64,000 bases of DNA, from contig NZ_CP019082.1 in NCBI RefSeq assembly GCF_001956985.1, positions 7,130,001-7,194,000 on the forward strand, in the 5' to 3' direction. The position numbers and the translations under genes were made by a program. The notes beneath the pieces are model-generated. The model searched no databases, was not told where the DNA came from, and was given only the letters and a program-made list of their open reading frames with translations. The DNA is from Paludisphaera borealis (lineage in GTDB: Bacteria > Planctomycetota > Planctomycetia > Isosphaerales > Isosphaeraceae). Of this stretch, positions 1 to 64,000 are shown one piece after another; position 1 is the first letter of the stretch, and the number at the start of each line of letters is the position of its first letter.

Positions 1-2
1 AA

Positions 3-689
3 GCGCTGGGGGCCGGGGACGTCAAGACGAGCGTCGGCAAGCCGTTGAGCTGGACGACCAGCTCGAACGCCGACGTCGCCGAGTGGACGTTTCGCGCGGG
101 GACGCTGCGCGTCACTCGCACGGCCGTGATGCTGCGAGGCCGCAAGATCGCGATCCTCGCCGACATGGTCGAGGGGATCAAACCGCCGACGAGCCTGGAA
201 ACGCGCTGGGAGTTGCCGCCGGGGAGGATCGCCGAGCCGATCGCCGACTCGCGGGCGTTGCTGCTGCGGACCGGAGTGGCCGGGGCGTCGGCCCAGGCGA
301 TCCCGTTGGCCTTGCCATCGCTGCCGTACCAGACCGATCGCGGGCGGTTCGGCTTCGAGCCGGCCACGCGGGAACTCGTGCTTTCGCAGGCCGCGACCGG
401 GGCGCGGGCGTGGCTGCCGCTGCTGCTCTCGTGGGACCACGCTCGACACCGCAAGCGGTTGCAATGGCGGGTCTTGACGGTCTCGGAGAATTCCCAGGTC
501 TGTCCGCCCGAGACCGCCTGGGCGGCCCGGGTAAGCTGGGGACGAACCGAGACCTTCGTCGTCTACCGCAGCCTCGGGCCGACGGCCCGGAGGTCGTTCC
601 TCGGCTGCTCGACGTCCGCCCGGCTGTTTGTAGGTCGATTCACGCCCGAGGGGGACGTCGAGCCGATCGTCGCGATCAAGGAATCATGA
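3..689 (+). CDS. C-terminal part of an unrecognised protein (5' end outside window)
   Basis: The reading frame is open from base 3 with no start that is clearly the true one (a TTG at 45 is only the first in-frame alternative start), so this is the 3' part of a gene that begins upstream of the window. The visible 228 residues hold no obvious signal peptide or membrane segment and no catalytic motif I can name. The composition, with many short beta-like stretches ending in a segment around FVVYRSLGPTARRSFLG, would fit the C-terminal beta-sandwich of a heparinase- or polysaccharide-lyase-like protein, but that is a guess. It ends 21 bases before the convergent gene at 711-914. Confidence 0.7.
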   Translation, partial: ALGAGDVKTSVGKPLSWTTSSNADVAEWTFRAGTLRVTRTAVMLRGRKIAILADMVEGIKPPTSLETRWELPPGRIAEPIADSRALLLRTGVAGASAQAIPLALPSLPYQTDRGRFGFEPATRELVLSQAATGARAWLPLLLSWDHARHRKRLQWRVLTVSENSQVCPPETAWAARVSWGRTETFVVYRSLGPTARRSFLGCSTSARLFVGRFTPEGDVEPIVAIKES

Positions 690-710
690 CGATCGGCTCC
701 GAAGTGTGAT

Positions 711-914
711 TCAGGAGACGCGGCGGGGCTTCGAGAGGATGGCGGTCAGCGAGAGCGCGATGTAGACGAGCGTGACGACGGCCATCGTGGTGCCGAGGTG
801 GAAGTGGCTCTTGGCGAGGCTCGCCTGACCGCTCCGAATCCAGAGGCCCAGGACGACCTGGAGCACGATCAGGAACGCCGACAAGGTTCCGAGTATGATA
901 AGAAGCGGCTTCAT
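711..914 (-). CDS. Small two-helix membrane protein
   Basis: This 67-residue protein starts at ATG (914). It has a first hydrophobic segment at about residues 3-25 (LLIILGTLSAFLIVLQVVLG) and a second at about 42-60 (TMAVVTLVYIALSLTAIL). A short polar loop with Ser, His and Lys joins them, and the tail is basic (KPRRVS). It is probably an inner-membrane protein with both ends on the same side. It is convergent with the gene ending at 689. I do not recognise a family or function. Confidence 0.65.
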   Translation of the reverse strand: MKPLLIILGTLSAFLIVLQVVLGLWIRSGQASLAKSHFHLGTTMAVVTLVYIALSLTAILSKPRRVS

Positions 915-1053
915 CGTGGTATAACACCTGAATCCAAAAAGAGAGCGAAAAGGCCCAGCGCGAATCCTCTTTCAACAAGATACCCGATGGGCCGACGTCC
1001 GTCATCCGGTGGGCGGTCCCACGGCAACCGCCCGGCGGGCCGTCGCGAGCATG

Positions 1054-1193
1054 CCTTCTCCCCTTTGCGGGAGTAGGTGGCCGGAACAGCCGGATGAGGG
1101 GGGAATCACGGGGGGGCTTTCGAAGGCTGAGGCGATCGAAGACCCCTCATCCGCCCCTTCGGGGCACCTTCTTCCCGCATGCGGGGAGAAGGG
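1054..1193. repeat. Imperfect inverted repeat in the intergenic space
   Basis: Two arms of about 50 bases face each other. The left arm (1054-1103) runs from CCTTCTCCCC to GGATGAGGGG. The right arm (1143-1192) runs from CCCCTCATCC to GGGGAGAAGG and is close to its reverse complement, with several mismatches and a 39-base centre. Each arm also has a small internal hairpin (TTGCGGGAG-type on the left, CCGCATGCGG on the right). This is the organisation of a short palindromic intergenic element. No gene is seen between 915 and 1283. Confidence 0.65.
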
Positions 1194-1283
1194 AATTAAT
1201 GCCTCCGCCCCGTGCGCAACCCAATGGCAAACCGCGCGAACTCAGTGATTCGTCGTCCCCCTCGTGAGCGTGCAGCGACTTCA

Positions 1284-1985
1284 ATGAACAGCGATCGGAT
1301 TCGCGACAACCTTCTCTCTGTCCACGACCGCATCGCCGTAGCGGCCCGGCGCGTCGGCCGGCGCCCGGAATCGGTTTCGCTGGTGGCGGTCACCAAGAAG
1401 TGGCCCGTCGAGCTGATCCGTCCCTTGATCGAGGCGGGCGCCCGCGACCTCGGCGAGAACTACCCCCAGGAACTCTGGCGGAAGGTCGAGGCCCTCGCCG
1501 ACGCCCCCGGGCCGCTCCGATGGCACCTGATCGGCCACCTTCAGGGCAACAAGGCCAGGCGAACCCTGCCGCTCGTGCGTGCGATTCATGCGGTCGATTC
1601 GCTCAAGCTGCTGCGGACGCTCGACGAGCTGGCGGCCGAGTTTTCCGACCCGCCGGTCGTCTGCCTCCAGGTCAACACCTCGGGCGAGGAGGCCAAGCAC
1701 GGTTGGTCGGACGACGCGATCCTGGCCGACGCCGAGGCGATCGCCGCATGTCAGCGGATTCGGGTCGTCGGCCTGATGACCATGGCCGCGTGGGGGACGG
1801 ACGCCGAGTCGGCCCGGCCCTCGTTCGTCCGGCTCCGAGCCGTTCGCGACGCCCTCGCGATCCGTTCCGGCCTCGCCTTGCCCGAACTTTCGATGGGGAT
1901 GTCGAACGACTTCGAGACGGCCGTCGAGGAAGGCGCGACGCTGGTCCGCGTCGGCTCGGCGCTGCTGGAAGGGGTCGACGCATGA
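1284..1985 (+). CDS. yggS: YggS-type pyridoxal-phosphate homeostasis protein
   Basis: This is a 233-residue cytoplasmic protein of the alanine-racemase-N-terminal (PLPBP/YggS) family, which binds PLP and buffers vitamin B6 without a known catalytic reaction. The PLP lysine is in VAVTKKW (about residue 38). Further family motifs are DLGENYPQEL and WHLIGHLQGNKAR, and the phosphate-binding end is LSMGMSNDFETAVEEGATLVRVGSALLEG. I chose the ATG at 1284 because the family normally starts just before helix 1. The longer in-frame extension from 1212 carries an Arg-rich, repeat-derived sequence. It overlaps the next gene by four bases (ATGA), which suggests translational coupling. Confidence 0.95.
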   Translation: MNSDRIRDNLLSVHDRIAVAARRVGRRPESVSLVAVTKKWPVELIRPLIEAGARDLGENYPQELWRKVEALADAPGPLRWHLIGHLQGNKARRTLPLVRAIHAVDSLKLLRTLDELAAEFSDPPVVCLQVNTSGEEAKHGWSDDAILADAEAIAACQRIRVVGLMTMAAWGTDAESARPSFVRLRAVRDALAIRSGLALPELSMGMSNDFETAVEEGATLVRVGSALLEGVDA

Positions 1986-2314
1986 TCGAGTTGACGCAGG
2001 CCAAGAACGGCGTGATCGTCCCCGTGAACGCCCAGCCCGGCGCCCGCCGCAACGCGATCGTCGGCGAGCGCGCCGGGGCGATCCGCGTGGCCGTGACCGC
2101 CGCCCCCGACAAGGGCAAGGCGAACGCGGCGATCCTCGAACTGCTGGCCGAGGCGCTCGAATGCCGGCCGTCGGAAATCGGCCTCGTCTCGGGCGAGACC
2201 GCGCGGCAGAAGCGCGTGCTCCTCGTCGGCTTGACCGTCGACGAGGCCGCCCGCCGGATCGCCAGAGCCCTGCCCGCTTCCGAGCCGTCGTCGCCCGCCG
2301 CCGGCTCGTCCTGA
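1982..2314 (+). CDS. yggU: DUF167/YggU family protein
   Basis: This is a 110-residue protein of the DUF167 (YggU) family. It shows the expected PVNAQPGARRNAIVG and APDKGKANAAILELLAEAL stretches and the end SGETARQKRVLLVG, about 100 residues being usual for the family. The molecular function is not established. The tail after residue 96 is a short Pro/Ser-rich extension. The gene starts inside the stop codon of yggS (ATGA overlap). That pairing of yggS with a DUF167 gene is common in bacteria and suggests one transcript. Confidence 0.92.
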   Translation: MIELTQAKNGVIVPVNAQPGARRNAIVGERAGAIRVAVTAAPDKGKANAAILELLAEALECRPSEIGLVSGETARQKRVLLVGLTVDEAARRIARALPASEPSSPAAGSS

Positions 2315-2368
2315 AAAAATCATCCTGCTGACATCGTCTCGTGATCTCGTTTCGAAACCTGAGAAGCC

Positions 2369-3670
2369 ATGCCTGCATACCCTGCCGAGCTTGTCGTTGA
2401 AACCTGGACCGGCGCGCCTCCCGAGGCGAGCGTCCGCGTGCCCGGCTCGAAGAGTCTGACCAACCGGGCGCTGATCGTCGCCGCCCTGGCCCACGGGCCG
2501 AGCCGGCTGACTGGCGCGCTCGACAGCGACGACACCCGCGTCATGGTCGACGCCTTGAAGGCGCTCGGGATCGCCGTCGAGCACGACCGCGACGCGGCGC
2601 TTATCACGATCGAGGGCTGTAACGGCCGGTTCCCCGTCGACAAGGCCGACCTGTTCGTCGGCAACTCGGGGACGACCCTGCGGTTTCTGACCGCCGCGCT
2701 GGCCGTCGGAAAAGGCTCGTACCGGATCGACGGCGTGCCGCGAATGCGCCAGCGGCCGGTCTCGGACCTGCTCCAGGCGCTCAACGGCCTGGGATCGAAC
2801 GCGAAGAGCGAGTTGGGGACCGGCTGCCCGCCCGTTGTGATGGAGGCCGACGGCCTCGACGGCGGCTGGGCGTTCGTCCGCGGCGACGTTTCCAGCCAGT
2901 TCCTCAGCGGCCTGCTGATGGCTTTGCCGTACTCCAGGGAGGAGACGGTCGTCGAGGTCGAGGGGACGCTCGTCTCCCAGCCTTACATCGCCATGACCCT
3001 GGACGTGATGCGCGCCTTCGGCGTCGACCCGAGCAATCGCAAGAACCGCCGGTTCGTCGTCCACCCCGCGCTTTATCAGGGTCGCGAATACCGCATCGAG
3101 CCCGACGCCTCGGCCGCCAGCTACTTCTTCGCGCTGGCCGCGATCACCGGCGGTTCGATCACCGTCGAAGGGCTCGACGAGGCGACCGTCCAGGGCGACC
3201 TGGATTTCGTCGATGTGCTCGAACACATGGGCTGCACGGTCCGTCGTGAAGCGGGGAAAACGACCGTGATCGGCGGGCCGCTACGGGCGGTCGACGTCGA
3301 CATGAACGCGATCAGCGATACGGTGATGACTCTGGCGGTCGTTGCCCTCTTCGCCGACGGCATCACCCGGATTCGGAACGTCGGCCACATCCGCCACAAG
3401 GAGACCGACCGCATCAACGCCCTGGCCGTCGAGCTGCGCAAGCTCGGGGCCGTGGTCGACGAACACCCCGACGGCCTGGTCATCCAACCGCCGTCGCCCT
3501 CGGAATGGAAAGCAGCCTCCATCGCCACCTACGACGACCACCGGATGGCCATGTCGTTCGCGCTCGCCGGCCTGAAGATCCCCGGCGTGACGATTCTCGA
3601 CCCCGGTTGCGTCGCCAAGACCTACCCAGGGTTCTGGGACGACCTGGCGGCGGTGCGGACGAAAGCCTAA
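2369..3670 (+). CDS. aroA: 3-phosphoshikimate 1-carboxyvinyltransferase (EPSP synthase)
   Basis: This 433-residue enzyme joins phosphoenolpyruvate and shikimate-3-phosphate to make EPSP, the sixth step of the shikimate pathway, in the cytoplasm. Family signatures are PGSKSLTNRA (25-34), the PEP-binding GNSGTTLRFL (98-107), RMRQRPVSDL (125-134), the later HKETDRINAL, and YDDHRMAMSFALAG near the C-terminus. Length is normal for a stand-alone AroA. It begins 54 bases after the DUF167 gene and may share its transcript. A convergent gene ends at 3762, and a small GGGCGG/CCGCCC hairpin (3714-3731) lies in the gap. Confidence 0.97.
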   Translation: MPAYPAELVVETWTGAPPEASVRVPGSKSLTNRALIVAALAHGPSRLTGALDSDDTRVMVDALKALGIAVEHDRDAALITIEGCNGRFPVDKADLFVGNSGTTLRFLTAALAVGKGSYRIDGVPRMRQRPVSDLLQALNGLGSNAKSELGTGCPPVVMEADGLDGGWAFVRGDVSSQFLSGLLMALPYSREETVVEVEGTLVSQPYIAMTLDVMRAFGVDPSNRKNRRFVVHPALYQGREYRIEPDASAASYFFALAAITGGSITVEGLDEATVQGDLDFVDVLEHMGCTVRREAGKTTVIGGPLRAVDVDMNAISDTVMTLAVVALFADGITRIRNVGHIRHKETDRINALAVELRKLGAVVDEHPDGLVIQPPSPSEWKAASIATYDDHRMAMSFALAGLKIPGVTILDPGCVAKTYPGFWDDLAAVRTKA

Positions 3671-3761
3671 AGCTTCAGAAGTGCCCTCGATGAACGAGCG
3701 CGATTTTCTTGTAGGGCGGGTATCGCCGCCCAACCCCTTCATGCCATATGGAGGGTTCAAG

Positions 3762-4277
3762 CTACGCGCCTGCCCGCAGGTGCTTGATGAACTCGAGCCG
3801 CTTCGAGACGACGACATCCTTGTCGCCCATTGCGACATACGAGATCGGATCGATCCTTTCGATCTGCGCCCAGAACCGCTCCTGAATCGGAAACAGATAG
3901 TCGAGTCCGTGCCTGTCCAATGTCGGATCGAACGTCCTGTAACTCTCCTCAACCGCTACGAGGGTGTAGCCGCCGTAATTCACGAAGACTTCGGGCTGCC
4001 ACTCGTGGGCCGGCGGCCGGTCGAGGAGATACCACTCGTCATACTGGTCACGCGGGATATCGATCCCATCATCGACGGGAGGGCTAACCGCAACGTTCCT
4101 CCCCGCCGTCCAACCAGCGGCAATTTCCTCTGGATAAAGGCGGCACGTCCCACTGTCGATGGAGGTGATGCAAAGGCGATCCCCGGGGTGGAAGCGGAGA
4201 GTGGCCGCCTCAAGCGTCGGTAATTCCCGAGACGAGACAAGCCAATAGTAGCTTCCCCATCGCCCCGACTGAACCAT
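3762..4277 (-). CDS. Hypothetical protein with a strong RBS
   Basis: This 171-residue protein is unrecognised. I start it at the ATG at 4277 because GGAGG lies five bases upstream (4283-4287); the frame is open further, to 4370, but without a ribosome site. It has no signal peptide or membrane segment. It is rich in Trp and Tyr (GRWGSYYWLVSS, YDEWYLLDRP, VNYGGYTLV) and ends in a basic helix. Size and composition resemble SMI1/KNR4-like or immunity-type proteins, but no diagnostic motif is seen. The coding sequence looks less GC-rich than its neighbours and sits alone between aroA and aspS, so recent acquisition is possible. Confidence 0.7.
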   Translation of the reverse strand: MVQSGRWGSYYWLVSSRELPTLEAATLRFHPGDRLCITSIDSGTCRLYPEEIAAGWTAGRNVAVSPPVDDGIDIPRDQYDEWYLLDRPPAHEWQPEVFVNYGGYTLVAVEESYRTFDPTLDRHGLDYLFPIQERFWAQIERIDPISYVAMGDKDVVVSKRLEFIKHLRAGA

Positions 4278-4650
4278 ATGGGCCTCCTTCCGCATCGCAC
4301 GAGCGGCCGACAGACGGCAAAGACTGCTGGCCGATGTTCCGGGAGACTTTGCAGCAATGAGAACTATCATTCTCTCCCTGGCGGACGATCACAAGACCCA
4401 TCAGGCGCGGATGAGGTTCTTGCGTCGTTCTGTCATGGCACCGGTCGGCATAAGCTCTCTCGGAATCGAGGCGATGCCCTGAACAACCGGATCGGCGAAA
4501 GTGTCAGAACGCAGGCGACGCCTTGACGCTTCCGAATCGGCCGGGGTATCGTGATCGACCGGGGGGCCGGCCCGTTCGGCCTTCGGCGGGCTCATTTTAA
4601 GCCCGGAAAACACCAGAACTTGTGGCAATCGACAGGCCGCCGAGCGAACC
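4278..4650. other. Intergenic region before aspS
   Basis: These 373 bases separate a minus-strand gene from aspS. They should hold the promoters of both divergent genes. I found no convincing -35/-10 pair, riboswitch, tRNA or small ORF here; only GC-rich partial palindromes occur around 4558-4600. Confidence 0.5.
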
Positions 4651-6417
4651 ATGCTGCTGAAACGAACGCATACTTGCGGGGAATTGACGAAGGAGCACGT
4701 CGGCCAGGCCGTTGCGCTCAACGGCTGGGTCGACGCCTGGCGCGACTTCGGGGGCCTGGTCTTCATCGACATTCGCGACCGCTACGGCGTGACGCAGGTC
4801 GTCTTCGAGCCCGAGGCCGGCGCTGAGCTGCAAGCCCAGGCGCGCGAGCTGCGCAACGAATACGTGGTCGGGATTCGCGGGACCGTCGCCGCTCGACTGC
4901 CGGGCAAGGAAAACCCCAAGCTCAAGACCGGAGCCGTCGAGGTCCGGGCGGTCGAGCTGGTCGTCTACAACGCCTCGCCGACGCCCCCGTTCGAGATCAA
5001 CGGCCCCGAGCCCAACGAGGAGTTGCGGCTCAAGTACCGGTTCCTCGACCTCCGCCGCCCCGAGCTTCAGCGCGTGTTCATCCTCCGCCATGAGATCGGC
5101 CAGCTCATGCGGAAGGTCATGACCGACATGAACTTCCTCGAAGTCGAGACGCCGGTCCTGGGCCGGAGCACGCCCGAAGGCGCCCGCGACTTCCTGGTCC
5201 CCAGCCGGGTCCATCCCAGCCATTACTACGCGCTGCCGCAGTCGCCGCAGCTCTACAAGCAGCTCCTGATGGTCTCGGGCTTCGACCGCTACTTCCAGAT
5301 CGCGCGATGCTTCCGCGACGAAGACTTGCGCGCCACCCGCCAGCCCGAGTTCACGCAGCTCGACGTCGAGATGTCGTTCGTCGAAGACTACGACGTCATG
5401 ACGATGATGGAAACGCTGGTCGCGGCCATGGCCAAGCAGTTCGGCGGCGAGGAGCTGAAGCTGCCGCTGTACCGGATCGAGTACCACGATGCGATGGAGC
5501 GGTTCGGCAACGACCGGCCGGACCTCCGGTACGCGCTGGAGCTGAAGGACGTCGCCGACATCGCCGAGGAGACCGAGTTCCGCGTCTTCCAGCAGGCCAA
5601 GGAGGCCGGCTACCGGATTCGAGGCATCTGCGCCCCCGGCGGCGGCCAGGCGTACAGCCGCAAGGACCTGGACGGCCTCACCGAGTTCGCCGGCTCGTTC
5701 GGAGCCAAGGGCCTGGTCTGGCTCAAGGTCGAGGCCGAGACCTTCGCCGGGCCGACCGCCAAGTTCTTCAAGCCCGAGGTTCAGGCGAAGCTTCGCGAAC
5801 GGTTCGACGCCAAGGCCGGCGACTTGATCCTGATCGTCGCCGACACCCAGGCGGTGACCAGTCAGTCGCTCACGAACCTCCGCTCCCGGCTCGCCGCCGA
5901 GCTGAAGCTGTACGACCCCAAGACGTTCCACTACTCGTGGGTCATCCACTTCCCGCTGCTGGCCTGGGACGCCGAAGAAGGACGCTACGCCGCCGAGCAT
6001 CACCCGTTCACCATGCCGATGGTCGAAGACCTGCACTTGCTCGACACCGATCCCGCCAAGGTCCGCGCCCAGGCGTACGACCTGGTCATTAATGGCGAAG
6101 AGGCGGGCGGCGGCACGATCCGCGTCCACGATCCGGTCATCCAGTCGAAGATCTTCGCCCTGCTCGGCCTCTCACCCGAAGAAGCCGAAGAGAAGTTCGG
6201 CTTCCTGCTGAGCGCCCTGCGCAACGGCGCCCCGCCGCACGGCGGCATCGCCCTGGGCTACGACCGCCTGGTGATGCTCTACGCCGGCCTGACCAACATC
6301 CGCGACTGCATCGCCTTCCCCAAGACCGCCAAGGGGACCGACCTGATGACCGGCGCCCCCGGAACCGTCGCGCCGCGCCAGCTCAAGGAACTGCACATCC
6401 GCCCGGCTCTGGACTGA
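4651..6417 (+). CDS. aspS: Aspartyl-tRNA synthetase, bacterial type
   Basis: This 588-residue class II synthetase charges tRNA-Asp. It has an N-terminal OB-fold anticodon-binding domain (LNGWVDAWRDFGGLVFIDIR, about residues 24-43), class II motif 1 around FLEVETPVLGRSTPEGARDF, motif 2 (RCFRDEDLRATRQPEFTQLD), the bacterial GAD-type insertion between motifs 2 and 3, and motif 3 (GIALGYDRLVMLYAG) near the end. The overall length is that of bacterial AspRS, not the short archaeal type. Motif 3 has GYDRL where GLDRL is more usual. A strong stem-loop follows at 6445-6478. Whether it also makes Asp-tRNA-Asn cannot be told here. Confidence 0.97.
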   Translation: MLLKRTHTCGELTKEHVGQAVALNGWVDAWRDFGGLVFIDIRDRYGVTQVVFEPEAGAELQAQARELRNEYVVGIRGTVAARLPGKENPKLKTGAVEVRAVELVVYNASPTPPFEINGPEPNEELRLKYRFLDLRRPELQRVFILRHEIGQLMRKVMTDMNFLEVETPVLGRSTPEGARDFLVPSRVHPSHYYALPQSPQLYKQLLMVSGFDRYFQIARCFRDEDLRATRQPEFTQLDVEMSFVEDYDVMTMMETLVAAMAKQFGGEELKLPLYRIEYHDAMERFGNDRPDLRYALELKDVADIAEETEFRVFQQAKEAGYRIRGICAPGGGQAYSRKDLDGLTEFAGSFGAKGLVWLKVEAETFAGPTAKFFKPEVQAKLRERFDAKAGDLILIVADTQAVTSQSLTNLRSRLAAELKLYDPKTFHYSWVIHFPLLAWDAEEGRYAAEHHPFTMPMVEDLHLLDTDPAKVRAQAYDLVINGEEAGGGTIRVHDPVIQSKIFALLGLSPEEAEEKFGFLLSALRNGAPPHGGIALGYDRLVMLYAGLTNIRDCIAFPKTAKGTDLMTGAPGTVAPRQLKELHIRPALD

Positions 6418-6444
6418 GCGTTTCTCGAATCGATCGAACCGAAC

Positions 6445-6482
6445 GAACGCCGTGTGGCATAAAAACCACACGGCGTTCTTCG
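6445..6482 (+). terminator. Intrinsic terminator of aspS
   Basis: A perfect 13-bp stem (GAACGCCGTGTGG, 6445-6457, with its complement at 6466-6478) with an eight-base A-rich loop is followed by the T-rich TTCG/TT stretch. It lies 28 bases after the aspS stop. Confidence 0.8.
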
Positions 6483-6510
6483 TTGATCCTTCACGCCGTC
6501 GAGAAACTTG

Positions 6511-6538
6511 TTGACAGGGGCGACCGTCGGGATAGATT
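6511..6538 (+). promoter_or_regulatory. Sigma70-like promoter candidate
   Basis: TTGACA (6511-6516, perfect -35) is followed 16 bases later by TAGATT (6533-6538, four of six matches to TATAAT). It lies just after the aspS terminator and just before the exported protein at 6606. The expected transcript start near 6545 would leave only about 10 bases before an ATG at 6555, or about 60 before the ATG at 6606. Confidence 0.5.
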
Positions 6539-6605
6539 AATGGGCAAGCCAATCATGCGTTGGTCCTGTCTCATTCACTCGTTCCGGATGTGCGAAGCCG
6601 ACTCC

Positions 6606-7061
6606 ATGATGTTGCCGCGAACGCGACAAACGGGGTTCCACCGAGTCTTGACGCTGCTGGCGTTCGTGCCGGCCTGCGTCTGGTTCTCGGCTCCGGCCCA
6701 GGCTGGATGCGCCCATCCCGCCGGCGCGTCGCGGAACGGCATGTCGGACTACCGGCTCGACTCGCTCCGGATCTTCGAGATCGGCGGCCTGTTCTCGCGA
6801 ACGGAAACCAGGCCGATCGAAACGCCCTGGTCGGCCCCGGCGGACCGCCCCTGTTCGGGGCCGAACTGCAAGCGGAACTCGACGCCTTCCCAGGCGCCCT
6901 CTCCCATTCCATTCTTGCTCCGGATCGACGGCTGCCTCTCCGCGTCGCGGCTCGATCGAGCCCCCCAGTGCGCGTCGGCCCTTCTGCCCGTGGAGCCCGT
7001 CCTTTCCCGCATCCACGCGGCGAACTCCCTCGAACGCCCTCCGCGGCCTTCGGCCTCCTGA
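6606..7061 (+). CDS. Exported small Cys-containing hypothetical protein
   Basis: This is a 151-residue protein with a clear Sec-type signal peptide. The n-region is MMLPRTRQTGFHR, the h-region is VLTLLAFVPACVWFSAP, and a likely cleavage site is AQA|GC near residue 32. The mature part has scattered cysteines, including PCSGPNC, and is Pro/Ser-rich with no recognised domain. An earlier in-frame ATG at 6555 is also possible and would sit almost at the predicted transcript start. The reading frame is supported mainly by the signal peptide and the preceding promoter. The last 60 residues are Arg-rich and low in complexity, so the true end of conservation is uncertain. Confidence 0.55.
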   Translation: MMLPRTRQTGFHRVLTLLAFVPACVWFSAPAQAGCAHPAGASRNGMSDYRLDSLRIFEIGGLFSRTETRPIETPWSAPADRPCSGPNCKRNSTPSQAPSPIPFLLRIDGCLSASRLDRAPQCASALLPVEPVLSRIHAANSLERPPRPSAS

Positions 7062-7317
7062 TCCCGCCCGCCCCCTGACGCATTCTCGACGGCCTGTCGC
7101 GGCGCGCCCGAATCGCGCGCTTGTTTCGCGACGGGATCTCGTCCTCGCTCCGGGACGCGGCGGCATTCCATTCCACTCCTCACGATGAGATTCCGCGCCC
7201 GACGTCCGCGTCGGGCGCCGGCTGCATCAACACATTCACTAGGCTCGGGGCGGCTGCCTCCGAGTCCGTCCTCATCTTCTCGTCATTCGCATCGCTTCTG
7301 TTTCAGGAGTCTGGATC

Positions 7318-8280
7318 ATGGTGTGTACTCATCTCCGTCGTCGCGCGGGTTTCACGCTCATCGAGTTGCTGGTGGTCATCGCGATCATCGCGGTGCTGAT
7401 CGCCTTGCTGTTGCCGGCGGTGCAGTCGGCCCGCGAGGCCGCCCGGCGCATCCAGTGCACGAACAACCTCAAGCAGATCGGCCTGGCCTGCCATAATTAC
7501 CACGAGTCGCGCGGGGCGTTGCCCGGAGCCGATATGGTGTTCAATAAGACCGAGTTGTCGGCGCTCAGCATGCTGCTGCCGATGATGGAGCAGACCAACG
7601 CCTACAACTCGATCAACTTCGACTTCGGCTACAACGACCCCAACAACACGACGGCGATGTTCACGGTCGTGAGCGGGTTCGTCTGCCCTTCGGACCAGAG
7701 CGATCCCCTGCCGGCCCTGGGTGGCCAGACCAACTACATGGCCGACATGGGGAGCGGGATCGTCTGGCAGGAGTCGATCGGCGGCAACGCCGGCCTGCCG
7801 GTCCCCAACGGCATCTTCCACGGCAACAGCGCGACACGGTTCGCGGCGATCACCGACGGCCTCTCGAACACCGGCATGTTCGCCGAGCGCGTCATGGCCG
7901 ACGGCAACACTGCTCAGGTCAGCCCCGTGTCCGACGTCTTCTTCTCGCCCCTGGCCCCGACGACCGTCGACCAGGCGTATCAGATGTGTCAGGCCGTCGA
8001 CATCACCAACCTCCAGAACCAGTTCCCGCTGTTCATGGGAGCGCCCTGGCTGTGCGGGCAGCACATCTTCCAGCACATCAGTCCGCCGAACGGCCGCTCG
8101 TGCGGGTTCTTCGTCGCCCTTCGCGCCACGATGCCCCCCAGCAGCTTCCACCCCGGCGGCGTGAATCTGCTGCTGGCCGACGGCTCGGTTCGGTTCGTCA
8201 AGAACACCATCGACCTCGCGACGTGGCGGGCGCTCGGGACGATGGGCGGCGGCGAAGTGATCAGCAGCGACAGCTACTAA
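7318..8280 (+). CDS. DUF1559 prepilin-like protein
   Basis: This 320-residue protein belongs to the DUF1559 family, greatly expanded in planctomycetes. The N-terminus carries a type IV pilin-like methylation/cleavage motif ([17 protein letters not shown], residues 11-26), after which a prepilin peptidase would cut. The hydrophobic helix and [20 protein letters not shown] follow. The C-terminal family signature is [19 protein letters not shown]. The substrate-binding or structural role in the envelope is not established. An AGGAG ribosome site precedes the ATG. A lipoprotein gene follows after 34 bases, an arrangement often seen in this phylum. Confidence 0.95.
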
Positions 8281-8314
8281 GCCAGGCCGCGAGCCAGCAA
8301 AGGAAGACTCCACG

Positions 8315-8716
8315 ATGTTATTCGATCTCAGATCCCGCCGGTCCGCGTGCGGCGCGTTGGCGATGCTCGTCGCCCTGTCGGTCGCCGGCTGCTCCGGCGG
8401 CGTCGCGAACCCCGTCGACCCGGACCGCGCCCGGGTCGCGCTCAAGTCGGCCCTCGACCACTGGAAAAGCGGCGGCGATCCGCTGTCGATGCCCACGTCG
8501 GCCACCCCCATGACCGTCCAGGACCTGGAGTGGCAGTCGGGGGCCAAGCTGGTCGATTACGAAGTCCTCGGCGACGGCGAGCCAGCCGACGCCAACCTCC
8601 GCGTCAAGGTGAAGCTCACCCTGGCGGGCAAGGGCAAGAACGCCGAGAAGACCGTCAACTACCTGGTCACCACCAGCCCCGCCGTCACGGTCTTCCGCGA
8701 CGCCATGAGGCGCTGA
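8315..8716 (+). CDS. Small predicted lipoprotein
   Basis: This is a 133-residue protein with a lipoprotein signal peptide: a basic start, the hydrophobic stretch ACGALAMLVALSV, and the lipobox VAGC, with the modified cysteine at about residue 26. The mature part is a small alpha/beta domain (DRARVALKSALDHWKSGG, then beta-rich VKVKLTLAGKG). It closely follows a DUF1559 gene and is probably co-transcribed with it. Function unknown; such lipoproteins recur beside DUF1559 genes. Confidence 0.85.
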   Translation: MLFDLRSRRSACGALAMLVALSVAGCSGGVANPVDPDRARVALKSALDHWKSGGDPLSMPTSATPMTVQDLEWQSGAKLVDYEVLGDGEPADANLRVKVKLTLAGKGKNAEKTVNYLVTTSPAVTVFRDAMRR

Positions 8717-8787
8717 CGTACAGCCGCGTTCGTCTCGATCGATTCTCGGGTCCGCCGATTCCCATTCACGATCAAAGGATTCTGGAA

Positions 8788-10017
8788 ATGCACATGCGAA
8801 CCTTCTTGCGAGCCGTCGCGTCCGCGGCGGCCTGTTGCGGCCTCGGCGTCGGCCTCGCGTCGGCCGAAGAGCCGCGCAATCCCCAAAGCCGGCCCACGGA
8901 GGACGTCGGCAAGGCGTTGCGCGAGGCCTGGCCCGATCGACCGGAATGGCTCGACATGTACACGGCCATCCTCAGCGACGAGCCGATGGGAGCGACCAAC
9001 GGCTGGTTCCGAACCGCCGTGACCCAGTCGCGGTACGGCTGGGACGCGACCCGCAAGAAGTTCGACCGCGACGGCGACGGCAAGGTCGGCCGCGACGAGT
9101 ACCCCGGCGGCGAGGACGCGTTCGCCCGCCTCGACCGCGACCACGACAAGAGCTTGAGCGCCGCCGATTTCGACTTCTCCAACGCCTACGCCCCCTCCCC
9201 CGGCTCGATGCTGTTTTCGAAGCTCGATCGCGACGGCAGCGGCAAGGTCACCAAGGTGGAGATCGAGGCGTTCTTCAAGGCGGCCGACGCCGACGACGCC
9301 GGCTTCCTCTCGCGCCTCGAACTCGAACAGGCGCTCCCCATGCCTTCGATGTCGATGTCGTCCGGCGACCGACCGAGCAAGACCCAGTTGATCCGCGGCC
9401 TGTTCAAGCAGGAGGTCGGTTCGCTTCAGCCCGGTCCCAAGCTCGACGAGTCGGCCCCGGATTTCACGCTCAAGACCAACGACGGCAAGTCCGAGTTGAC
9501 CCTCTCCAAGCTGATCGGCCCCAAGCCGGTCGTCCTGATTTTCGGCAACTTCACCTGCGGTCCGTTCCGCAGTCAGTCCGGCAATTTCGAGAAGCTCTAC
9601 CGCCGCTACGGCGACCAGGCGACGTTCGTGATGGTCTACGTCCGCGAGGCCCATCCCACCGACGGCTGGCGGATGCAGAGTAACGAACGGGTGGGCGTCG
9701 CGACCGCGCAGCCCCAGACTTACGACGAACGCGCCATCGTCGCCCTGCGCTGCGGCAAGCTGCTCGATCTCGGCTTCCCGATGCTCGTCGACACCATCGA
9801 CGACGCCGTCGGGGCTCGGTACAGCGGCATGCCGGGCCGGTTCTACCTGATCGACAAGGCCGGCAAGATCGCCTTCAAGAACGCGCGCGGCCCGTTCGGC
9901 TTCAAACCCGCCGAACTCGAACAGGCCCTGATCCTGCTCCTCCAGGAAGAAGGCGCCCCCGCCAACCGCCAGGCGAACGCCACCGAGACCGCGCCCCCCG
10001 CTCGACCGGCCCGTTGA
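8788..10017 (+). CDS. Exported EF-hand / iodothyronine-deiodinase-like thioredoxin-fold protein
   Basis: This is a 409-residue exported protein with a signal peptide at about residues 1-26. EF-hand-type calcium loops follow: DRDGDGKVGRDE (93-104), DRDHDKSLSAAD (116-127) and DRDGSGKVTKVE (147-158), plus a degenerate fourth (DADDAGFLSRLE, 167-178). The C-terminal domain (about 215-385) is a thioredoxin fold of the deiodinase type. IFGNFTCGPFR places Cys257 where animal deiodinases carry selenocysteine, and YVREAHPTDGW (284-294) matches the deiodinase EAHxSDGW motif. The likely role is thiol redox or reductive dehalogenation in the periplasm; the substrate is unknown. It follows the lipoprotein gene by 71 bases. 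Confidence 0.88.
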   Translation: MHMRTFLRAVASAAACCGLGVGLASAEEPRNPQSRPTEDVGKALREAWPDRPEWLDMYTAILSDEPMGATNGWFRTAVTQSRYGWDATRKKFDRDGDGKVGRDEYPGGEDAFARLDRDHDKSLSAADFDFSNAYAPSPGSMLFSKLDRDGSGKVTKVEIEAFFKAADADDAGFLSRLELEQALPMPSMSMSSGDRPSKTQLIRGLFKQEVGSLQPGPKLDESAPDFTLKTNDGKSELTLSKLIGPKPVVLIFGNFTCGPFRSQSGNFEKLYRRYGDQATFVMVYVREAHPTDGWRMQSNERVGVATAQPQTYDERAIVALRCGKLLDLGFPMLVDTIDDAVGARYSGMPGRFYLIDKAGKIAFKNARGPFGFKPAELEQALILLLQEEGAPANRQANATETAPPARPAR

Positions 10018-10161
10018 TCGGGCCGGCCTGCAATCGCCCTGCCCTACCTTCGCCGCGGATGGCTTCGACGTCGAGGTCGTCCGCGGCTCTGAAGAACGAG
10101 CCCGACCGACCGCGATGCACCATTTTCATGAGGCCGGCTGTCCCTGCGGCGTCATGGTGGC

Positions 10162-10524
10162 TTATTTCGAGTGCAGGGCCACGCGGTTGCCCTCGCTGTC
10201 GAGAACGACCGCTCGGAATCCGTGGGGGCCGAGCTGGTGTCGCGCCTCGAGCACCTTGCCGCCGTGAGCCTCGACCGCCGTGATCGCCTCGTCGAGCCTC
10301 CCGTCCGCGTTCAGATAAACGAGCACGCCGCGATCGCTCGGCTGGTCGGTCTCGCTCGTGAACAGGCAGCCGCTGACGCTGTGCTCAGCCTGGGGCAACA
10401 GCGCGATCGTCTTCGTCGGCAGCACGATCTTCTGAACCTCGCCCCCCAGCACGGCGGAATAGAACGCCGCCGCACGATCGAGGTCCCGAACCGGGATGTC
10501 GACCCATACCACTTGATTGGCCAT
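10162..10524 (-). CDS. VOC (glyoxalase/bleomycin-resistance fold) protein
   Basis: This is a 120-residue single-domain VOC protein. Family features are the opening VVWVDIPVRDLDRAAAFYSAVLGGE, the central beta-strand GVLVYLNADGRLDEAITAVEAHGG and the closing RAVVLDSEGNRVALHSK. The fold normally binds a metal through His/Glu residues, but the N-terminal position holds Asp-Ile rather than His, so enzymatic activity is uncertain. It is divergent from the gene at 10751 and stands alone on its strand. Confidence 0.9.
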   Translation of the reverse strand: MANQVVWVDIPVRDLDRAAAFYSAVLGGEVQKIVLPTKTIALLPQAEHSVSGCLFTSETDQPSDRGVLVYLNADGRLDEAITAVEAHGGKVLEARHQLGPHGFRAVVLDSEGNRVALHSK

Positions 10525-10750
10525 CTCGTCACTCCTGGAATCTCAGGCCGAAAAAGCCTCGCTTGATCCACTGTCTCACGATCCGTGCGAACTCGTCCGG
10601 GGGCTGTATGATAAATCATTGTTAAACTGGAGAAACTTGGTGGTTTATGATAGCATGAAGCAGGCGGGACGCGACGCCGAGTCGGCTCGTGTTGCCAAGA
10701 ACCTGGCTTTATCGGATTGTGTTGATCGCGATGGGCATGCGGATGTGGAA

Positions 10751-11752
10751 ATGCAGCCTCGGGAGCGTGTCGCTGTGAACAGCCTCGAGAATGCGACGTC
10801 GTCGTCGAAATACTGGCTTCGCAACGGGATGGTCGGGCTGGCGGCGGCCGCGTTGTTGTATGCGGGGTACGGGAGATCGATCTCGCAGCCGTCGCGGGTC
10901 GTCGAGACCCGGCGACCGGTGTTCTCCGGCCCTGGCAGTGCTCCGCCCGCGCGGCTGGTGCATCTTGAGGCGGGGGCGCGGTTCGATGACCGACGGCCTC
11001 CCGAGGGCTGGAGCCGTCTGGTGCTCAAGTCGACACCTCGTCTGACCTCCGGCGATCTCGACACGCTATCGGAAGAGGCGTTCAAGACGGCCGGGCGCGT
11101 TCGGCTGGCGATCGTCGCCGACGTCGTTCCGACAGACTCCGGGCGGTACGCCCTCGATCGGGTGGGAGTCGGGCTGTCGGCCCCGGCCGACGACGACAAG
11201 GGAGACGTGATCGTCACCCCGCGCGTGGTCGACGGCTCGAAGGGGCCGTGGTCGACCAAGCAGCGGATCATCCTGACGGCCGGCTCGTTTGAGCTTTCGC
11301 ACGCCGCGCTGGTGGCCGCGACGCCGACGTTCGCCCTGGTTCGGATGCCGACCAAGTATCTCCTGGCCGGCGAACACAAGAAGGCGAGCCTGCTTTACGC
11401 GTTTCTGGTCGACGCCGCATCGGGCCGGCTCCGCACCTTCGTCTGGCGGGACGCCGCCGACCAGGCTCCTCGGGTTCTCAACGAGCTGGAGACGCCGGCG
11501 ACGGTCGACGGCGTGCTCGACGTGAAGGCGGGAAAGCTCGCCGGGATACCGATCACCTGGTCGTTCGCGATGACCACGACCCCCGGCGAGACCGAGCACG
11601 CGGTCGCCCCGGAACTCGCGGAGCGGCTCGCGCCGGGGCGGATCGAAGCGACGGCCCCGGACGAGCTGGAATCGACGATCACCGCCGTCTCCGCGGCACC
11701 GGTCAAGGCGCGGCGGGAGCAGCCGGCTTCGTCAGAAACCCCTGCCCCTTGA
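10751..11752 (+). CDS. Membrane-anchored hypothetical protein
   Basis: This protein of about 333 residues has one N-terminal membrane segment (MVGLAAAALLYAGYG) followed by a soluble exported domain without recognised motifs. The start is uncertain. The ATG at 10751 is given here. A GTG at 10775 has a GGGAG eight to nine bases upstream and gives a cleaner N-terminus (MNSLENATSSSKYWLRNG), and an ATG at 10655 is also in frame. The mature part has regularly alternating strands (VRLAIVADVVPTDSGRYALD) and a disordered C-terminus. Its last 50 bases overlap the end of the convergent esterase gene. Confidence 0.75.
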   Translation: MQPRERVAVNSLENATSSSKYWLRNGMVGLAAAALLYAGYGRSISQPSRVVETRRPVFSGPGSAPPARLVHLEAGARFDDRRPPEGWSRLVLKSTPRLTSGDLDTLSEEAFKTAGRVRLAIVADVVPTDSGRYALDRVGVGLSAPADDDKGDVIVTPRVVDGSKGPWSTKQRIILTAGSFELSHAALVAATPTFALVRMPTKYLLAGEHKKASLLYAFLVDAASGRLRTFVWRDAADQAPRVLNELETPATVDGVLDVKAGKLAGIPITWSFAMTTTPGETEHAVAPELAERLAPGRIEATAPDELESTITAVSAAPVKARREQPASSETPAP

Positions 11753-12662
11753 GCCAGGTTTCGCAAAGCTTGGGCCAGGCCTGGAACGCCGGGTTGGGGC
11801 CGATCTTGAACTGCTTGGCACCGGTCCCCAGGCCCAGGCCGTGCTGGCCTTTCTCGAAGATGTGCAGCTCAAGCGGAACCTTCGCCTTCCGCAGCGCGAG
11901 CGCGAACAGGAGGCTGTTCTCGGCCGGCACGGCCGCGTCTTCGTTGGTGTGGGCGAGGAACGTCGGCGGGGTGTCGGCCGTCACCTGGGTCTCGTTGGAG
12001 AGCGAGCGGACGAGCTCGGCCGGCGGGTTGTCGCCGAGCAGGTTCTTGTTCGAACCGCCGTGGGTGTACGGGGTCGCCATCGCGATCACCGGGTAGGCGA
12101 GGATCAACCGATCGGGGCGCGAGCTGACGCGGTCGACGGGGTCTTTGGCGTCGGGCTTGCCGGCGTCGAAATGGGTCCCGCCGGTCGAGGCCAGGTGGCC
12201 CCCCGCCGAGAAGCCCAACAGCGCGATTCGGTTGGGGTCGACGCCCCACTTCGAGCCGCCGTGGCGGACCACGCGGATGGCCCGGTTCACGTCGTGGAGC
12301 ATCGCCGGGTGATGATACTTAGGGGCGAGCCGGTATTTGAGCACGAAGGCCGCGACGCCGAGCGAGTTGAGCCACTCGGCGACTTCCCTGCCCTCGTGTT
12401 CCATCGCGAGCATGCCGTAGCCGCCGCCGGGGCAGACGACGACGCCCGAGCCCTTGGCCGTGCCGGGCTTGGGGAGGAAGACCGAGAGCGTCGGAACGTC
12501 CTTGTCGGGATCGGTTCCCTTGGCGTCGGGCACCCCGTTCGGCCAGAGCTTGACGACCTCGCTGGCCGAGTCGGGCCCCCCCCCGCGGGCCGGGCCGACG
12601 AGGGCCGAAACCCCCGCGATCATGATGACGCCGAGAACCATCTTCGCCTTGCGACGAGTCAC
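11703..12662 (-). CDS. Exported alpha/beta-hydrolase (acetyl-esterase type)
   Basis: This 319-residue secreted hydrolase is of the BD-FAE/acetylxylan-esterase-like group. I start it at the GTG at 12662, which has GGAGG eight bases upstream; the frame extends to 12695. The signal peptide is MVLGVIMIAGVSALVGPARG. The oxyanion region is VVVCPGGGYGML, the nucleophile elbow is GFSAGGHLAS, the acidic residue lies in HTNEDAAVP and the catalytic histidine in KGQHGLGLG, so the triad is complete. The expected activity is deacetylation of plant or microbial polysaccharide or of small esters. It converges on, and overlaps by 50 bases, the gene ending at 11752. Confidence 0.93.
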   Translation of the reverse strand: MTRRKAKMVLGVIMIAGVSALVGPARGGGPDSASEVVKLWPNGVPDAKGTDPDKDVPTLSVFLPKPGTAKGSGVVVCPGGGYGMLAMEHEGREVAEWLNSLGVAAFVLKYRLAPKYHHPAMLHDVNRAIRVVRHGGSKWGVDPNRIALLGFSAGGHLASTGGTHFDAGKPDAKDPVDRVSSRPDRLILAYPVIAMATPYTHGGSNKNLLGDNPPAELVRSLSNETQVTADTPPTFLAHTNEDAAVPAENSLLFALALRKAKVPLELHIFEKGQHGLGLGTGAKQFKIGPNPAFQAWPKLCETWLKGQGFLTKPAAPAAP

Positions 12663-12925
12663 GTTTGCCGCCTCCTGTCTTGTCGTTCGTTTCACTTCGT
12701 CCCCGTCCGATCGCCCCGATCGTAGTCCATAGGTCGGTCGCTCACAACCGGCCTCACTCCCGAAAACGGCGATCCGGGCGACCGTCCAAACTCCGTGTCA
12801 GATCGCGGATCACACTGTCAAAACGGCAGCCAGGGCGATGCTGTGCGGTGATCGAAATCGGCGTAACAAACAGCATGGTCGTTAGTTAGATAATCGTCAT
12901 GCTGCCGGTACGCAAGTTGCAAATA

Positions 12926-12965
12926 GGGAGTGCGAAACATCATGGGGGTCGCTTTTGGCACTCCC
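12926..12965. promoter_or_regulatory. Inverted repeat upstream of groEL1
   Basis: Perfect 8-bp arms GGGAGTGC (12926-12933) and GCACTCCC (12958-12965) are separated by 24 bases, 64 bases before the groEL1 start. The cores GAGTGC/GCACTC are those of the CIRCE heat-shock operator but in the opposite order and with a longer spacer, so this is not a canonical HrcA site. A GATAAT (12889-12894) upstream could be a -10 box, but I see no good -35. The rest of 12663-13028 holds no gene. Confidence 0.45.
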
Positions 12966-13028
12966 GCCGCGTCGCGCCGGGCCAGTCGCCCTCGGCAGAC
13001 ACGTTCGAATCGATGAAGGAGAACCAAC

Positions 13029-14717
13029 GTGGCGAAGATCTTGGCATACGATGAAGAGGCCCGCCAAAAGCTGGCTAGCGGCGTCGGCAAGCTGGCCCGG
13101 GCGGTCCGCAGCACGCTGGGCCCGCGCGGCCGGAACGCCGTCATCGACAAGGGCTGGGGAAGCCCGACGGTGACCAAGGACGGCGTGTCGGTCGCCGAGG
13201 AGATCGAGCTGACCGACCCGTACGAGAACATGGGCGCGCAGCTCGTCAAGGAAGCGGCCTCGAAGACGTCGGACGCCGCGGGCGACGGCACGACGACGGC
13301 CACCGTGCTGGCCGAAGCGATCTTCAAGGAAGGTCTCAAGGCCCTGGCCGCCGGCGCCGACCCGATGGCGCTGAAGCGAGGGATTGACAAGGCCGTCGCG
13401 GTCGTCGTCGAGAAGGTCAAGTCGCAGGCCAAGAAGGTCAACGGCAAGAAGGAGATCGCCGAAGTCGCCGCGATCGCCGCCAACAACGACAAGTCGATCG
13501 GCGAGAAGCTGGCCGACGCGTTCGAGAAGGTCGGCACCGACGGCGTGATCACCGTCGAGGAAGCCAAGGGCTTCGAGACGACCGTCGACGTGGTTGAGGG
13601 CATGCAGTTCGACCGCGGCTTCCTGAGCCCGCACTTCGTCACCGACCAGGACCGGATGGAAGTCGTCCTCGAAGACGCCTACATCCTGATCCACGAAGAG
13701 AAGATCTCCTCCCCCACCAAGCTGATCCCGCTGCTCGAGAAGATCGCCAAGGCTAACAAGCCGCTGGTGATCATCGCCGAGGACATTGAGGGCGAGGCGC
13801 TGGCGACCCTGGTGGTCAACAAGCTCCGCGGCATCCTCAAGATCGCCGCCGTCAAGGCGCCGGGCTACGGCGACCGCCGCAAGGCCATGCTCGAAGACAT
13901 CGCCGTCCTGACCGGCGGCAAGGCCGTCTTCAAGGACCTCGGCATCGAGCTCGATGGCGTCCAGCTCTCCGACCTGGGCCGCGCCCGCAAGATCACGATC
14001 AGCAGCGAGAACACCACGATCGTCGAAGGCGCCGGCTCGTCCGAGGCCATCAAGGGCCGCGCGGATTCGATCCGCCGCGAGATCGGCACGACCGACAGCG
14101 AGTACGACAAGGAGAAGCTCCAGGAGCGTCTCGCCAAGCTCGCCGGCGGCATCGCCCAGATCAACGTCGGCGCCGCGACCGAGACCGAGATGAAAGAGCG
14201 CAAGGCGCTGGTTGAAGACGCCCTGCACGCCACCCGCGCGGCCATCGAAGAAGGCGTCGTCCCCGGCGGCGGCTCCGCCCTGATCCGGGCGGCGAAGGCG
14301 CTCGACGGCCTCAAGCTCGAAGGCGACGAACAGTTCGGCGTCGACATCATCCGTCGCGCCGCCGAGCAGCCGGCCCGGTACATCGCCGAGAACGCCGGCA
14401 TCGACGGCGCCGTCGTCGTCAACCGCATCAAGAAGAACGACGACCCCAAGTTCGGCTACAACGCCGAGAACAACACCTTCGGCGACATGCTCGAAGCCGG
14501 CATCGTCGACCCGACCAAGGTCACCCGCACGGCGCTCCAGAACGCCGCCTCCGTCGCCGGCCTCCTGCTCACCACCGAGGCCATGATCGCCGAGCCGCCG
14601 AAGAAGAAAGACGCCGGCGGTGATCATCACGATCATCACGGCGGCGGCATGGAAGGCATGGGCGGGATGGGTGGCATGGGCGGAATGGGTGGCATGGGCG
14701 GAATGGGGATGATGTGA
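13029..14717 (+). CDS. groEL: Chaperonin GroEL, copy 1 (His- and GGM-rich tail)
   Basis: This is a 562-residue 60-kDa chaperonin subunit starting at GTG. It has the ATP-binding stretches [18 protein letters not shown] and [24 protein letters not shown], the apical hinge region, and the late [20 protein letters not shown]. The end is unusual: after EPPKKKD comes a histidine cluster (DHHDHHGGG) and then GGM repeats closing in GMM. Flexible GGM tails inside the ring cavity are normal, but the His cluster is not. It differs clearly from copy 2 at 15190 in the equatorial and apical domains. A stem-loop follows before groES. Confidence 0.97.
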
Positions 14718-14742
14718 TCCGCCCCTGACATTCGCGATCTCG

Positions 14743-14774
14743 GACCCTCTCCGGAGTCTTGGGAGAGGGTCTTT
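14743..14774 (+). terminator. Stem-loop between groEL1 and groES
   Basis: A 10-bp stem (GACCCTCTCC, 14743-14752, with its complement 14762-14771), a nine-base loop and TTT follow groEL1. The short T-run suggests partial termination or mRNA-end protection, which would set different levels of groEL1 and of groES-groEL2. Confidence 0.6.
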
Positions 14775-14836
14775 CACCCGCATACGAACCGAATTTTCGA
14801 CAGATTTCACCAGCCAGTACGGAAGGACGATCGGAT

Positions 14837-15136
14837 ATGGCCAAGCTCGCAATTCGCCCTCTTGAAGACCGCGTCGTGATTCAGCAGATCGAGGCCGAGG
14901 AGAAGACGGCCGGCGGCATCGTGCTGCCCGACACCGCCAAGGAAAAGCCGCAGCGTGGCAAGGTCCTCGCGGTCGGCCCCGGCAAGCTTTTGGATTCGGG
15001 CGAGCGGAGCCCGGTCGGCGTCGTCGCGGGGGACGAGGTCCTCTTCGGCAAGTACTCCGGGACGGAGATCAAGGTCGACGGCGAGGAGATCAAGATTCTT
15101 CGCGAGTCCGACATCCTGGCCAAGATCGTCAAGTGA
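14837..15136 (+). CDS. groES: Co-chaperonin GroES
   Basis: This 99-residue co-chaperonin caps the GroEL ring. It starts at ATG 14837 with GGAAGGA at 14821-14827. Family features are [26 protein letters not shown] (mobile loop around [11 protein letters not shown]), the basic loop [15 protein letters not shown], and the end [28 protein letters not shown]. It sits between two groEL genes, with groEL2 starting 53 bases downstream, so groES and groEL2 are probably one operon. Confidence 0.97.
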
Positions 15137-15189
15137 GCGGGCTGTGTCGTCGGTTTTGATTCCACCCTACCTTCGAGGAGCCCAACTTC

Positions 15190-16815
15190 GTGGCTAAGCA
15201 ACTGCTCTTCTCCGACGCCGCCCGCCGCAAAATGCTGGAAGGCGTCGACATTCTGGCCAAGGCCGTGGGTTCGACCCTCGGGCCGACCGGCCGGAACGTG
15301 ATCCTCAGTAAGTCGTTCGGCGGCCCGCTCGTGACCAAGGACGGCGTCACGGTCTCCAAGGAGATCGAGCTCAAGGACCCGTTCGAGAACATGGGCGCCA
15401 AGCTCGTCAACGTGGTGGCCTCGAAGACCTCCGACGTGGCCGGCGACGGCACCACGACGGCGACCATCCTGGCCCGCGCCCTGTACCGCGAAGGTCTCAA
15501 GTACGTGACCTCCGGCGCCAGCCCGACGGCGATCCGCCGGGGCATCGAGAAGGCCGTCGAGGCCGCCGTCGCCGAGCTGCACGGCACGCTCTCGCGCCCG
15601 GTCTCGAAGAAGGAAGAGATCGCCCAGGTCGGCGCCATCTCGGCCAACAACGACCCCGAGGTCGGCGCCATGCTGGCCGACGCGGTCGAGAAGGTCGGCC
15701 GCGACGGCGTGATCACCGTCGAGGAAGGCAAGACCGCCTCGACGACCCTCGAGTTCGTCGAGGGCATGCAGTTCGACAAGGGCTACCTGAGCCCTTACTT
15801 CGTGACCTCGCCGACGACGATGGAGGTCATCTTCGAAGACGCCTTGATCCTGCTTCACGAGAAGAAGATCAGCGGCCTTCGCGAGATGATCCCCCTGCTC
15901 GAAAAGGTCGCGCAGTCGGGCAAGCCGCTCTTGATCATCGCTGAGGACGTCGACGGCGAGGCGCTGGCCGCCCTGGTGGTCAACAAGCTTCGCGGCGTGC
16001 TCAACATCGCCGCGGTCAAGGCGCCGGGCTTCGGCGACCGTCGCAAGGCGATGCTCGGCGACATGGCCGTGCTCACCGGCGGCACCGTCATCAGCGAAGA
16101 CCTGGGCGTCAAGCTGGAGAGCGTCGATCTCAGCCAGCTCGGCACCGTCAAGCAGGTCAAGGTCGACAAGGACCACACCACGCTCATCCAGGGCGCGGGC
16201 AAGCGCGAAGAGATCCAGCGGCGGATCGATCAGCTTCGCCGGCAGATCGAAGAGACCGACAGCGAGTACGACAAGGAGAAGTTCCAGGAGCGGCTCGCCA
16301 AGCTCTCCGGGGGCGTCGCCCTGATCCGCGTCGGCGCTCCGACCGAAGCCGACATGAAGCAGACCAAGGCCCGCATCGAAGACGCCCTTCACGCCACCCG
16401 CGCGGCGGCTGAAGAAGGGATCGTCCCCGGCGGCGGCACCGCCCTGATCCGCACGATCCCGGCCGTCGAGAAGCTCCTCGCCTCGCTGCAAGGCGACGAG
16501 AAGCTGGGCGCGGCCATCGTCCTCCGCGGGCTCGAAGAGCCCGTCCGCCATATCGCGTCCAACTCCGGATACGACGGCGGCGTGATCGCCGACGACGTCA
16601 AGTCGAGCAAGGGCGCGGTCGGCTTCAACGCCAACACGGGCAAGCTCGTCGACATGTTCGAGGCCGGCATCATCGACCCGACCAAGGTCACCCGCACGGC
16701 GCTTCAGAACGCCTCCTCGATCGCCGGCCTGATGCTGACGACCGAGGCCCTGATCACCAACATCAAGGACGACGAGAAGGAAAACGGCAAGCGCGTCGAA
16801 GGATCGGTGCGCTGA
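15190..16815 (+). CDS. groEL: Chaperonin GroEL, copy 2 (no GGM tail)
   Basis: This is a 541-residue chaperonin subunit starting at GTG. Its N-terminus ([18 protein letters not shown]) is closer to the canonical GroEL than copy 1. ATP-binding features include [13 protein letters not shown] and [14 protein letters not shown]. The C-terminus is the short charged [18 protein letters not shown], so the GGM repeat that normally fills the cavity is absent. It follows groES in an apparent operon and ends at a strong terminator. Mixed rings with copy 1 are conceivable but not shown. Confidence 0.97.
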
Positions 16816-16835
16816 GAATCCGTTCGAGACCGCCA

Positions 16836-16875
16836 GGCCGGGAAGCCGTATCAACGATCGGCTTCCCGGCCTTTT
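16836..16875 (+). terminator. Intrinsic terminator after groEL2
   Basis: A perfect 13-bp stem (GGCCGGGAAGCCG, 16836-16848, with its complement 16859-16871), a ten-base loop and TTTT lie 20 bases after the groEL2 stop. Confidence 0.85.
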
Positions 16876-17080
16876 CCATGACCCGATCCAAACTCGGGGC
16901 GTAAAATTCAAGCACGCCCAACCGTCGCGTCCAGCGTCGACCCTCGCACATCCCGCCGGGTCGTCTGGGAGGATTTCGGTCCGTATGCTAGCTTGAGAAT
17001 ATACATCGAGTTGCGGATGGTTGACGGACGGCCGTCGCGCGACTCGGATCTGAAAATTGATCTGATGAGACGCCGTGCCG

Positions 17081-18232
17081 ATGGCTACAACCAAGCGTGA
17101 TTTCTACGAGGTGCTGACGGTCGCTCGCGACGCCTCGCCCGACGACGTCAAGAAGGCCTACCGGCAGATGGCGCTCAAGTTCCACCCGGATCGGAATCCG
17201 GGCGACAAGGACGCCGAGAAGAAGTTTCGCGAAGCCGCCGAGGCTTACGACGTCCTCTCCGACGTTGACAAGCGGCAGCGATACGACCGCTACGGCCACG
17301 CCGGGATCGAGGGCTCGGCCTTCCACGACTTCCGGTCGACCGACGACATCATGTCGGCCTTCGGCGACATCTTCGGCGGCGGCCTGTTCGGCGACCTGTT
17401 CGGCGAGCGTCGGCGAGGGCCGAGGCCCGGCCCCGACCTCCTGATGCGGCTTGAAATCGAGCTGACGGAGGCCGCGCGGGGCACGAGCCGGTCGATCGAA
17501 GTGAACCGGCAGGATTTCTGCGGCGAATGCAAGGGATCGGGCGCGCGGAAAGGGACCGTCGCGACCACCTGCAACTACTGCGGCGGTCGCGGCCAGGTGG
17601 TGCAGGCCCGTGGCTTCTTCCAGGTCGCGACGACCTGCCCGGCCTGCGGCGGCGAAGGCGTGCGGATCACCGATCCGTGCCCGGGCTGCCGGGGCGCGGG
17701 GAGAGTCCCGCAGACCGTCAAGCTTCAGGTCGACGTCCCGCCAGGCGTGGAGAGCGGCATGCGACTCCAGCTTCGCAACCAGGGAGAGCTTGGCGACGTC
17801 GGCGCGCCCCGGGGCAACTTGCAGATCCAGGTCATGGTCAAGAAGCACCCGTTCTTCGAGCGGCGGCGGAACGACCTCTTCTGCCAGGTCCCGATCAGCT
17901 TCGCCCAGGCGACCCTCGGCGCCGAGATCCAGGTCCCCACGCTCGACGGTCCCGACAAGATGAACGTCCCGCGTGGGACCCAGAGCGGCGAAGTGATCCG
18001 CATCAAGGGGCGCGGGATGCCCGACATCAGCGGCCGGGGACGCGGCGACGAGTTGGTCGAGGTCGTCGTCGAAACGCCCCGGAACCTGTCCGCTCGCCAG
18101 GAAGAACTGCTCCGCGAATTCGCGGTGCTCGAACACGAACAGGTCAATCCTCGGCGCAAGAGCTTCTTCGAGAAGCTCCGCGACTACTTCACCGAGGAGA
18201 CCGAACCCGAGGACGATGCGGACGAGGCCTGA
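17081..18232 (+). CDS. dnaJ: Chaperone protein DnaJ
   Basis: This is a 383-residue type I J-protein that stimulates DnaK ATPase and presents clients. The J-domain has HPD at 35-37. It is followed by a short Gly/Phe stretch (93-108) and a zinc domain with four CxxC motifs (Cys147-150, 164-167, 186-189 and 200-203; all eight cysteines present), then the client-binding C-terminal domains. I prefer the ATG at 17081 ([12 protein letters not shown]) over an in-frame GTG at 17075. It heads a group with grpE 75 bases downstream; no dnaK is in the window. Confidence 0.97.
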
Positions 18233-18307
18233 CGCGCCTTTGCGAGGAACGTCCGTCGCACGCCCGTGTCACAGCCTTGAGGGCCGTCAGTCAGGAGATC
18301 AGGAATT

Positions 18308-18862
18308 ATGTCCGAATCCAAGAAGCATCACGACGATCATCATAAGAAGATCCACCCGCACGACCAGCCGGTCGCCGCCGATGAGTCCGGCGCGGCTGGC
18401 GCGGTCAACGAAGGGCCGTTCGCCGAACTTCAGAAGGAACGCGACGACGCCCGCGATCAACTCTTGCGCACCCGCGCCGAGTTCGTCAATTATCAGAAGC
18501 GGTCCAAGCAGCAGGCCGACGTCGACCGCACGTATGCGATCGGCAACCTGGCCCACGACCTGCTCGACGTGATCGACAACTTCCAGCGCGCCACCGACTC
18601 GATGCGCGGGACGGCCGGCGAGGGGATCGCGGCGGGCCTCGACATCGTCCACAAGCAGTTCCTGGCGACCCTGGCCAAGTACGGGGTCGAGCCGATCGAG
18701 GCGCTGGGCCAGCCCTTCGACCCCAACTTTCACGACGCCTTGCTGCAACAGCCCTCGGCGGACCACCCGGAAGGCACGGTCGTCGCCGAGCTGAGCAAGG
18801 GATACAAGATTCACGACCGCGTGCTCCGGCCCAGCAAGGTCGCCGTCTCAGCGAAACCCTGA
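18308..18862 (+). CDS. grpE: Nucleotide exchange factor GrpE
   Basis: This is a 184-residue GrpE that releases ADP from DnaK. The first 40 residues are His/Lys/Asp-rich (KKHHDDHHKKIHPHD). A long helix follows (FAELQKERDDARDQLLRTRAEFVNY), then the dimer and beta-wing domain with the GrpE signature around VEPIEALGQPFDPNFHDALL and VAELSKGYKIHDRVLRPSKVAVS. Length is typical. The ribosome site is AGGAATT directly before the ATG. It lies between dnaJ and two zinc-ribbon genes, all in one direction. Confidence 0.96.
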   Translation: MSESKKHHDDHHKKIHPHDQPVAADESGAAGAVNEGPFAELQKERDDARDQLLRTRAEFVNYQKRSKQQADVDRTYAIGNLAHDLLDVIDNFQRATDSMRGTAGEGIAAGLDIVHKQFLATLAKYGVEPIEALGQPFDPNFHDALLQQPSADHPEGTVVAELSKGYKIHDRVLRPSKVAVSAKP

Positions 18863-18929
18863 CGCCCGGCGCGGCCGCGGGCCGGCGAGCGGGCAAGCAA
18901 GCCAGACGATCCGGAAGAAGGAACCATCG

Positions 18930-19253
18930 ATGCCGACGTACGATTACATCTGCGACGCCTGCGGCCATGAGTTCGAGGCGTTCGAACCGATCACCTCGAC
19001 CGCTCAGAACGTCTGCCCCGCCTGCAAGGAAGTCAAGCTCCGACGCAAGATCGGCCCCGGCGCGGCGATCCTGTTCAAGGGCTCGGGCTTCTACCAGACC
19101 GACTATCGCAGCGATTCCTACAAAAAGGCCGCCAAGGCCGACAGCACCAGCAGCGCCTCCAGCACCGGCGGCGGCGATTCGTCCAAGCCCTCCTCCTCGC
19201 CTCCCGCGTCCTCTTCCAACTCGTCCAGTGGATCGAGCAACGGGACGACCTGA
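18930..19253 (+). CDS. FmdB-family zinc-ribbon protein
   Basis: This is a 107-residue protein with the FmdB-type zinc ribbon at the N-terminus: MPTYDYICDACGHEFEAF supplies the first CxxC (residues 8-11) and VCPACKE the second. FKGSGFYQTDYRS, the usual end of the domain, and a Ser-rich disordered tail follow. The role is unknown; the family is small, single-domain and probably regulatory. Its stop codon overlaps the ATG of yacG by one base, indicating coupled translation. Confidence 0.92.
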   Translation: MPTYDYICDACGHEFEAFEPITSTAQNVCPACKEVKLRRKIGPGAAILFKGSGFYQTDYRSDSYKKAAKADSTSSASSTGGGDSSKPSSSPPASSSNSSSGSSNGTT

Positions 19254-19483
19254 TGATGAAGGTACGCTGTCCGATCTGTTCCAAGAACTTCGAGGTGGAT
19301 CGGAACGCCCTTCCGCCCGGCTTCCCGTTCTGCTCGGAGCGGTGCAAGCTCATCGATCTGGGCCGGTGGATCGACGGGGCCTACTCGGTCCCCGGCCCCC
19401 CCGCCGATCGCGATCCGGATTCGCCTCGGGGGGACGCCGCGACGGCCGAGCCGAACGACGCCCTCGACGACTCGGAATCGTAG
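19253..19483 (+). CDS. yacG: YacG-family DNA gyrase inhibitor / zinc-binding protein
   Basis: This is a 76-residue protein. Four zinc cysteines are in place: RCPICSKNF (Cys6, Cys9) and PFCSERCKLIDLGRW (Cys27, Cys31). In E. coli the family binds GyrB and inhibits gyrase. The tail is Asp/Pro-rich and disordered. There are two candidate start codons in a row (19253 and 19256); the first overlaps the stop of the FmdB gene. Confidence 0.92.
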   Translation: MMKVRCPICSKNFEVDRNALPPGFPFCSERCKLIDLGRWIDGAYSVPGPPADRDPDSPRGDAATAEPNDALDDSES

Positions 19484-19593
19484 CCTCGCAACCATCTCGC
19501 CCACCCCGCCGCCGCCCCCATCCCGCCCCCTTCCTCGCCCCCCTCGACGCGGACGTCCCGCACCGCCGCCGAGGAGCGGCGGCGGACGCATTA

Positions 19594-19637
19594 GTGCATC
19601 ATGATAGGCACGCCTCGGTGCATCATGATGGGCACGC
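19594..19637. repeat. 20-base direct repeat
   Basis: GTGCATCATGATAGGCACGC (19594-19613) recurs at 19618-19637 with one change (A to G), separated by four bases. The second copy's end is also the left arm of the terminator hairpin that follows. Confidence 0.75.
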
Positions 19638-19653
19638 ATCAGCGTGCTTTTTT
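19632..19653 (+). terminator. Intrinsic terminator after the fmdB-yacG genes
   Basis: The stem GCACGC (19632-19637), the four-base loop ATCA, its complement GCGTGC (19642-19647) and six T's (19648-19653) make a textbook terminator about 150 bases after yacG. Confidence 0.8.
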
Positions 19654-20010
19654 GCATTCCCGGATGGTCCACGCATCGATCTATATGGAATTTAAAAATC
19701 GTTAATGTACTTGCGAGTGGTTGGCGGCCGCGTCGCGAGATGTTAGCTTCGTAAAGATCACTGCCTAGATCAGTAAGGATTGGTCGCGCGCGGATTCGCC
19801 TCGGCCATTCGAATCTTCTTTTTATTACACACGTTGATGGATGCCTGATCGTCCTCGCGACCCGCTGGACGGCGACGGCCGTCGTCGGTCTTGGGCGGGA
19901 ATCATTTGAGGCGGAGCCTCGCCGCATCGCGTTGAAATCGGTAGACGTGTGCATTGTTGTCGTGATCATTCCGTCTGATGATCAAGATCGATTCGTACCT
20001 GGAGAGAATC

Positions 20011-20961
20011 GTGACGACCCATTTGCATCGAACTACCGACATGGCTACAGAAGTGGATTGTACGAGGCGGTTTCCCGATTTCTTCGTGATAGGAGCCGCC
20101 AAGTCGGGGACGACGACGCTTCACGAATACCTGGCGAGGCATCCGGACCTCTGGATGAGCGCGGACAAGGAGCCGTGCTTCTTCGATCCCAACGTCGCGG
20201 CCGAGCTTCGCGATCCTGAGACCTACCACGGCCTCTTCAGCGGGGCGCGGGAAGACCAACTCTGCGCCGAGTCGTCGACGAACTACGCGATGTGGCCGTT
20301 GGTTCCGAACGTCCCCCGATCGATCGCGCGCGTCAATCCGGACGCCCGGTTCATCTACCTGCTGCGTGATCCCCTGCGGCGGTGCTACTCGCACTTCATG
20401 CATCGACATGAGCGGGAAGTCTTGAGGGATCAGCCCTATCGGATGACGTTCGAGGAGTACCTGAACTTCGATCCGATCATCGCGGACGCGAGCGATTACG
20501 CGGCGCAGATTCGTCGTTACCTCGAGTATTTCCCCAAGCAGTCGCTGCTGCTGCTGTCGTTCGAGCGGTTCGTCAAGGACCCCGTCTCGACGCTCAAGCA
20601 GGTCTTCGACTTCCTCGGAGTGGACGACCGATCCGAGGAGGACGGCGGCGAACCTCTGCACTCGAACAACACGGACGCATTCAAGTCGATCATGATGCGT
20701 TCCTACACGATGGCTCCGCTGCGGCGGATTCCCGGCCTGCGGGCGGTCTACGAGCGGATGCCCTCGAACTTTCGCGCGGCGTCGATCTCGTTGATCCAGA
20801 AGTCGCCGCTGGGCCGCCGGGCCCGCCGCCGACTCACTCCGCCGCCGATCCTGCCCGAGACGCGCAAGCGGCTCCAGGAGCGGTTCGACGCCTCGACCGC
20901 GTATCTGGAGGCCGAATTCGGCTTCGACGCGAGCTGCTGGTCGAGCGACGCCCAGGGCTGA
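20011..20961 (+). CDS. Sulfotransferase (PAPS-dependent)
   Basis: This enzyme of about 316 residues transfers sulfate from PAPS to an acceptor, probably a carbohydrate or small molecule. The 5'-phosphosulfate loop is VIGAAKSGTTTLHEYL (about 27-42), and the 3'-phosphate-binding segment is YLLRDPLRRCYSHF. Acidic and aromatic residues (KEPCFF, ESSTNYAMWP) match heparan N-sulfotransferase-like families. I start it at the GTG at 20011, which has GGAGAG four bases upstream; ATG codons at 19978 and 20041 are alternatives. It is a stand-alone gene, and convergent lpdA follows after a hairpin. Planctomycetes carry many sulfatases and sulfotransferases, so polysaccharide modification is plausible. Confidence 0.92.
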   Translation: MTTHLHRTTDMATEVDCTRRFPDFFVIGAAKSGTTTLHEYLARHPDLWMSADKEPCFFDPNVAAELRDPETYHGLFSGAREDQLCAESSTNYAMWPLVPNVPRSIARVNPDARFIYLLRDPLRRCYSHFMHRHEREVLRDQPYRMTFEEYLNFDPIIADASDYAAQIRRYLEYFPKQSLLLLSFERFVKDPVSTLKQVFDFLGVDDRSEEDGGEPLHSNNTDAFKSIMMRSYTMAPLRRIPGLRAVYERMPSNFRAASISLIQKSPLGRRARRRLTPPPILPETRKRLQERFDASTAYLEAEFGFDASCWSSDAQG

Positions 20962-20985
20962 GGCGGGGGAGGATCGATCCCCGGC

Positions 20986-21022
20986 CGAATCGGCCGCGTC
21001 CCATCTCGGACGGGCCGATTCG
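20986..21022. terminator. Hairpin between convergent genes
   Basis: A stem of about 15 bp with one bulge (CGAATCGGCCGCGTCC, 20986-21001, with its complement 21008-21022) lies between the sulfotransferase stop and the lpdA stop. It has no T-run on either strand, so it may be a two-way barrier rather than a strong intrinsic terminator. Confidence 0.5.
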
Positions 21023-21049
21023 AGGGGGTCGGTTGGGGGCGTCGGCGCC

Positions 21050-22441
21050 TCAGATGTGGACCGACTCGCCGGTCGCCTGCCCGGCCGCTTCCATGACGGC
21101 CTCGGAGAAGGTCGGGTGCGGGTGCATGGCGTGGATGATCTCTTCCTCGGTCGCTTCGAGCTTCATGGCCATGACCAGCTCGCTGATCAGCTCGGTCGCC
21201 TGGACGCCGATCAGGTGCGCGCCCAGGAGTTCGCCGTACTTGGCGCCGAAGATCAGCTTGACGAAGCCCTCGGTCTCGCCGGCAGCCAGGGCGCGGCCGT
21301 TGAACTGGAATGGGAACCGGCCGATCCGGATCTCGTGGCCGGCGGCGCGGGCGGCCTTCTCGGTCAGGCCGACGCTCGCCACGCCCGGCTCGGTGTACGT
21401 GCAGCCGGGGATGATCGCGTAGTCGACGGTCCGCTTCGAGTGGCCGGCGATCCGCTCGACGCAGCAGACGGCCTCATGGTGCGCGACGTGCGCCAGCCAG
21501 GGGGGACCGATCACGTCGCCGACCGCGAAGATGCCCGGCACGGCGGTGACGAAGCCGTTGGCGCGGTCGACCTTGATGTGGCCCTTCTCGATCTCGACCT
21601 TGACCCCGGGCGCGAACAGGTCCTCGACGTTGCCGGTGACGCCGATCGCCACCAGCAGCACCTCGGCCTCGATGGTCGTCTTGCCCGACGGCGTCTCGAC
21701 CTCCGCCTTGACGCCCGTGGCGGTCTTCTCGATCTTCGACGTCTTCGAGCTGGTGTGGATCACGAGCCCGCGCGCTTCGAGGCTCTTGCGGAGGGCCGCC
21801 GAGACCTCTTCGTCCTCGCCGGGGGCGATCCGGTCGAGCATCTCGACGACCGTCGTCTTGGTGCCGATGGCGTTGTAGAAGTAGCCGAACTCCAGCCCGA
21901 TCGGCCCGCCGCCGATGATCAGCATCGACTTGGGCTGGGCGGGCAGCGACATCGCCTCCTTCGAGGTGATGACGGTCTTGCCGTCGAACTCGATCCCCGG
22001 CAGCGGCCGAGGCCGGCCGCCGGTGGCGACGACGATCGAGTCGCAGGTCACGGTCTCGCCGCCGATCTGGACCTTGCCCGGCGCGACCACCTTGGCGACG
22101 CCGAACTTGGAGGCGACCTTGTACTTGCGGAAGAGCCCCTCGATGCCCTTGTTCAACTGGCCGGCGACGGTGCGGCTGCGGCCGATCATCTGGCCGAAAT
22201 CCCATTCGCCCTGGCCGTTGTCGTTGTAGCCGTACCGCTTGCCGTGCTGTTTGATCAGTTCGACCAGGTGGGCGTTCGACAGCAGCGCCTTGGTCGGGAT
22301 GCATCCCCAGTTGAGGCAGATGCCGCCGAGCTTGTCGCGTTCGACGCAGAGTACGCGCTTGCCGAGTTGAGCCGCGCGGATCGCTCCGGCGTAGCCGGCG
22401 GGACCGCCCCCGATCACCACGATGTCGTAGTCGTTGGCCAT
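21050..22441 (-). CDS. lpdA: Dihydrolipoyl dehydrogenase (E3)
   Basis: This 463-residue FAD enzyme reoxidises dihydrolipoamide and reduces NAD+ for the pyruvate dehydrogenase complex. The FAD-binding stretch is IVVIGGGPAGYAGA (8-21), the redox disulfide is in GGICLNWGCIPTK (Cys42, Cys47), the NAD-binding motif is IIGGGPIGLEFG, and the active-site His is in HPHPTFSEAV near the end. I start it at the ATG at 22441; a TTG seven codons upstream is less likely. It is the last gene of pdhA-pdhB-pdhC-lpdA, 130 bases after pdhC. Confidence 0.96.
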   Translation of the reverse strand: MANDYDIVVIGGGPAGYAGAIRAAQLGKRVLCVERDKLGGICLNWGCIPTKALLSNAHLVELIKQHGKRYGYNDNGQGEWDFGQMIGRSRTVAGQLNKGIEGLFRKYKVASKFGVAKVVAPGKVQIGGETVTCDSIVVATGGRPRPLPGIEFDGKTVITSKEAMSLPAQPKSMLIIGGGPIGLEFGYFYNAIGTKTTVVEMLDRIAPGEDEEVSAALRKSLEARGLVIHTSSKTSKIEKTATGVKAEVETPSGKTTIEAEVLLVAIGVTGNVEDLFAPGVKVEIEKGHIKVDRANGFVTAVPGIFAVGDVIGPPWLAHVAHHEAVCCVERIAGHSKRTVDYAIIPGCTYTEPGVASVGLTEKAARAAGHEIRIGRFPFQFNGRALAAGETEGFVKLIFGAKYGELLGAHLIGVQATELISELVMAMKLEATEEEIIHAMHPHPTFSEAVMEAAGQATGESVHI

Positions 22442-22571
22442 GGTCGTTTTCGTCGAATCCAAAAGGTGGGATTTGATGATTTGAAAAGACGACCGCCCCG
22501 CTCCGATTCGGTGCCCCGCCGCGTTGCGTCGCGAGGGCCGTGGGAGCGGGGCGATTTCGCGGACGTCGGTA

Positions 22572-23876
22572 TCAGAGCAGCATCCGGGCCGGCTCTTCGA
22601 GCAAGTTCTTGAGCGTGCGGACGAAGTCGGCGGCGGCGGCGCCGTCGACGGCCCGGTGGTCGGCGCTCAGGGTGAGGGTCATCACGGTGCCCACGACGAT
22701 CGCGTCCCCCTCGACGACCGGCCGCTTCTCGGCGGCGGCGACGGCGAGGATGGCGACCTCGGGCAGGTTGATGATGGCGTCGAACTGGCGGACGCCGTAC
22801 ATCCCCATGTTGCTGATCGTGAACGTGCCGCCCGAGAGCTGTTCGCCCGACAGACCGCCGCCCCGAGCCGCCGAGGCCAGGGCCTCGCTGCCGCGACGGA
22901 TGTCGATCAGGCCCAGCTCGTCGGCGCGGTGGAGGACCGGGACGATCAGGCCCTCTTCCAGCGAGACGGCGATCCCGATGTTGATCGCGCCGTGGCGGAC
23001 GATCGCGTCGGGCTCGAACGTGGCGTTGAGCGCGGGATGGCGGCGGAGGGCCATGGCGACGGCCTTGGTCACGAAGTCGCCGACAGAGAGCTTGACCTTC
23101 TCGGCGGCCAGCTCCTTGTTCAGGGTCTCGCGGATCGCCAGCAGCTTGTCGACCCGGACGTCCACGGTGACGTGGATCTCGGGGGCGGACTGCTTCGACT
23201 GAAGCATCCGCTGGGCGATGGTCTTGCGCATCCGCGAGTTGGGAATCCGCTCGTCGGCGAGCGGCGCGGTCGAGATCCGCGCGGCCGGGGCGAGCGTTTT
23301 GGCGCGTGGCTCGGCGACGGCGACGGCGGCGGCCTTCGACGGCGCGGCCCCGCCCTTGCCGGCGACGAAGTCGTCGACGTCTTTGCGGACGATCCGGCCG
23401 CCCGGTCCACTGCCGGCGACGCGTCCGAGGTCGACCTTCGCCTCGGCGGCGATCTTCCGGGCCAAGGGGCTCGACCGGAGTCGGCCGCCCGGCGCGTCGG
23501 CCTGCTTGCCATTGTCCGAGGTGGGGCTGGTCGCGGTTCCGGCCTCGGGCTTGTGGTCGTCCGAGGCGGGCTTGGCCACGGCCGCCTTGCCGCTTCCTCC
23601 CTGGGCGAGGCCGGCGGCGACCGTTTTCGGGTCCTCCCCCTTCTTGGCCAGGACCATGACCCGCTGGCCGAGGGCCACCTCGTCGCCGGCCGCGTGATCG
23701 ATGTGCGCGATCACGCCGTCCTCGTACGACTTCATCTGCATCGTGGCCTTGTCGGTCTCGATGTCGGCCAGCACGTCCCCTTCGTGGATCGTGTCGCCCA
23801 CCTTCACGAGCCACTGGGTGATGACCCCGCTCTCCATGGTGGGGCTGAGCTTGGGCATGGTCACTTCGATCGGCAC
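22572..23876 (-). CDS. pdhC: Pyruvate dehydrogenase E2 (dihydrolipoyl acetyltransferase)
   Basis: This is a 434-residue E2 core subunit starting at GTG (MPIEVTMPKLSPTM). It has one N-terminal lipoyl domain with the lipoylated Lys43 in IETDKATM, a Pro/Ala-rich linker, a peripheral-subunit-binding domain (SPLARKIAAEAKVDLGRVAG), a second linker, and a catalytic domain ending with the active-site HRAVDGAAAADFVRTL. It transfers the acetyl group from lipoamide to CoA. GGAG lies upstream of the GTG. It follows pdhB by 77 bases. Confidence 0.96.
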   Translation of the reverse strand: MPIEVTMPKLSPTMESGVITQWLVKVGDTIHEGDVLADIETDKATMQMKSYEDGVIAHIDHAAGDEVALGQRVMVLAKKGEDPKTVAAGLAQGGSGKAAVAKPASDDHKPEAGTATSPTSDNGKQADAPGGRLRSSPLARKIAAEAKVDLGRVAGSGPGGRIVRKDVDDFVAGKGGAAPSKAAAVAVAEPRAKTLAPAARISTAPLADERIPNSRMRKTIAQRMLQSKQSAPEIHVTVDVRVDKLLAIRETLNKELAAEKVKLSVGDFVTKAVAMALRRHPALNATFEPDAIVRHGAINIGIAVSLEEGLIVPVLHRADELGLIDIRRGSEALASAARGGGLSGEQLSGGTFTISNMGMYGVRQFDAIINLPEVAILAVAAAEKRPVVEGDAIVVGTVMTLTLSADHRAVDGAAAADFVRTLKNLLEEPARMLL

Positions 23877-23953
23877 GAGTCTGCTCCTCGGGGCCCGTGC
23901 GAGGGCCGCCGCGATCTATCGAGGGATTCGTGGTTGTTCAATTCATCTCGGTT

Positions 23954-24931
23954 TCAACGGTACAGCACGTCGTGCACGGCCTCGACGATCCGCGGCACGG
24001 ACGGCAGCATCGAGTTTTCGAGCTGCTTGTTGTAGGGGGCCGGCGCGTCCTTGCTGGCGACGCGGAGGATCGGGGCGTCGAGCTCGTCGAAGACGCGCCG
24101 CGTGATCCGGTCGGAGATCCCGGCGCCGAGGCCGCAGTACGGCCAGTCTTCTTCGATGATGACGGCGCGGTGGGTCTTGACGACCGACTTCAGGAGCGTG
24201 TCGAGGTCGAGCGGCCGGATGCTCCGCAGGTCGATCACCTCGGCGTCGATCTCTTCGGCGGCGAGTTGTTCGGCGGCGGCGAGCGTGGCCTTGAGCGACC
24301 GCGAGTAGGTGATGAGGGTCACGTCCTTGCCCGGCCGCTTGACGTCGGCCTTGCCGAAGGGGACCAGGTGGTCGCCGTCGGGGATCTCCCCCTTCTCGTG
24401 GTAGAGCACTTCATGCTCGATGAAGACGACCGGATCGTCGGACCGGATGGCCGTCTTGAGCAGCCCCTTGGCGTCGCTGGGGGTCGAGGGCATGACGACC
24501 GTCAGGCCCGGGACCTGGGCGTACCAGGCTTCCAGCCGGTGCGAGTGGGTGGCGCCCAGGCTGCCGGCCATGCCGGAGCTGCCGCGGAACACGATGGGGA
24601 CCGCGAACTGGCCGCCGCTCATGTACCGCATGTTGGCGGCGTTGTTGACGATCTGGTCGATCGCCACGAGGCTGAAGCTGAAGGTCATGAACTCGATGAT
24701 CGGCCGCAGACCGACCATCGCCGCGCCGATGCCGATGCCCGCGAAGCCTTCCTCGGAGATCGGCGTGTCGACCACGCGCCGGGGGCCGAACCGCTTGAGC
24801 ATGCCCTGGCTGACCTTGTAGGCGCCGTCGTACTCGGCGACCTCTTCGCCCATCAGGAAGACGCGGTCGTCGCGCTCCATCTCCTCGGTCATCGCCTGGT
24901 TCAGCGCTTCCCGGTAGGAAAAAACCGCCAT
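23954..24931 (-). CDS. pdhB: Pyruvate dehydrogenase E1 beta subunit
   Basis: This is the 325-residue beta subunit of a heterotetrameric E1. It starts at ATG 24931 with GGAG six bases upstream, only two bases after the pdhA stop, so coupling is expected. Family features are MGEEVAEYDGAYKVSQGML, the TPP-activating Glu region around VVDTPISEEGFAGIGIG, the mid-domain FRGSSGMAGSLGATHSH and VIDLRSIRPLDLDTLLKSV in the C-terminal transketolase domain. It may alternatively serve a branched-chain 2-oxo acid complex, but the order and partners favour pyruvate. Confidence 0.95.
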   Translation of the reverse strand: MAVFSYREALNQAMTEEMERDDRVFLMGEEVAEYDGAYKVSQGMLKRFGPRRVVDTPISEEGFAGIGIGAAMVGLRPIIEFMTFSFSLVAIDQIVNNAANMRYMSGGQFAVPIVFRGSSGMAGSLGATHSHRLEAWYAQVPGLTVVMPSTPSDAKGLLKTAIRSDDPVVFIEHEVLYHEKGEIPDGDHLVPFGKADVKRPGKDVTLITYSRSLKATLAAAEQLAAEEIDAEVIDLRSIRPLDLDTLLKSVVKTHRAVIIEEDWPYCGLGAGISDRITRRVFDELDAPILRVASKDAPAPYNKQLENSMLPSVPRIVEAVHDVLYR

Positions 24932-24933
24932 GA

Positions 24934-25947
24934 TTACTCCTGCGGAATAAAAGGGGCTACGGTGATGTCTTCGTAAAGCGCTTCGAGGGGGGGCTGCTCG
25001 CTCTGCTCGGCGAACTCGATGGCCTCCTCGATCTCCGCCTTGACGTCCGCGCGCATCTTCTCGATCGCCGCGTCGTCGATCCAACCGCGATCCTTGAGGA
25101 TGTTTTGATAGATGATGATCGGGTCGTTCTTCATGTGGTTTTCCAGCTCGTTGTGGAGCCGGTACTTGCCGGGGTCGCTGATCGAGTGCCCCTTGTAGCG
25201 GTAGGTCTGGGCCTCGATGAAGGTCGGCCCTTCCCCGGCCCGGGCGCGGTTGGCGGCCTCGCGGGTCGTCTGGGCCATCAGCTCGATGTCGTTGCCGTTG
25301 ATCGCGAACCCGGGGATGCCGTAAGGCGTGGCGCACCGCGTCGTCAGGTCGAGCGTCGCGCTCGACCGGGCCAGCGACGTCCCCATCGCGTACATGTTGT
25401 TCTCGACGACGCAGATGAGCGGCAGTTTCCAGAGCGCCGCCATGTTCAGCGCCTCATGCACCCCGCCCTGGTTGATGGCGCCGTCGCCGAGGTAGCAGAT
25501 GGCGACCCGATCTTCACCCCGATACTTGCTGGCGTAGGCAAAGCCGGCCGCCAGGGGGATGTGGCTGCCGACGATGGCGTGGCCCCCCATCATGCCCTTC
25601 TCGGCGTCGAAGAAGTGCATCGAGCCCCCCTTGCCTCGGGAGCAGCCCGTGACCTTGCCCAGCAACTCGGCCATGCCGGCGCGGGCGGTCATCCCCAGGG
25701 CCAGGGCGTGGCCGTGGTCGCGGTAGGCGGTGATCACGTAATCGTCTTCGCGAAGCACTCCGATCGACCCCACCGCCACCGGCTCCTGGCCGCTGTACTG
25801 GTGGAAGAACCCGCCGATCTTGTTGCCCTTCTGGTAGAGCATCTCCGCCCGTTCCTCGAACCGGCGGATCAGGATCATCTGGCGGAGCCATACCACGGCC
25901 TGGGTCTTGTTTACGACCGGTTTTGCTTCCGTTTGGACTGGGGCCAT
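24934..25947 (-). CDS. pdhA: Pyruvate dehydrogenase E1 alpha subunit
   Basis: This 337-residue alpha subunit decarboxylates pyruvate with thiamine diphosphate. The TPP/Mg motif is YLGDGAINQGGVHEALNMAA followed by ENN. Other signatures are MILIRRFEERAEMLYQ, YRDHGHALALG, CSRGKGGSMHFF and GHSISDPGKYR (the phosphorylation-loop region of the family). It is the first gene of the operon pdhA-pdhB-pdhC-lpdA. A CAGGAG site lies about ten bases before the ATG. Confidence 0.96.
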   Translation of the reverse strand: MAPVQTEAKPVVNKTQAVVWLRQMILIRRFEERAEMLYQKGNKIGGFFHQYSGQEPVAVGSIGVLREDDYVITAYRDHGHALALGMTARAGMAELLGKVTGCSRGKGGSMHFFDAEKGMMGGHAIVGSHIPLAAGFAYASKYRGEDRVAICYLGDGAINQGGVHEALNMAALWKLPLICVVENNMYAMGTSLARSSATLDLTTRCATPYGIPGFAINGNDIELMAQTTREAANRARAGEGPTFIEAQTYRYKGHSISDPGKYRLHNELENHMKNDPIIIYQNILKDRGWIDDAAIEKMRADVKAEIEEAIEFAEQSEQPPLEALYEDITVAPFIPQE

Positions 25948-26266
25948 TTCAACCTAACTCCTGAATGAACGGGCTGGTCGGGCTGTCGGCGAGGCGACGG
26001 CGGGGGTCGGCGAGTTTCGGAACTCAACCAATTGATCCGGCGACCATCGTGGGAGACGTCGCCTGGCCTTGAGGGAGTCGGCGATTCGTCGCAAGCGGCT
26101 TTCAGTTCGCGCGGCCCTTCCGTCTGATCGCCGCGACCTGGCCGTGGCCCAGGTTCACCGTCCGCCGATTGTGTTTGATATCCGCATCTTACACAAAAGG
26201 CCAGACCGACCGCCAGGAACCTTGGGCAAGATTCAGAATCACCGCGGCGGCCGGGGACCTTCGAAC
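25948..26266. other. Intergenic region upstream of pdhA
   Basis: These 319 bases lie between pdhA and the end of a 150-residue membrane protein. The region should contain the pdh promoter on the minus strand. I found no confident promoter, hairpin or small gene. Confidence 0.45.
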
Positions 26267-26719
26267 TCACGCGAAAACACGGGAATTCCCTGCTTTTTGG
26301 GACCTTTCGTCGAGCTGCGACGTCATTGCTTCGGTCCCTCGGCCGGCTTGTCGGACGAGCGTGGTGACGGTTATCACGGTGCCGAGCACGAACCCCGCCG
26401 TGCGAATGATCGTGCGCATGGGTGGTAGCAGAAAGAGGGCCATGAGGTGGCCCACGCAGATGGACGCCGTCAGTCCCCCCATGACGCGCAGATATTGCAT
26501 CAGCGCCGGCCGAACGGCTTTCCAATCAGCCGCCCGGGTGTCGATGGCCTTGCGAAAAGTATAATCTTCGACGATTGCCGCAGCCGTCCCCAACGGGAGG
26601 CCGGTCTCAGCGGCGAGGTCGTTCGCGAGGACAATGCTGGACGAACCGGGATGCTGCTCCAACCGAGCGGCGAGGACCTGGTCGTGGTCGATCCAAGTTT
26701 GGGAGGGATCATGTCGCAT
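26267..26719 (-). CDS. Hypothetical membrane protein
   Basis: This is a 150-residue protein with GGAGG five bases before the ATG. Residues 1-70 form a soluble helical domain (HDQVLAARLEQHPGSSSIVLANDLAAET). Two hydrophobic segments follow (about 79-97, GGLTASICVGHLMALFLLP, and about 103-120, TAGFVLGTVITVTTLV), then a charged tail. No family was recognised. It is 25 bases downstream of a minimal histidine kinase gene on the same strand and could be its partner. Confidence 0.72.
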   Translation of the reverse strand: MRHDPSQTWIDHDQVLAARLEQHPGSSSIVLANDLAAETGLPLGTAAAIVEDYTFRKAIDTRAADWKAVRPALMQYLRVMGGLTASICVGHLMALFLLPPMRTIIRTAGFVLGTVITVTTLVRQAGRGTEAMTSQLDERSQKAGNSRVFA

Positions 26720-26744
26720 AGCGGCCTCCTATCGAGAGTCGTCT

Positions 26745-27530
26745 TCACTTCGCGCCGACCGGCCGCGGTTGGACGTTCTGAGGGGGACGAGGGCCCGACG
26801 GGGGGCATGAGAGCCGTACCAAAGTTCCGTGGCCCGGCGTGGTCTCGATCGAGAAGGCGCCTCGATGCCGTCGCCAGATGCCTCGGGCGAGGACCAGGCC
26901 CAGGCCCTGGTGGCCGGTCTTGGTGCTGAAGAACGGTTCGAGCGCGTGCTCCAGAACCTCGGCCTCCATCCCCGATCCGGTGTCGCGGATTTCCAGGACC
27001 AGCCATTCCATGGGGTCGACGAGGGTCGAGACCGTGACGACGCCTCCTTCGGCCGGCAACGACTCGCGCGCGTTCTCGAGCAGGCGGTCGAGCATGATCC
27101 GGAGATGGGACGCCTCACCGCGCAGCTTGGCCGCGGCGGCGAGGTTGACGATCCATTCGGTGTTCGACCCGCACCGTCGCTTCTGGTCGGCGATCCGCTC
27201 GCTCACGAGCTGATTGAGGTCGACGAGGTCGTCGTCGGCCTCGCCCGGGACCACGGTGAAGGCGGTGGCCCTTCGACTGAACTCGGCCAGGCCCCGGGCG
27301 AGGGTCGAGCCGTCGAGCGCGGCTTTGATGATGGCGTCGGTCCGGGTCACGGCTTCGGCCTGCTCGACGCCCGCGGCGACGGCCAGCGTCTTGAGGATCT
27401 CGGCCTGGCTGACGATCGAGCTGAAGTAGTTGATGACGTGATGAACGACGGTCGACGACAGGTGCCCCAGAACCAGATACGGATCGGGTTCATCCAGCTT
27501 TTCCGGTTCGCAGGTGGTCGAATCCAACAT
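26745..27530 (-). CDS. Minimal soluble histidine kinase-like ATPase
   Basis: This is a 261-residue protein made only of a dimerisation/phosphoacceptor helix and a GHKL ATPase domain. The likely phospho-His is in VVHHVINYFSSI (His30/31, with the H-x-x-N arrangement of HisKA boxes). The N-box is LDRLLENARESL, the G1 box DTGSGM (183-188), the F-box EPFFSTKTG and the G2 box GLGLVLARG. There is no sensor, HAMP, PAS or receiver domain. The frame runs upstream to 27659, but the ATG at 27530 starts the conserved sequence. No response regulator is nearby. It may sense through a partner such as the membrane protein encoded just downstream. Confidence 0.85.
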   Translation of the reverse strand: MLDSTTCEPEKLDEPDPYLVLGHLSSTVVHHVINYFSSIVSQAEILKTLAVAAGVEQAEAVTRTDAIIKAALDGSTLARGLAEFSRRATAFTVVPGEADDDLVDLNQLVSERIADQKRRCGSNTEWIVNLAAAAKLRGEASHLRIMLDRLLENARESLPAEGGVVTVSTLVDPMEWLVLEIRDTGSGMEAEVLEHALEPFFSTKTGHQGLGLVLARGIWRRHRGAFSIETTPGHGTLVRLSCPPSGPRPPQNVQPRPVGAK

Positions 27531-27631
27531 GACGAGCCCTTTGATCGACGACGCACGACGAAACCTGGAGCGAGCGGACGACGGCCGGTGGAGGAGCCGG
27601 CCCCGAGCGAAGGCTGGAGCGTGGAGTGAGG

Positions 27632-28888
27632 TTAGCGGACGACCCGGGCTTCGACCCAATCGGCGAAGTCGCGGACGTCGCCTCGATCGCCGAACTCGGT
27701 GATCAAGATCAGCAGCTTCGCGCCGGTGACGTCGACGTCGATCGGTCGGGGGGCGTCGCGGGCGGTCATGGGAGGGGTCGTGAACCGCGACTGACCGTCG
27801 ACCATGACGCGAAACGCGACGCTGCCCAGCGGCCCGGCCCGGTCGTCGACCCCCACGAGCGCCTGGAACCGGCGGTCGCCGGGCTTCAGCTTGTAGGCGA
27901 TCAGGGTGCGGCTCTGGGCGCCGAGCCCGCGATCGTAGGTCCGCCCGCCGAGCTGGAACGGCCGTCCCTCGACCGTGGCGTCGATGCGGAAGGGCCGGAC
28001 GGGGCCGAGGTACGGAACGTAGCTGTGGCCGTCGACGGGCCGTTCCGAGAGGTAGTCGACCGCCGAGGTCCGGGGGACCAGTCGAACGACGTCGGCCAGC
28101 GGAAACCGCAAGGCGCGGCCGAACCGGGTGACGGCCGACACGTTCCCCTTATCCAGCTTGACGTCGACGATCCCCAGCCGGGTGCCGTCGACCAGGGTCG
28201 CTTCGAAATAGGAGGTCGTGGGGCGGGGATACGAGACCAGGGCCGGATCGAAGCCGACCGCCGTGATCCCCGCGCGATCGATCTCCATGGGCTTGCCCTG
28301 GACCTGGAGCCTGACGAGCCGGTCGTCGACGCCCAGGAGCGTCCCGGCGATCCGGTCGCCGTTGCCGAGCCAGACGACTTCGCTCGTGCGCGGTTGGGTG
28401 CGAACCCGTTCCCAGAGGCGGTCGAGGGCCTCCGCATCCAGCGGCGGGGTTAGGATCAAGCCGAGCACCGAGTCGAGCGGCACCGACATCTTGCCGAGCG
28501 CGTAGGAATGCACCTCGACGGCGGCGTCGGTCGCGGAGCCGACGATCACGTTCATCAGCCGGTCGCCGTCGGGCAAGGCGACGTTCGCGCCTTCGGCGGC
28601 CCGCCCGCGCGTGTTCTCGCGCGACAGCTTGACCAGGGCGGTCAGGGGGATCTGATGGACCTGGCCGTCGGCCGAAGTGACGGCGACGCGATCGGGCGCG
28701 ATCGCCGCGATTCGACCGGACGAGGTCCGGCCGTCGACCTGAAGCACCTCGAACACGGGGGCGACGGCGGCCGGGGGCTCGCCCGCGCGCACTGTGAGCG
28801 CGATCCCGACGGTCAAGGCCGCGGCGACGGCGACCAGCCGGAGGCCCTTCGTGCGCGTCGACGACGAGTGGTGGCGGGGGCGGTGCAT
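27632..28888 (-). CDS. Exported NPCBM-domain protein
   Basis: This 418-residue protein has a signal peptide (basic start, then VAVAAALTVGIALTVRAG). A middle region carries repeated beta-structured units (DGRTSSGRIAAIAPDRVAV, GNGDRIAGTLLGVDDRLVRL), and a C-terminal NPCBM/NEW2 domain (about 280-418) contains YDRGLGAQSRTLIAYKL and FQALVGVDDRAGPLGSV. NPCBM domains bind glycans and usually sit next to glycosidase domains; here no enzyme domain is attached. The ATG at 28888 is preferred to the TTG just before it. Confidence 0.88.
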   Translation of the reverse strand: MHRPRHHSSSTRTKGLRLVAVAAALTVGIALTVRAGEPPAAVAPVFEVLQVDGRTSSGRIAAIAPDRVAVTSADGQVHQIPLTALVKLSRENTRGRAAEGANVALPDGDRLMNVIVGSATDAAVEVHSYALGKMSVPLDSVLGLILTPPLDAEALDRLWERVRTQPRTSEVVWLGNGDRIAGTLLGVDDRLVRLQVQGKPMEIDRAGITAVGFDPALVSYPRPTTSYFEATLVDGTRLGIVDVKLDKGNVSAVTRFGRALRFPLADVVRLVPRTSAVDYLSERPVDGHSYVPYLGPVRPFRIDATVEGRPFQLGGRTYDRGLGAQSRTLIAYKLKPGDRRFQALVGVDDRAGPLGSVAFRVMVDGQSRFTTPPMTARDAPRPIDVDVTGAKLLILITEFGDRGDVRDFADWVEARVVR

Positions 28889-28910
28889 CAACGTATTATA
28901 GCACCTTTCT

Positions 28911-30047
28911 TCATCGTTGAAAGATCGGCAGGAAGTTGTTGGGCATCTGGAGGATGATCAGGGCCATGGCCGTGCCGTACTCGCTGCAAATGCTGTCGGT
29001 CCAGTAGCCGGCGGCCGACTGCCGGCGCACCAGCTCGTTGCGGATGGCCGGGAACCAGTCGTTCCAGTCGTCACCGCCGCGGATCCACATCGCCTGGGCG
29101 GCGTAATAGTGGCCATAAAAATAATGGCTGTACCGGTTGCCCAGCTTGATCTCGCGCATGTACCCCTTGAGGTACGCGACGCCGTCCTTGACCTCCTTGT
29201 TGTCGTACTCGCCGGCGCTCTGGAGGGCCACGACGCCGGCCGCCGACCTGGGGAAGGCGCTCGTGCCTCCCTGAAGCATGTAGCGGAAGCCGCCGTCGGG
29301 GTTCTGCGACTGCTTAACGTAATGGATGCAGGCTTCGACCGTCTGCTTGGGAATGTAGAGCCCGGCGTTCCGCGCGGCGCGAAGGGCGTTGATCTCGCAG
29401 ATGGTGACCGAGAGGTCGGCGTCGCGGCGGATCGGCTGGTACCGCCAGCCCCCCTCGTCGTTCTGGGTGTCGATGATCAGGTGGACGGCCTTCTGGAGTT
29501 TCTCGCGCACCTCGGCCCGATGGGTCATGCCGTAGGCCTCGGCCAGAAAGAGGGTGCCGAAGCCGTGCGAGTACATCGGCCCGTGCGTCGAGGCGCCGGC
29601 GACGGAGATGAAGCCGGAGGGGGACGTGTTGTCCATCACGTACACCAGGGCCTTGTCGATCTGCGCGCCGTAGGGGCCGCGACCCGGCGACGACCCGGCG
29701 GCCATGAAGGCCAGGCCGGAAAGGCTCGTGACCGCGATGTTGCCGCGATACGTGCCGCTGCCGAACGAGCCGTCAGCGTTCTGCGACTTCGCCAGCCAGG
29801 CCAGGCCGTTCTGGATCGACCGGTCGGCGTCCGGGCCGAGGACCTCGCGCGTGCCGTCGGGAACGTCGCCGCGCGTGGCCTCGCCGAACGCGCCGACGGA
29901 CTTCGGCTTCTCCTTGGCCTGAGCCTCCTGGGCGGGCGCTTCCTTGGTTTTGGCCTGCTGCGCGCGCAACGCCGGTTCCAGGACTGGTGCGAGGCAGGCG
30001 ATCAGCGAGGCCGCGAGACCGACGATTCGGCGATCCATGGACGTCAC
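28911..30047 (-). CDS. Exported prenyltransferase/squalene-oxidase-repeat protein
   Basis: This is a 378-residue protein with a signal peptide and then an alpha/alpha-barrel of the terpenoid-cyclase fold. Repeat motifs include SQNADGSFGSGTY, TQNDEGGWRYQP, SQNPDGGFRYML and SAAGYWTDS, plus GLAWLAK and GVAYLKGYM helices. The DxDD catalytic motif of hopene cyclases is not seen, and an exported protein would not act on squalene in the cytoplasmic leaflet, so a binding or protein-processing role is more likely. It starts at GTG with the overlap GTGA with the stop of the previous gene (30044-30047), giving coupled translation. It is the last member of the MoxR/VWA operon. Confidence 0.9.
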   Translation of the reverse strand: MTSMDRRIVGLAASLIACLAPVLEPALRAQQAKTKEAPAQEAQAKEKPKSVGAFGEATRGDVPDGTREVLGPDADRSIQNGLAWLAKSQNADGSFGSGTYRGNIAVTSLSGLAFMAAGSSPGRGPYGAQIDKALVYVMDNTSPSGFISVAGASTHGPMYSHGFGTLFLAEAYGMTHRAEVREKLQKAVHLIIDTQNDEGGWRYQPIRRDADLSVTICEINALRAARNAGLYIPKQTVEACIHYVKQSQNPDGGFRYMLQGGTSAFPRSAAGVVALQSAGEYDNKEVKDGVAYLKGYMREIKLGNRYSHYFYGHYYAAQAMWIRGGDDWNDWFPAIRNELVRRQSAAGYWTDSICSEYGTAMALIILQMPNNFLPIFQR

Positions 30048-31024
30048 TCCCCGCGTACGAGTTTCTTCCGAGAAACCGACAGGTAATAGCGACGGATCAG
30101 CTCCTCGCGCGACGGCAGAGAGTCTTCCTTGAAGAGGTTGTCGATCTCTTGCCGAAGCTCGGGAGGAAGGTGGCCCCAGGCGTCCTTGCCGCCGGCCAGC
30201 ACGTGTTTGTCGGTAGGCTTGGCCGGCTTCGAGAGCGGCGCGCCGGCGGCGTTCTTCCCCGGCTGGTCGCCCGGCTGGTCGCCGGGCTTGTTTCCCGCCT
30301 GACGGACCTCCTTCATCCCCTTGCCGGCCTGCGAGCTGGACTGGCGGATCTGCTCGATGAGCGTTTCGAGCTGCTTGACGATCTCTTTCTGCTTGCCCTG
30401 GGTGTCGTCGCCGGTGTCGGGCTTGCCCAGCCGCTCCTCGATGTCGCGCATCTCCTTGACGATCTTGCCCATCGGCCCGGAGGCTTCACTCTGTCGCCGA
30501 TCCGATTGGTTGCGCTTCCGCTTGCGGCCCGAAAGCTCCTCAAGCTGCTCGTCGATCTGCTTGTCCTCGCCGGTCAGCCCGGGGGCCTGACGGTCGTCCT
30601 TGCCACTCCCGCCGCCCCCCTGGCCCGGTTCGCCGGGGGGCTGTTCGCCGCCGCCGGGCTGTTTGGGGCGGTCTTCGGCGGTCGGTTCGTCTTTGGTCGC
30701 GCCCAGCTTTTCGAGCAGGTCATCGACCGCCTTGTCCTCGGACGAGACGTCCCCCTCGCCCGCCTTGGGCTTGCCGGCTTCGGCCTTGGGCTTGGCTGGT
30801 TTCTCGGCGTCGACCACCGGCTTGTCTCGGTTCTGGTCGTCCTTGCCCGCGTCGGCCTTGGGTTGATCTTTCGGTTCCTGGCCGAGTTTCTCGATCAGGG
30901 AGTCGAGGGCCTCATCCCGCGGCTTGGCCGGTTCCTGGCCGCGCGCGGGCCCGGAGAGGCCGAAGCCAAACGCGGCGATCAGCGCGAGGGCCGCGACACG
31001 TCGTCGATTCGTCGTCGAGATCAT
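30044..31024 (-). CDS. Secreted charged low-complexity protein
   Basis: This 326-residue protein has a signal peptide (AALALIAAFGFGLSGPARG, about residues 10-28). Long Lys/Asp/Glu/Pro-rich disordered stretches surround a helical core (about 165-230, IVKEMRDIEERLGKP and IVKQLETLIEQIRQSS). The C-terminal segment (about 280-326) is WGHLPPELRQEIDNLFKEDS followed by REELIRRYYLSVSRKK and is the best candidate for a conserved functional tail. The same end is seen in proteins that accompany DUF4175-like genes in planctomycetes. It lies three bases after the coiled-coil gene and overlaps the next by four. Confidence 0.82.
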   Translation of the reverse strand: MISTTNRRRVAALALIAAFGFGLSGPARGQEPAKPRDEALDSLIEKLGQEPKDQPKADAGKDDQNRDKPVVDAEKPAKPKAEAGKPKAGEGDVSSEDKAVDDLLEKLGATKDEPTAEDRPKQPGGGEQPPGEPGQGGGGSGKDDRQAPGLTGEDKQIDEQLEELSGRKRKRNQSDRRQSEASGPMGKIVKEMRDIEERLGKPDTGDDTQGKQKEIVKQLETLIEQIRQSSSQAGKGMKEVRQAGNKPGDQPGDQPGKNAAGAPLSKPAKPTDKHVLAGGKDAWGHLPPELRQEIDNLFKEDSLPSREELIRRYYLSVSRKKLVRGE

Positions 31025-31027
31025 GGG

Positions 31028-34000
31028 TCAATCCTCCCCATCGTCGCGTTTCGGGCGCGTCATGTCGCGGACGAGGTCGGCCAGGGTCCCCTGGTCGGTC
31101 GCCAGGCTTTCGGCTTCCTGCTTCTGATCGGCGGTCAATTCCTTGCGGCGCCGGCGCAGCTCGTCGATGGCCTCGGTGCGGTCGTTGATTTCTTCCTGGA
31201 GGGCCTTGAGCATCTTGACCTGGGCCGTGGCGGGGATGCCGTCTCCGCCCCCCTGGCCGCCGCCTCCCTGCCCGCCTCCGCCCCCCTGCCCGCCTTGACC
31301 GCCGTTCTTGGCGTCGTCGGCCTTCATGGCGTCGATGAGTTGCTGGAACCGGCGGGCCGCGGCGCGGGCGGCGTCGAGGGTTTCTTGATCGGTTTTGATC
31401 GCCGCGAGTCCGGCGGCCGAGGCCTCCATGCGCTCCTTGGCGCGTTTCAGGGTCAGGGCGAAGACCGGGGCGCCTTCGAGCCGCTCAACCAGTTCGCCGG
31501 TCTCGTCCTTCAGGCCCGACTGGATCTGGCCGAGGCTTCGGACGCCGACCCGCTGGGCGCGGGTCAGGTCGCCGGCCTCGCGTCGGAGCTTGTCGTAGCC
31601 CTCGGCGTCGCCGACGAGCTTGCCCTGGCGCTCGGCCAGCGACTTGAGCTGGTCCCCCATGCGGGCGAGCTGTTCGTTGGCGAGCCGCTCCTCGGCGTCC
31701 TTGCGGGTCTGTTCGAGTTCGTCCTGGGCGTCGTTGAGGTCGGCGAGGGCGTCTTCTTCTTGCTTGCCGGCCTCGTCGCCTTCGTCCTGGTCGAGGTTCT
31801 GCTGGGCCTTGCCCATCTTGCCGGCCGCTTGCTGGCCCGATCGGCCCGCCGCATCGGCGTTCAGCTTCGCCAGTTTTTGAAGCTGTCGCTTCAACTCCTG
31901 CTGGATCTGATCCTGTTCTTTGGCGAGTTTCTTGAGCTGTTCCTTGCGCTCGCCGGCGTTGGGATTCTTCTTGGCGTCGCGGGTGGCCTTGAGATTCTTG
32001 GCCTGTCGGGCGCGGAGGTCGCGCAGCTCGGACTCGGCCTTTTTCAGCTCCTTGACCAGCCGGGCGAGTTCGCGTTCGCGGCGGTTCTGGACCGAGTCGA
32101 CCAGGTCTTTCAGCTCTTGCCGGGCTTTTTCCTGCTTGTCCCGGGCCTCGCCCATCTGGTTCTTTTCGAGGCGGTCGGCGGCCTCGCCCATCTTGGCGTT
32201 GGTCGCCTTCTGGCGGCTCTCGGCGGCGGCGTCGCGCAGGGCTGCGGCGGCCAGTGGGTCGGACTCCTCAAGCCGCTTGGCCATCTCGTCCATCCGCTCC
32301 TGCAAGTCTTGCAGGCCCTTGGCGAGTTGGTTCTGCCGCGAGGCCAGGTTGCCCAGCTCGGCCTTCTGCTCCTGCGACAGCCCGTCCGACGGCTTGCCGG
32401 CCAGCTCGGGCTTGGCCGCCGCGTCGGCCGACTGCTTGATGGCCTCTTCCTGCTTCTTGAGCAACTCTTGCGCGTCCTTGACGACGCCGCGGTAGGTCTC
32501 GAACTCGCTCAGGCCGTCGAGCATCTTTTGAAGCTCGTCGGCGATCGCCTGCTGGTTGGTCTTGGCCTGGGCGAGCGATTCCTTGGCGGCCTTGGCCGGA
32601 TCGGCGCCCCCGTTCTTGGGCTGCTCGGAATTGGGTTCGTTCGACGCATTTTTCGACGCCGGGTCGCCCGCCTTGGTCTGTCCGGGATTGGGTTCGTTCG
32701 ACGCATTTTTCGAGGTCGCGTCGCCCGCCTTGGCCTGCGCGGGATTGGGATCGTTCGACGCGGTTTTCGAGGCCGGGTCGCCCGCCTTGGGCTGTCCGGG
32801 ATTGGGTTCGTTCGACGCGGTTTTCGACGTCGGCGACGACTTCGAGGCGGCCGGCTTGGTTTCGGCGGTCTTGGAAGCCTTGTCGTCGCTGGGCTTTGCG
32901 TCGTTCGGCTTGGGCTGGCCGGCCTGATCGACGGGTTGCGCGATTGGCTTCGTTTGGTCGGAATCGCCGGCGGTTTGTTCGAGGTCCTTGCTGGCGCGGG
33001 TCAGGCTTTGTTCGGCCGGACCGAGGTTGCGTTCGCGGACCTGTTCGAGCTGCGCCAGCATCTGCTCCATCTGTTCCTTGGCCGGGGCGTTGTCGATCTT
33101 GAAGTTGCGGAGGTCGTCGAGCGAGCGGCGGATCTTCTGTTCGAGGCCGTCGTCGCGGTTGCTCAGCCGTCCCCCCACCTGGCGCTGGATCAGGCCGGCG
33201 TTGTCGAGGTCGGCGCGCTGTGATTTCGGCAGGCGGTTGGTCTTGTCGAGGGTCCGTCGGGCTTCATCGACGGGCGTGATCGCCTGCTTCTGCATGGCGA
33301 GGGTCCGCGCGATCTCCTCGCGCAGTTCGCGGCGCGATTCGTCGAACTGGCGGGCGGCGTCTTCCTTGGAGACGATCCGCAGGCGGATCTCGCGGCTCTT
33401 GCCGAGGTTCGGGCCGGGGATCGCGTCGAAGTCGCGGGCGTCGGCGTAGAACGTGATGATCGAGCCGGGGGCAAGCTTGAGCGGGGCGAGTTCCCAGTCG
33501 TGGTCGATCTCCTGGTGCTTGACCAGGGTGGCCGTCGACGCGACGGGGACGCCCGCCGAGCCGGGGCCCGCGCTCGTGCCGTTGACGGCGCCCGACGGCG
33601 CCGACCAGAGCGGGACGGCGACGGCCTCGTGGGGCTCGGAATCGCCGGCGGCCAGCTTGTAGATGAGCCGGGCCGAGTGGATGCCGTAGTCGTCGTCGAC
33701 CTCGATCTTCACCGGGATCTGGGCGTCGGCCGGCACGTCGCGGTCGGTTTTGGGCTCGGCGATCACCACGCGCGGGGCGTCGTCCTTGAACATCTTGACG
33801 TCGAACCGCACCGCCTCGCGGTTCTGGAACCCCTCGGAGTCGGTCAGCTTGAACCAGAAGCTCATGTCGTTCTTGACGTCGAGCGCGGCCTGGAACTGGG
33901 TCTGGCTCGGGTCGAGCTTCGTCGGCCGCGCGTCCGCGCCGTCGCCCAGACGCAGCTCGGCGGCGGCGAGCGGCTTGTTGGCCGCGGCGTCGATTTCGAT

Positions 34001-34972
34001 CCGGGTCCCTTCCAGCACGCGGAACGAGGTCAGGCCCGCGGCCAGCGTCTGCGCCGGGACTCCGGTGTACGGGGGCGAGACGAGCCGGAGCGTGAGCCGG
34101 CCGAGCGCGGGGGGCGGAACGACGCGGACCGCCACGTCGCGGATCGAGGTCGAGTCGTCGCCGCCGGCCACCGAGAACTCGAACGGCTGGTTGACGGTCT
34201 CGATCCGGCCCCGGAACTCGCCCCCTTCGAGGGCCCGGAGCGGCTCGACGACCACCTCGCCGTCGGCGAACCGATAGGTGGCCTTCACGACGTCGGGGAT
34301 GCGGTCGCCCGGCCGCACGACGACGGCCAGGCTGAAGACGTCGCCGCGCGCGATCTTCCGGGTGGTCCCCTGGTCGTCGACCGCCAGATGGGTTCGTTGC
34401 GGCCAGCGATCGCCTCCGAACGGGATCACGAGGCGTCGCAGGGCGATCCGGGTCGATTCCGGCTCGACGGCCGCCGACAGGCCCGCGACCACCAGGGCCA
34501 GGGCCGCCGCCGCCCCGGCGCGGACGATCGGCTTGACCTCGATCACCTCGCGGAAATCGATCGACTCGACCTCCTTGATCGCCTGCTCGACCGTCGCCGC
34601 GCGGAGGGCCGCCGAGCCGTAGCGGTCCTCGTCGCCGGCCGGCATCCGGAGGAACTGGATCGTGCTGGCCAGGCGGTCGTTGAGGCCCGGCCAGCGCTCC
34701 TCGATCCGCATTGCGATGTCGAGATCCTCGAACCGGACGATCAGCGGGCGCACGACGCGCGTCCAGCCCAGCCAGCAGGTCACGGCCGCGATCACCGCGA
34801 GCAGGAACAGCCGGACGAGGGGGTCGAGGTGGAACGCCCAGTCCGCCAGGCAGGCCGCGATCACCAGCGGCAGCAGGCCGGCGAGGACCCAGCTCAGCCC
34901 GTGGACGAGCAAGAGCCGTCGAACCCGGCCGCGGAGGGAGGCGATTCGCGATTCCAGTTGAGACCGGCTCAT
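31028..34972 (-). CDS. Large DUF4175-like membrane and coiled-coil protein
   Basis: This is a 1314-residue protein. There are two N-terminal membrane segments (about 20-44 and 52-70), a third (about 150-172), and a DUF4175-like beta-rich periplasmic part to about residue 560. A very long, highly charged, predicted coiled-coil and disordered C-terminal half follows (Gln/Lys/Glu/Ala-rich to the end), with a 19-residue tandem repeat near residues 715-780 and a GGQGG-rich linker near 1225. The exported half is probably a long periplasmic rod. It is the central gene of the MoxR/DUF58/VWA cluster; the function in the family is unknown. Confidence 0.88.
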   Translation of the reverse strand: MSRSQLESRIASLRGRVRRLLLVHGLSWVLAGLLPLVIAACLADWAFHLDPLVRLFLLAVIAAVTCWLGWTRVVRPLIVRFEDLDIAMRIEERWPGLNDRLASTIQFLRMPAGDEDRYGSAALRAATVEQAIKEVESIDFREVIEVKPIVRAGAAAALALVVAGLSAAVEPESTRIALRRLVIPFGGDRWPQRTHLAVDDQGTTRKIARGDVFSLAVVVRPGDRIPDVVKATYRFADGEVVVEPLRALEGGEFRGRIETVNQPFEFSVAGGDDSTSIRDVAVRVVPPPALGRLTLRLVSPPYTGVPAQTLAAGLTSFRVLEGTRIEIDAAANKPLAAAELRLGDGADARPTKLDPSQTQFQAALDVKNDMSFWFKLTDSEGFQNREAVRFDVKMFKDDAPRVVIAEPKTDRDVPADAQIPVKIEVDDDYGIHSARLIYKLAAGDSEPHEAVAVPLWSAPSGAVNGTSAGPGSAGVPVASTATLVKHQEIDHDWELAPLKLAPGSIITFYADARDFDAIPGPNLGKSREIRLRIVSKEDAARQFDESRRELREEIARTLAMQKQAITPVDEARRTLDKTNRLPKSQRADLDNAGLIQRQVGGRLSNRDDGLEQKIRRSLDDLRNFKIDNAPAKEQMEQMLAQLEQVRERNLGPAEQSLTRASKDLEQTAGDSDQTKPIAQPVDQAGQPKPNDAKPSDDKASKTAETKPAASKSSPTSKTASNEPNPGQPKAGDPASKTASNDPNPAQAKAGDATSKNASNEPNPGQTKAGDPASKNASNEPNSEQPKNGGADPAKAAKESLAQAKTNQQAIADELQKMLDGLSEFETYRGVVKDAQELLKKQEEAIKQSADAAAKPELAGKPSDGLSQEQKAELGNLASRQNQLAKGLQDLQERMDEMAKRLEESDPLAAAALRDAAAESRQKATNAKMGEAADRLEKNQMGEARDKQEKARQELKDLVDSVQNRRERELARLVKELKKAESELRDLRARQAKNLKATRDAKKNPNAGERKEQLKKLAKEQDQIQQELKRQLQKLAKLNADAAGRSGQQAAGKMGKAQQNLDQDEGDEAGKQEEDALADLNDAQDELEQTRKDAEERLANEQLARMGDQLKSLAERQGKLVGDAEGYDKLRREAGDLTRAQRVGVRSLGQIQSGLKDETGELVERLEGAPVFALTLKRAKERMEASAAGLAAIKTDQETLDAARAAARRFQQLIDAMKADDAKNGGQGGQGGGGGQGGGGQGGGDGIPATAQVKMLKALQEEINDRTEAIDELRRRRKELTADQKQEAESLATDQGTLADLVRDMTRPKRDDGED
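32631..32828. repeat. 57-bp tandem repeat inside the coiled-coil gene
   Basis: Three full units and a partial fourth begin with TTGGGTTCGTTCGACGC (or TTGGGATCG...) at 32631, 32688, 32745 and 32802, exactly 57 bases apart. On the coding strand each is 19 residues of the form K-T/N-A-S-N-E/D-P-N-P-x-Q-x-K-A-G-D. The units differ by a few bases, so they are not a sequencing duplicate. Confidence 0.9.
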
Positions 34973-35081
34973 GGGACCCTCCGAGTCGCGCCGGGGGAGG
35001 CCCCGGAGCTGGTCACGGCGCTACGCCGAGTGGGATCGGCGAGAATTGCGGTCGGAGAACGGTGATTCCATCCTACATCTA

Positions 35082-37499
35082 TCATACCATTCGAGCCCGT
35101 TTTCGGAGAATCCATTCCGCCGTCAGGATCGTCAGAAACAGCCCAAGCAGCGGCCAGGTGTTCCAGAGCGCGATCGGCGGGTCGGTGTCGAGCGGGACCT
35201 TTGACGGCTTCGGCAGGTCGTTCAGGAGGGTCGAGGCGGCCAGGGGCGTGTAATATTTGCCCCCCGTCGCCTCGGCGACCCGCTTCAGCTCGGGCTCGTT
35301 CATCTGGACGCGTTCGAACTCGCTGGCCGGCGCGTCGACGCGGAACGAGGCGGTCGGGATCGGACCTTCCAGGACCGGCGGCGGCAGCAGGCGGATCTGG
35401 TACTCCCCCTCGGCGGCCTGGGAGAGCGCGCCCTCGAAGACGTTGCGGGTCCCCGGCGACTGGTTGAGCGTGAGCTTGCGGGGGCCGGCGCCGTTGCGCT
35501 CGATCTGGACGACCACCTCGCCGTTGCTGGGCGCCACGCCGGGGTTCGGGAATCGGACCCGGATCTGGATCGGCTGGCCGCGCTCGTAGCTCCGGCGGTC
35601 GGTCTGGATCTCGGCCTGGCGTTGGCCCGCCAGCTTGGAGCGGGCCAGGAACCGGATGGTCTGGACCCAGAACCGCCCGAAGTAGCGGTCGCCCGACCGG
35701 AACCGCCAGCGCCAGGTGTCGTCGAAGGCGTGGAACATCGTCCGGCCGGTGCCGGCGAACTGGTAGAGGATCAGCGGCAGCTTGCCGTCGCTCCCCGTCG
35801 CCGAGGCGTGCTCGGCCAGCACGAGCGCGCCGGGCTTCTTGCGAGGAGCTTCCAGATACCAGTACGACTCGGGCAGGTCTTGCCAGATCTGCGCGCTCTG
35901 CGCCTCATTCTCGCCGAACCGGAAGATCGGGTTCGATCGACCTTCGAGCGTCAGCTCGGGACGGAACTGGGCGACGGCCCCCACGGCGGCGGGGTTGCGG
36001 GCCTCGGCCAGCTCGATCGGCAGCAGGGCTTCCAGGGGCGTCCCCCGGTACGTCAGCGGGTTGAACAGCTCGCCCGCGATGAACAGCAGGCCGCCCCCCT
36101 TCTCGGTGACGAACTCGGAGAGGTTCTGCATCTGCGACTGGCTCAGGAAGCTCGAATCGGCGTCGCCGACGATCACCACGTCGTAGGCGAACAGATCCTC
36201 CTTGGCGGCCGGAAAGCTCGGCAGGGCGGAACGGTCTTGCTCGCTGTACTCGGGGTCGGACGACAGCAGGACCACATTCAGGTCGATCGTCTCCTCGCGT
36301 TCGAGGTAGTTCTTGAGGTAGCGGAACTCGTACCGCGGCTCGCTCTCGACCATCAGGACCTTGAGCTTTTCCTTGCGGACCACGACGGCGCGCTCGATCC
36401 GGTTGTTCTCGGTCTGAAGCTCGCGGGGACGCGGGTCGACTTCGAGGAAGAACGTCCGCTCGCCGGTGACCTTGGGGTGATGGACCAGCTCGACGCGCTT
36501 GGATTGGCCGTCGGCCGGGGCGTCGACCTCGATCGTCTGGATCTCGCGGTCGGCCTTGGGGTCGGTCGAGCCGGGCTCACGCTCCTTGAGCCGGACGGTG
36601 ATCTTCTGCCCCTGGAAGCCGCGGGCGAGCAGCTTGGCCTGGAACCGGACGGCGTCGTCGACGAACACCACGTCGTCGACGAGCAGCTCGGTCAGCTCCA
36701 GGTCGCGCGCCGGCTCGACGCTTCCCAGGCCGACGAGATAGATCGGCACCCCCTTGCGCGCGGCCAGCTCGGCGGCCTTCGACAGGGGCTCGCCCTCGGT
36801 GGTCTGGCCGTCGGTCAGGAGCACGACGGCCGACGGCGGCGCGCCTCGGAGTTCGGTGAGGACTTGCCGGAGGCCGTCGCCCAGGCGGGTCTGGCCGCCC
36901 GACGCCTCGACCTCGCGCAGCTTCTGAACGGCCGGCTCGACGTCCCCGGGGCGGTCGACTTCCGACGCCAGCCGCGCCGAGTTGGAGACGAGGTAGAGCC
37001 GCACCTTGTGCTGCTTCTGGAGTTCGCGGACGAGCTTGGCGTCGTCGCGGAGGATCAGCCCCTTGGCGATCGCCAGCCGCGAGGTCTCGGCGGCGGCGGC
37101 GGCGTCCTTGGCGGTCCCCGCCAGCGCGGCGAGCTCGCCCTGGACCTCGGGCTTTTCGTACTGGTCGGCGATCCGCTCGCTGGCCGAATCGTCGACCATG
37201 ATCGTGATGTACGGGAGCCCCGTGCGGTCGACCGACAGGACGGCCTCAGAGAGCATGAAGACGGCCAGGAGGATCAGGCTGATCCGCAGCGTGGCGAGGA
37301 TCGTCTTGTAGTACGCCGGCGCCCGACCGTCGCGCCGATAGAGCCAGACGACCAGCGCGGCGCCCCCCGCCACGACGGCCAGCAGCGACCACTGCGACCA
37401 CGGCTGGTCGAACCGGACGTGCGGCGCGATGGCCTCGCCGGCGCGGGGAGGTTCGACGCCCAATCGATCAGCCAGGTACTGGAGAATCGTATCCCTCAA
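35082..37499 (-). CDS. VWA-domain membrane protein
   Basis: This is an 805-residue protein. Two membrane segments (about 38-54 and 68-86) precede a von Willebrand A domain with MIDAS residues in MVDDSAS (Asp103, Ser105, Ser107) and VVLLTDGQTTEG. Beta-rich middle domains and a glutamine-amidotransferase-like segment (LFAYDVVIVGDADSSFLS, then GGGLLFIAGELFNPLT) follow. One C-terminal membrane segment (WPLLGLFLTILTAEWIL) ends the protein. It is probably a periplasmic metal-dependent adhesion or scaffold protein held at both ends in the inner membrane. It starts 12 bases after the stop of the BatA-type gene. Confidence 0.88.
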   Translation of the reverse strand: MRDTILQYLADRLGVEPPRAGEAIAPHVRFDQPWSQWSLLAVVAGGAALVVWLYRRDGRAPAYYKTILATLRISLILLAVFMLSEAVLSVDRTGLPYITIMVDDSASERIADQYEKPEVQGELAALAGTAKDAAAAAETSRLAIAKGLILRDDAKLVRELQKQHKVRLYLVSNSARLASEVDRPGDVEPAVQKLREVEASGGQTRLGDGLRQVLTELRGAPPSAVVLLTDGQTTEGEPLSKAAELAARKGVPIYLVGLGSVEPARDLELTELLVDDVVFVDDAVRFQAKLLARGFQGQKITVRLKEREPGSTDPKADREIQTIEVDAPADGQSKRVELVHHPKVTGERTFFLEVDPRPRELQTENNRIERAVVVRKEKLKVLMVESEPRYEFRYLKNYLEREETIDLNVVLLSSDPEYSEQDRSALPSFPAAKEDLFAYDVVIVGDADSSFLSQSQMQNLSEFVTEKGGGLLFIAGELFNPLTYRGTPLEALLPIELAEARNPAAVGAVAQFRPELTLEGRSNPIFRFGENEAQSAQIWQDLPESYWYLEAPRKKPGALVLAEHASATGSDGKLPLILYQFAGTGRTMFHAFDDTWRWRFRSGDRYFGRFWVQTIRFLARSKLAGQRQAEIQTDRRSYERGQPIQIRVRFPNPGVAPSNGEVVVQIERNGAGPRKLTLNQSPGTRNVFEGALSQAAEGEYQIRLLPPPVLEGPIPTASFRVDAPASEFERVQMNEPELKRVAEATGGKYYTPLAASTLLNDLPKPSKVPLDTDPPIALWNTWPLLGLFLTILTAEWILRKRARMV

Positions 37500-37511
37500 G
37501 TGCGGCGAGCC

Positions 37512-39722
37512 TCAGCTAGACGGATCGTTGTGACCGAACTTCCAGGCCGTGATGGATTCGACCAGGAGCAGGAGTAAGACGCCGTAGAGCAGCGGACGGT
37601 GCAGCTCGCCCCGACGGCCGACCGACGCGGCGTTCTGCGCCAGCTCGCGCCAGTTGGTCAGATGGATGAAGTTCCAGCCCGGCAGCCGCTCGGCCAGCGA
37701 GGCTCGTTCGAGCTTCGCGAGGTCGCTCTCGGCCGGGTCAGGGTTGGCGGCGAACGCGACCTCGGTCGCCAGCGGCGGGCCGATCTTCACCTCGTAGGCA
37801 CCCGACGCGTCGGTCTCCACGAAGTGAAGCTGGCTGACGCCCCCGGCGGCCTTCAGCTTGGCCGGCAGCGATTGACCTCGCGGCGTCAGAACCGTGGCCG
37901 AGGCCCCCGCGGCCGACGGGTCGAACGACTGGTCGTAGGGCTGGCCGACGCGGATGTTGCGCTCGGCCGACCGGCCGGCGGCGGCTTCCAGGATCATCCG
38001 CTGCATGATCGGCGGGTAGCTGTGGTGCACGGGCCAATTGGTCCAGCCGGCGTCGGCCGAGGTCGCCGCCTGGAAGACCTTGCCGCGATGCCGGGGCGCT
38101 TCGATCAGGGCCGGGTCGCCGTTCTCGAACGCGAGTGCGACCTGAGCCGTCGAGTCCTTGGAAAGCGTCAGCTTGTGATACCGCCAGGTCAACGTCCGGG
38201 TCAGGCCGGCGACGACCGGGTCGGCCTGGTTGCGGAACTCGGCGAGCAGCGGGTGGCGGTACCCCAGCGGGTTGAACCCGAACGCCGACTCTTTCTTCGC
38301 GGCGTCCCCCACCGGGGCTCCGACGGCGGCCGGCAGCAGCCCCTTGCCGTCGGCGTAAAGCAGCCTGTTGTAGTTGTCGGGCATCACCTGATCGCCGCTG
38401 AAGACGATCACCCCGCCCCCCTGCTTCAAGAAGTCTTCCAGCGCGTCGACTTCCGTCTGGCTGAACTGGGCGACGTTGCAGAGGCCCACGACGTCGAACG
38501 CCTTCAGGTCGCGGCGCGCGAGCTGCGATTCGGAGACGACCTCGACCCGCATCATGTTGGGCTCGCCGGGCGAGCCCTCCGTGGGGGCGAGGGCCTGCGC
38601 CAGGTAGTCGGTCTCGGCCTGGAACGGCTCGGACTTGAAATCGCCGTCGACCAGCAGGACGTTGACCGACTCGCGGACGGGGACGACCAGGCGGCGGTGG
38701 TCGTCGAGCGGCAGGGCGTCCTCGTCGATCGACGCTTCGACCACGTGGTCGCCGGGGCTCGAAAACTGCTGGTTGAAGACGACTGGAACGTCCTCGCCGA
38801 CCGGTAGGTCGACCAGTTGCTCCGGGCCGACCCGGCCGTCGACGGTCAGCCGCACGCGGACGCCCTCGGCCTTGGACGGGCCGAAGTTGTGAACGACGGC
38901 CCGGACCAGCACCGTCGTCGCCGGCGTGACGACCGGCGACTGGACCTGAAGGTCGACGATCGCCCGGTTCTCACTGCCGGCGCGTCCCAGGTCGATCACC
39001 ACCGACCGGGGCCGCCGCGCTTCGAGCTTGGCGACGATTCGCGCCAGCCCTTCCTTGCCGTCGCTTGGGCGAGGCCGCCAGCTCGTCGACTGAAGGTCGG
39101 TCAGGAAGACGACCTCCTTCTGCGGGATTGTGGAGACGTCGAGCACGCGGTCGACGGCCTCGAACGTGGCGTCGAGGTCGGTCCCGGCGTGGCCCAGGAC
39201 CAGCTCCTGGATCTCCTTCTGGACCTCGGCCAGGTTGGGCGAAGGGTCGCCGATTACCACCCGGGGCGGATCGCCCATCAGGACGACGCTCACGGCGTCG
39301 CCCCGGCGCGAGTCCTTGACGAGCTGCGAGGCGACCGTCTTGGCCTGGTCGAACCGGCTCGATCCGGAGGCGGTGTATCCCATGCTGAGCGACGAATCCA
39401 GGACCAGCACGCGGTGGGTCCGCCGTCCCGAGATCACGCTGCCGAAGCTTTCGAGGAACGGCTTGGCCATCGCCGAGACGACCAGGAGGACCAGCAGGCA
39501 GCGGATCGCCAGCAGCAGCCACTGCTCGATCCGAATCCGCCGCTGGTTCTTGCGGATCGCCGCGATCAAGAACCGCATCGCCGCCCACCGCTGCTCGCGG
39601 TGCTTGCGGCGGTTGAGCAGGTGGATCAGGATCGGCACCGACGCCGCCGCCAGCCCGTACAGGAGCGGCGCGTTGGCGAATCCCAAACCCCAGACCAGGT
39701 GCAATCGGTAAAGCGGCAACAT
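37512..39722 (-). CDS. BatA-type VWA membrane protein
   Basis: This is a 736-residue protein opening with the BatA N-terminal domain (ANAPLLYGLAAASVPILIHL, then NRRKHREQRWAAMRFL, and a second membrane segment LLLAIRCLLVLLVVSAMA). The VWA domain has MIDAS residues in LDSSLSMG (109-113) and VVFLTDLQSTSW. A CARDB-like beta domain (AVVHNFGPSKAEGVRVRLTV) and a GATase-like part (DFLKQGGGVIVFSGDQVMP) follow, and a C-terminal membrane helix (LLYGVLLLLLVESITAW) ends it. In Bacteroidetes the Bat proteins with MoxR and DUF58 support envelope stress tolerance; the role here is inferred by analogy only. Confidence 0.92.
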   Translation of the reverse strand: MLPLYRLHLVWGLGFANAPLLYGLAAASVPILIHLLNRRKHREQRWAAMRFLIAAIRKNQRRIRIEQWLLLAIRCLLVLLVVSAMAKPFLESFGSVISGRRTHRVLVLDSSLSMGYTASGSSRFDQAKTVASQLVKDSRRGDAVSVVLMGDPPRVVIGDPSPNLAEVQKEIQELVLGHAGTDLDATFEAVDRVLDVSTIPQKEVVFLTDLQSTSWRPRPSDGKEGLARIVAKLEARRPRSVVIDLGRAGSENRAIVDLQVQSPVVTPATTVLVRAVVHNFGPSKAEGVRVRLTVDGRVGPEQLVDLPVGEDVPVVFNQQFSSPGDHVVEASIDEDALPLDDHRRLVVPVRESVNVLLVDGDFKSEPFQAETDYLAQALAPTEGSPGEPNMMRVEVVSESQLARRDLKAFDVVGLCNVAQFSQTEVDALEDFLKQGGGVIVFSGDQVMPDNYNRLLYADGKGLLPAAVGAPVGDAAKKESAFGFNPLGYRHPLLAEFRNQADPVVAGLTRTLTWRYHKLTLSKDSTAQVALAFENGDPALIEAPRHRGKVFQAATSADAGWTNWPVHHSYPPIMQRMILEAAAGRSAERNIRVGQPYDQSFDPSAAGASATVLTPRGQSLPAKLKAAGGVSQLHFVETDASGAYEVKIGPPLATEVAFAANPDPAESDLAKLERASLAERLPGWNFIHLTNWRELAQNAASVGRRGELHRPLLYGVLLLLLVESITAWKFGHNDPSS

Positions 39723-39762
39723 GGGCTCCCATTCCCGAGAAGGCCGACGACGGCGGCCGGCC

Positions 39763-40668
39763 TTAGCGCTTGCGTTTCCGGGCCGACCGCGACGCCAGGT
39801 AGGCCGAGAGCGCCACGTCCAGGCTCTGGTCGGTGCGCAACGGAACGTAGTCGATGTCGATCAGCCGGCACCCCTTCTTGATGCCGTCCAGAAAGCTCCC
39901 GATCTCCTCCTGGTACGCGCGGCGGAGGGCGTAGGGGTCGGCGAGCACGTCGGGGAGCCCCTCCATGCCCTTGAACAACGTCGGGTCGCGGAACGGGAAG
40001 TCGATCTCGGCCGGGTCCAGGATGTGGAAGACGATCACCTCGTGGCGGCGGTGGCGGAAGTGCTTCAGCCCCGAGAGGACCTTCTCCACGTCGTCGAACA
40101 GGTCCGAGAAGATCGCGATCACCCCGCGCTTCTTGAACCGCTCGGAGAGGTCGTGCAGCACCAGGCCCAGGTCCGACTTCTCCCGCGCGGGGGTGACGTC
40201 GAGCAGGTGGATCAACTCCTTCAGGTGCGACGGCTGGCCGGCCGGCTTGAGGTACCGCCGCACCGCGTCGTCGAACAGCGCCAGACCGACCGAATCCTGC
40301 TGCTGCAAGATCAGGTAGGCGAGCGCCGCGACGACGAACTGCGCATACTTGAACTTCGAGACGTTGTCGCCGGAGGCGTAGGCCATCGACTCGCTCGTAT
40401 CCAGGAGCAGGTAGAGCAGGAGGTTGGTCTCCTCCTCGTACTGCTTCAGGTAGAACTTGTCGGTCTTGGACCAGACCTTCCAGTCGACGTGGCGGACGTC
40501 GTCGCCCGGCACGTACTCGCGGTGCTCGGCGAACTCGACGGAGAAGCCGTGGTAGGGGCTCGGGTGCATGCCCGCCACGTAGCCTTCCACGAGCAGCCGC
40601 GCCTGGAGGTCGAGCCCTTCGAGGCTAGCCAGCGTTCGCGGATCTAAATAGCTTTGGTAGTTTTCCAC
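39763..40668 (-). CDS. DUF58 protein
   Basis: This is a 301-residue cytoplasmic DUF58 protein. The family signature EYVPGDDVRHVDWKVWSKT lies at about 51-69, and the VWA-like part has a complete MIDAS-type DTSESM (90-95) and AIFSDLFDDVEKVL. It starts at GTG inside the end of moxR (44-base overlap, different frame), so both are expected to be translated together. DUF58 proteins act with MoxR ATPases, although the substrate is not known here. Confidence 0.95.
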   Translation of the reverse strand: MENYQSYLDPRTLASLEGLDLQARLLVEGYVAGMHPSPYHGFSVEFAEHREYVPGDDVRHVDWKVWSKTDKFYLKQYEEETNLLLYLLLDTSESMAYASGDNVSKFKYAQFVVAALAYLILQQQDSVGLALFDDAVRRYLKPAGQPSHLKELIHLLDVTPAREKSDLGLVLHDLSERFKKRGVIAIFSDLFDDVEKVLSGLKHFRHRRHEVIVFHILDPAEIDFPFRDPTLFKGMEGLPDVLADPYALRRAYQEEIGSFLDGIKKGCRLIDIDYVPLRTDQSLDVALSAYLASRSARKRKR

Positions 40669-41710
40669 TTTGCTCGGCCTCGTGGTCGTCGACGGGGATC
40701 GTCTTGACGAGACGGTCCACGACGTCGTCGGGCTTCAGTCCTTCCGCCTCGGCGTTGAAATTCGTGATGATCCGGTGCCGGAGCACGGGATTGGCGACGC
40801 TCCGGACATCGTCGATCGACACGTGGTAGTTGCCGTGCAGAACGGCCCGCGCCTTGGCCGCGAGGATCAGGTACTGGCTGGCCCGAGGGCCCGCCCCCCA
40901 GCTCACGTAGTCGCGGATGAACGTCGGCGCGTCGTCCAGGTCGCGGCGCGTCGCCCGGGTCAGTCGGACGGCGTAACGGACAACATGATCGGCGACGGGC
41001 ACCTTGCGGACGATCTCCTGAAGCGCCAGGATCTCGTTCCCCGAGAGCACCTTCGAGACGACCGGCCGATGCGTCGTCGTGGTCAGCCGGACGATGTCCT
41101 GCTCCTCGGCCTCGTTGGGATAGCCCACCATGACGTTGAGCATGAACCGGTCGAGCTGCGCCTCGGGGAGCGGGTAGGTCCCCTCCTGCTCGATCGGGTT
41201 CTGGGTCGCCAGGACGAAGAACGGGTCGGGGAGCCGGTGCCGCTCGCCGCCGGCGGTCACCTGCCGCTCCTGCATGGCTTCGAGCAACGCGGCCTGGGTC
41301 TTCGGGGGCGTCCGGTTGATCTCGTCGGCCAGCACGATGTTGGCGAAGATCGGGCCGCGGAGGAACTTGAACTGGCGGACGCCGGTCGCCTTGTCCTCCT
41401 GGATCACCTCGGTGCCGGTGATGTCCGAGGGCATCAGGTCGGGGGTGAACTGAATCCGGTTGTAGCTCAGGTTCAGCGCGTCGGCGAGGGTGTGGATCAT
41501 CAGGGTCTTCGCCAGCCCGGGGACGCCGATCAGGAGGCAGTGGCCGCGTGCGAAGACGGCGATCAGCAACTCCTCCAGCACGGCGTTCTGGCCCACGATG
41601 ACCTTGCCCATCTCGGCTCGAAGCTTCTCGTAGGCGTCCTTGAGGCGGGCGACGGCCGCCAGGTCGTCTTCGGCCGGCGGTTCGGTCGGGGTCACGGTCG
41701 AGTCGCTCAC
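40625..41710 (-). CDS. MoxR-family AAA+ ATPase
   Basis: This is a 361-residue MoxR chaperone-type ATPase. Walker A is GVPGLAKT (62-69), Walker B IVLADEIN (125-132), sensor 1 LATQNP (167-172) and the arginine finger EAQLDRF (183-189). A lid domain follows, with SIDDVRSVANPVLRHRI near the C-terminus. MoxR proteins activate or assemble partners carrying VWA or DUF58 domains. It is the first gene of the tightly packed part of the cluster, 136 bases after the PQQ-propeller gene. Confidence 0.96.
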   Translation of the reverse strand: MSDSTVTPTEPPAEDDLAAVARLKDAYEKLRAEMGKVIVGQNAVLEELLIAVFARGHCLLIGVPGLAKTLMIHTLADALNLSYNRIQFTPDLMPSDITGTEVIQEDKATGVRQFKFLRGPIFANIVLADEINRTPPKTQAALLEAMQERQVTAGGERHRLPDPFFVLATQNPIEQEGTYPLPEAQLDRFMLNVMVGYPNEAEEQDIVRLTTTTHRPVVSKVLSGNEILALQEIVRKVPVADHVVRYAVRLTRATRRDLDDAPTFIRDYVSWGAGPRASQYLILAAKARAVLHGNYHVSIDDVRSVANPVLRHRIITNFNAEAEGLKPDDVVDRLVKTIPVDDHEAEQSGKLPKLFRSANAG

Positions 41711-41846
41711 GCGCGGTCCTCCCTCTTCTTGGATGACTCGTCCAGCCTCGCGTCGGGCCGGAACGGGCGAGTCGGCGGCTCGACGCCGGGGCTCGAAGGT
41801 ATTATCGACCCCGGGGACGAGCGTTCAAGGAACCAGCGAACTTCCT

Positions 41847-44800
41847 TCAAGGCGTCGGCGACGGCCGCCCCTCTCGGCTCGGCGGGCGGGCGCCCAGGGC
41901 CCAGAGTTCGCGGGGCGTCGCGATCACCGCGCCGCGCGAATCCAACCGCAGATGGACTTCGGCGATCGTCGCCGGAAACACGAATCGTTGCACCAGCGCG
42001 CCGTTCTCTTGCTTGCAGACGACCAGGGGCATCGCCTCGACTTCCTCTTCCCACAGGCTGGAAAGGCTCGGATAGACCAGCACCGAGCGGTCGGACAGAG
42101 CCAGCGACCAGTGGATCAGCTCGCGACCCGACAAGTGCCGCGACCAGAGCGGCGAGCCGTCCTTCAGCGACAGCGCCCGCAGACTTTGCTTGCTTACACA
42201 GTAGAACCGCTGCTCGTCGAAGGCCAGCGCGTCGGGGCGCTCGCCCAGGTCTTCGGTCCCCAGCACGGTCGACCATTGCTTCGATCCGGTGGCCGGGTCG
42301 AGCCGGATCAGCGTCCGGCCGTCGTGGATCACCATCAGATGCTCGGCGTCCACGAACGCCCGGGGCGCTCCGTTGACCGGCATCTCGACGCTCTCGCGGT
42401 AGTCCCAGACGAACTGGCCGCGCTCGAGGTCGAACTTCTTCACCGTCCGGCGGTCGGTGACCACGATCACGTGATCCTCGTCGATCGGCGTCGGCTCGCG
42501 CTCGAGCCCTTCGCCCTCGCTCAGTCCGCACCGCGAGATCGGCCGGCCGGTGACGGTTTCCAGGACGACCAGCTCACTCGGCCTGTCGACCTGCAACACC
42601 AGCCGGGCGGGACCGATCCAGAGTTTGGGATTGATCGCGCCGCCGCGGGGCGTGTACGACCAGTTGATGAATCCGGTGTCGCCGTCGAGGGCGATCAGCT
42701 CGTCGTCGCCGCGGAGCAGGAACAGGCGGCCGGCGACGATCTGGAAATCGTGCAGTACTGTTCCGGGCGTCGCCGCGGGATTCGGCTGGGGATCGTCGCG
42801 GGCGAACGGGTCGGGGCCGCGCCGGCCTCGCGCCGAGCCGTCGCGGCCGAACCGCCACTGGATCGCGCCGGTCTGAACGTCGATCGCCGCCACGTGATGG
42901 GGCGTCGCGGCGAGCAGCTTGTCGGCGAGGTAGCCGACCCAGACCGCCCGCTCGCCCAGCGCGGCGGTCCACCGCCGGTCGCCGGTGGCGGGGTCGAGCG
43001 GCGACAGGCCGGCGTCGGCGGCGAGGAAGACGCGGCTCGAATCAACGGCCGGCGGCGCGCCCGCGGCCGTCAGCGGCCGAGCGGCGTCGGCCCCGTCGAT
43101 CCCCTTCCAGCGCCATCGGCGGACCATCGGCGAGGGGACGGCGGGCCGGGGGCGATCGGCGACGATCCGGGCCAGCGGGTCGCGCGCCAGCTCCGCCGAC
43201 ACCCGCTCGGAGACCGCCGAAACGCGTCCGCCCAGTTCGAGTTGCAGCCGGGGATACCGATCCGCCATCTGCAGGTAGGCGTCGCGGGCCGAGACCAGAT
43301 AGCCCTGCGATTCGTAGATCCGGGCCAGCCGCCAGAGCGCCCGGGCGCGGGCCTCGTCGCTGGGGGCCGAAAGCGTCAGGAGCCGTTTGTAGACGGCGGC
43401 CGCGGCGGTCGGCCGGTTCTGGGATTCGTGCACCGCGCCCAGGGCCAGCAGCGCCTCGGGGACCGCCTCGGCGACCGGGAAGATCCGCGCCACTTCGGCC
43501 AGCGACCGCGCGTCTTGCTCGTCAACGCCCCGTTTGAACAGCTCGCGGGCCTTGCGGTCATAGGAGTCGTAGACCTTGCGGCCGTGGTCGCGGACGATCT
43601 CGGCGAGCCGGTCGCCGACGAACAGGTCGGCGCGAACTGCGCGGCGGCCGTCGTCCGAGCCGACGGTGAGCTGTTGCAGCCGGTCGTCGCCGAGCAGCCG
43701 TTCGAGGATGTCGACGGCTTCCGGAGGACGGCCTCGTTCAAGCTGCACGTCGGCCAGCAGCAAGCGGGCCTTGAGCCTGTCCTGCTCCTGCCGGGCGGCC
43801 AGGACGGCGGCTTCCAGCTTGGCGCCCGCGTCGTCGTACTTCTTCTCGCCGCGAAGCGAGGCCGCGAGCCGGAGCAGGAGTCGGAACTGATGGTCGCGGG
43901 CGGCGTCGATCAGCGGCGAGCCGTCGATCGTCTCGCCGGCGCCGGCGTTGCGGATCGACTGCACGTACGAGTCGAGCGCCAGTTGGTCGCGGCCGACGGC
44001 CTCGGCGGCGCGGGCCAGGCGGTAATGCGTCGGCGCGTGGTGGGGGGCGCGGGCGATCTCGTCGCGGTAGCGTTCGATCAGACGGCTGTTCTGGCAGAAG
44101 ACGACGAGGCCGTCGCTCTGCGCGACGACCAGGTAGCCGTCGCCCGCGACCAGGTTGCCGCCGGTCGTGCGGTACGTCTCCAGCAGCTTGATCGGCGGGC
44201 CGGAACGGGCGCCGCTCGCCTGGTCGAGCACCTGGATCTCGTTGCGGGTCGGCCAGTAGACTCGATCGCCGGCGAGCAGGCCGCGGCCGTAGCCCTCGCG
44301 GCTGCCGCCGGTGTCGGGCCAGGCGTGCAGCAGCTTGCCGTCGCGGACGTCGAACCACAAGACCTTGTCGCCAGTGGCCACGAGCCGGCCCTTGGCGACG
44401 CCCAGCAGGTGCGAGAGCTTCACCTCGTCGGGGATCGCGACGGTCCGCCATTTCAACCGGCCGGTCTGCGCCTCGAAGGCGAAGATCGACGACGCGTCGC
44501 TGGGCGCGACGAACACGAGGCCGTCGTGGACCACGGCGGGGTTCAGGTCGCGCTCACCCCCCTGCCCGCGCCCGGACTCCTGCCGCGGATAGGTCGCCGC
44601 CCAGCGGATCGATCCCGTCTCGGCGTCGAGGGCCGCGAGGGCGCCCAGATTGGTCTGATAGTACAGGACGGGGCCGTCGAGCGAGAGCAGCCGGTGCCCC
44701 GAGTCGGCCGAGGCCAGGGCGCCGAATCCCATGCCCCCCATGGCCATGAAGTTGTCGTTCTCGGACGCCGCGGCCCCCAGGTAGCGCAGCCATCGCAGCG

Positions 44801-46337
44801 AGCCGTCGTCGGCGTTGTAGCTGGCGACGTACGTGGCGGTCTGCTCGCGACGGTCGGTGACGGCCACGTACACGCTGCGGTCGTCGGCGACGGGCGTGCC
44901 CTCGAAATTCACCGACCGGCCGACCTGCTCCGCGGGCCGGTCGGGCAGGGTCAGCTTGCTCGACCTCTGGATCCAGAGCGGCTTGCCGCCAGGGCGGTTG
45001 CGGTCGATCGCGACGATGGAGCTGTCGGCGCCGACCGGCCGGGGGCCCCCCGCAAAGTTGGGCTGGCTCGACGACCCCATCCGGGCGTAGATCCGGTCGC
45101 CGACCGCGGTCAGCGTGTACCGGGGGATCGCCCAGCTCGACGGCAACGCCTGCGGCGGCGCGGCGCCGTCGTCCGGGTCGTGCTTCCAGGCCGGTTCGAC
45201 CGCCAGCGCCTGGCCTCCCTCCGACGGGTTCGGTCGGTCGCTCAAGTTGTACGCCGTGATCCGCGAGCCGTTGTTGACGATCACCTGGTCGCCGACGATG
45301 ATCGGGTGATAGCCCAGAAGCTGGTTGGCCGGCGACGACGCCCCGTTGTTCACCCCGAACGCCCGAGGCACGTAAGGGCCGCCGGCCCGGACCGGGCTGA
45401 TCCGTTCGAGCGCGACCCGCCATTGCAACGACCCCACGTCGATCGACTCGGCGACGATCTTGTTGCGGGTCGGCGAGCCGGCGAACGTGGGCCAGCGGCC
45501 GTCGGATTGGCTGGGAGGCGCCAGGTGGTCGGTTTCGAGCGCCGCGGCGAGGCTCGTCGCCAGCAGGCCCTTGCGGCCGGCGAGCGGACCCGACGCGCCG
45601 GGGAACCGCTTCGCGAAGGCCTCGATCTCGACGGCGGGCGTCAGGCTCTCGCCGGCCGCGGCGCGGCAGAGCAGCTTCTTGGCCGCGACCCGAGCCAGGT
45701 CGACCGACGGGTCGGGATGGACCAGGTTGAGCGGGTTCTCCGGGTCGTCGGCCACGAGCCGCCGGTACATCGCCAGCGCCTCGCCGAACCGGCCGTCCTG
45801 GAACGACAGGTCGCCCAGCAGCTCCAGCGCGTCGTCGCCCCACGAGGTGCAGAAGGCCTGCTCGACCACCCGCCGCAGCGGCCCGGCGTCGCGCCCGGCT
45901 TCACCCTCGCGAAACCAGCGTTCCGCCTGCGCGTCCATCCGCTTGCGGTACACGGCGCGGGCCTCGTCGGGGAGTCCGGCCAGCGTCCGCTGGCAGTAGC
46001 CTCGAAGATCGACGTACAGGACGAACTCGTCGCCTCCCTCGCCCCCGTCGGCCGGGTCGCGCGGCAGCCGGGCCACCTTGTCGCCGTATTGCTCGATGAC
46101 CCGCTGATAGATCCCGACGGCCTCGGACCACTGGCCGGCCCGCACATGGCTGGCCGCGTTGCGCAGCAGGGTCTCGGCGGCCTCGCTCGAATCCGGGTAG
46201 AACTTGGAAGCGCTGCGGCCGGCGGGTTGAGCGGCGGCCGAGCCCGCGACCGTCGCCAGGAGACAAGCCGAAAGGACTCCGACGACTCGGGATGGAATCG
46301 CGACGGTCTTGCGCCGGTGGAACCGGAACCAAGTCAT
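41847..46337 (-). CDS. Exported PQQ-like beta-propeller / TPR protein
   Basis: This is a 1496-residue protein with a signal peptide (VVGVLSACLLATVAGSAAA). A TPR-like segment (about 45-250; AGQWSEAVGIYQRVIEQYG, GRFGEALAMYRRLVADDP) is followed by a first PQQ-like propeller (from WPTFAGSPTRNK; units such as GSLRWLRYLGA, GSIRWAATYP and GRLKWRTVAIP). A second TPR block (about 740-1030) and a second propeller (GDRRWTAALGE, GAIQWRFGRD, GFINWSYTP, GSKQWSTVLG, GSPLWSRHL) complete it. Such propellers in planctomycetes are mostly structural, not PQQ enzymes. It is likely an envelope scaffold for complex assembly. GGGGAGAGAGG lies directly before the ATG. Confidence 0.9.
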   Translation of the reverse strand: MTWFRFHRRKTVAIPSRVVGVLSACLLATVAGSAAAQPAGRSASKFYPDSSEAAETLLRNAASHVRAGQWSEAVGIYQRVIEQYGDKVARLPRDPADGGEGGDEFVLYVDLRGYCQRTLAGLPDEARAVYRKRMDAQAERWFREGEAGRDAGPLRRVVEQAFCTSWGDDALELLGDLSFQDGRFGEALAMYRRLVADDPENPLNLVHPDPSVDLARVAAKKLLCRAAAGESLTPAVEIEAFAKRFPGASGPLAGRKGLLATSLAAALETDHLAPPSQSDGRWPTFAGSPTRNKIVAESIDVGSLQWRVALERISPVRAGGPYVPRAFGVNNGASSPANQLLGYHPIIVGDQVIVNNGSRITAYNLSDRPNPSEGGQALAVEPAWKHDPDDGAAPPQALPSSWAIPRYTLTAVGDRIYARMGSSSQPNFAGGPRPVGADSSIVAIDRNRPGGKPLWIQRSSKLTLPDRPAEQVGRSVNFEGTPVADDRSVYVAVTDRREQTATYVASYNADDGSLRWLRYLGAAASENDNFMAMGGMGFGALASADSGHRLLSLDGPVLYYQTNLGALAALDAETGSIRWAATYPRQESGRGQGGERDLNPAVVHDGLVFVAPSDASSIFAFEAQTGRLKWRTVAIPDEVKLSHLLGVAKGRLVATGDKVLWFDVRDGKLLHAWPDTGGSREGYGRGLLAGDRVYWPTRNEIQVLDQASGARSGPPIKLLETYRTTGGNLVAGDGYLVVAQSDGLVVFCQNSRLIERYRDEIARAPHHAPTHYRLARAAEAVGRDQLALDSYVQSIRNAGAGETIDGSPLIDAARDHQFRLLLRLAASLRGEKKYDDAGAKLEAAVLAARQEQDRLKARLLLADVQLERGRPPEAVDILERLLGDDRLQQLTVGSDDGRRAVRADLFVGDRLAEIVRDHGRKVYDSYDRKARELFKRGVDEQDARSLAEVARIFPVAEAVPEALLALGAVHESQNRPTAAAAVYKRLLTLSAPSDEARARALWRLARIYESQGYLVSARDAYLQMADRYPRLQLELGGRVSAVSERVSAELARDPLARIVADRPRPAVPSPMVRRWRWKGIDGADAARPLTAAGAPPAVDSSRVFLAADAGLSPLDPATGDRRWTAALGERAVWVGYLADKLLAATPHHVAAIDVQTGAIQWRFGRDGSARGRRGPDPFARDDPQPNPAATPGTVLHDFQIVAGRLFLLRGDDELIALDGDTGFINWSYTPRGGAINPKLWIGPARLVLQVDRPSELVVLETVTGRPISRCGLSEGEGLEREPTPIDEDHVIVVTDRRTVKKFDLERGQFVWDYRESVEMPVNGAPRAFVDAEHLMVIHDGRTLIRLDPATGSKQWSTVLGTEDLGERPDALAFDEQRFYCVSKQSLRALSLKDGSPLWSRHLSGRELIHWSLALSDRSVLVYPSLSSLWEEEVEAMPLVVCKQENGALVQRFVFPATIAEVHLRLDSRGAVIATPRELWALGARPPSREGRPSPTP

Positions 46338-46784
46338 CCTCTCTCCCCTCTACCCGATCTTCGGATCTCTTTTATGGATCAAGGGATCAAGAGCCGCTCA
46401 CCGTCATGGAGCTTACGACACGGATCGGACCATGGGATTCTCCCTCGGAGAAACACGCCGAAATCATTAGAAGCGAGGTCCGCGCGTCTGTTCCGTGGAA
46501 GTCCCTGACTCGCAGACAGGGAGAGACTTGAGAAATCGATCCGAGCCGAAAAACCGCTGGAATCCAACCTGCTCATTGGACCGCAAAACCGTTTGCATCT
46601 GCAACGGCAAATCCGATACCAACTCGCTCGAACCGCCGCGGTTCTCTCATTAGGGTACTACGAGATGCGACGTTCCGGCGTGAGTGCCATTGGATTATGC
46701 ATCGCCGCTTGAGGTTGAGGCGTGCGGGTTTCGGTATGACGGCCGAAGCCGCCGAACTGCGTGCCGAAAGGCACTCGACCACGG
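46338..46784. other. Intergenic region upstream of the PQQ-propeller gene
   Basis: These 447 bases should hold the promoter of the long minus-strand operon. I see a small hairpin with a GAAA loop (CGTGCC/GGCACT around 46761-46775) and no confident promoter or gene. The base composition is slightly lower in GC than that of the surrounding genes. Confidence 0.5.
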
Positions 46785-46955
46785 CTACGATTGATTTTGA
46801 ACGACGTATCCCACGTAAAAAATCAACGTGCCGGCCGCCGCGATGAGCAACGACTGCCCGAGTCCCACTTCGCCGACCAGTTCCGACGCGATCCCGAACG
46901 GGAGGATGATCATTCCTAGAACCTGGAGGAAGCGGCCGACGCGGTAGCGTCCCAT
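46785..46955 (-). CDS. Small membrane protein, 56 residues
   Basis: This is a short gene: ATG at 46955, TAG at 46785-46787. The product begins MGRYRVGRFLQVLGMIILP and has two hydrophobic segments (about 9-26 and 34-52, QSLLIAAAGTLIFYVGYVV) joined by ELVGEVG. The basic N-terminus and hydrophobic pattern are those of a small inner-membrane protein; short conserved proteins with GRFLQ near the start occur in planctomycetes. AGGA lies about nine bases before the ATG. It stands between the PQQ-propeller gene and the cupredoxin-like genes. Function unknown. Confidence 0.7.
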   Translation of the reverse strand: MGRYRVGRFLQVLGMIILPFGIASELVGEVGLGQSLLIAAAGTLIFYVGYVVQNQS

Positions 46956-47058
46956 GGAGACGGGTCCTGGAGAGGAAGCGAAAGAGGTTGACGTCGAAAT
47001 CGAAATCCGATGGCGAGCCGCCCGACGGTTCGGACGACTCGCCGTTGGAAGTTGAGCG

Positions 47059-47898
47059 TCAAGGATTCTTGATCTGGCTCGGCTCGATCTTGAATTCCCC
47101 CGCGTCGACGGCCTCGCCGGCGGCGACGGTCACGGGCGCCCCCTTGGCCTTGCCCGGGTTGATCCAGCCGACTTTCTCCTGCCAGACGACCAGGTTCTGC
47201 GCTCCGGCCGGCACGCCGTGGATCTCGAACGAGCCGTCCTTGCCGCTGACCGCGTAGAACGGGTGGTCGAAAACGGCGACGTACGCCTTCATCCAGGGGT
47301 GGATGTCGCAGGCGACCATGATCGGCCGGCGCTCGGCCTCGAACTTCACTTCCAGGTGGCCGCCCACGCCCAGCATCTGGTTGAGCGAGGGGTTGGTGAA
47401 GCAGGTGTAACGGATGTTGTGGTTCACCGAGTCGCTCGACTTGATCTCGAGCGGCTGGTCCTTGTAGATCCCCTGGATGTAGGGGAAGAACTCACAGCCT
47501 TTCTGGTCGAGAACCGCCTTCGGGTTCTTGCTCAGCAGCGCCTTGACCGCTTCGGGGTTGGTCCCGTTGGGCTTCGACAGGTAGACCAGGGCGCCGGCGA
47601 TTCCCTTGGTCTTGGGATCGATCAGCAATTCTTGGGAGAGGATCGGCTGCTTGGCGCCGCAGACTTCCGGGTCTTTGGACGCCTTGCCTTCCTCGACGAG
47701 CACCTTGGGCGTCGGGACGTCCCCTTCCCAGACCACGCGGCCTTTGATGGTTCCATACGACCCCTGGCCGATGATCGCCGATGAGACGGGACCAACCGGC
47801 GGGATCGCGGCGTCGGCCGTGCGGGCCGCGAAGACCAGGCTCGCGAGCCCGGTCGCCATCGCAAGGGGCCTGAGCAAGAAAGTGGATCGTCGGAACAT
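47059..47898 (-). CDS. Exported cupredoxin-like / carboxypeptidase-regulatory-like protein 1
   Basis: This 279-residue protein has a signal peptide (FLLRPLAMATGLASLVFA, cleaved after ARTADA or nearby). I start it at the ATG at 47898 because GGAGG lies just upstream. An N-terminal beta domain (GTIKGRVVWEGDVPTPKVL) is followed by a cupredoxin-like part with possible type I copper ligands: His in VNHNIRY, then Cys, His and Met in CDIHPWM (C-x2-H-x2-M). A carboxypeptidase-regulatory-like strand set follows (DGSFEIHGVPAGAQNLVVWQ). It is a paralogue of the protein at 48118 and is next to the cytochrome bc genes. Copper electron transfer is inferred from ligand pattern and context only. Confidence 0.85.
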   Translation of the reverse strand: MFRRSTFLLRPLAMATGLASLVFAARTADAAIPPVGPVSSAIIGQGSYGTIKGRVVWEGDVPTPKVLVEEGKASKDPEVCGAKQPILSQELLIDPKTKGIAGALVYLSKPNGTNPEAVKALLSKNPKAVLDQKGCEFFPYIQGIYKDQPLEIKSSDSVNHNIRYTCFTNPSLNQMLGVGGHLEVKFEAERRPIMVACDIHPWMKAYVAVFDHPFYAVSGKDGSFEIHGVPAGAQNLVVWQEKVGWINPGKAKGAPVTVAAGEAVDAGEFKIEPSQIKNP

Positions 47899-48023
47899 GG
47901 AAGGTCCCTCCATTCTCATCGGTGTGTGGGGATTGAAGGCGGGGGGGAAGGTTCGACAAACGGGGCGAGCGACCGGCGAAGCTCGATTCGACGGATCGTT
48001 CTCTCAGAATAGCAAGCGGCTTC

Positions 48024-48071
48024 AAAAAAAACGAGGACGGCTTGCGAAGAGGTCTTCGAAGTCGCCCTCGT
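48024..48071 (-). terminator. Terminator downstream of the second cupredoxin-like gene
   Basis: On the minus strand a near-perfect 20-bp stem beginning AACGAGGGCGACTTCGAAGA (with two mismatches and one bulge) ends in T8 (plus-strand A's at 48024-48031), about 50 bases after the stop of the gene at 48118. It separates this gene from its paralogue at 47059. Confidence 0.8.
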
Positions 48072-48117
48072 TGTTGGATTTACGTCGATGACGAGATCGC
48101 GTCAAGGGGTCGCGAAA

Positions 48118-49062
48118 TCACTCCGCCCGAAGCTTGGCGACGTCGATCGTGTAGTTCTTGGCGGTCGTGTCGTTCGGCTTGACGTTGACGTCTTCGCCGG
48201 CGGGGGACGTGACGAAGCCGTTGCCCGTGAGGGCCTCTTGCCAGACGACCACCTTCTGCGTGCCGGCCGGGACGTTCTTGATCTCGAAGTTCCCCTTGTC
48301 GTCGGTCACGGCGAAGTAGGGGCTGTCGAGGATCATCCACCAGGCCTGCATCCAGGGGTGAATGTCGCAGGTGACCATGCCCGGCGTGCGCTCGGCGCCC
48401 GAGGTGGTCACAGTGTCGCTCGCGCCGGGGCCCAGGAGCTTGTTGCCCGGGCTGTTCTTGAGCTTGATGTTGACGTTGTGGTTGACGGTGTCGGACGATT
48501 TGAGCGTGATCGGCACGTCGGCCAGGGCGACCAGGACGTGGGGCTCGAAGATGCACTTGGTCTGGTCGAATATGACCTTGGCTTCCGAAGCGGTCTTCTT
48601 GGCTTCGGGGTTCACGGCCGTCGGCTTGGGGATGTAGACCAGCACATTCTTGACCCCCTTGGTGCCGGCGTCGACGACCAGTCGTTGAGAGAGGATGGGG
48701 GCGCCCACGGCGCAGACCTCGGGGTCCTTGGCGGCCTTGCCCGGCTCGACCAGAGTCTTGGCGGCCGGCGCGTCGCCCGAGAGGACGATCTGGCCCTTGA
48801 GCGTGCCCCAGCCCTCGGCCTTGACGGGCGAGGCGTCGGGGGTCGCGGCGGGGGCGGCGGCCGTCGAGCCGGCCCCAGGCGCGGCGGTCGGGGCCGCGTG
48901 CGAGGCGGTCGAGGCGGCCGGCGTCCCCGATCCCGGCGGCGGCACGACCACGGCGTCGCCGACCTCGGTCGACCCGCCGCAGCCCCACATGCCCATGCAC
49001 AGCACGCCGGTGAAGCTCAAACCAAGCCGCGTCGGCTTCCGCATCCAGCTGTTCCGCATCAT
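48118..49062 (-). CDS. Cupredoxin-like lipoprotein (paralogue 2)
   Basis: This is a 314-residue predicted lipoprotein. AGGAGAAAGA precedes ATG 49062; the signal ends in the lipobox-like MGMWGCGG, with the lipid-bearing Cys about residue 27. A disordered Ala/Pro/Thr linker follows, then the same domain order as the paralogue: GTLKGQIVLSGDAPAAKTL, His in VNHNVN, and the C-x2-H-x2-M set in CDIHPWM. DDKGNFEIKNVPAGTQKVVVW closes the protein. A lipid anchor and disordered linker would let the copper domain swing in the periplasm, as expected for an electron carrier. It is 130 bases downstream of the octahaem cytochrome gene. Confidence 0.85.
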   Translation of the reverse strand: MMRNSWMRKPTRLGLSFTGVLCMGMWGCGGSTEVGDAVVVPPPGSGTPAASTASHAAPTAAPGAGSTAAAPAATPDASPVKAEGWGTLKGQIVLSGDAPAAKTLVEPGKAAKDPEVCAVGAPILSQRLVVDAGTKGVKNVLVYIPKPTAVNPEAKKTASEAKVIFDQTKCIFEPHVLVALADVPITLKSSDTVNHNVNIKLKNSPGNKLLGPGASDTVTTSGAERTPGMVTCDIHPWMQAWWMILDSPYFAVTDDKGNFEIKNVPAGTQKVVVWQEALTGNGFVTSPAGEDVNVKPNDTTAKNYTIDVAKLRAE

Positions 49063-49146
49063 TCTTTCTCCTGGCTCCAGGTGTCGGCTTCGCGCCGGTC
49101 GACAGGGCGACGACGGCGACGTTGAACACGCGCTCAATCGAGAATC

Positions 49147-49176
49147 CGGGCGCCGACGACGAGGCGTCGGCGCCCG
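49147..49176. terminator. Hairpin after the octahaem cytochrome gene
   Basis: A perfect 12-bp stem (CGGGCGCCGACG, 49147-49158, with its complement 49165-49176) and a six-base loop lie 17 bases after the cytochrome stop on the minus strand. It has no good T-run, so it may stabilise mRNA rather than end transcription fully. Confidence 0.5.
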
Positions 49177-49192
49177 AACGCCGGTTGTCTCG

Positions 49193-52100
49193 TTATTCGG
49201 ACGATCCGGCGGGCTTGGCCGCCGCGGTCGCTCCCGTTCCCGTCCCGGCCGCAGCCGCCGGGGCCGCCGCGGGAGGGTTCGTTCCCGCCGCCATCTGCCG
49301 CTCGATCACGTTGGTGTAGTTGAGCAGCGTGTCGCGAAGCGCTCGCACCATTTCGAGCGGTTGGTCTTCGAAGGACTTGGGGACGGGGATCTGCAACGGT
49401 CCGTGGGGCACGACGTTCTGCGGCATGGCCGTGTAGGGGAGCAGCCGCCGGGGGTTGGCGAGCCACTGTTCGAGGTAGCCCGGACGGAACCGGTTGGCCA
49501 CCTGGCGGAGGTCAGGACCGTTGATCACCTGATCGCCCCCCGTCGGCTTGAAAGGGCCGACCGCGTGGCACTGGAGGCACGGCGAACCCTTGTTCGCCAT
49601 GATCGTCCAGCCCGCGTTCAGGTAGTCGGGATGGGCCTTCTCGCGCTCGGCGATGTAGCTTTGCTGCTGCTGCGGGATCGACTGGTAAGGGAACTCGGCC
49701 GCGTCGCGGGCCGCGAAGAAGTCGGCCAGTTGCTCGGTTTCACGCGAGGCCTGGGCGACGTCCTTGCCGTAGTGGAACCGCGGCATCCGGAGCTGGGTCG
49801 CCGGGCGGATTGCGTAGGGGTCCTTGAAGAAGAGCGACAGCCAGGGGGTCTGCGCCTTGAGGCCTTCCCGGATCAACGGGGGGGGCAACCGGTTCCAGAA
49901 CGCTTCGACGGGGGTCCCGGCCTTCTCGGCCTGGTGGGTGGAGTAGAGCCAGGCGAAATCGCCGCCGACGCCCGGTTTGCGCTCGATCTTGGTCTGGTCG
50001 AGCGTCACCGTGTCGCCGACGTTGAACGTGTAGCCGCGGATAGTCACCGGCTTCCAGAGCTGGATGCTGACCTCGTTCTCGAACTGGCCGGTCGGCATCC
50101 CTTCGAGGGTCGCGGCGGCGCCGTCGTCGGGCTTGACGCCGAGTTCGGCTTCGATGTTCGGGTCGTCGAGCTTCTTCTTGGGATCGTAGGAGAGATCGGG
50201 GAAGAGCTGCGGCAGGAAGTCGGTGTTCCGGGCGCTGTACGACGATCGAAGGTTGGTCTTGAAGCTGGGGAACGCGGCGGCCGTGGTCGTCCCCTGGGGG
50301 ATCTCGAACTTGGGCATGTCGAGGACGTGGCAGCCGCCGCAGTTGAACCGGTTGAGGACCTTCGCCCCCTCGGCCTTGGCGATCTGGGCCTTGTCGTACT
50401 TCGTGCGGGCGACGTACCGGGCGTTGATCTTCTCGCCGGTCAGCCCGAGGATGAAGGTCATGACTTCCTCGACGGCCTTGGGATCGTCGGCCCAGGCGAA
50501 CTGGGGCATCCGCAGGCGGTCGTCCCAGGACTTGTACTTCTCGCTCTTCTTGAGGTAGTCGTAGCTTCGCGGCCGGTGCAGTTTCTGGTAGAGGAAGCCC
50601 ATGCGGGTCTCATGCCCGAGCTGCTCCTGGTAGAACGGGTCGGTGCCGTCGCGGTCGCCCTTGACCGTCTTCTGCTGGTCCTGGAGATACTCGTTGACGT
50701 GGCCGAAGTCGAGCCGGGCCGGGCTCTTGATCCCCCAGTCGTTGAGCGGCGTGCCGATCGGCTTAGCGTTCTCGAAGCCGGGGATGTTGTGGCAGCCGAA
50801 GCAGCCGAGCCGGCTGATTGACTTCTCGCCCAGGAAGAACAGCTTGTCGTCGGTGCTCAGCTTCTCGACGAACGGGTCGACCTCGCTCAGGGCCACCGCG
50901 ACGTTCTTGCCGTCCTTCCGATACCCCCCCTTGGTGACGTAGAGCTTGACCAGGTCGTCGAGCCCCTTCTTGACCTCGTCCGAGTCGATCGAGGCCGTCT
51001 TGACCTCGACCGGCCACTCGCCGGGCGTGGAGATGATCCACGAGGCGACGTCGGCTGCGTCCTGGAGCGAGAGCTGAAGGTTGGGCATCAGGCTCTTGGG
51101 GTGGTACCGCTCGGGCGACTGGATCCAGTTGGTCAGCCACTTGAGCCCCTGGGGCTGCGACTGGAACTTGGCGGCGATGTTGCTCAGATTGGGCCCGAAA
51201 TCGGCCTTCGCGAACTGCTGGACGTCCTTCGGGAAGCTCGTCGGGTCGTAGGTCAGCGCGGGGTCGAGCTTGTAGTTCGGGTTGATCGCCTTGCGGTCCC
51301 TGAGCTGGACCTCGGCTTCGGCCTCGGGCGCCGTCTTGTAGGGGCGATGCTGGTGGCACGCCAGGCAGCCCTTCTGGAGGAACAGCTCCTTGCCGTGCTT
51401 GGGGTCGGGATTCGCCGGCGGGTCGACGAAGTCGCCGGGCGGCGTGCTCTTGGCGAACAGGTAGTGGCTGATCGCGTGGATCTCGGCGTCGTTCTTGGGC
51501 TGGTCTTCCGCCGCGCCGTTGTTCGTCACGCCGTAGAACCGCGGCATCCGCGAGTCGGGGCGGAACGCGTGCGGATTCTTGATCCACTTGACGATCCAGT
51601 CCTTGGAAACCTTGGACGCGACGTGGCCGAGGTTCGGGCCCACCTGGCGTTCCTCGGTCAGGTCGGGGCCGAACGAGCCCTCGCCGCCGATCGTGTGGCA
51701 GCCCGTGCAGCCGTACTGGACGATCCGCTGGTAGCCCGCCTGAAGCTGCTTGGCCTGGGGGACGTCGGTGACGTCGTGGTGGCACTTCAGGCAGCTCGAT
51801 TCGAGGAACCGCTGGGGCTGCATCGGGTAATCCCAGTGGTGGATCTCCTGCCAGCCGTATTCCTTCTTCCATTCCTCGGCCACCTTGAGGTTGGCCGGCG
51901 TGTGCGAGGCGAACGTGAAATCGGTGCCCGAGCCCTGGCCGCCGTGGCAGATCGTGCAGCCGAAGTCGTTGATCGGGTGCGGGCCGTTGCCGTCGAGGTA
52001 GAGCCCCGCCTTGACCACGTTGCCCTTGGGGTCGATGGTCGTCGCCCCCTCCTGGAGGAACGGGTGCGCGGCGAAGACGGGGGTCATCTTCTCCCCCTTC

Positions 52101-52924
52101 TCGTCCTTCTGGTAGCCGAGCCGGTCGATCCCCTGGTGGCAGGTGGTGCAGCGGTCGTACCGCGGCACTTCCTTGAAGTTGTAGTTGATCGTCAGCTCGG
52201 GGAGGCTGATCTGCTGGATCTTCGTCGGCGAGGCGGCCATGTCGACGCCGGGGAGGCTGCGCAGCCAGGCGAGGACGCCGAAATACTGGTTCTCTTTCTG
52301 TTCCTTCAGCCGCGCGACCCGATCGACCTCGCGCGTCAGCCGGCTCTTCTCTTTTTCGAGATCTTCGACGCCCCCTTCCAGCTTCTTCTTGGCGTCGGTC
52401 TTGACCTTCTGCTCGGCCTGGGCCGTCTCCAGCTCGCGGGAGAGGGTCAGCAGCTTCCGCTCGGCGTCGGCCACCTTCGAGTTCAGGAAGGCCCGGGCCT
52501 CGCGCTCCTCGCCGCGCTCGACCATGCCGTCGTACAGGCTGCGGAGGCTGTCCAGCTCGGCCTTCTGGAACTTCTTCTCGGTGTCGAGTCGCTCGGTCCG
52601 GCCGCCCAGCTTCTTCAGCTCGTATTCGACGCTCTTCAGATCGGCGGCGCGCTGGATGGCGCCCTGCTTGGCCTGCTCGATCTGCTGGTCGACCTTGTCG
52701 ATCTCGGCCTGATACTTCTCCTTCTGAATGGCGAGCTTCTCTTGCTCGGCGGCCTGTAGCTTTCGGTCCTCCACGCGGTGGAAGTCGCGCTGGACGGCCT
52801 TCCAGGGGCGGAGGTGGTCGGCCATGATCATCCAGACGATCGAGAGCAGCATCGCGACCGACGAGACGGCGAAAATCACGTGCAGCGTCGGCTGGCGATA
52901 GTACGTTTCCTCGGTTGCCGGCAT
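49193..52924 (-). CDS. Octahaem c-type cytochrome with coiled-coil neck
   Basis: This is a 1243-residue protein. Residues 14-36 form an N-terminal membrane anchor (LHVIFAVSSVAMLLSIVWMI). A long charged coiled coil follows (about 42-212, rich in Lys/Glu/Gln), then the haem part with eight CxxCH sites at residues 259, 323, 378, 406, 520, 708, 862 and 1116. Several RMPRF/RMPQF/LMPNL segments (459, 612, 805, 1046) offer Met ligands as in cytochrome c domains. The Ala-rich tail is disordered. It is the electron outlet of the adjacent Rieske/cytochrome b complex, replacing cytochrome c1. I start it at the ATG at 52924; the frame runs to 52996. Confidence 0.93.
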   Translation of the reverse strand: MPATEETYYRQPTLHVIFAVSSVAMLLSIVWMIMADHLRPWKAVQRDFHRVEDRKLQAAEQEKLAIQKEKYQAEIDKVDQQIEQAKQGAIQRAADLKSVEYELKKLGGRTERLDTEKKFQKAELDSLRSLYDGMVERGEEREARAFLNSKVADAERKLLTLSRELETAQAEQKVKTDAKKKLEGGVEDLEKEKSRLTREVDRVARLKEQKENQYFGVLAWLRSLPGVDMAASPTKIQQISLPELTINYNFKEVPRYDRCTTCHQGIDRLGYQKDEKGEKMTPVFAAHPFLQEGATTIDPKGNVVKAGLYLDGNGPHPINDFGCTICHGGQGSGTDFTFASHTPANLKVAEEWKKEYGWQEIHHWDYPMQPQRFLESSCLKCHHDVTDVPQAKQLQAGYQRIVQYGCTGCHTIGGEGSFGPDLTEERQVGPNLGHVASKVSKDWIVKWIKNPHAFRPDSRMPRFYGVTNNGAAEDQPKNDAEIHAISHYLFAKSTPPGDFVDPPANPDPKHGKELFLQKGCLACHQHRPYKTAPEAEAEVQLRDRKAINPNYKLDPALTYDPTSFPKDVQQFAKADFGPNLSNIAAKFQSQPQGLKWLTNWIQSPERYHPKSLMPNLQLSLQDAADVASWIISTPGEWPVEVKTASIDSDEVKKGLDDLVKLYVTKGGYRKDGKNVAVALSEVDPFVEKLSTDDKLFFLGEKSISRLGCFGCHNIPGFENAKPIGTPLNDWGIKSPARLDFGHVNEYLQDQQKTVKGDRDGTDPFYQEQLGHETRMGFLYQKLHRPRSYDYLKKSEKYKSWDDRLRMPQFAWADDPKAVEEVMTFILGLTGEKINARYVARTKYDKAQIAKAEGAKVLNRFNCGGCHVLDMPKFEIPQGTTTAAAFPSFKTNLRSSYSARNTDFLPQLFPDLSYDPKKKLDDPNIEAELGVKPDDGAAATLEGMPTGQFENEVSIQLWKPVTIRGYTFNVGDTVTLDQTKIERKPGVGGDFAWLYSTHQAEKAGTPVEAFWNRLPPPLIREGLKAQTPWLSLFFKDPYAIRPATQLRMPRFHYGKDVAQASRETEQLADFFAARDAAEFPYQSIPQQQQSYIAEREKAHPDYLNAGWTIMANKGSPCLQCHAVGPFKPTGGDQVINGPDLRQVANRFRPGYLEQWLANPRRLLPYTAMPQNVVPHGPLQIPVPKSFEDQPLEMVRALRDTLLNYTNVIERQMAAGTNPPAAAPAAAAGTGTGATAAAKPAGSSE

Positions 52925-53020
52925 GGGTATCGGTCCTTGGGCGTGAGTCCGCCGGGGTCCAATCGGGGCGGCGGACGTGCTCGCCGGCCGACTCATGCGG
53001 CCGGCCTATTCACCAACGAA

Positions 53021-54634
53021 TCAGATGTTGAAGAAGTACTCGGGGATCGCGACCAGGTATTTCAAGTTGATCGTCCAGCGGAGGACCATCTTGATCGGCA
53101 GGCTCGCCATGAACAGCAGCAGGACGGCCAGGGTCAAGTAGCGAACCATCCCGGCCTGCTCGGCGTACTTGCGGAAGAACAGCCGATACATGAGCAGCGG
53201 CGGGATCGCGAAGTAGAGCACGCAGAGGATGATCCCCGGAGCCTCGCGCTGAAGGATCGACGACGGCTTGGTCTGCCCGAGGATCTGAATCCAGACGATG
53301 TCCGACAGGTTGACGTTGTTGAGCGGGATCAGCTTGTGCAGATCCCAGAACTCGTAGGGGCCGAAGAAGTTCCAGTTCGGCCCCCGGAGGAAGGTTCCCA
53401 GCAGGATCAGGACCACCCAGAGGACGAGGAAGCCGTACTGGAAGGTGATGTAGGCGAACTTCCGCTTCTCGATCGTGTAGTAACCGTTGCCTTCCTTGTT
53501 GTTGTCGATGTAAGGCACCGCCATCAGGCCGACGACGATCAGGCTCGGCAGAACCACTCCGGCCATCCACGGGTCGAAGTAGACGAGCATCTCCTGCAAG
53601 CCCAGGAAGTACCACGGCGCCTTCGACGGGTTGGGGGCGACGGTCGAGCTGGCGGGTTGCTCCAGCGGCGCTTGCAGGACGATCCCCCAGAGCACCAGGA
53701 CGATCGTGCAGATCACCATGCAGACCAGCTCGGTGTACACCAGGTCGGGCCAGGTGAGCGTCTTCTCGGGCTCGAGCGCCTCCAGGACCGGCAGTCCACG
53801 GGCTTGTCGCGAGTCGTTGATGACGGCCCGCCGCAGACTCAGCCAGGTGAAGAAGCCGACCAGCACCATCAGGCCGACGATCGGCACGTTGTCGGGCTTG
53901 GTCACGATGTCGCGAAAGTCGAAGTCGCTCATGCTCAAGCCGAAGAACAGGAGCGCCGCGTTGACGAGCCCCCAGGCGACCAGGCCGTTGGCCGCGAGCT
54001 TGCGGAAGGCGATCATCGCCACGAACGCGATCGTCGCCCCGACGAAGAACGTCGTCGGCCCCGAGACCTGATTGATGCGGTCCCGGAAGATCTGCGGCAG
54101 GACGATCGCCCCGCCGAACAGGTAGGCGAGGCCGATGGCCTGGAACAACACCGCGGCGATGGCCCAGATCAGCGTCCAGAGCATCCGGCTGATCGACTTG
54201 CCCAGCCCCACGGCCGGGATGTGGTCGTCGAGCGTCAGCTCGCCGCTGTTGCCCGAGTGCGTGCCGTCGCTGGCCCGCAGCTCGGAGAAATGGGCGGCGT
54301 CGGCGCCGGCCGTCAGGGCCACGACGATGTTGGCCAGAGCGCACAGGCAGTAGGCGACGTCGAGCGCCCCGGGCAGGAACGGCCGGGCCAGGATCATCAC
54401 CATCGCCAGCCCGTAGAGCCCGATGTACGTCCCCACCAGCCAGTCGGGCAGCCGCCGGGTCCGCGGGGCCAGGCCGACGCGCGACGCCCCCTCGGAGACC
54501 ATCTCCATGTAGGCGACGTACGCCGCGGCCGCCGCGTTCAACGCCGAGGCCAGCAGATAATACCAGGCCAGGCCGACCATGACGCCGGGGGTGATGTCTT
54601 GGTGCGGGAGGATCGGGAGGATTTCTTGGTGCAT
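53021..54634 (-). CDS. Cytochrome b C-terminal (subunit-IV-like) protein, enlarged
   Basis: This is a 537-residue membrane protein with about twelve hydrophobic segments. The part from about residue 295 matches the C-terminal half of cytochrome b: LTWPDLVYTELVCMV, the Qo-site motif at 339-343 (APWYF, in place of PEWY) and VLPSLIVVGLMAVPYID. The N-terminal 290 residues form an extra six- or seven-helix membrane part not found in plastid subunit IV. It works with the b6-like protein encoded upstream (54705) and the Rieske protein in oxidising quinol. The Glu of PEWY is missing, which is consistent with menaquinol-type variants. Confidence 0.92.
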   Translation of the reverse strand: MHQEILPILPHQDITPGVMVGLAWYYLLASALNAAAAAYVAYMEMVSEGASRVGLAPRTRRLPDWLVGTYIGLYGLAMVMILARPFLPGALDVAYCLCALANIVVALTAGADAAHFSELRASDGTHSGNSGELTLDDHIPAVGLGKSISRMLWTLIWAIAAVLFQAIGLAYLFGGAIVLPQIFRDRINQVSGPTTFFVGATIAFVAMIAFRKLAANGLVAWGLVNAALLFFGLSMSDFDFRDIVTKPDNVPIVGLMVLVGFFTWLSLRRAVINDSRQARGLPVLEALEPEKTLTWPDLVYTELVCMVICTIVLVLWGIVLQAPLEQPASSTVAPNPSKAPWYFLGLQEMLVYFDPWMAGVVLPSLIVVGLMAVPYIDNNKEGNGYYTIEKRKFAYITFQYGFLVLWVVLILLGTFLRGPNWNFFGPYEFWDLHKLIPLNNVNLSDIVWIQILGQTKPSSILQREAPGIILCVLYFAIPPLLMYRLFFRKYAEQAGMVRYLTLAVLLLFMASLPIKMVLRWTINLKYLVAIPEYFFNI

Positions 54635-54704
54635 GAGTTTACGAGACCGTGGAGTCGGAAGCCTTGGAAACCAACGCCAAACCGCGGGTACTCGCGCGGC
54701 CCCG

Positions 54705-55478
54705 CTACAAGGGGCCGCTGATTCCGCCGTCCTTGCGCACGCGCCAGAAGTGGACCATGATCAGCAGCGAGACCGCCAGGGGGATCGCCACGCAGTGGAG
54801 CACGTAAAACCGGTTGAGCGTCATCTCGCCGACCGCCCGGCCCCCCAGGAGGGCGAACTTGGCGTCCGAGCCCGAGGTGATCAGCTTCACCCCGTTCAGA
54901 TCCAGGAACGCCGCGCCGGGGCCCTCGACCCCCACCCCGGGCGTCGCCCGGGCCATGTTCGAGCCGACGGTGATGGCCCAGATCGCCAACTGGTCCCAGG
55001 GGAGCAGGTAGCCGGTGAACGAGAGCAACAGCGTGAGCACCAGCAGCAGCACGCCGATCACCCAGTTGAACTCGCGCGGCGGCTTGTAGCTGCCGGTGAG
55101 GAACACCCGGTACATGTGCAGCCAGACAGTGATCACCATCGCGTGCGCCCCCCAGCGATGCAGCTCGCGGAGGATGCCCAGCGTGGTGACGTCGCGGAGC
55201 GCCAGGATGTCGTTGTAGGCGTGCTCCAGCGTCGGTCGGTAATAGAACATCAACAAGACGCCGGTGACCACCTCGACGATGAATAGGAAGAACGTCGTCC
55301 CCCCCATGCACCAGGTGTAGCTGAGGGCGATGCCCTGCTTGCGGACGCTGACCGGGTGCAGGTGGAGGAAGAAGTTCGTGAGCATCACCACCACGCGATT
55401 GCGACGGTCGGTCGGCATCGGGTGGCGGAACACGCTCTTCCAGAGCTGCGACTGCGTGATGGAGTCCATTAATGACAT
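54705..55478 (-). CDS. Cytochrome b6-type subunit
   Basis: This 257-residue four-helix cytochrome b N-terminal half carries both b haems. The first two ligand histidines are in [20 protein letters not shown] and the second pair in [20 protein letters not shown]. It matches b6 around [19 protein letters not shown] and LMFYYRP, with Cys57 at the position of the Cys that binds haem ci covalently in b6f and in Firmicute complexes. [12 protein letters not shown] is also family-typical. It lies between the Rieske and subunit-IV-like genes, in the same direction. Confidence 0.95.
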
Positions 55479-55587
55479 GGGCGTCTCGGGAGGTCGATTG
55501 GAGGCCGATGCGATCCGTCCCCTGGGAGGGCCGGACCATCAAATCAAAGAGACCACGGGCGCGACGACGACGACGGGGCTCGGGCCG

Positions 55588-56940
55588 TCAAACCGAGATG
55601 AAACTGTCAGGGTCCGACCACTGGCCGAGCTCCTGCTGGAATTTCTGACTCTTGTCGACCAGGATCTGGCCGTCGTCCGCGAGGGTCACCTTGAACCGCT
55701 CGAGGGGACGAGGCGCGGGGCCCTCGAAATTCACGCCGGTGATGTAGAAGCCGCTGCCGTGGCACGGGCACTTGAACTTCTGTTCGCTCGCCAGCCAGTT
55801 GGGAGGGCAGCCGAGGTGCGTGCAGACCGACTGGATCGCGTAGATGATGTCCTGACCGTTGACCTTCGTCGACCGGACGATCCAGAAGCCCCATTCGGAC
55901 TTGAACCGCTCGTTGACGTCCTCGGGGTCGAAGTTGGTGGGCAGTCCGACCTTGACGGTGCTCGGCGGCTCGGCCAGGACGTTGGGGAACATGAACCGGC
56001 CCATCATGACGGTGAAGGCCGAGGCGCCGAGGGTGAACGCGGTCCAGGCGATGACGACCGGCGTCGTCAGGAAGAGCAGAATTCCCCGCCGGGTGATCTC
56101 GAGTCGAGAGCCGCGCGAGGCTTCGCCGACGGCCGTCGCGCGATCGGGCTTGGGGAGCACGCTCGTGGGCTTCGGCGCGGCGACCTTCGGAGCGGGCTTG
56201 GCCGCCGCGATCTTGGCGGCGACTTCCTGATCCTTCTTGGCGCCGGTCTGCCGGAGGGCTTCGGCCAGGTCGCGCGGGTCGCTGATCTCGCCGATCGGGG
56301 GCAAGGTCCGGGCGGCGGCCTTCGCGGCGGGGGCGGCTTTGGCGGCCGCCGCGGGCTTGGCTCCGGCGGCCGGCGCCGCGGCGGCGGGATTGGCTCCGGC
56401 GCGGGCGGCGGCCAGCTTCTCCTGAAGCGTCATCGGCCGGCCCAGGGGCGCCGCGGGAGGAGGAACCGCCGGGGCGGCGGCCGGCGCGGGCGCCTCGGCT
56501 TCGACTTCAGCCGGCGCGGGGGCGGCTTTCGCGGCGGGAGCGGGGGCGGGAGCCGCCGATCCACCGGCTCGGGCGGCGGCCAGTTTCTCCTTCAACGTCA
56601 GCGGACGGCCCAGGGGCGCCGCGGGAGGAGGAACCGCCGGGGCGGCGGCCGGCGCGGGCGCCTCGGCTTCAACTGGCGCTGGGGCGGCTTTCGCCGCGGG
56701 GGCGGGAGCGGCTGAACCGCCGGCTCGCGCCGCGGCCAGTTTCTCCTTCAACGTCAGCGGTCGGCCCAACGTCGCCGGCGAGGGGACGGCCGCCGCCGGC
56801 TGCGCGGCCGCCGGGGGCGGAGTCGCGGGGGATGGGGCGCTCGCTTGCGCCGGAGCGTCGTCGGAGGAGGCGCCCGGCGTGGCCGGCCCTCCACGGCGAG
56901 CGGCTTCCAGGATCTCCTTGATGCTTGGTCGATTTGCCAT
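55588..56940 (-). CDS. Rieske iron-sulfur protein with repeated N-terminal module
   Basis: This is a 450-residue protein. The C-terminal Rieske domain has both cluster boxes: CTHLGC (373-378) and CPCHGSGF (391-398), with the disulfide cysteines present. Residues 285-318 form the membrane anchor (after TRRG). In front lies a 280-residue Ala/Pro/Lys-rich cytoplasmic arm with four copies of a short helix module: RPSIKEILEAARRGG (4-18) and GRPLTLKEKLAAARAG-like at about 59, 111 and 167. The family normally has only a short N-terminus. It is the first gene of Rieske - b6 - subunit IV - octahaem cytochrome. Confidence 0.95.
   Translation of the reverse strand: MANRPSIKEILEAARRGGPATPGASSDDAPAQASAPSPATPPPAAAQPAAAVPSPATLGRPLTLKEKLAAARAGGSAAPAPAAKAAPAPVEAEAPAPAAAPAVPPPAAPLGRPLTLKEKLAAARAGGSAAPAPAPAAKAAPAPAEVEAEAPAPAAAPAVPPPAAPLGRPMTLQEKLAAARAGANPAAAAPAAGAKPAAAAKAAPAAKAAARTLPPIGEISDPRDLAEALRQTGAKKDQEVAAKIAAAKPAPKVAAPKPTSVLPKPDRATAVGEASRGSRLEITRRGILLFLTTPVVIAWTAFTLGASAFTVMMGRFMFPNVLAEPPSTVKVGLPTNFDPEDVNERFKSEWGFWIVRSTKVNGQDIIYAIQSVCTHLGCPPNWLASEQKFKCPCHGSGFYITGVNFEGPAPRPLERFKVTLADDGQILVDKSQKFQQELGQWSDPDSFISV
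56395..56769. repeat. Tandem repeat within the Rieske gene
   Basis: Three copies of about 156-168 bases, each coding for LGRPLTLKEKLAAARAG-type helix plus an Ala/Pro/Glu linker, lie in tandem. The DNA of the first two linkers is almost identical over more than 60 bases (for example GGGGCGCCGCGGGAGGAGGA occurs twice), so the repeat is recent or kept uniform by recombination. Confidence 0.85.
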
Positions 56941-57238
56941 CAGTCGGTTCCAGCCTTGGGTAGCTCGATTCGCCTCGTCGCTGTCCGGTCATCCAATTCA
57001 CGACCTGAGACGTAAACGTCGCATTCATCGCAATCCCGGCGCCGCCCGTCTGTCAGCCTCGTTCGGCTCTATATTTCAACCTCGGCTCTGCATCGCGCCT
57101 GTCTTGAGCGACCCCAACTCGTGACGTGCGTGATTCTCGTTCAATCCACGTCGGATCGGGAGCTTGCGACTCGGTTCCGACGGCACGTGTTGACCTCGGC
57201 CTTTTGGAGCGATTTCCCAAAGAAAGGTCAATAGCTTT

Positions 57239-57267
57239 AGACTAGCACCCCGCGCGGCGCGGTTCAA
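57239..57267 (-). promoter_or_regulatory. Promoter candidate of the Rieske-cytochrome operon
   Basis: On the minus strand TTGAAC (57262-57267) is followed after 17 bases by TAGTCT (57239-57244), with TG one base before it (extended -10). It lies about 290 bases upstream of the Rieske ATG. The rest of 56941-57308 has no gene. The match is partial (four of six at -35, three of six at -10), so support is modest. Confidence 0.35.
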
Positions 57268-57308
57268 CAACCTGCTCCGGTTGTGCGAACAAGCGTTTCG
57301 CGGCGCGC

Positions 57309-59078
57309 CTAGGCGGAGTCGAAAAGTTCGAGCGTGCTGGAGATCTCGCGGAGCCGTTCCGAGAGGTACGAGCGGATCTCGTCGCCGGTCGAAAGCTGGA
57401 GCACGTGGTGCGCGAACCGCTCGGCCTGCGCGGTGGTCACCGAGGAGAGGAGCGCCTTGACCGTCGGCACGAACGCCGGGCTCATGCTGAACCGCCGCAG
57501 GCCCATGCCGAACAGCACCAGGGCCGACCGCGGCTGGCCGGCCATCTCGCCGCAGAGCGTCACCGGGGTGCCCGTCCGCTGGCAGGCTTCGAGCACCATG
57601 TGGAGCACCCGGAAGATCGCCGGGCTGAGCGGCTCGCAGAGGTGGGCGACCTTGGGGTTGTCGCGGTCGGCGGCCACCAGGTACTGGATCAGGTCGTTCG
57701 AGCCGATCGAGATGAAGTCGGTCTCGCGGAGCAGCGCCTCGATGCAGACGGCCGCAGCGGGGACCTCGACCATCACACCGGTTTTCACGTCCTCGGCGAA
57801 CGGGACCCCCTCGCGCCGCAGGTTGCTGCGCGTCTCCTTGACGAGTTTGTTGAGCTTCCGCAGTTCCTCGACGGTCGTGATCATCGGGAAGAGCATCGAG
57901 ACCTTGCCGTGCCTCCCTGCGCGGAGGATGGCCCGCATCTGCGTGACCAGCAGCTTGGGGTTGTCGAAGAAGATGCGGATCGACCGCCATCCCATGAACG
58001 GGTTGGGCTCGTTGCGGCGGCCCAGGTAGGGGACCGTCTTGTCGCCGCCGAGATCGAGCGTGCGGATCGTCACCGTCTTGTTGGGGGAGTCGAGGATGAT
58101 CTGGCGGTAGTACTCGTACTGTTCCTCTTCGCCGGGGACGTCGTGGTGGGTGAGGAACAGGTACTCGGTGCGAAACAGCCCGATCCCCCCCGCGCCGACG
58201 GTCTCGGCGGAATGGGCGTCGGCCAGGTTGTTGATGTTCGCCAGCAGCTCGACCTGGGTGCCGTCGCAGCTCACCGCCGGCTGGTCGCGGTTGGCGATCA
58301 GGCTGTCCTTGAGGTGGAAGAACTCGCGCTGAACCTTGCGGTACGCCATCGTCGCTTCGCGGTCGGGGCGGACGATCACGTGGCCCTCGCGGCCGTCGAC
58401 GACCATCAGGTCGCCGCTGACCACGTCGTTCATGATCCCCTCGACGCCCGAGACGGCGGGAATGCCGCGGCTCCGGGCCAGGATCGCGGCGTGGCTCGTC
58501 GAGCCGCCGATCTCGGTCACGATCGCCGCGATCGGCAGTTCGCCGAGGTTCATCGCCTGGCTCGGCAGGATCTCGTGCGCCACCAAAACCACCGGTTCGT
58601 CGCCGGGGTGCGACTCGGCCGCGCCGTTGACGCTCGACTCGGTCTTCCGAGTCAGGTGCGAGCCGATCCGCGTGATCACGTCGCGGACGTCCGTCAGCCG
58701 CTCCCGGAAATACTCCTGGTCGATCCGCGCGAACTGGGCCGCGTACCCGTTCATCACGACCTGCAAGGCCGAGAACGCCGTGAGCAGCTTCTTCTGGATC
58801 GCCGCATGCACCTTCGCCAGCAGCTCCGGGTCGTTGACGATCTGAAGGTGCGACTTGAAGATGTCGGCCGCCGGCGTGCCGAGCTCGAGCGCGATCCGCT
58901 GGACGAAGATCTCAAGCTCCGCCGTCGTCTCCTCCACCGCCCGGTCGAATCGCTCGATCTCCGCCGGGACCTGGCTCGGGCTGTCGAGCGTCTGCGGCTC
59001 GCCCGAGCCGAGAACCGACTCCACCCGGTAGGCGGCTCCGACCACGACCCCAGGACTCACTCCGATACCTTTGTGCAT
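57309..59078 (-). CDS. ptsI: PTS phosphoenolpyruvate-protein phosphotransferase (enzyme I)
   Basis: This 589-residue enzyme I takes phosphate from PEP to His196 (GGSTSHAAILARSRGIPAVSG) and hands it to HPr. Other features are the N-terminal KGIGVSPGVVVG, VTIRTLDLGGDKTVPYLG, the C-terminal PEP-binding part (SNDLIQYLVAADRDNP, LCGEMAGQP) and the normal length. I start it at the ATG at 59078. No HPr, enzyme IIA or sugar permease gene of the PTS is in the window. The stretch may be regulatory (PTS-Ntr-like) rather than for sugar uptake, which only the rest of the genome can tell. Confidence 0.95.
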   Translation of the reverse strand: MHKGIGVSPGVVVGAAYRVESVLGSGEPQTLDSPSQVPAEIERFDRAVEETTAELEIFVQRIALELGTPAADIFKSHLQIVNDPELLAKVHAAIQKKLLTAFSALQVVMNGYAAQFARIDQEYFRERLTDVRDVITRIGSHLTRKTESSVNGAAESHPGDEPVVLVAHEILPSQAMNLGELPIAAIVTEIGGSTSHAAILARSRGIPAVSGVEGIMNDVVSGDLMVVDGREGHVIVRPDREATMAYRKVQREFFHLKDSLIANRDQPAVSCDGTQVELLANINNLADAHSAETVGAGGIGLFRTEYLFLTHHDVPGEEEQYEYYRQIILDSPNKTVTIRTLDLGGDKTVPYLGRRNEPNPFMGWRSIRIFFDNPKLLVTQMRAILRAGRHGKVSMLFPMITTVEELRKLNKLVKETRSNLRREGVPFAEDVKTGVMVEVPAAAVCIEALLRETDFISIGSNDLIQYLVAADRDNPKVAHLCEPLSPAIFRVLHMVLEACQRTGTPVTLCGEMAGQPRSALVLFGMGLRRFSMSPAFVPTVKALLSSVTTAQAERFAHHVLQLSTGDEIRSYLSERLREISSTLELFDSA

Positions 59079-59156
59079 GGCGCGTCCGTCAAATCGTCCC
59101 GGTTCGCAAATCGACCCTGTTTTGGAAAGCACCAAACCCGCAATGAACGCTTATCC

Positions 59157-59171
59157 AGACCATTATGGTCT
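59157..59171. promoter_or_regulatory. Palindrome upstream of ptsI
   Basis: AGACCAT-T-ATGGTCT is a perfect 7-bp-arm palindrome about 80 bases before the ptsI ATG, in the AT-richest part of the 415-base gap 59079-59493. It could be an operator. No flanking promoter was recognised, and the remainder of the gap holds no gene. Confidence 0.4.
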
Positions 59172-59493
59172 AACTAAACGTGTCGAATTCCGGCGAGTTT
59201 CGCTGAACGGAGAACCCGCGAGGCGCGGCCGTTCCGAACATCCAGGGACCTGAGCAAGCGGTGACGAGCGTGGTTCAAGAGCTTTCGAGGTCAAAGGACC
59301 AAGTGTGAACTGTCTGCATGCGGGCCGTGTTGAAACTTGGCGCGCCCGCGATCAGCAAGATGAGGGACGGGCGCGAGCGGTCGCCTCCGCCCCGCGCGGG
59401 ACGGCCCCGTCAATCTATAGCGTAAGGGTTCCCGCGCGCGTCGTCCAGTTCGGTTCGGCCGGGGCTCGATTTGATTCCCGCCGACGCGCGCGG

Positions 59494-61161
59494 TCAGACC
59501 CCCTCGGGGGTTTCGGCGGACTCCGGCCGGGGAGGCTCGCCGAGCGCGCCGAGGATCAGGACGACGACCGCCATGACGCCGTAGGAGGCCGCCCAGTGAT
59601 AGGGGGTCTGGCCGGCCGTGGCGGCGGTCCGGCCCTGGGTTTTGAGTTCGGCGACGACCCGGGCGGGCGACATGATCGCGCCCGACGGCAGCGGGGAATG
59701 GATGACGCCGAACCACGAGAACACCCCCGCGAGGATCAGCGCGCCGACCGTCGAGCCGACCCGGCCGTCGATCAGATGAGCCAGCGCGGCGCCCCAGAGC
59801 AAGCTGGTGACGATGAAGCCGCCGGAGAGCATGGTCGCGGTGGCTATCCAGTGTTGGGTCGACGGCTGAAGCCGGTCGAACGGCTTGCCGACTTCGGGGA
59901 GGACCTGGTTGATCGTGATCAACGCCAGGTACGCGAGCGCGGGGACGCAGGCGAACGCGACCGCCGGGTAGTGGCGGAACGGCGTCGCGTGGAACGACTG
60001 CGCGGTGATCTCCAGGCCGACGAAGACCAGGATCGGGAAGACGACCGCCTTGGGGATCAGGAAGAAGATCCAGTCGAAGTAGCCGAAGACGCCGGCCGCG
60101 CCCACGAACAGGGCGGTGGCCAGCGTGTACCCGGCCCGCGCGCCCATCGCCTTGTACGCCGGGTGGCCGATGTACGGGGTCGACTGGATCACGCCGCCGA
60201 AGCCGCCGGCCACAAGGGTCGCGAACCCTTCCGCGGCCACGATCGCACCGGTCGAGTACTCGTCGCCGACGGCCGCGGCGCTCTCGGTGCAGTCGATGCC
60301 CCCCACGACGGTCGCCAGGGCCAGGGGGATCGCCACGGGCAGGTAGCCGAGCGCCTCGGGCCAGGCCGTGGCGAACCAGGTCCACCACGCGGCCATCGGA
60401 AACGGCAGCGCGAACCGCAACAAGGTCGACGGCGCGGTCCCGTCGGCCCCGGCGCCGAGGCCCGCGAGGTTCATCCCGTAGAACACCAGGCAGCCAAGGG
60501 CCACGGCGAACACCGCGCCCGGAAACCGGCCGGGCAACCGCCAACGCGCCGTGAGGGTCGCCAGGACGACGATCAGCGACGCAAAGCCCGCCACCGGGTG
60601 GCCGGCGACGTCCAGCAGCGGCAGGAAACTGATGAGGACCAGGGCGATCGCCGCCAGCGAGCCCAGCAGCCCGGCGCGCGGGACCATCCGGCGGACCCAG
60701 CCGCCGAACGGCGCGCAGGCGAGCTTGAAGACGCCCGAAGCCAGGAGCATCGTGATCCCCAGGAACCAGGCGTGCTCGGCGGCGGCCGTCGCCTCCAACC
60801 CCCTGCCCTTCGCCGCCAGGAAGGCCGGGCCGATGATCAGGATCACCGAGCCGAACGTGCTGGGGGTGTCGAGGCCCAACGGCATCGCCGTGACGTCGGC
60901 TCGGCCCGACCGCCGCGCCAGGCGGAATGCGGCGACCGTGAAGATCAGGTCGCCGACGAGCACCCCGACCGCCGTCCCCGGGATCATCCGCGTGAGCACG
61001 AAGTCGCGCGGGAATCCGTAGCCCAGAACCAGAAGGCTGGTCGTGAGGATCATCACGCCGATGTTGTCGATCATTAGACCGAAGAACGCGTTCAGGTCGC
61101 CCGCGCCGGCCCACTGGTACGTCTTTCGACCATGAGCCGCGACGGCTGTCGAGTTGTCCAC
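59494..61161 (-). CDS. NCS2-like (xanthine/uracil or AzgA-type) permease
   Basis: This is a 555-residue membrane protein with about 12-14 hydrophobic segments, starting at GTG. Motifs fit the nucleobase/ascorbate transporter group: the opening GDLNAFFGLMIDNIGVMI, ADVTAMPLGLDTPSTFGSVI and the conserved VGGIDCTESAAAVGDEY region (a Q/E-type substrate motif position), followed by TPYIGHPAYKAMGARAGYT. Nucleobase or a related organic-acid substrate is inferred from family only. It follows the MFS gene closely (32 bases) in the same direction. Confidence 0.88.
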   Translation of the reverse strand: MDNSTAVAAHGRKTYQWAGAGDLNAFFGLMIDNIGVMILTTSLLVLGYGFPRDFVLTRMIPGTAVGVLVGDLIFTVAAFRLARRSGRADVTAMPLGLDTPSTFGSVILIIGPAFLAAKGRGLEATAAAEHAWFLGITMLLASGVFKLACAPFGGWVRRMVPRAGLLGSLAAIALVLISFLPLLDVAGHPVAGFASLIVVLATLTARWRLPGRFPGAVFAVALGCLVFYGMNLAGLGAGADGTAPSTLLRFALPFPMAAWWTWFATAWPEALGYLPVAIPLALATVVGGIDCTESAAAVGDEYSTGAIVAAEGFATLVAGGFGGVIQSTPYIGHPAYKAMGARAGYTLATALFVGAAGVFGYFDWIFFLIPKAVVFPILVFVGLEITAQSFHATPFRHYPAVAFACVPALAYLALITINQVLPEVGKPFDRLQPSTQHWIATATMLSGGFIVTSLLWGAALAHLIDGRVGSTVGALILAGVFSWFGVIHSPLPSGAIMSPARVVAELKTQGRTAATAGQTPYHWAASYGVMAVVVLILGALGEPPRPESAETPEGV

Positions 61162-61192
61162 GGCGGCGTCCCCTCACGAGCTAGAACCGAAT

Positions 61193-62494
61193 TCAGCCCG
61201 GCGCTCGCGACGGCCTTTCCGCGGCCCTCGCGGCGAAGAGAGCCAGGATTCCCACCAGGAAGTAGACGACGGCGGTGGAGCCGATCGCCACGCTCAAACC
61301 ATAATATTTCGAGGCGTAGCCGACGGCGACCGGCGCGAGGAAGCCCCCCGTCCAGCCGACGGAGTTCATCAGCCCCGCGGCCGTCCCCCGGTCCTCGGGC
61401 GCCACGACGTCGAACAGCGAGGCGAAGATGTTGGCGTCGTAGATCCCCTTGCAGAGCCCCGCGCCGAGCAAGGCCGTCACGAGGACCGGCAGCGTGCTGC
61501 TCACGCCCGCCCAGTAGACGAACGGAGCGCCCAGGATCAACCCGAGACTCTGAACCTGGATTCGCCCCCCCTTGCGATGCCGCGCCCGCCAGTCGGCCAG
61601 CACACCGCCGCAGAGCGCCCCCACGAGGCTCGCCAGCGGCCAGGCCGTCGAGGTCAACGACGAGTTGGAGACGTCCATCTCGAATTTCCTCAGGATGAAC
61701 GTCGGCAGCCACGTCAGGAACGTCGAAGCCACGAAGTTGGCCCCGACGAACACCAGGAGCAGCAGCAGCGCGGCCCGGTTGCTCAAGATCCGCGCGACCT
61801 TGTCCCAGAGCGTCATCGACGCCGTGAGATCGGCTTCCGGAGCGGCGTCTTCGGCGCGTTCCGTCTGGCCGCGCTCCGGCTCGACCAGCCAGAACGCGAG
61901 CACGACGGCGTAGAGCATGCCCATCAGGCCGAGAGCCAGGAACGGCGCAGGCCAACCGTACCGCTTGGCCAGGCCGCCGGCCAGCACAGCGCCCCCCGCC
62001 GTGCCGAGGTAAACGCTGGTCTGGTGGATGCTGAGCGCGCGCGACCGCGTGCGGGGGCCATGGTAGTCGGCCAGCAGCGACATCGAGGCCGGGAAGTAGA
62101 AGCTTTCGCCCAGACCTTCCGCCGCCCGCACGGCGATGAGCTGCCAGTAGGTGCCGCAATAGCCGGTCGCCGCGCAGACCAAGCTCCAGAAGGCCAGGCC
62201 GACGGGGACCAGCACGCGCCGGGAGACGCGGTCGACGACGAAGCCCGCCAGCGGAGCCGTCGACGCATAGACGATCATGAACGCCGAGCCGATCCAGCCG
62301 AGCTGGTCGTCGTCGAGCTGAAACTGCTCCTTGAGCGGCTGGAAGACCGAGTACAGCGCCTGGCGGTCGGCGTAGTTGAAGAAGCCGCAGAACCAGAGCA
62401 GCCCGAGCACGACCCAGGGATAGGACGCGCCGGCGGGCGGCCGGCGGGCCTTGGGGGGCGCGGGGACGGATTCGAAGTCGCTGTCCATGGTCAT
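61193..62494 (-). CDS. MFS transporter
   Basis: This is a 433-residue, twelve-helix major-facilitator protein. The loop 2-3 motif appears as GFVVDRVSRRVLVP (D-R-x-x-R-R), and RAAEGLGESFYFPASMSLLAD matches the anion:cation-symporter (ACS) branch that moves sugar acids and sialic acid. I start it at the ATG at 62494; the frame continues to 62578 but without a good start. It is downstream of a sialidase gene by 84 bases, so import of a released sugar is a plausible inference. Confidence 0.92.
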   Translation of the reverse strand: MTMDSDFESVPAPPKARRPPAGASYPWVVLGLLWFCGFFNYADRQALYSVFQPLKEQFQLDDDQLGWIGSAFMIVYASTAPLAGFVVDRVSRRVLVPVGLAFWSLVCAATGYCGTYWQLIAVRAAEGLGESFYFPASMSLLADYHGPRTRSRALSIHQTSVYLGTAGGAVLAGGLAKRYGWPAPFLALGLMGMLYAVVLAFWLVEPERGQTERAEDAAPEADLTASMTLWDKVARILSNRAALLLLLVFVGANFVASTFLTWLPTFILRKFEMDVSNSSLTSTAWPLASLVGALCGGVLADWRARHRKGGRIQVQSLGLILGAPFVYWAGVSSTLPVLVTALLGAGLCKGIYDANIFASLFDVVAPEDRGTAAGLMNSVGWTGGFLAPVAVGYASKYYGLSVAIGSTAVVYFLVGILALFAARAAERPSRAPG

Positions 62495-62578
62495 GCGGTC
62501 ACCGCGAGGCAGAGTATTTCGGAAGGAGCCTGCGTCGAGTTCGACGCGATGCGCGACGTCGCGCCGGGGCCGTATCAA

Positions 62579-63781
62579 TCAGTCGCCCGCGAGAACCCAG
62601 TCTTCGGTGAGCACGGCGTGCATGATCGTGCTCTCGCCGCCGACCGAGTGGGTGTACGTCAGGTGGATCGCGCCGTCGCGGGACTGGATCATCGAGGGAT
62701 AATGGAACGAGCCCTTGCCGGCCTCGGCTCGCTCGACGTGCCGGGTCTTCGACCAGGTCGCTCCCTCGTCGTCCGAGAGCGAGACGGCAAGCGAGTGCCG
62801 GCCTCGATCGAGGTCGTTGTAGACGAGCGCCCAGCGGCCGCTCGCCAGCCGGATCGCCTCGATCCCCGCGCCGGGGTTCGGCAGGGCCGTGTCGACGACC
62901 GGCGTCCAGCTCTTGCCCTCGTCGGGCGACGTGCTGAGGCGGATCTTGTGGTGCGGTCCGTTGTCGCGCATGTAGGCCGCGAGCGTCCCGTCGTTCTTGC
63001 GCACCAGGCTCGGCTGGATGTTGCCGAAGCCGACCATCAGGTCGCCGGCCTTCCAGGTCTGCCCCTTGTCGTCGCTGATCGCCATGATCGACGACGAGAA
63101 CGTGTCGCAGTACAACGGCAAGATCCAACGCCCGGAAGGAAGGACGACCGCATGGACGCGGGGCATCCAGCCGAGTCGTTGATAGAGCAAGTCGTCGGCC
63201 CGGCGCTCGACCGGCTCCAACTCGGCTTTGTACTTCTCCTTCTCAGCGGGCGTGAGCGAGGCGACCGCTTTGTGAATCGCCTCGGCGAACGGGGCGCTCT
63301 CGGGCGTCAGGTGAAGCACTCCCGAACGTGACCACGCAATCGGGCTTGAAGCGGTCTGCGGCGCGTCGGCCACGGCGTACTTGAGCAGGGCGCCTTCCCA
63401 GCGATGGTCGAGGATCGTCGGCCAGAACAGCCAGATCTTGCCGTCGGGGTCGGCGAAGACGGCCGGGTTGCAATCCGGATAGCCGGGGGTGTCGGCCGTC
63501 ACGAACCGGGGGTTCCACTCCTTGGCGCCCTTGGCGAGCCACGCGGCCTGGATCAGCACGTCGTCCGACTTCCGCTCGCCGGTGCCCGAGTACCAGACGG
63601 CCAGCAGGTCGCCGTTCGCCGTCTCGACCACGCACGACGAATGGTTGTGTTTCTTCTCGGGCTTGAAGATCGGCTGACGGACGAGCTGCGGAGGTTCGGC
63701 CGAAGCGGCCCGCCGGCTGTCGCCGACGGCGCCGAGACAGATCAGCCCACACAGCACCGCGAGGATCGTCGGTCGCGCCAT
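62579..63781 (-). CDS. Exported sialidase-family (BNR) protein
   Basis: This is a 400-residue protein with a signal peptide (TILAVLCGLICLGAVG) and a six-bladed sialidase fold. Asp-box repeats are SDDKGQTWKAG, SPDEGKSWTPV and SDDEGATWSKT. An opening HNHSSCVVETANGDLLAVWYSG and NPAVFADPDGKIWLFW are as in the exo-alpha-sialidase-like group of planctomycetes. I do not see all of the arginine triad that binds sialate, so the sugar specificity is open. It is the first gene of sialidase - MFS - NCS2-like permease. Confidence 0.92.
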   Translation of the reverse strand: MARPTILAVLCGLICLGAVGDSRRAASAEPPQLVRQPIFKPEKKHNHSSCVVETANGDLLAVWYSGTGERKSDDVLIQAAWLAKGAKEWNPRFVTADTPGYPDCNPAVFADPDGKIWLFWPTILDHRWEGALLKYAVADAPQTASSPIAWSRSGVLHLTPESAPFAEAIHKAVASLTPAEKEKYKAELEPVERRADDLLYQRLGWMPRVHAVVLPSGRWILPLYCDTFSSSIMAISDDKGQTWKAGDLMVGFGNIQPSLVRKNDGTLAAYMRDNGPHHKIRLSTSPDEGKSWTPVVDTALPNPGAGIEAIRLASGRWALVYNDLDRGRHSLAVSLSDDEGATWSKTRHVERAEAGKGSFHYPSMIQSRDGAIHLTYTHSVGGESTIMHAVLTEDWVLAGD

Positions 63782-63895
63782 TCCGGTCTCGTTCCTGGTC
63801 TTGGTTTCACGGATGGATGACTCGTAGGCTCAAGAGTTTAGTGCGACGGAGGGGCGCGAACAAGGGCCGACCCGACGGCTCGATCGCCCCGGAGG

Positions 63896-64000
63896 TCAGC
63901 GCCGCAGGCCGGGAGGGCCGCCGCCGGCCGAGGGAGCCTTGTCGCGATCGGCTTCACCCTGGCGAGGGAGGCTGAAGTTCTTGTTGAGCAGCGGCTGCTT
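63896..64000 (-). CDS. C-terminal end of a gene cut by the window edge
   Basis: On the minus strand the frame is open from the last base (64000) to TGA at 63896-63898, giving 34 residues that begin KQPLLNKNFSLPRQGEADR and end GGGPPGLRR. The start lies outside the window. The basic, Gly/Pro-rich end is typical of an envelope protein's tail, but the fragment is too short to name. It is 114 bases from the sialidase start. Confidence 0.5.
   Translation of the reverse strand, partial: KQPLLNKNFSLPRQGEADRDKAPSAGGGPPGLRR

Follow-up and report, generated by a model that had tools for sequence, protein, structure and literature searches.

A protein of Paludisphaera borealis that joins EF-hands to a deiodinase-family domain, and its candidate AhpD/sestrin-like partner

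The planctomycete Paludisphaera borealis encodes a protein in which EF-hand loops are followed, within a single frame, by a deiodinase-family domain with cysteine at the position of the deiodinase selenocysteine. Its gene is found in a stretch of 64,000 nucleotides (NZ_CP019082.1, positions 7,130,001 to 7,194,000 of the forward strand), here termed the window. The family to which it belongs is already catalogued as NF038285, a hypothetical equivalog. New are planctomycete relatives with TGA at the cysteine codon, a second cysteine about 65 residues further on, and an AhpD-like partner. The interpretation that we prefer, and hold with middling confidence, is that of an exported, calcium-binding, two-cysteine peroxiredoxin-like reductase that would be recycled by the AhpD/sestrin-like partner. 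Coordinates of all features are collected in Table 1.

Table 1. Location of the features discussed. Plain numbers are positions in the window; others follow the name of a locus (L) or contig (C1).
Feature	Position	Strand	Basis
EF-hand/deiodinase-family protein, 409 aa	8788..10017	+	NCBIfam NF038285, Pfam PF00837
AAAGGA, ribosome-binding-site-like, 8 bases 5′ of the ATG	8774..8779	+	Read from sequence
Probable signal peptide, residues 1-26, MHMRTFLRAVASAAACCGLGVGLASA followed by EEP, cut after ASA	8788..8865	+	N-terminus read by eye
EF-hand loop 1, DRDGDGKVGRDE, canonical	9064..9099	+	Sequence, Pfam
EF-hand loop 2, DRDHDKSLSAAD, near-canonical (Lys at position 6, Asp at 12)	9133..9168	+	Sequence, Pfam
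EF-hand loop 3, DRDGSGKVTKVE, canonical	9226..9261	+	Sequence, Pfam
EF-hand loop 4, DADDAGFLSRLE, degenerate (Ala at position 5)	9286..9321	+	Sequence
T4_deiodinase domain, residues 190-380, thioredoxin fold	9355..9927	+	Pfam; AlphaFold2 model
FGNFTCGPFR	9541..9570	+	Sequence
Cys257 codon TGC, occupied by Sec in DIO and by TGA in bacterial relatives	9556..9558	+	Sequence, alignment
YVREAHPTDGW, start of deiodinase-specific insertion (Tyr284, Glu287, His289, Trp294)	9637..9669	+	Sequence, alignment
Cys322 codon, putative resolving cysteine	9751..9753	+	Alignment; role inferred
Arg367, aligns with Dio3 Arg275	9886..9888	+	Alignment
TGA codons of L100	L100:6267-6269 and 7593-7595		
Two adjacent partner genes (CPYC, CNYC), window's genome	within C1:2862312-2865057; L182:4280-7178		
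SelA and SelB, close together, window's genome	C1:4038554-4041810		
tRNA-Sec, window's genome	C1:7008587-7008681		

The reading frame extends from an ATG at 8788 to a stop ending at 10017. A preliminary description of this DNA proposed a fusion of three clear calcium loops with a deiodinase-like domain in an exported protein, and the fusion is borne out: EF-hand loops and then the T4_deiodinase domain occupy one frame of 409 amino acids. Two loops are canonical and one is near-canonical, and these three have Asp, Asn or Ser at positions 1, 3 and 5 and Glu or Asp at position 12. Pfam also recognizes the region (EF-hand_6 4.3e-12, EF-hand_7 2.2e-11). Calcium binding is predicted from these loops. 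Most relatives having that region keep the ligand positions of loops 1 to 3 (50-row alignment). Export is probable, as the N-terminus reads as a likely signal peptide.

PF00837 (T4_deiodinase) matches the window protein at 6.6e-24 and 84.9 bits (cut-off 27), and competing Pfam matches are lower (AhpC-TSA 1.9e-8, 34.7 bits; Redoxin 26.7 bits). The NCBIfam model NF038285, ‘deiodinase family protein’, scores 515.7 bits (cut-off 250) over residues 48-388, and thus covers the EF-hand region as well; its record carries no function, no Sec/Cys history and no partner. The likeness to animal deiodinases pointed out earlier is upheld by both sequence and fold, mouse DIO2 and DIO3 being the best matches in each. 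A phmmer search of the PDB gives DIO3 at 8.7e-18 and DIO2 at 4.5e-15, far above chance, and a profile of 50 relatives gives Dio3 at 3.1e-41 and Dio2 at 1.6e-36. With an AlphaFold2 model (pLDDT 90.1, pTM 0.85), the best Foldseek matches are mouse Dio3 and Dio2, and VIA Z scores are 18.5 for Dio2, 18.1 for Dio3 and 15.5 for the next structure. Thiol-disulfide oxidoreductases and the 1-Cys peroxiredoxin AhpE come after the deiodinases in VIA, at about 15.

Like DIO2 and DIO3 (PDB 9h48, 4tr3), the window protein has a thioredoxin fold with the DIO insertion, whose start, Y-x-x-E-A-H-P-x-D-G-W, aligns with mouse DIO2/3, and it keeps the active-site Thr, Tyr, Glu, His and Trp. It differs from them in having Cys for Sec, an extra Cys322 and N-terminal EF-hands. 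That cysteine occupies the selenocysteine position, as initially described, is evident from the TGC at 9556 and from the lack of an in-frame TGA anywhere in the gene. The proton relay proposed for Dio2 consists, in the accessible part of the source, of Ser127, Thr129, Tyr157, Glu160, His162 and His182 (PMC11592359). Measured against this relay, the window protein keeps Thr256, Tyr284, Glu287 and His289, each found in 62/62 Cys rows of one alignment, but has Asn254 for Ser127 and Pro309 for His182. The motif EAHxxDG is seen C-terminal to the active site in 136 of 140 family rows and in none of 20 redoxins from the same genome, a count that is not independent because the family rows were partly collected using such a motif; a looser pattern, Y-x-x-E-x-H, is found in one of the 20.

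A second cysteine 58-72 residues past the catalytic residue is present in 138 of 140 family rows. In one alignment, a Cys stands at position 322 in 55/62 Cys rows and in 37/40 Sec rows, and its counterpart is Leu in both mouse deiodinases. The seven Cys rows that do not have the aligned residue count against a two-cysteine scheme, although most of them must carry a slightly shifted Cys, judging from the 138/140 count. In the AlphaFold2 model Cys322 is in helix 312-326, the helix after the insertion, and it is the equivalent helix that holds the resolving Cys in Tpx-type thiol peroxidases. Typical peroxiredoxins (AhpC/Prx) are characterized by an active-site motif PxxxTxxC; this is absent from the window protein, which reads FGNFTC with Asn at -3. 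Arg367 is Arg in 62/62 Cys rows and 18/40 Sec rows, and the equivalent Arg275 of Dio3 is proposed, in the text available from that source, to be a substrate clamp (PMC11592359).

The careful tree has 83 rows (34 Cys, 39 Sec, two mouse DIO and eight redoxins), thinned by identity and free of four long redoxins and a spurious frame that were removed. PF00837 rows and mouse DIO2/3 are split from the eight own-genome redoxins at 99/99, which speaks for the deiodinase link and against a place among AhpC/TlpA proteins, with program warnings about long branches joining at the redoxin root and about a bootstrap that is not fully settled. Kinship with animal deiodinases is supported; the position of the animal enzymes within the tree is not fixed because AU tests leave the root open (p 0.47, 0.49 and 0.35). 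Neither a constraint that keeps all bacterial rows together (p 0.47) nor one that forces Cys rows beside redoxins (p 0.35) is rejected. It should be pointed out that a planctomycete origin of animal deiodinases is unsupported, the animal enzymes grouping with one Sec row at 83/92.

These results also bear on whether the window protein might be a TlpA/ResA-like thiol-disulfide oxidoreductase or a repair factor for exported proteins, stabilized by calcium and with no small-molecule substrate. ResA and DsbE chains do come after the deiodinases in fold searches, and probable export would suit such a function. However, a TlpA/ResA-type CxxC is absent at the active site, which reads C257-G-P-F260, with Phe260 (three past Cys257) in 50/50 alignment rows, and the split from TlpA/AhpC-like redoxins of the same genome, with its long-branch warning, points the same way. 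We consider this alternative unlikely.

Within the family, 35 of 45 genomes have a PF00837 match; across the phylum, 118 of 392 sampled genomes do. Scanned genomes gave 384 relatives, and the best 80 of 384, which were kept, are all from planctomycetes save two labelled only ‘bacterium’. Among the matches listed, the closest relative is from Paludisphaera soli, with 78% identity in the best segment. Bacterial relatives of the same family, 42-46% identical to the window protein, have TGA at the Cys257 codon, and thus the Cys/Sec contrast is not limited to animals. Ten of the 45 family genomes have one TGA-bearing PF00837 match each, and all six loci examined from those ten carry the TGA precisely where the window gene has its Cys257 codon (FGSFT-TGA-GPF). 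Of the best-scoring 30 phylum loci, 27 have TGA at this codon and three have Cys. SelB is over the cut-off in 10/10 family genomes with a TGA copy and in 20/35 of the others; a tRNA-Sec match above 60 bits is present in nine of the ten, the tenth genome being 68% complete.

The 7.65-Mb genome that contains the window has SelA, SelB and tRNA-Sec, yet it has a Cys enzyme; loss of selenium use as the cause of the cysteine is therefore rejected for this genome. No selenoprotein was found in it among the deiodinase-like, AhpD-like and formate dehydrogenase families, and its best formate dehydrogenase family match has no in-frame TGA. Two in-frame TGA codons occur in a weak, formate-dehydrogenase-like match at C1:1544498-1545022. 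In four of five sampled genomes of the same genus, SelB over the cut-off and a tRNA-Sec match above 60 bits are both absent.

On the tree, Cys rows form one clade (97/87) within a 49-row clade of Cys and Sec rows (100/99), and one Sec/Cys change suffices. The Cys form in the window probably descends from a Sec form, the root not being secure. The changes in nature may be more numerous, since four Ser-keeping Cys forms are outside the trees. These four (L162, L163, L167 and L169) also lead to rejection of Asn254 as an obligatory companion of Cys. In the gathered rows, Asn254 is found in 91/92 Cys rows and Ser in 49/50 Sec rows, and the two exceptions (L087b2 and L098b2) resemble spurious frames. 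With respect to a SECIS, folding downstream of the codon is more stable in 44 Sec segments than in 74 Cys segments (mean -14.1 vs -10.2, p 1.8e-7, kinship uncorrected); compared with shuffles, the mean z is only -0.53 for Sec and +0.39 for Cys.

Some relatives run on into a second module of about 400 amino acids, in several of which Pfam detects a CMD domain, and many frames of the module read through a TGA in CFY-TGA-MGH, i.e. CxxU. Across 79 loci (the best 80 of 384 relatives minus L134, which has no row; many are cut by contig ends), the partner is fused in 13, is in the examined flank of up to about 5 kb in 20, and is not seen in 46. A flanking partner is on the same strand as the enzyme gene in 19 of the 20. 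Forty-eight of these loci, drawn from the same best 80 of 384, have at least 4.5 kb on both sides, and here the numbers are 7 fused, 11 nearby and 30 with none. Both genes are present in 25 of 45 family genomes (Fisher p 0.008, kinship uncorrected), and coordinate comparison places them on a shared contig within about 15 kb in 14 of the 25. They are unlinked in the other 11, the window's own genome included, and in 10 of the 35 enzyme-bearing family genomes a search for the partner at E 1e-40 finds nothing. The loci with no partner, the unlinked pairs and the genomes with no partner match all argue against a partner-recycled enzyme.

The partner motif is constant: 53/53 full-length matches, near-duplicates counted, have either CxYCMGH (41) or CxY-TGA-MGH (12), and the frame of one of the 53 (L088) contains a TAA at another site. 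Forty-five loci, near-duplicates included, have both motifs readable. A Sec enzyme is paired with a Sec partner in seven and with a Cys partner in none; a Cys enzyme is paired with a Cys partner in 30, a Sec partner in seven and a mixed one in one. In the open frames L100, L120 and L139, one in-frame TGA falls at the deiodinase site and another in the CFY-TGA-MGH of the AhpD module, and these frames are predicted to encode double-Sec fusion proteins. A TGA in the partner gene L179 (genome G028, of the same genus, with SelB below the cut-off) matches a Trp of its relative L173 and not the CxxC site. The two adjacent partner genes of the window's genome are 4.3 Mb from the window gene by contig coordinates, and when read by eye both have signal-peptide-like starts.

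A model of one of these two partner proteins (pLDDT 89.1, pTM 0.88) shows two AhpD-like helical halves, one with CxxC, as in sestrin/AhpD proteins. It superposes on human Sestrin2 (5dj4) over both halves, with Z 25.9, 294 residues, rmsd 3.2 and 11% identity. Single domains of AhpD (6e8l, 6k40) and of Bmp8 give Z 17 to 18, on the first half of the partner. Pfam CMD matches at 1.8e-10. In a profile search of the PDB, the first half finds CMD/AhpD proteins (1.2e-8 and weaker), and the best match of the CxxC half is the debrominase Bmp8 (4.9e-7). Sestrin is not found among the partner's 11 PDB sequence matches, and its kinship to the partner is thus structural only. Unlike Sestrin2, the partner is probably exported, is in many loci joined to a deiodinase-like enzyme or encoded close to one, and sometimes has CxxU.

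A thiol or selenol cycle is suggested by the linkage, by the partner's constant CxxC/CxxU and by the enzyme's second Cys. Cys257 would attack an electrophile, most likely a hydroperoxide, with the conserved Tyr284, Glu287 and His289 relaying a proton. Cys322 would then resolve the oxidized Cys257 as a disulfide, and the two-domain AhpD/sestrin-like CxxC protein, encoded elsewhere in the genome, would re-reduce the enzyme. A hydroperoxide is favoured because AhpD proteins are reductants of peroxiredoxins. Nevertheless, the preserved DIO insertion and the clamp-type Arg would fit a larger organic substrate equally well, and the Bmp8 match of the partner's CxxC half also speaks against a peroxide reductase.

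As the deiodinase insertion is preserved and the partner resembles Bmp8, reductive dehalogenation has to be weighed, and we regard it as possible but doubtful. Cys257 and Cys322 would strip iodine or bromine from an aromatic compound, and the partner would either recycle the enzyme or itself be a Bmp8-like debrominase. Deiodinases are nearest in both fold and sequence, and the relay residues and the insertion linked to thyronine binding are kept except for Ser to Asn and His to Pro. Work by Chekan et al. in 2019 is said to have found that Bmp8 shares its strategy with the thyroid deiodinase. In the portion available of one review, Bmp8 is described as a reductive debrominase for which a Cys disulfide has been proposed (PMC5577590). 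On the other hand, no halogenase is found among the four scanned neighbouring ORFs of the window, and the relay His182 of Dio2 is Pro in 62/62 Cys rows. Replacement of Sec by Cys lowers DIO activity about 1000-fold, as given in the accessible part of PMC11592359. Structurally, Bmp8 ties with ordinary AhpD (Z 17.2 vs 17 to 18), and superposes on the first half of the partner, not on the CxxC half. A broader form of this proposal is rather unlikely in our estimation: that planctomycetes use an extracytoplasmic EF-hand deiodinase-like enzyme with a sestrin-like AhpD/Bmp8-like partner (Sec or Cys, sometimes double-Sec) to dehalogenate natural organohalides, the window protein being a Cys-converted, unlinked version. 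If true, the deiodinase reaction would also exist in bacteria, in an exported form and apart from thyroid biology.

The EF-hands appear to be dispensable for the core chemistry, as EF-hand_6 matches 34 of 50 scanned family members, leaving 16 with no match, and EF-hand presence, scored by a loose pattern, switches three times across the tree. In the peroxiredoxin-like reductase that we prefer, their most likely task would be to stabilize the catalytic domain and hold it in place at the calcium concentrations of the extracellular space. Perhaps an EF-hand sensor turns catalysis on instead, as proposed for an EF-hand thioredoxin. A PDB profile search does find an EF-hand domain-containing thioredoxin, 5e37 (E 1.8e-10), and the conserved ligand positions of loops 1-3 are in keeping with a sensor. 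The members that have no EF-hand_6 match and the changes on the tree count against it. Extracytoplasmic calcium is usually high and steady, so that gating is less natural than structural binding, and we think calcium gating improbable. The entry 5e37, which we take to be an algal, calcium-regulated thioredoxin, also has EF-hands followed by a thioredoxin-fold domain, but the window protein belongs to PF00837 and is not a thioredoxin.

As early as 2005, bacterial deiodinase-like proteins were described in both Sec and Cys versions (PMC1088965), and the window protein resembles these in its PF00837 domain and the existence of both forms; the available text of that report has no mention of EF-hands, an AhpD-like partner or a double-Sec fusion. 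A 2026 review places such bacterial proteins among bioinformatic selenoproteins, with functions that, in the excerpt at hand, ‘remain largely ...’ (PMC13188914). Neither the EF-hand/deiodinase fusion nor the deiodinase/AhpD link was found among the matches listed in a search of literature titles and abstract starts in a limited library, and the double-Sec enzyme/partner arrangement was likewise not found among the matches listed in this same limited search. With a partner fused to it in certain species and encoded separately in others, the enzyme provides a concrete redox pair, which would help decide whether deiodinase chemistry comes from peroxide or organohalide reduction. It also places a sestrin-like fold beside a peroxiredoxin-like enzyme in bacteria.

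Directly upstream of the window gene is a small lipoprotein-like ORF (8315-8716) with no Pfam or NCBIfam match, and this is preceded by a prepilin-like H-X9-DG protein (7318-8280). Further downstream, at 13029-14717, is what we take to be a GroEL-like protein, with a C-terminal tail rich in His, Gly and Met. Clustering of recurring neighbours turned up mostly prepilin-like genes and frame shadows; its sole use here was to point to an ABC transporter found near a deiodinase-like gene (L068:9119-11789). The substrate-binding protein of this transporter is SsuA-like, scoring below the NCBIfam cut-off, and has a weaker likeness to SaoX; similar substrate-binding proteins are seen in L076, L078, L098, L100, L109 and L122.
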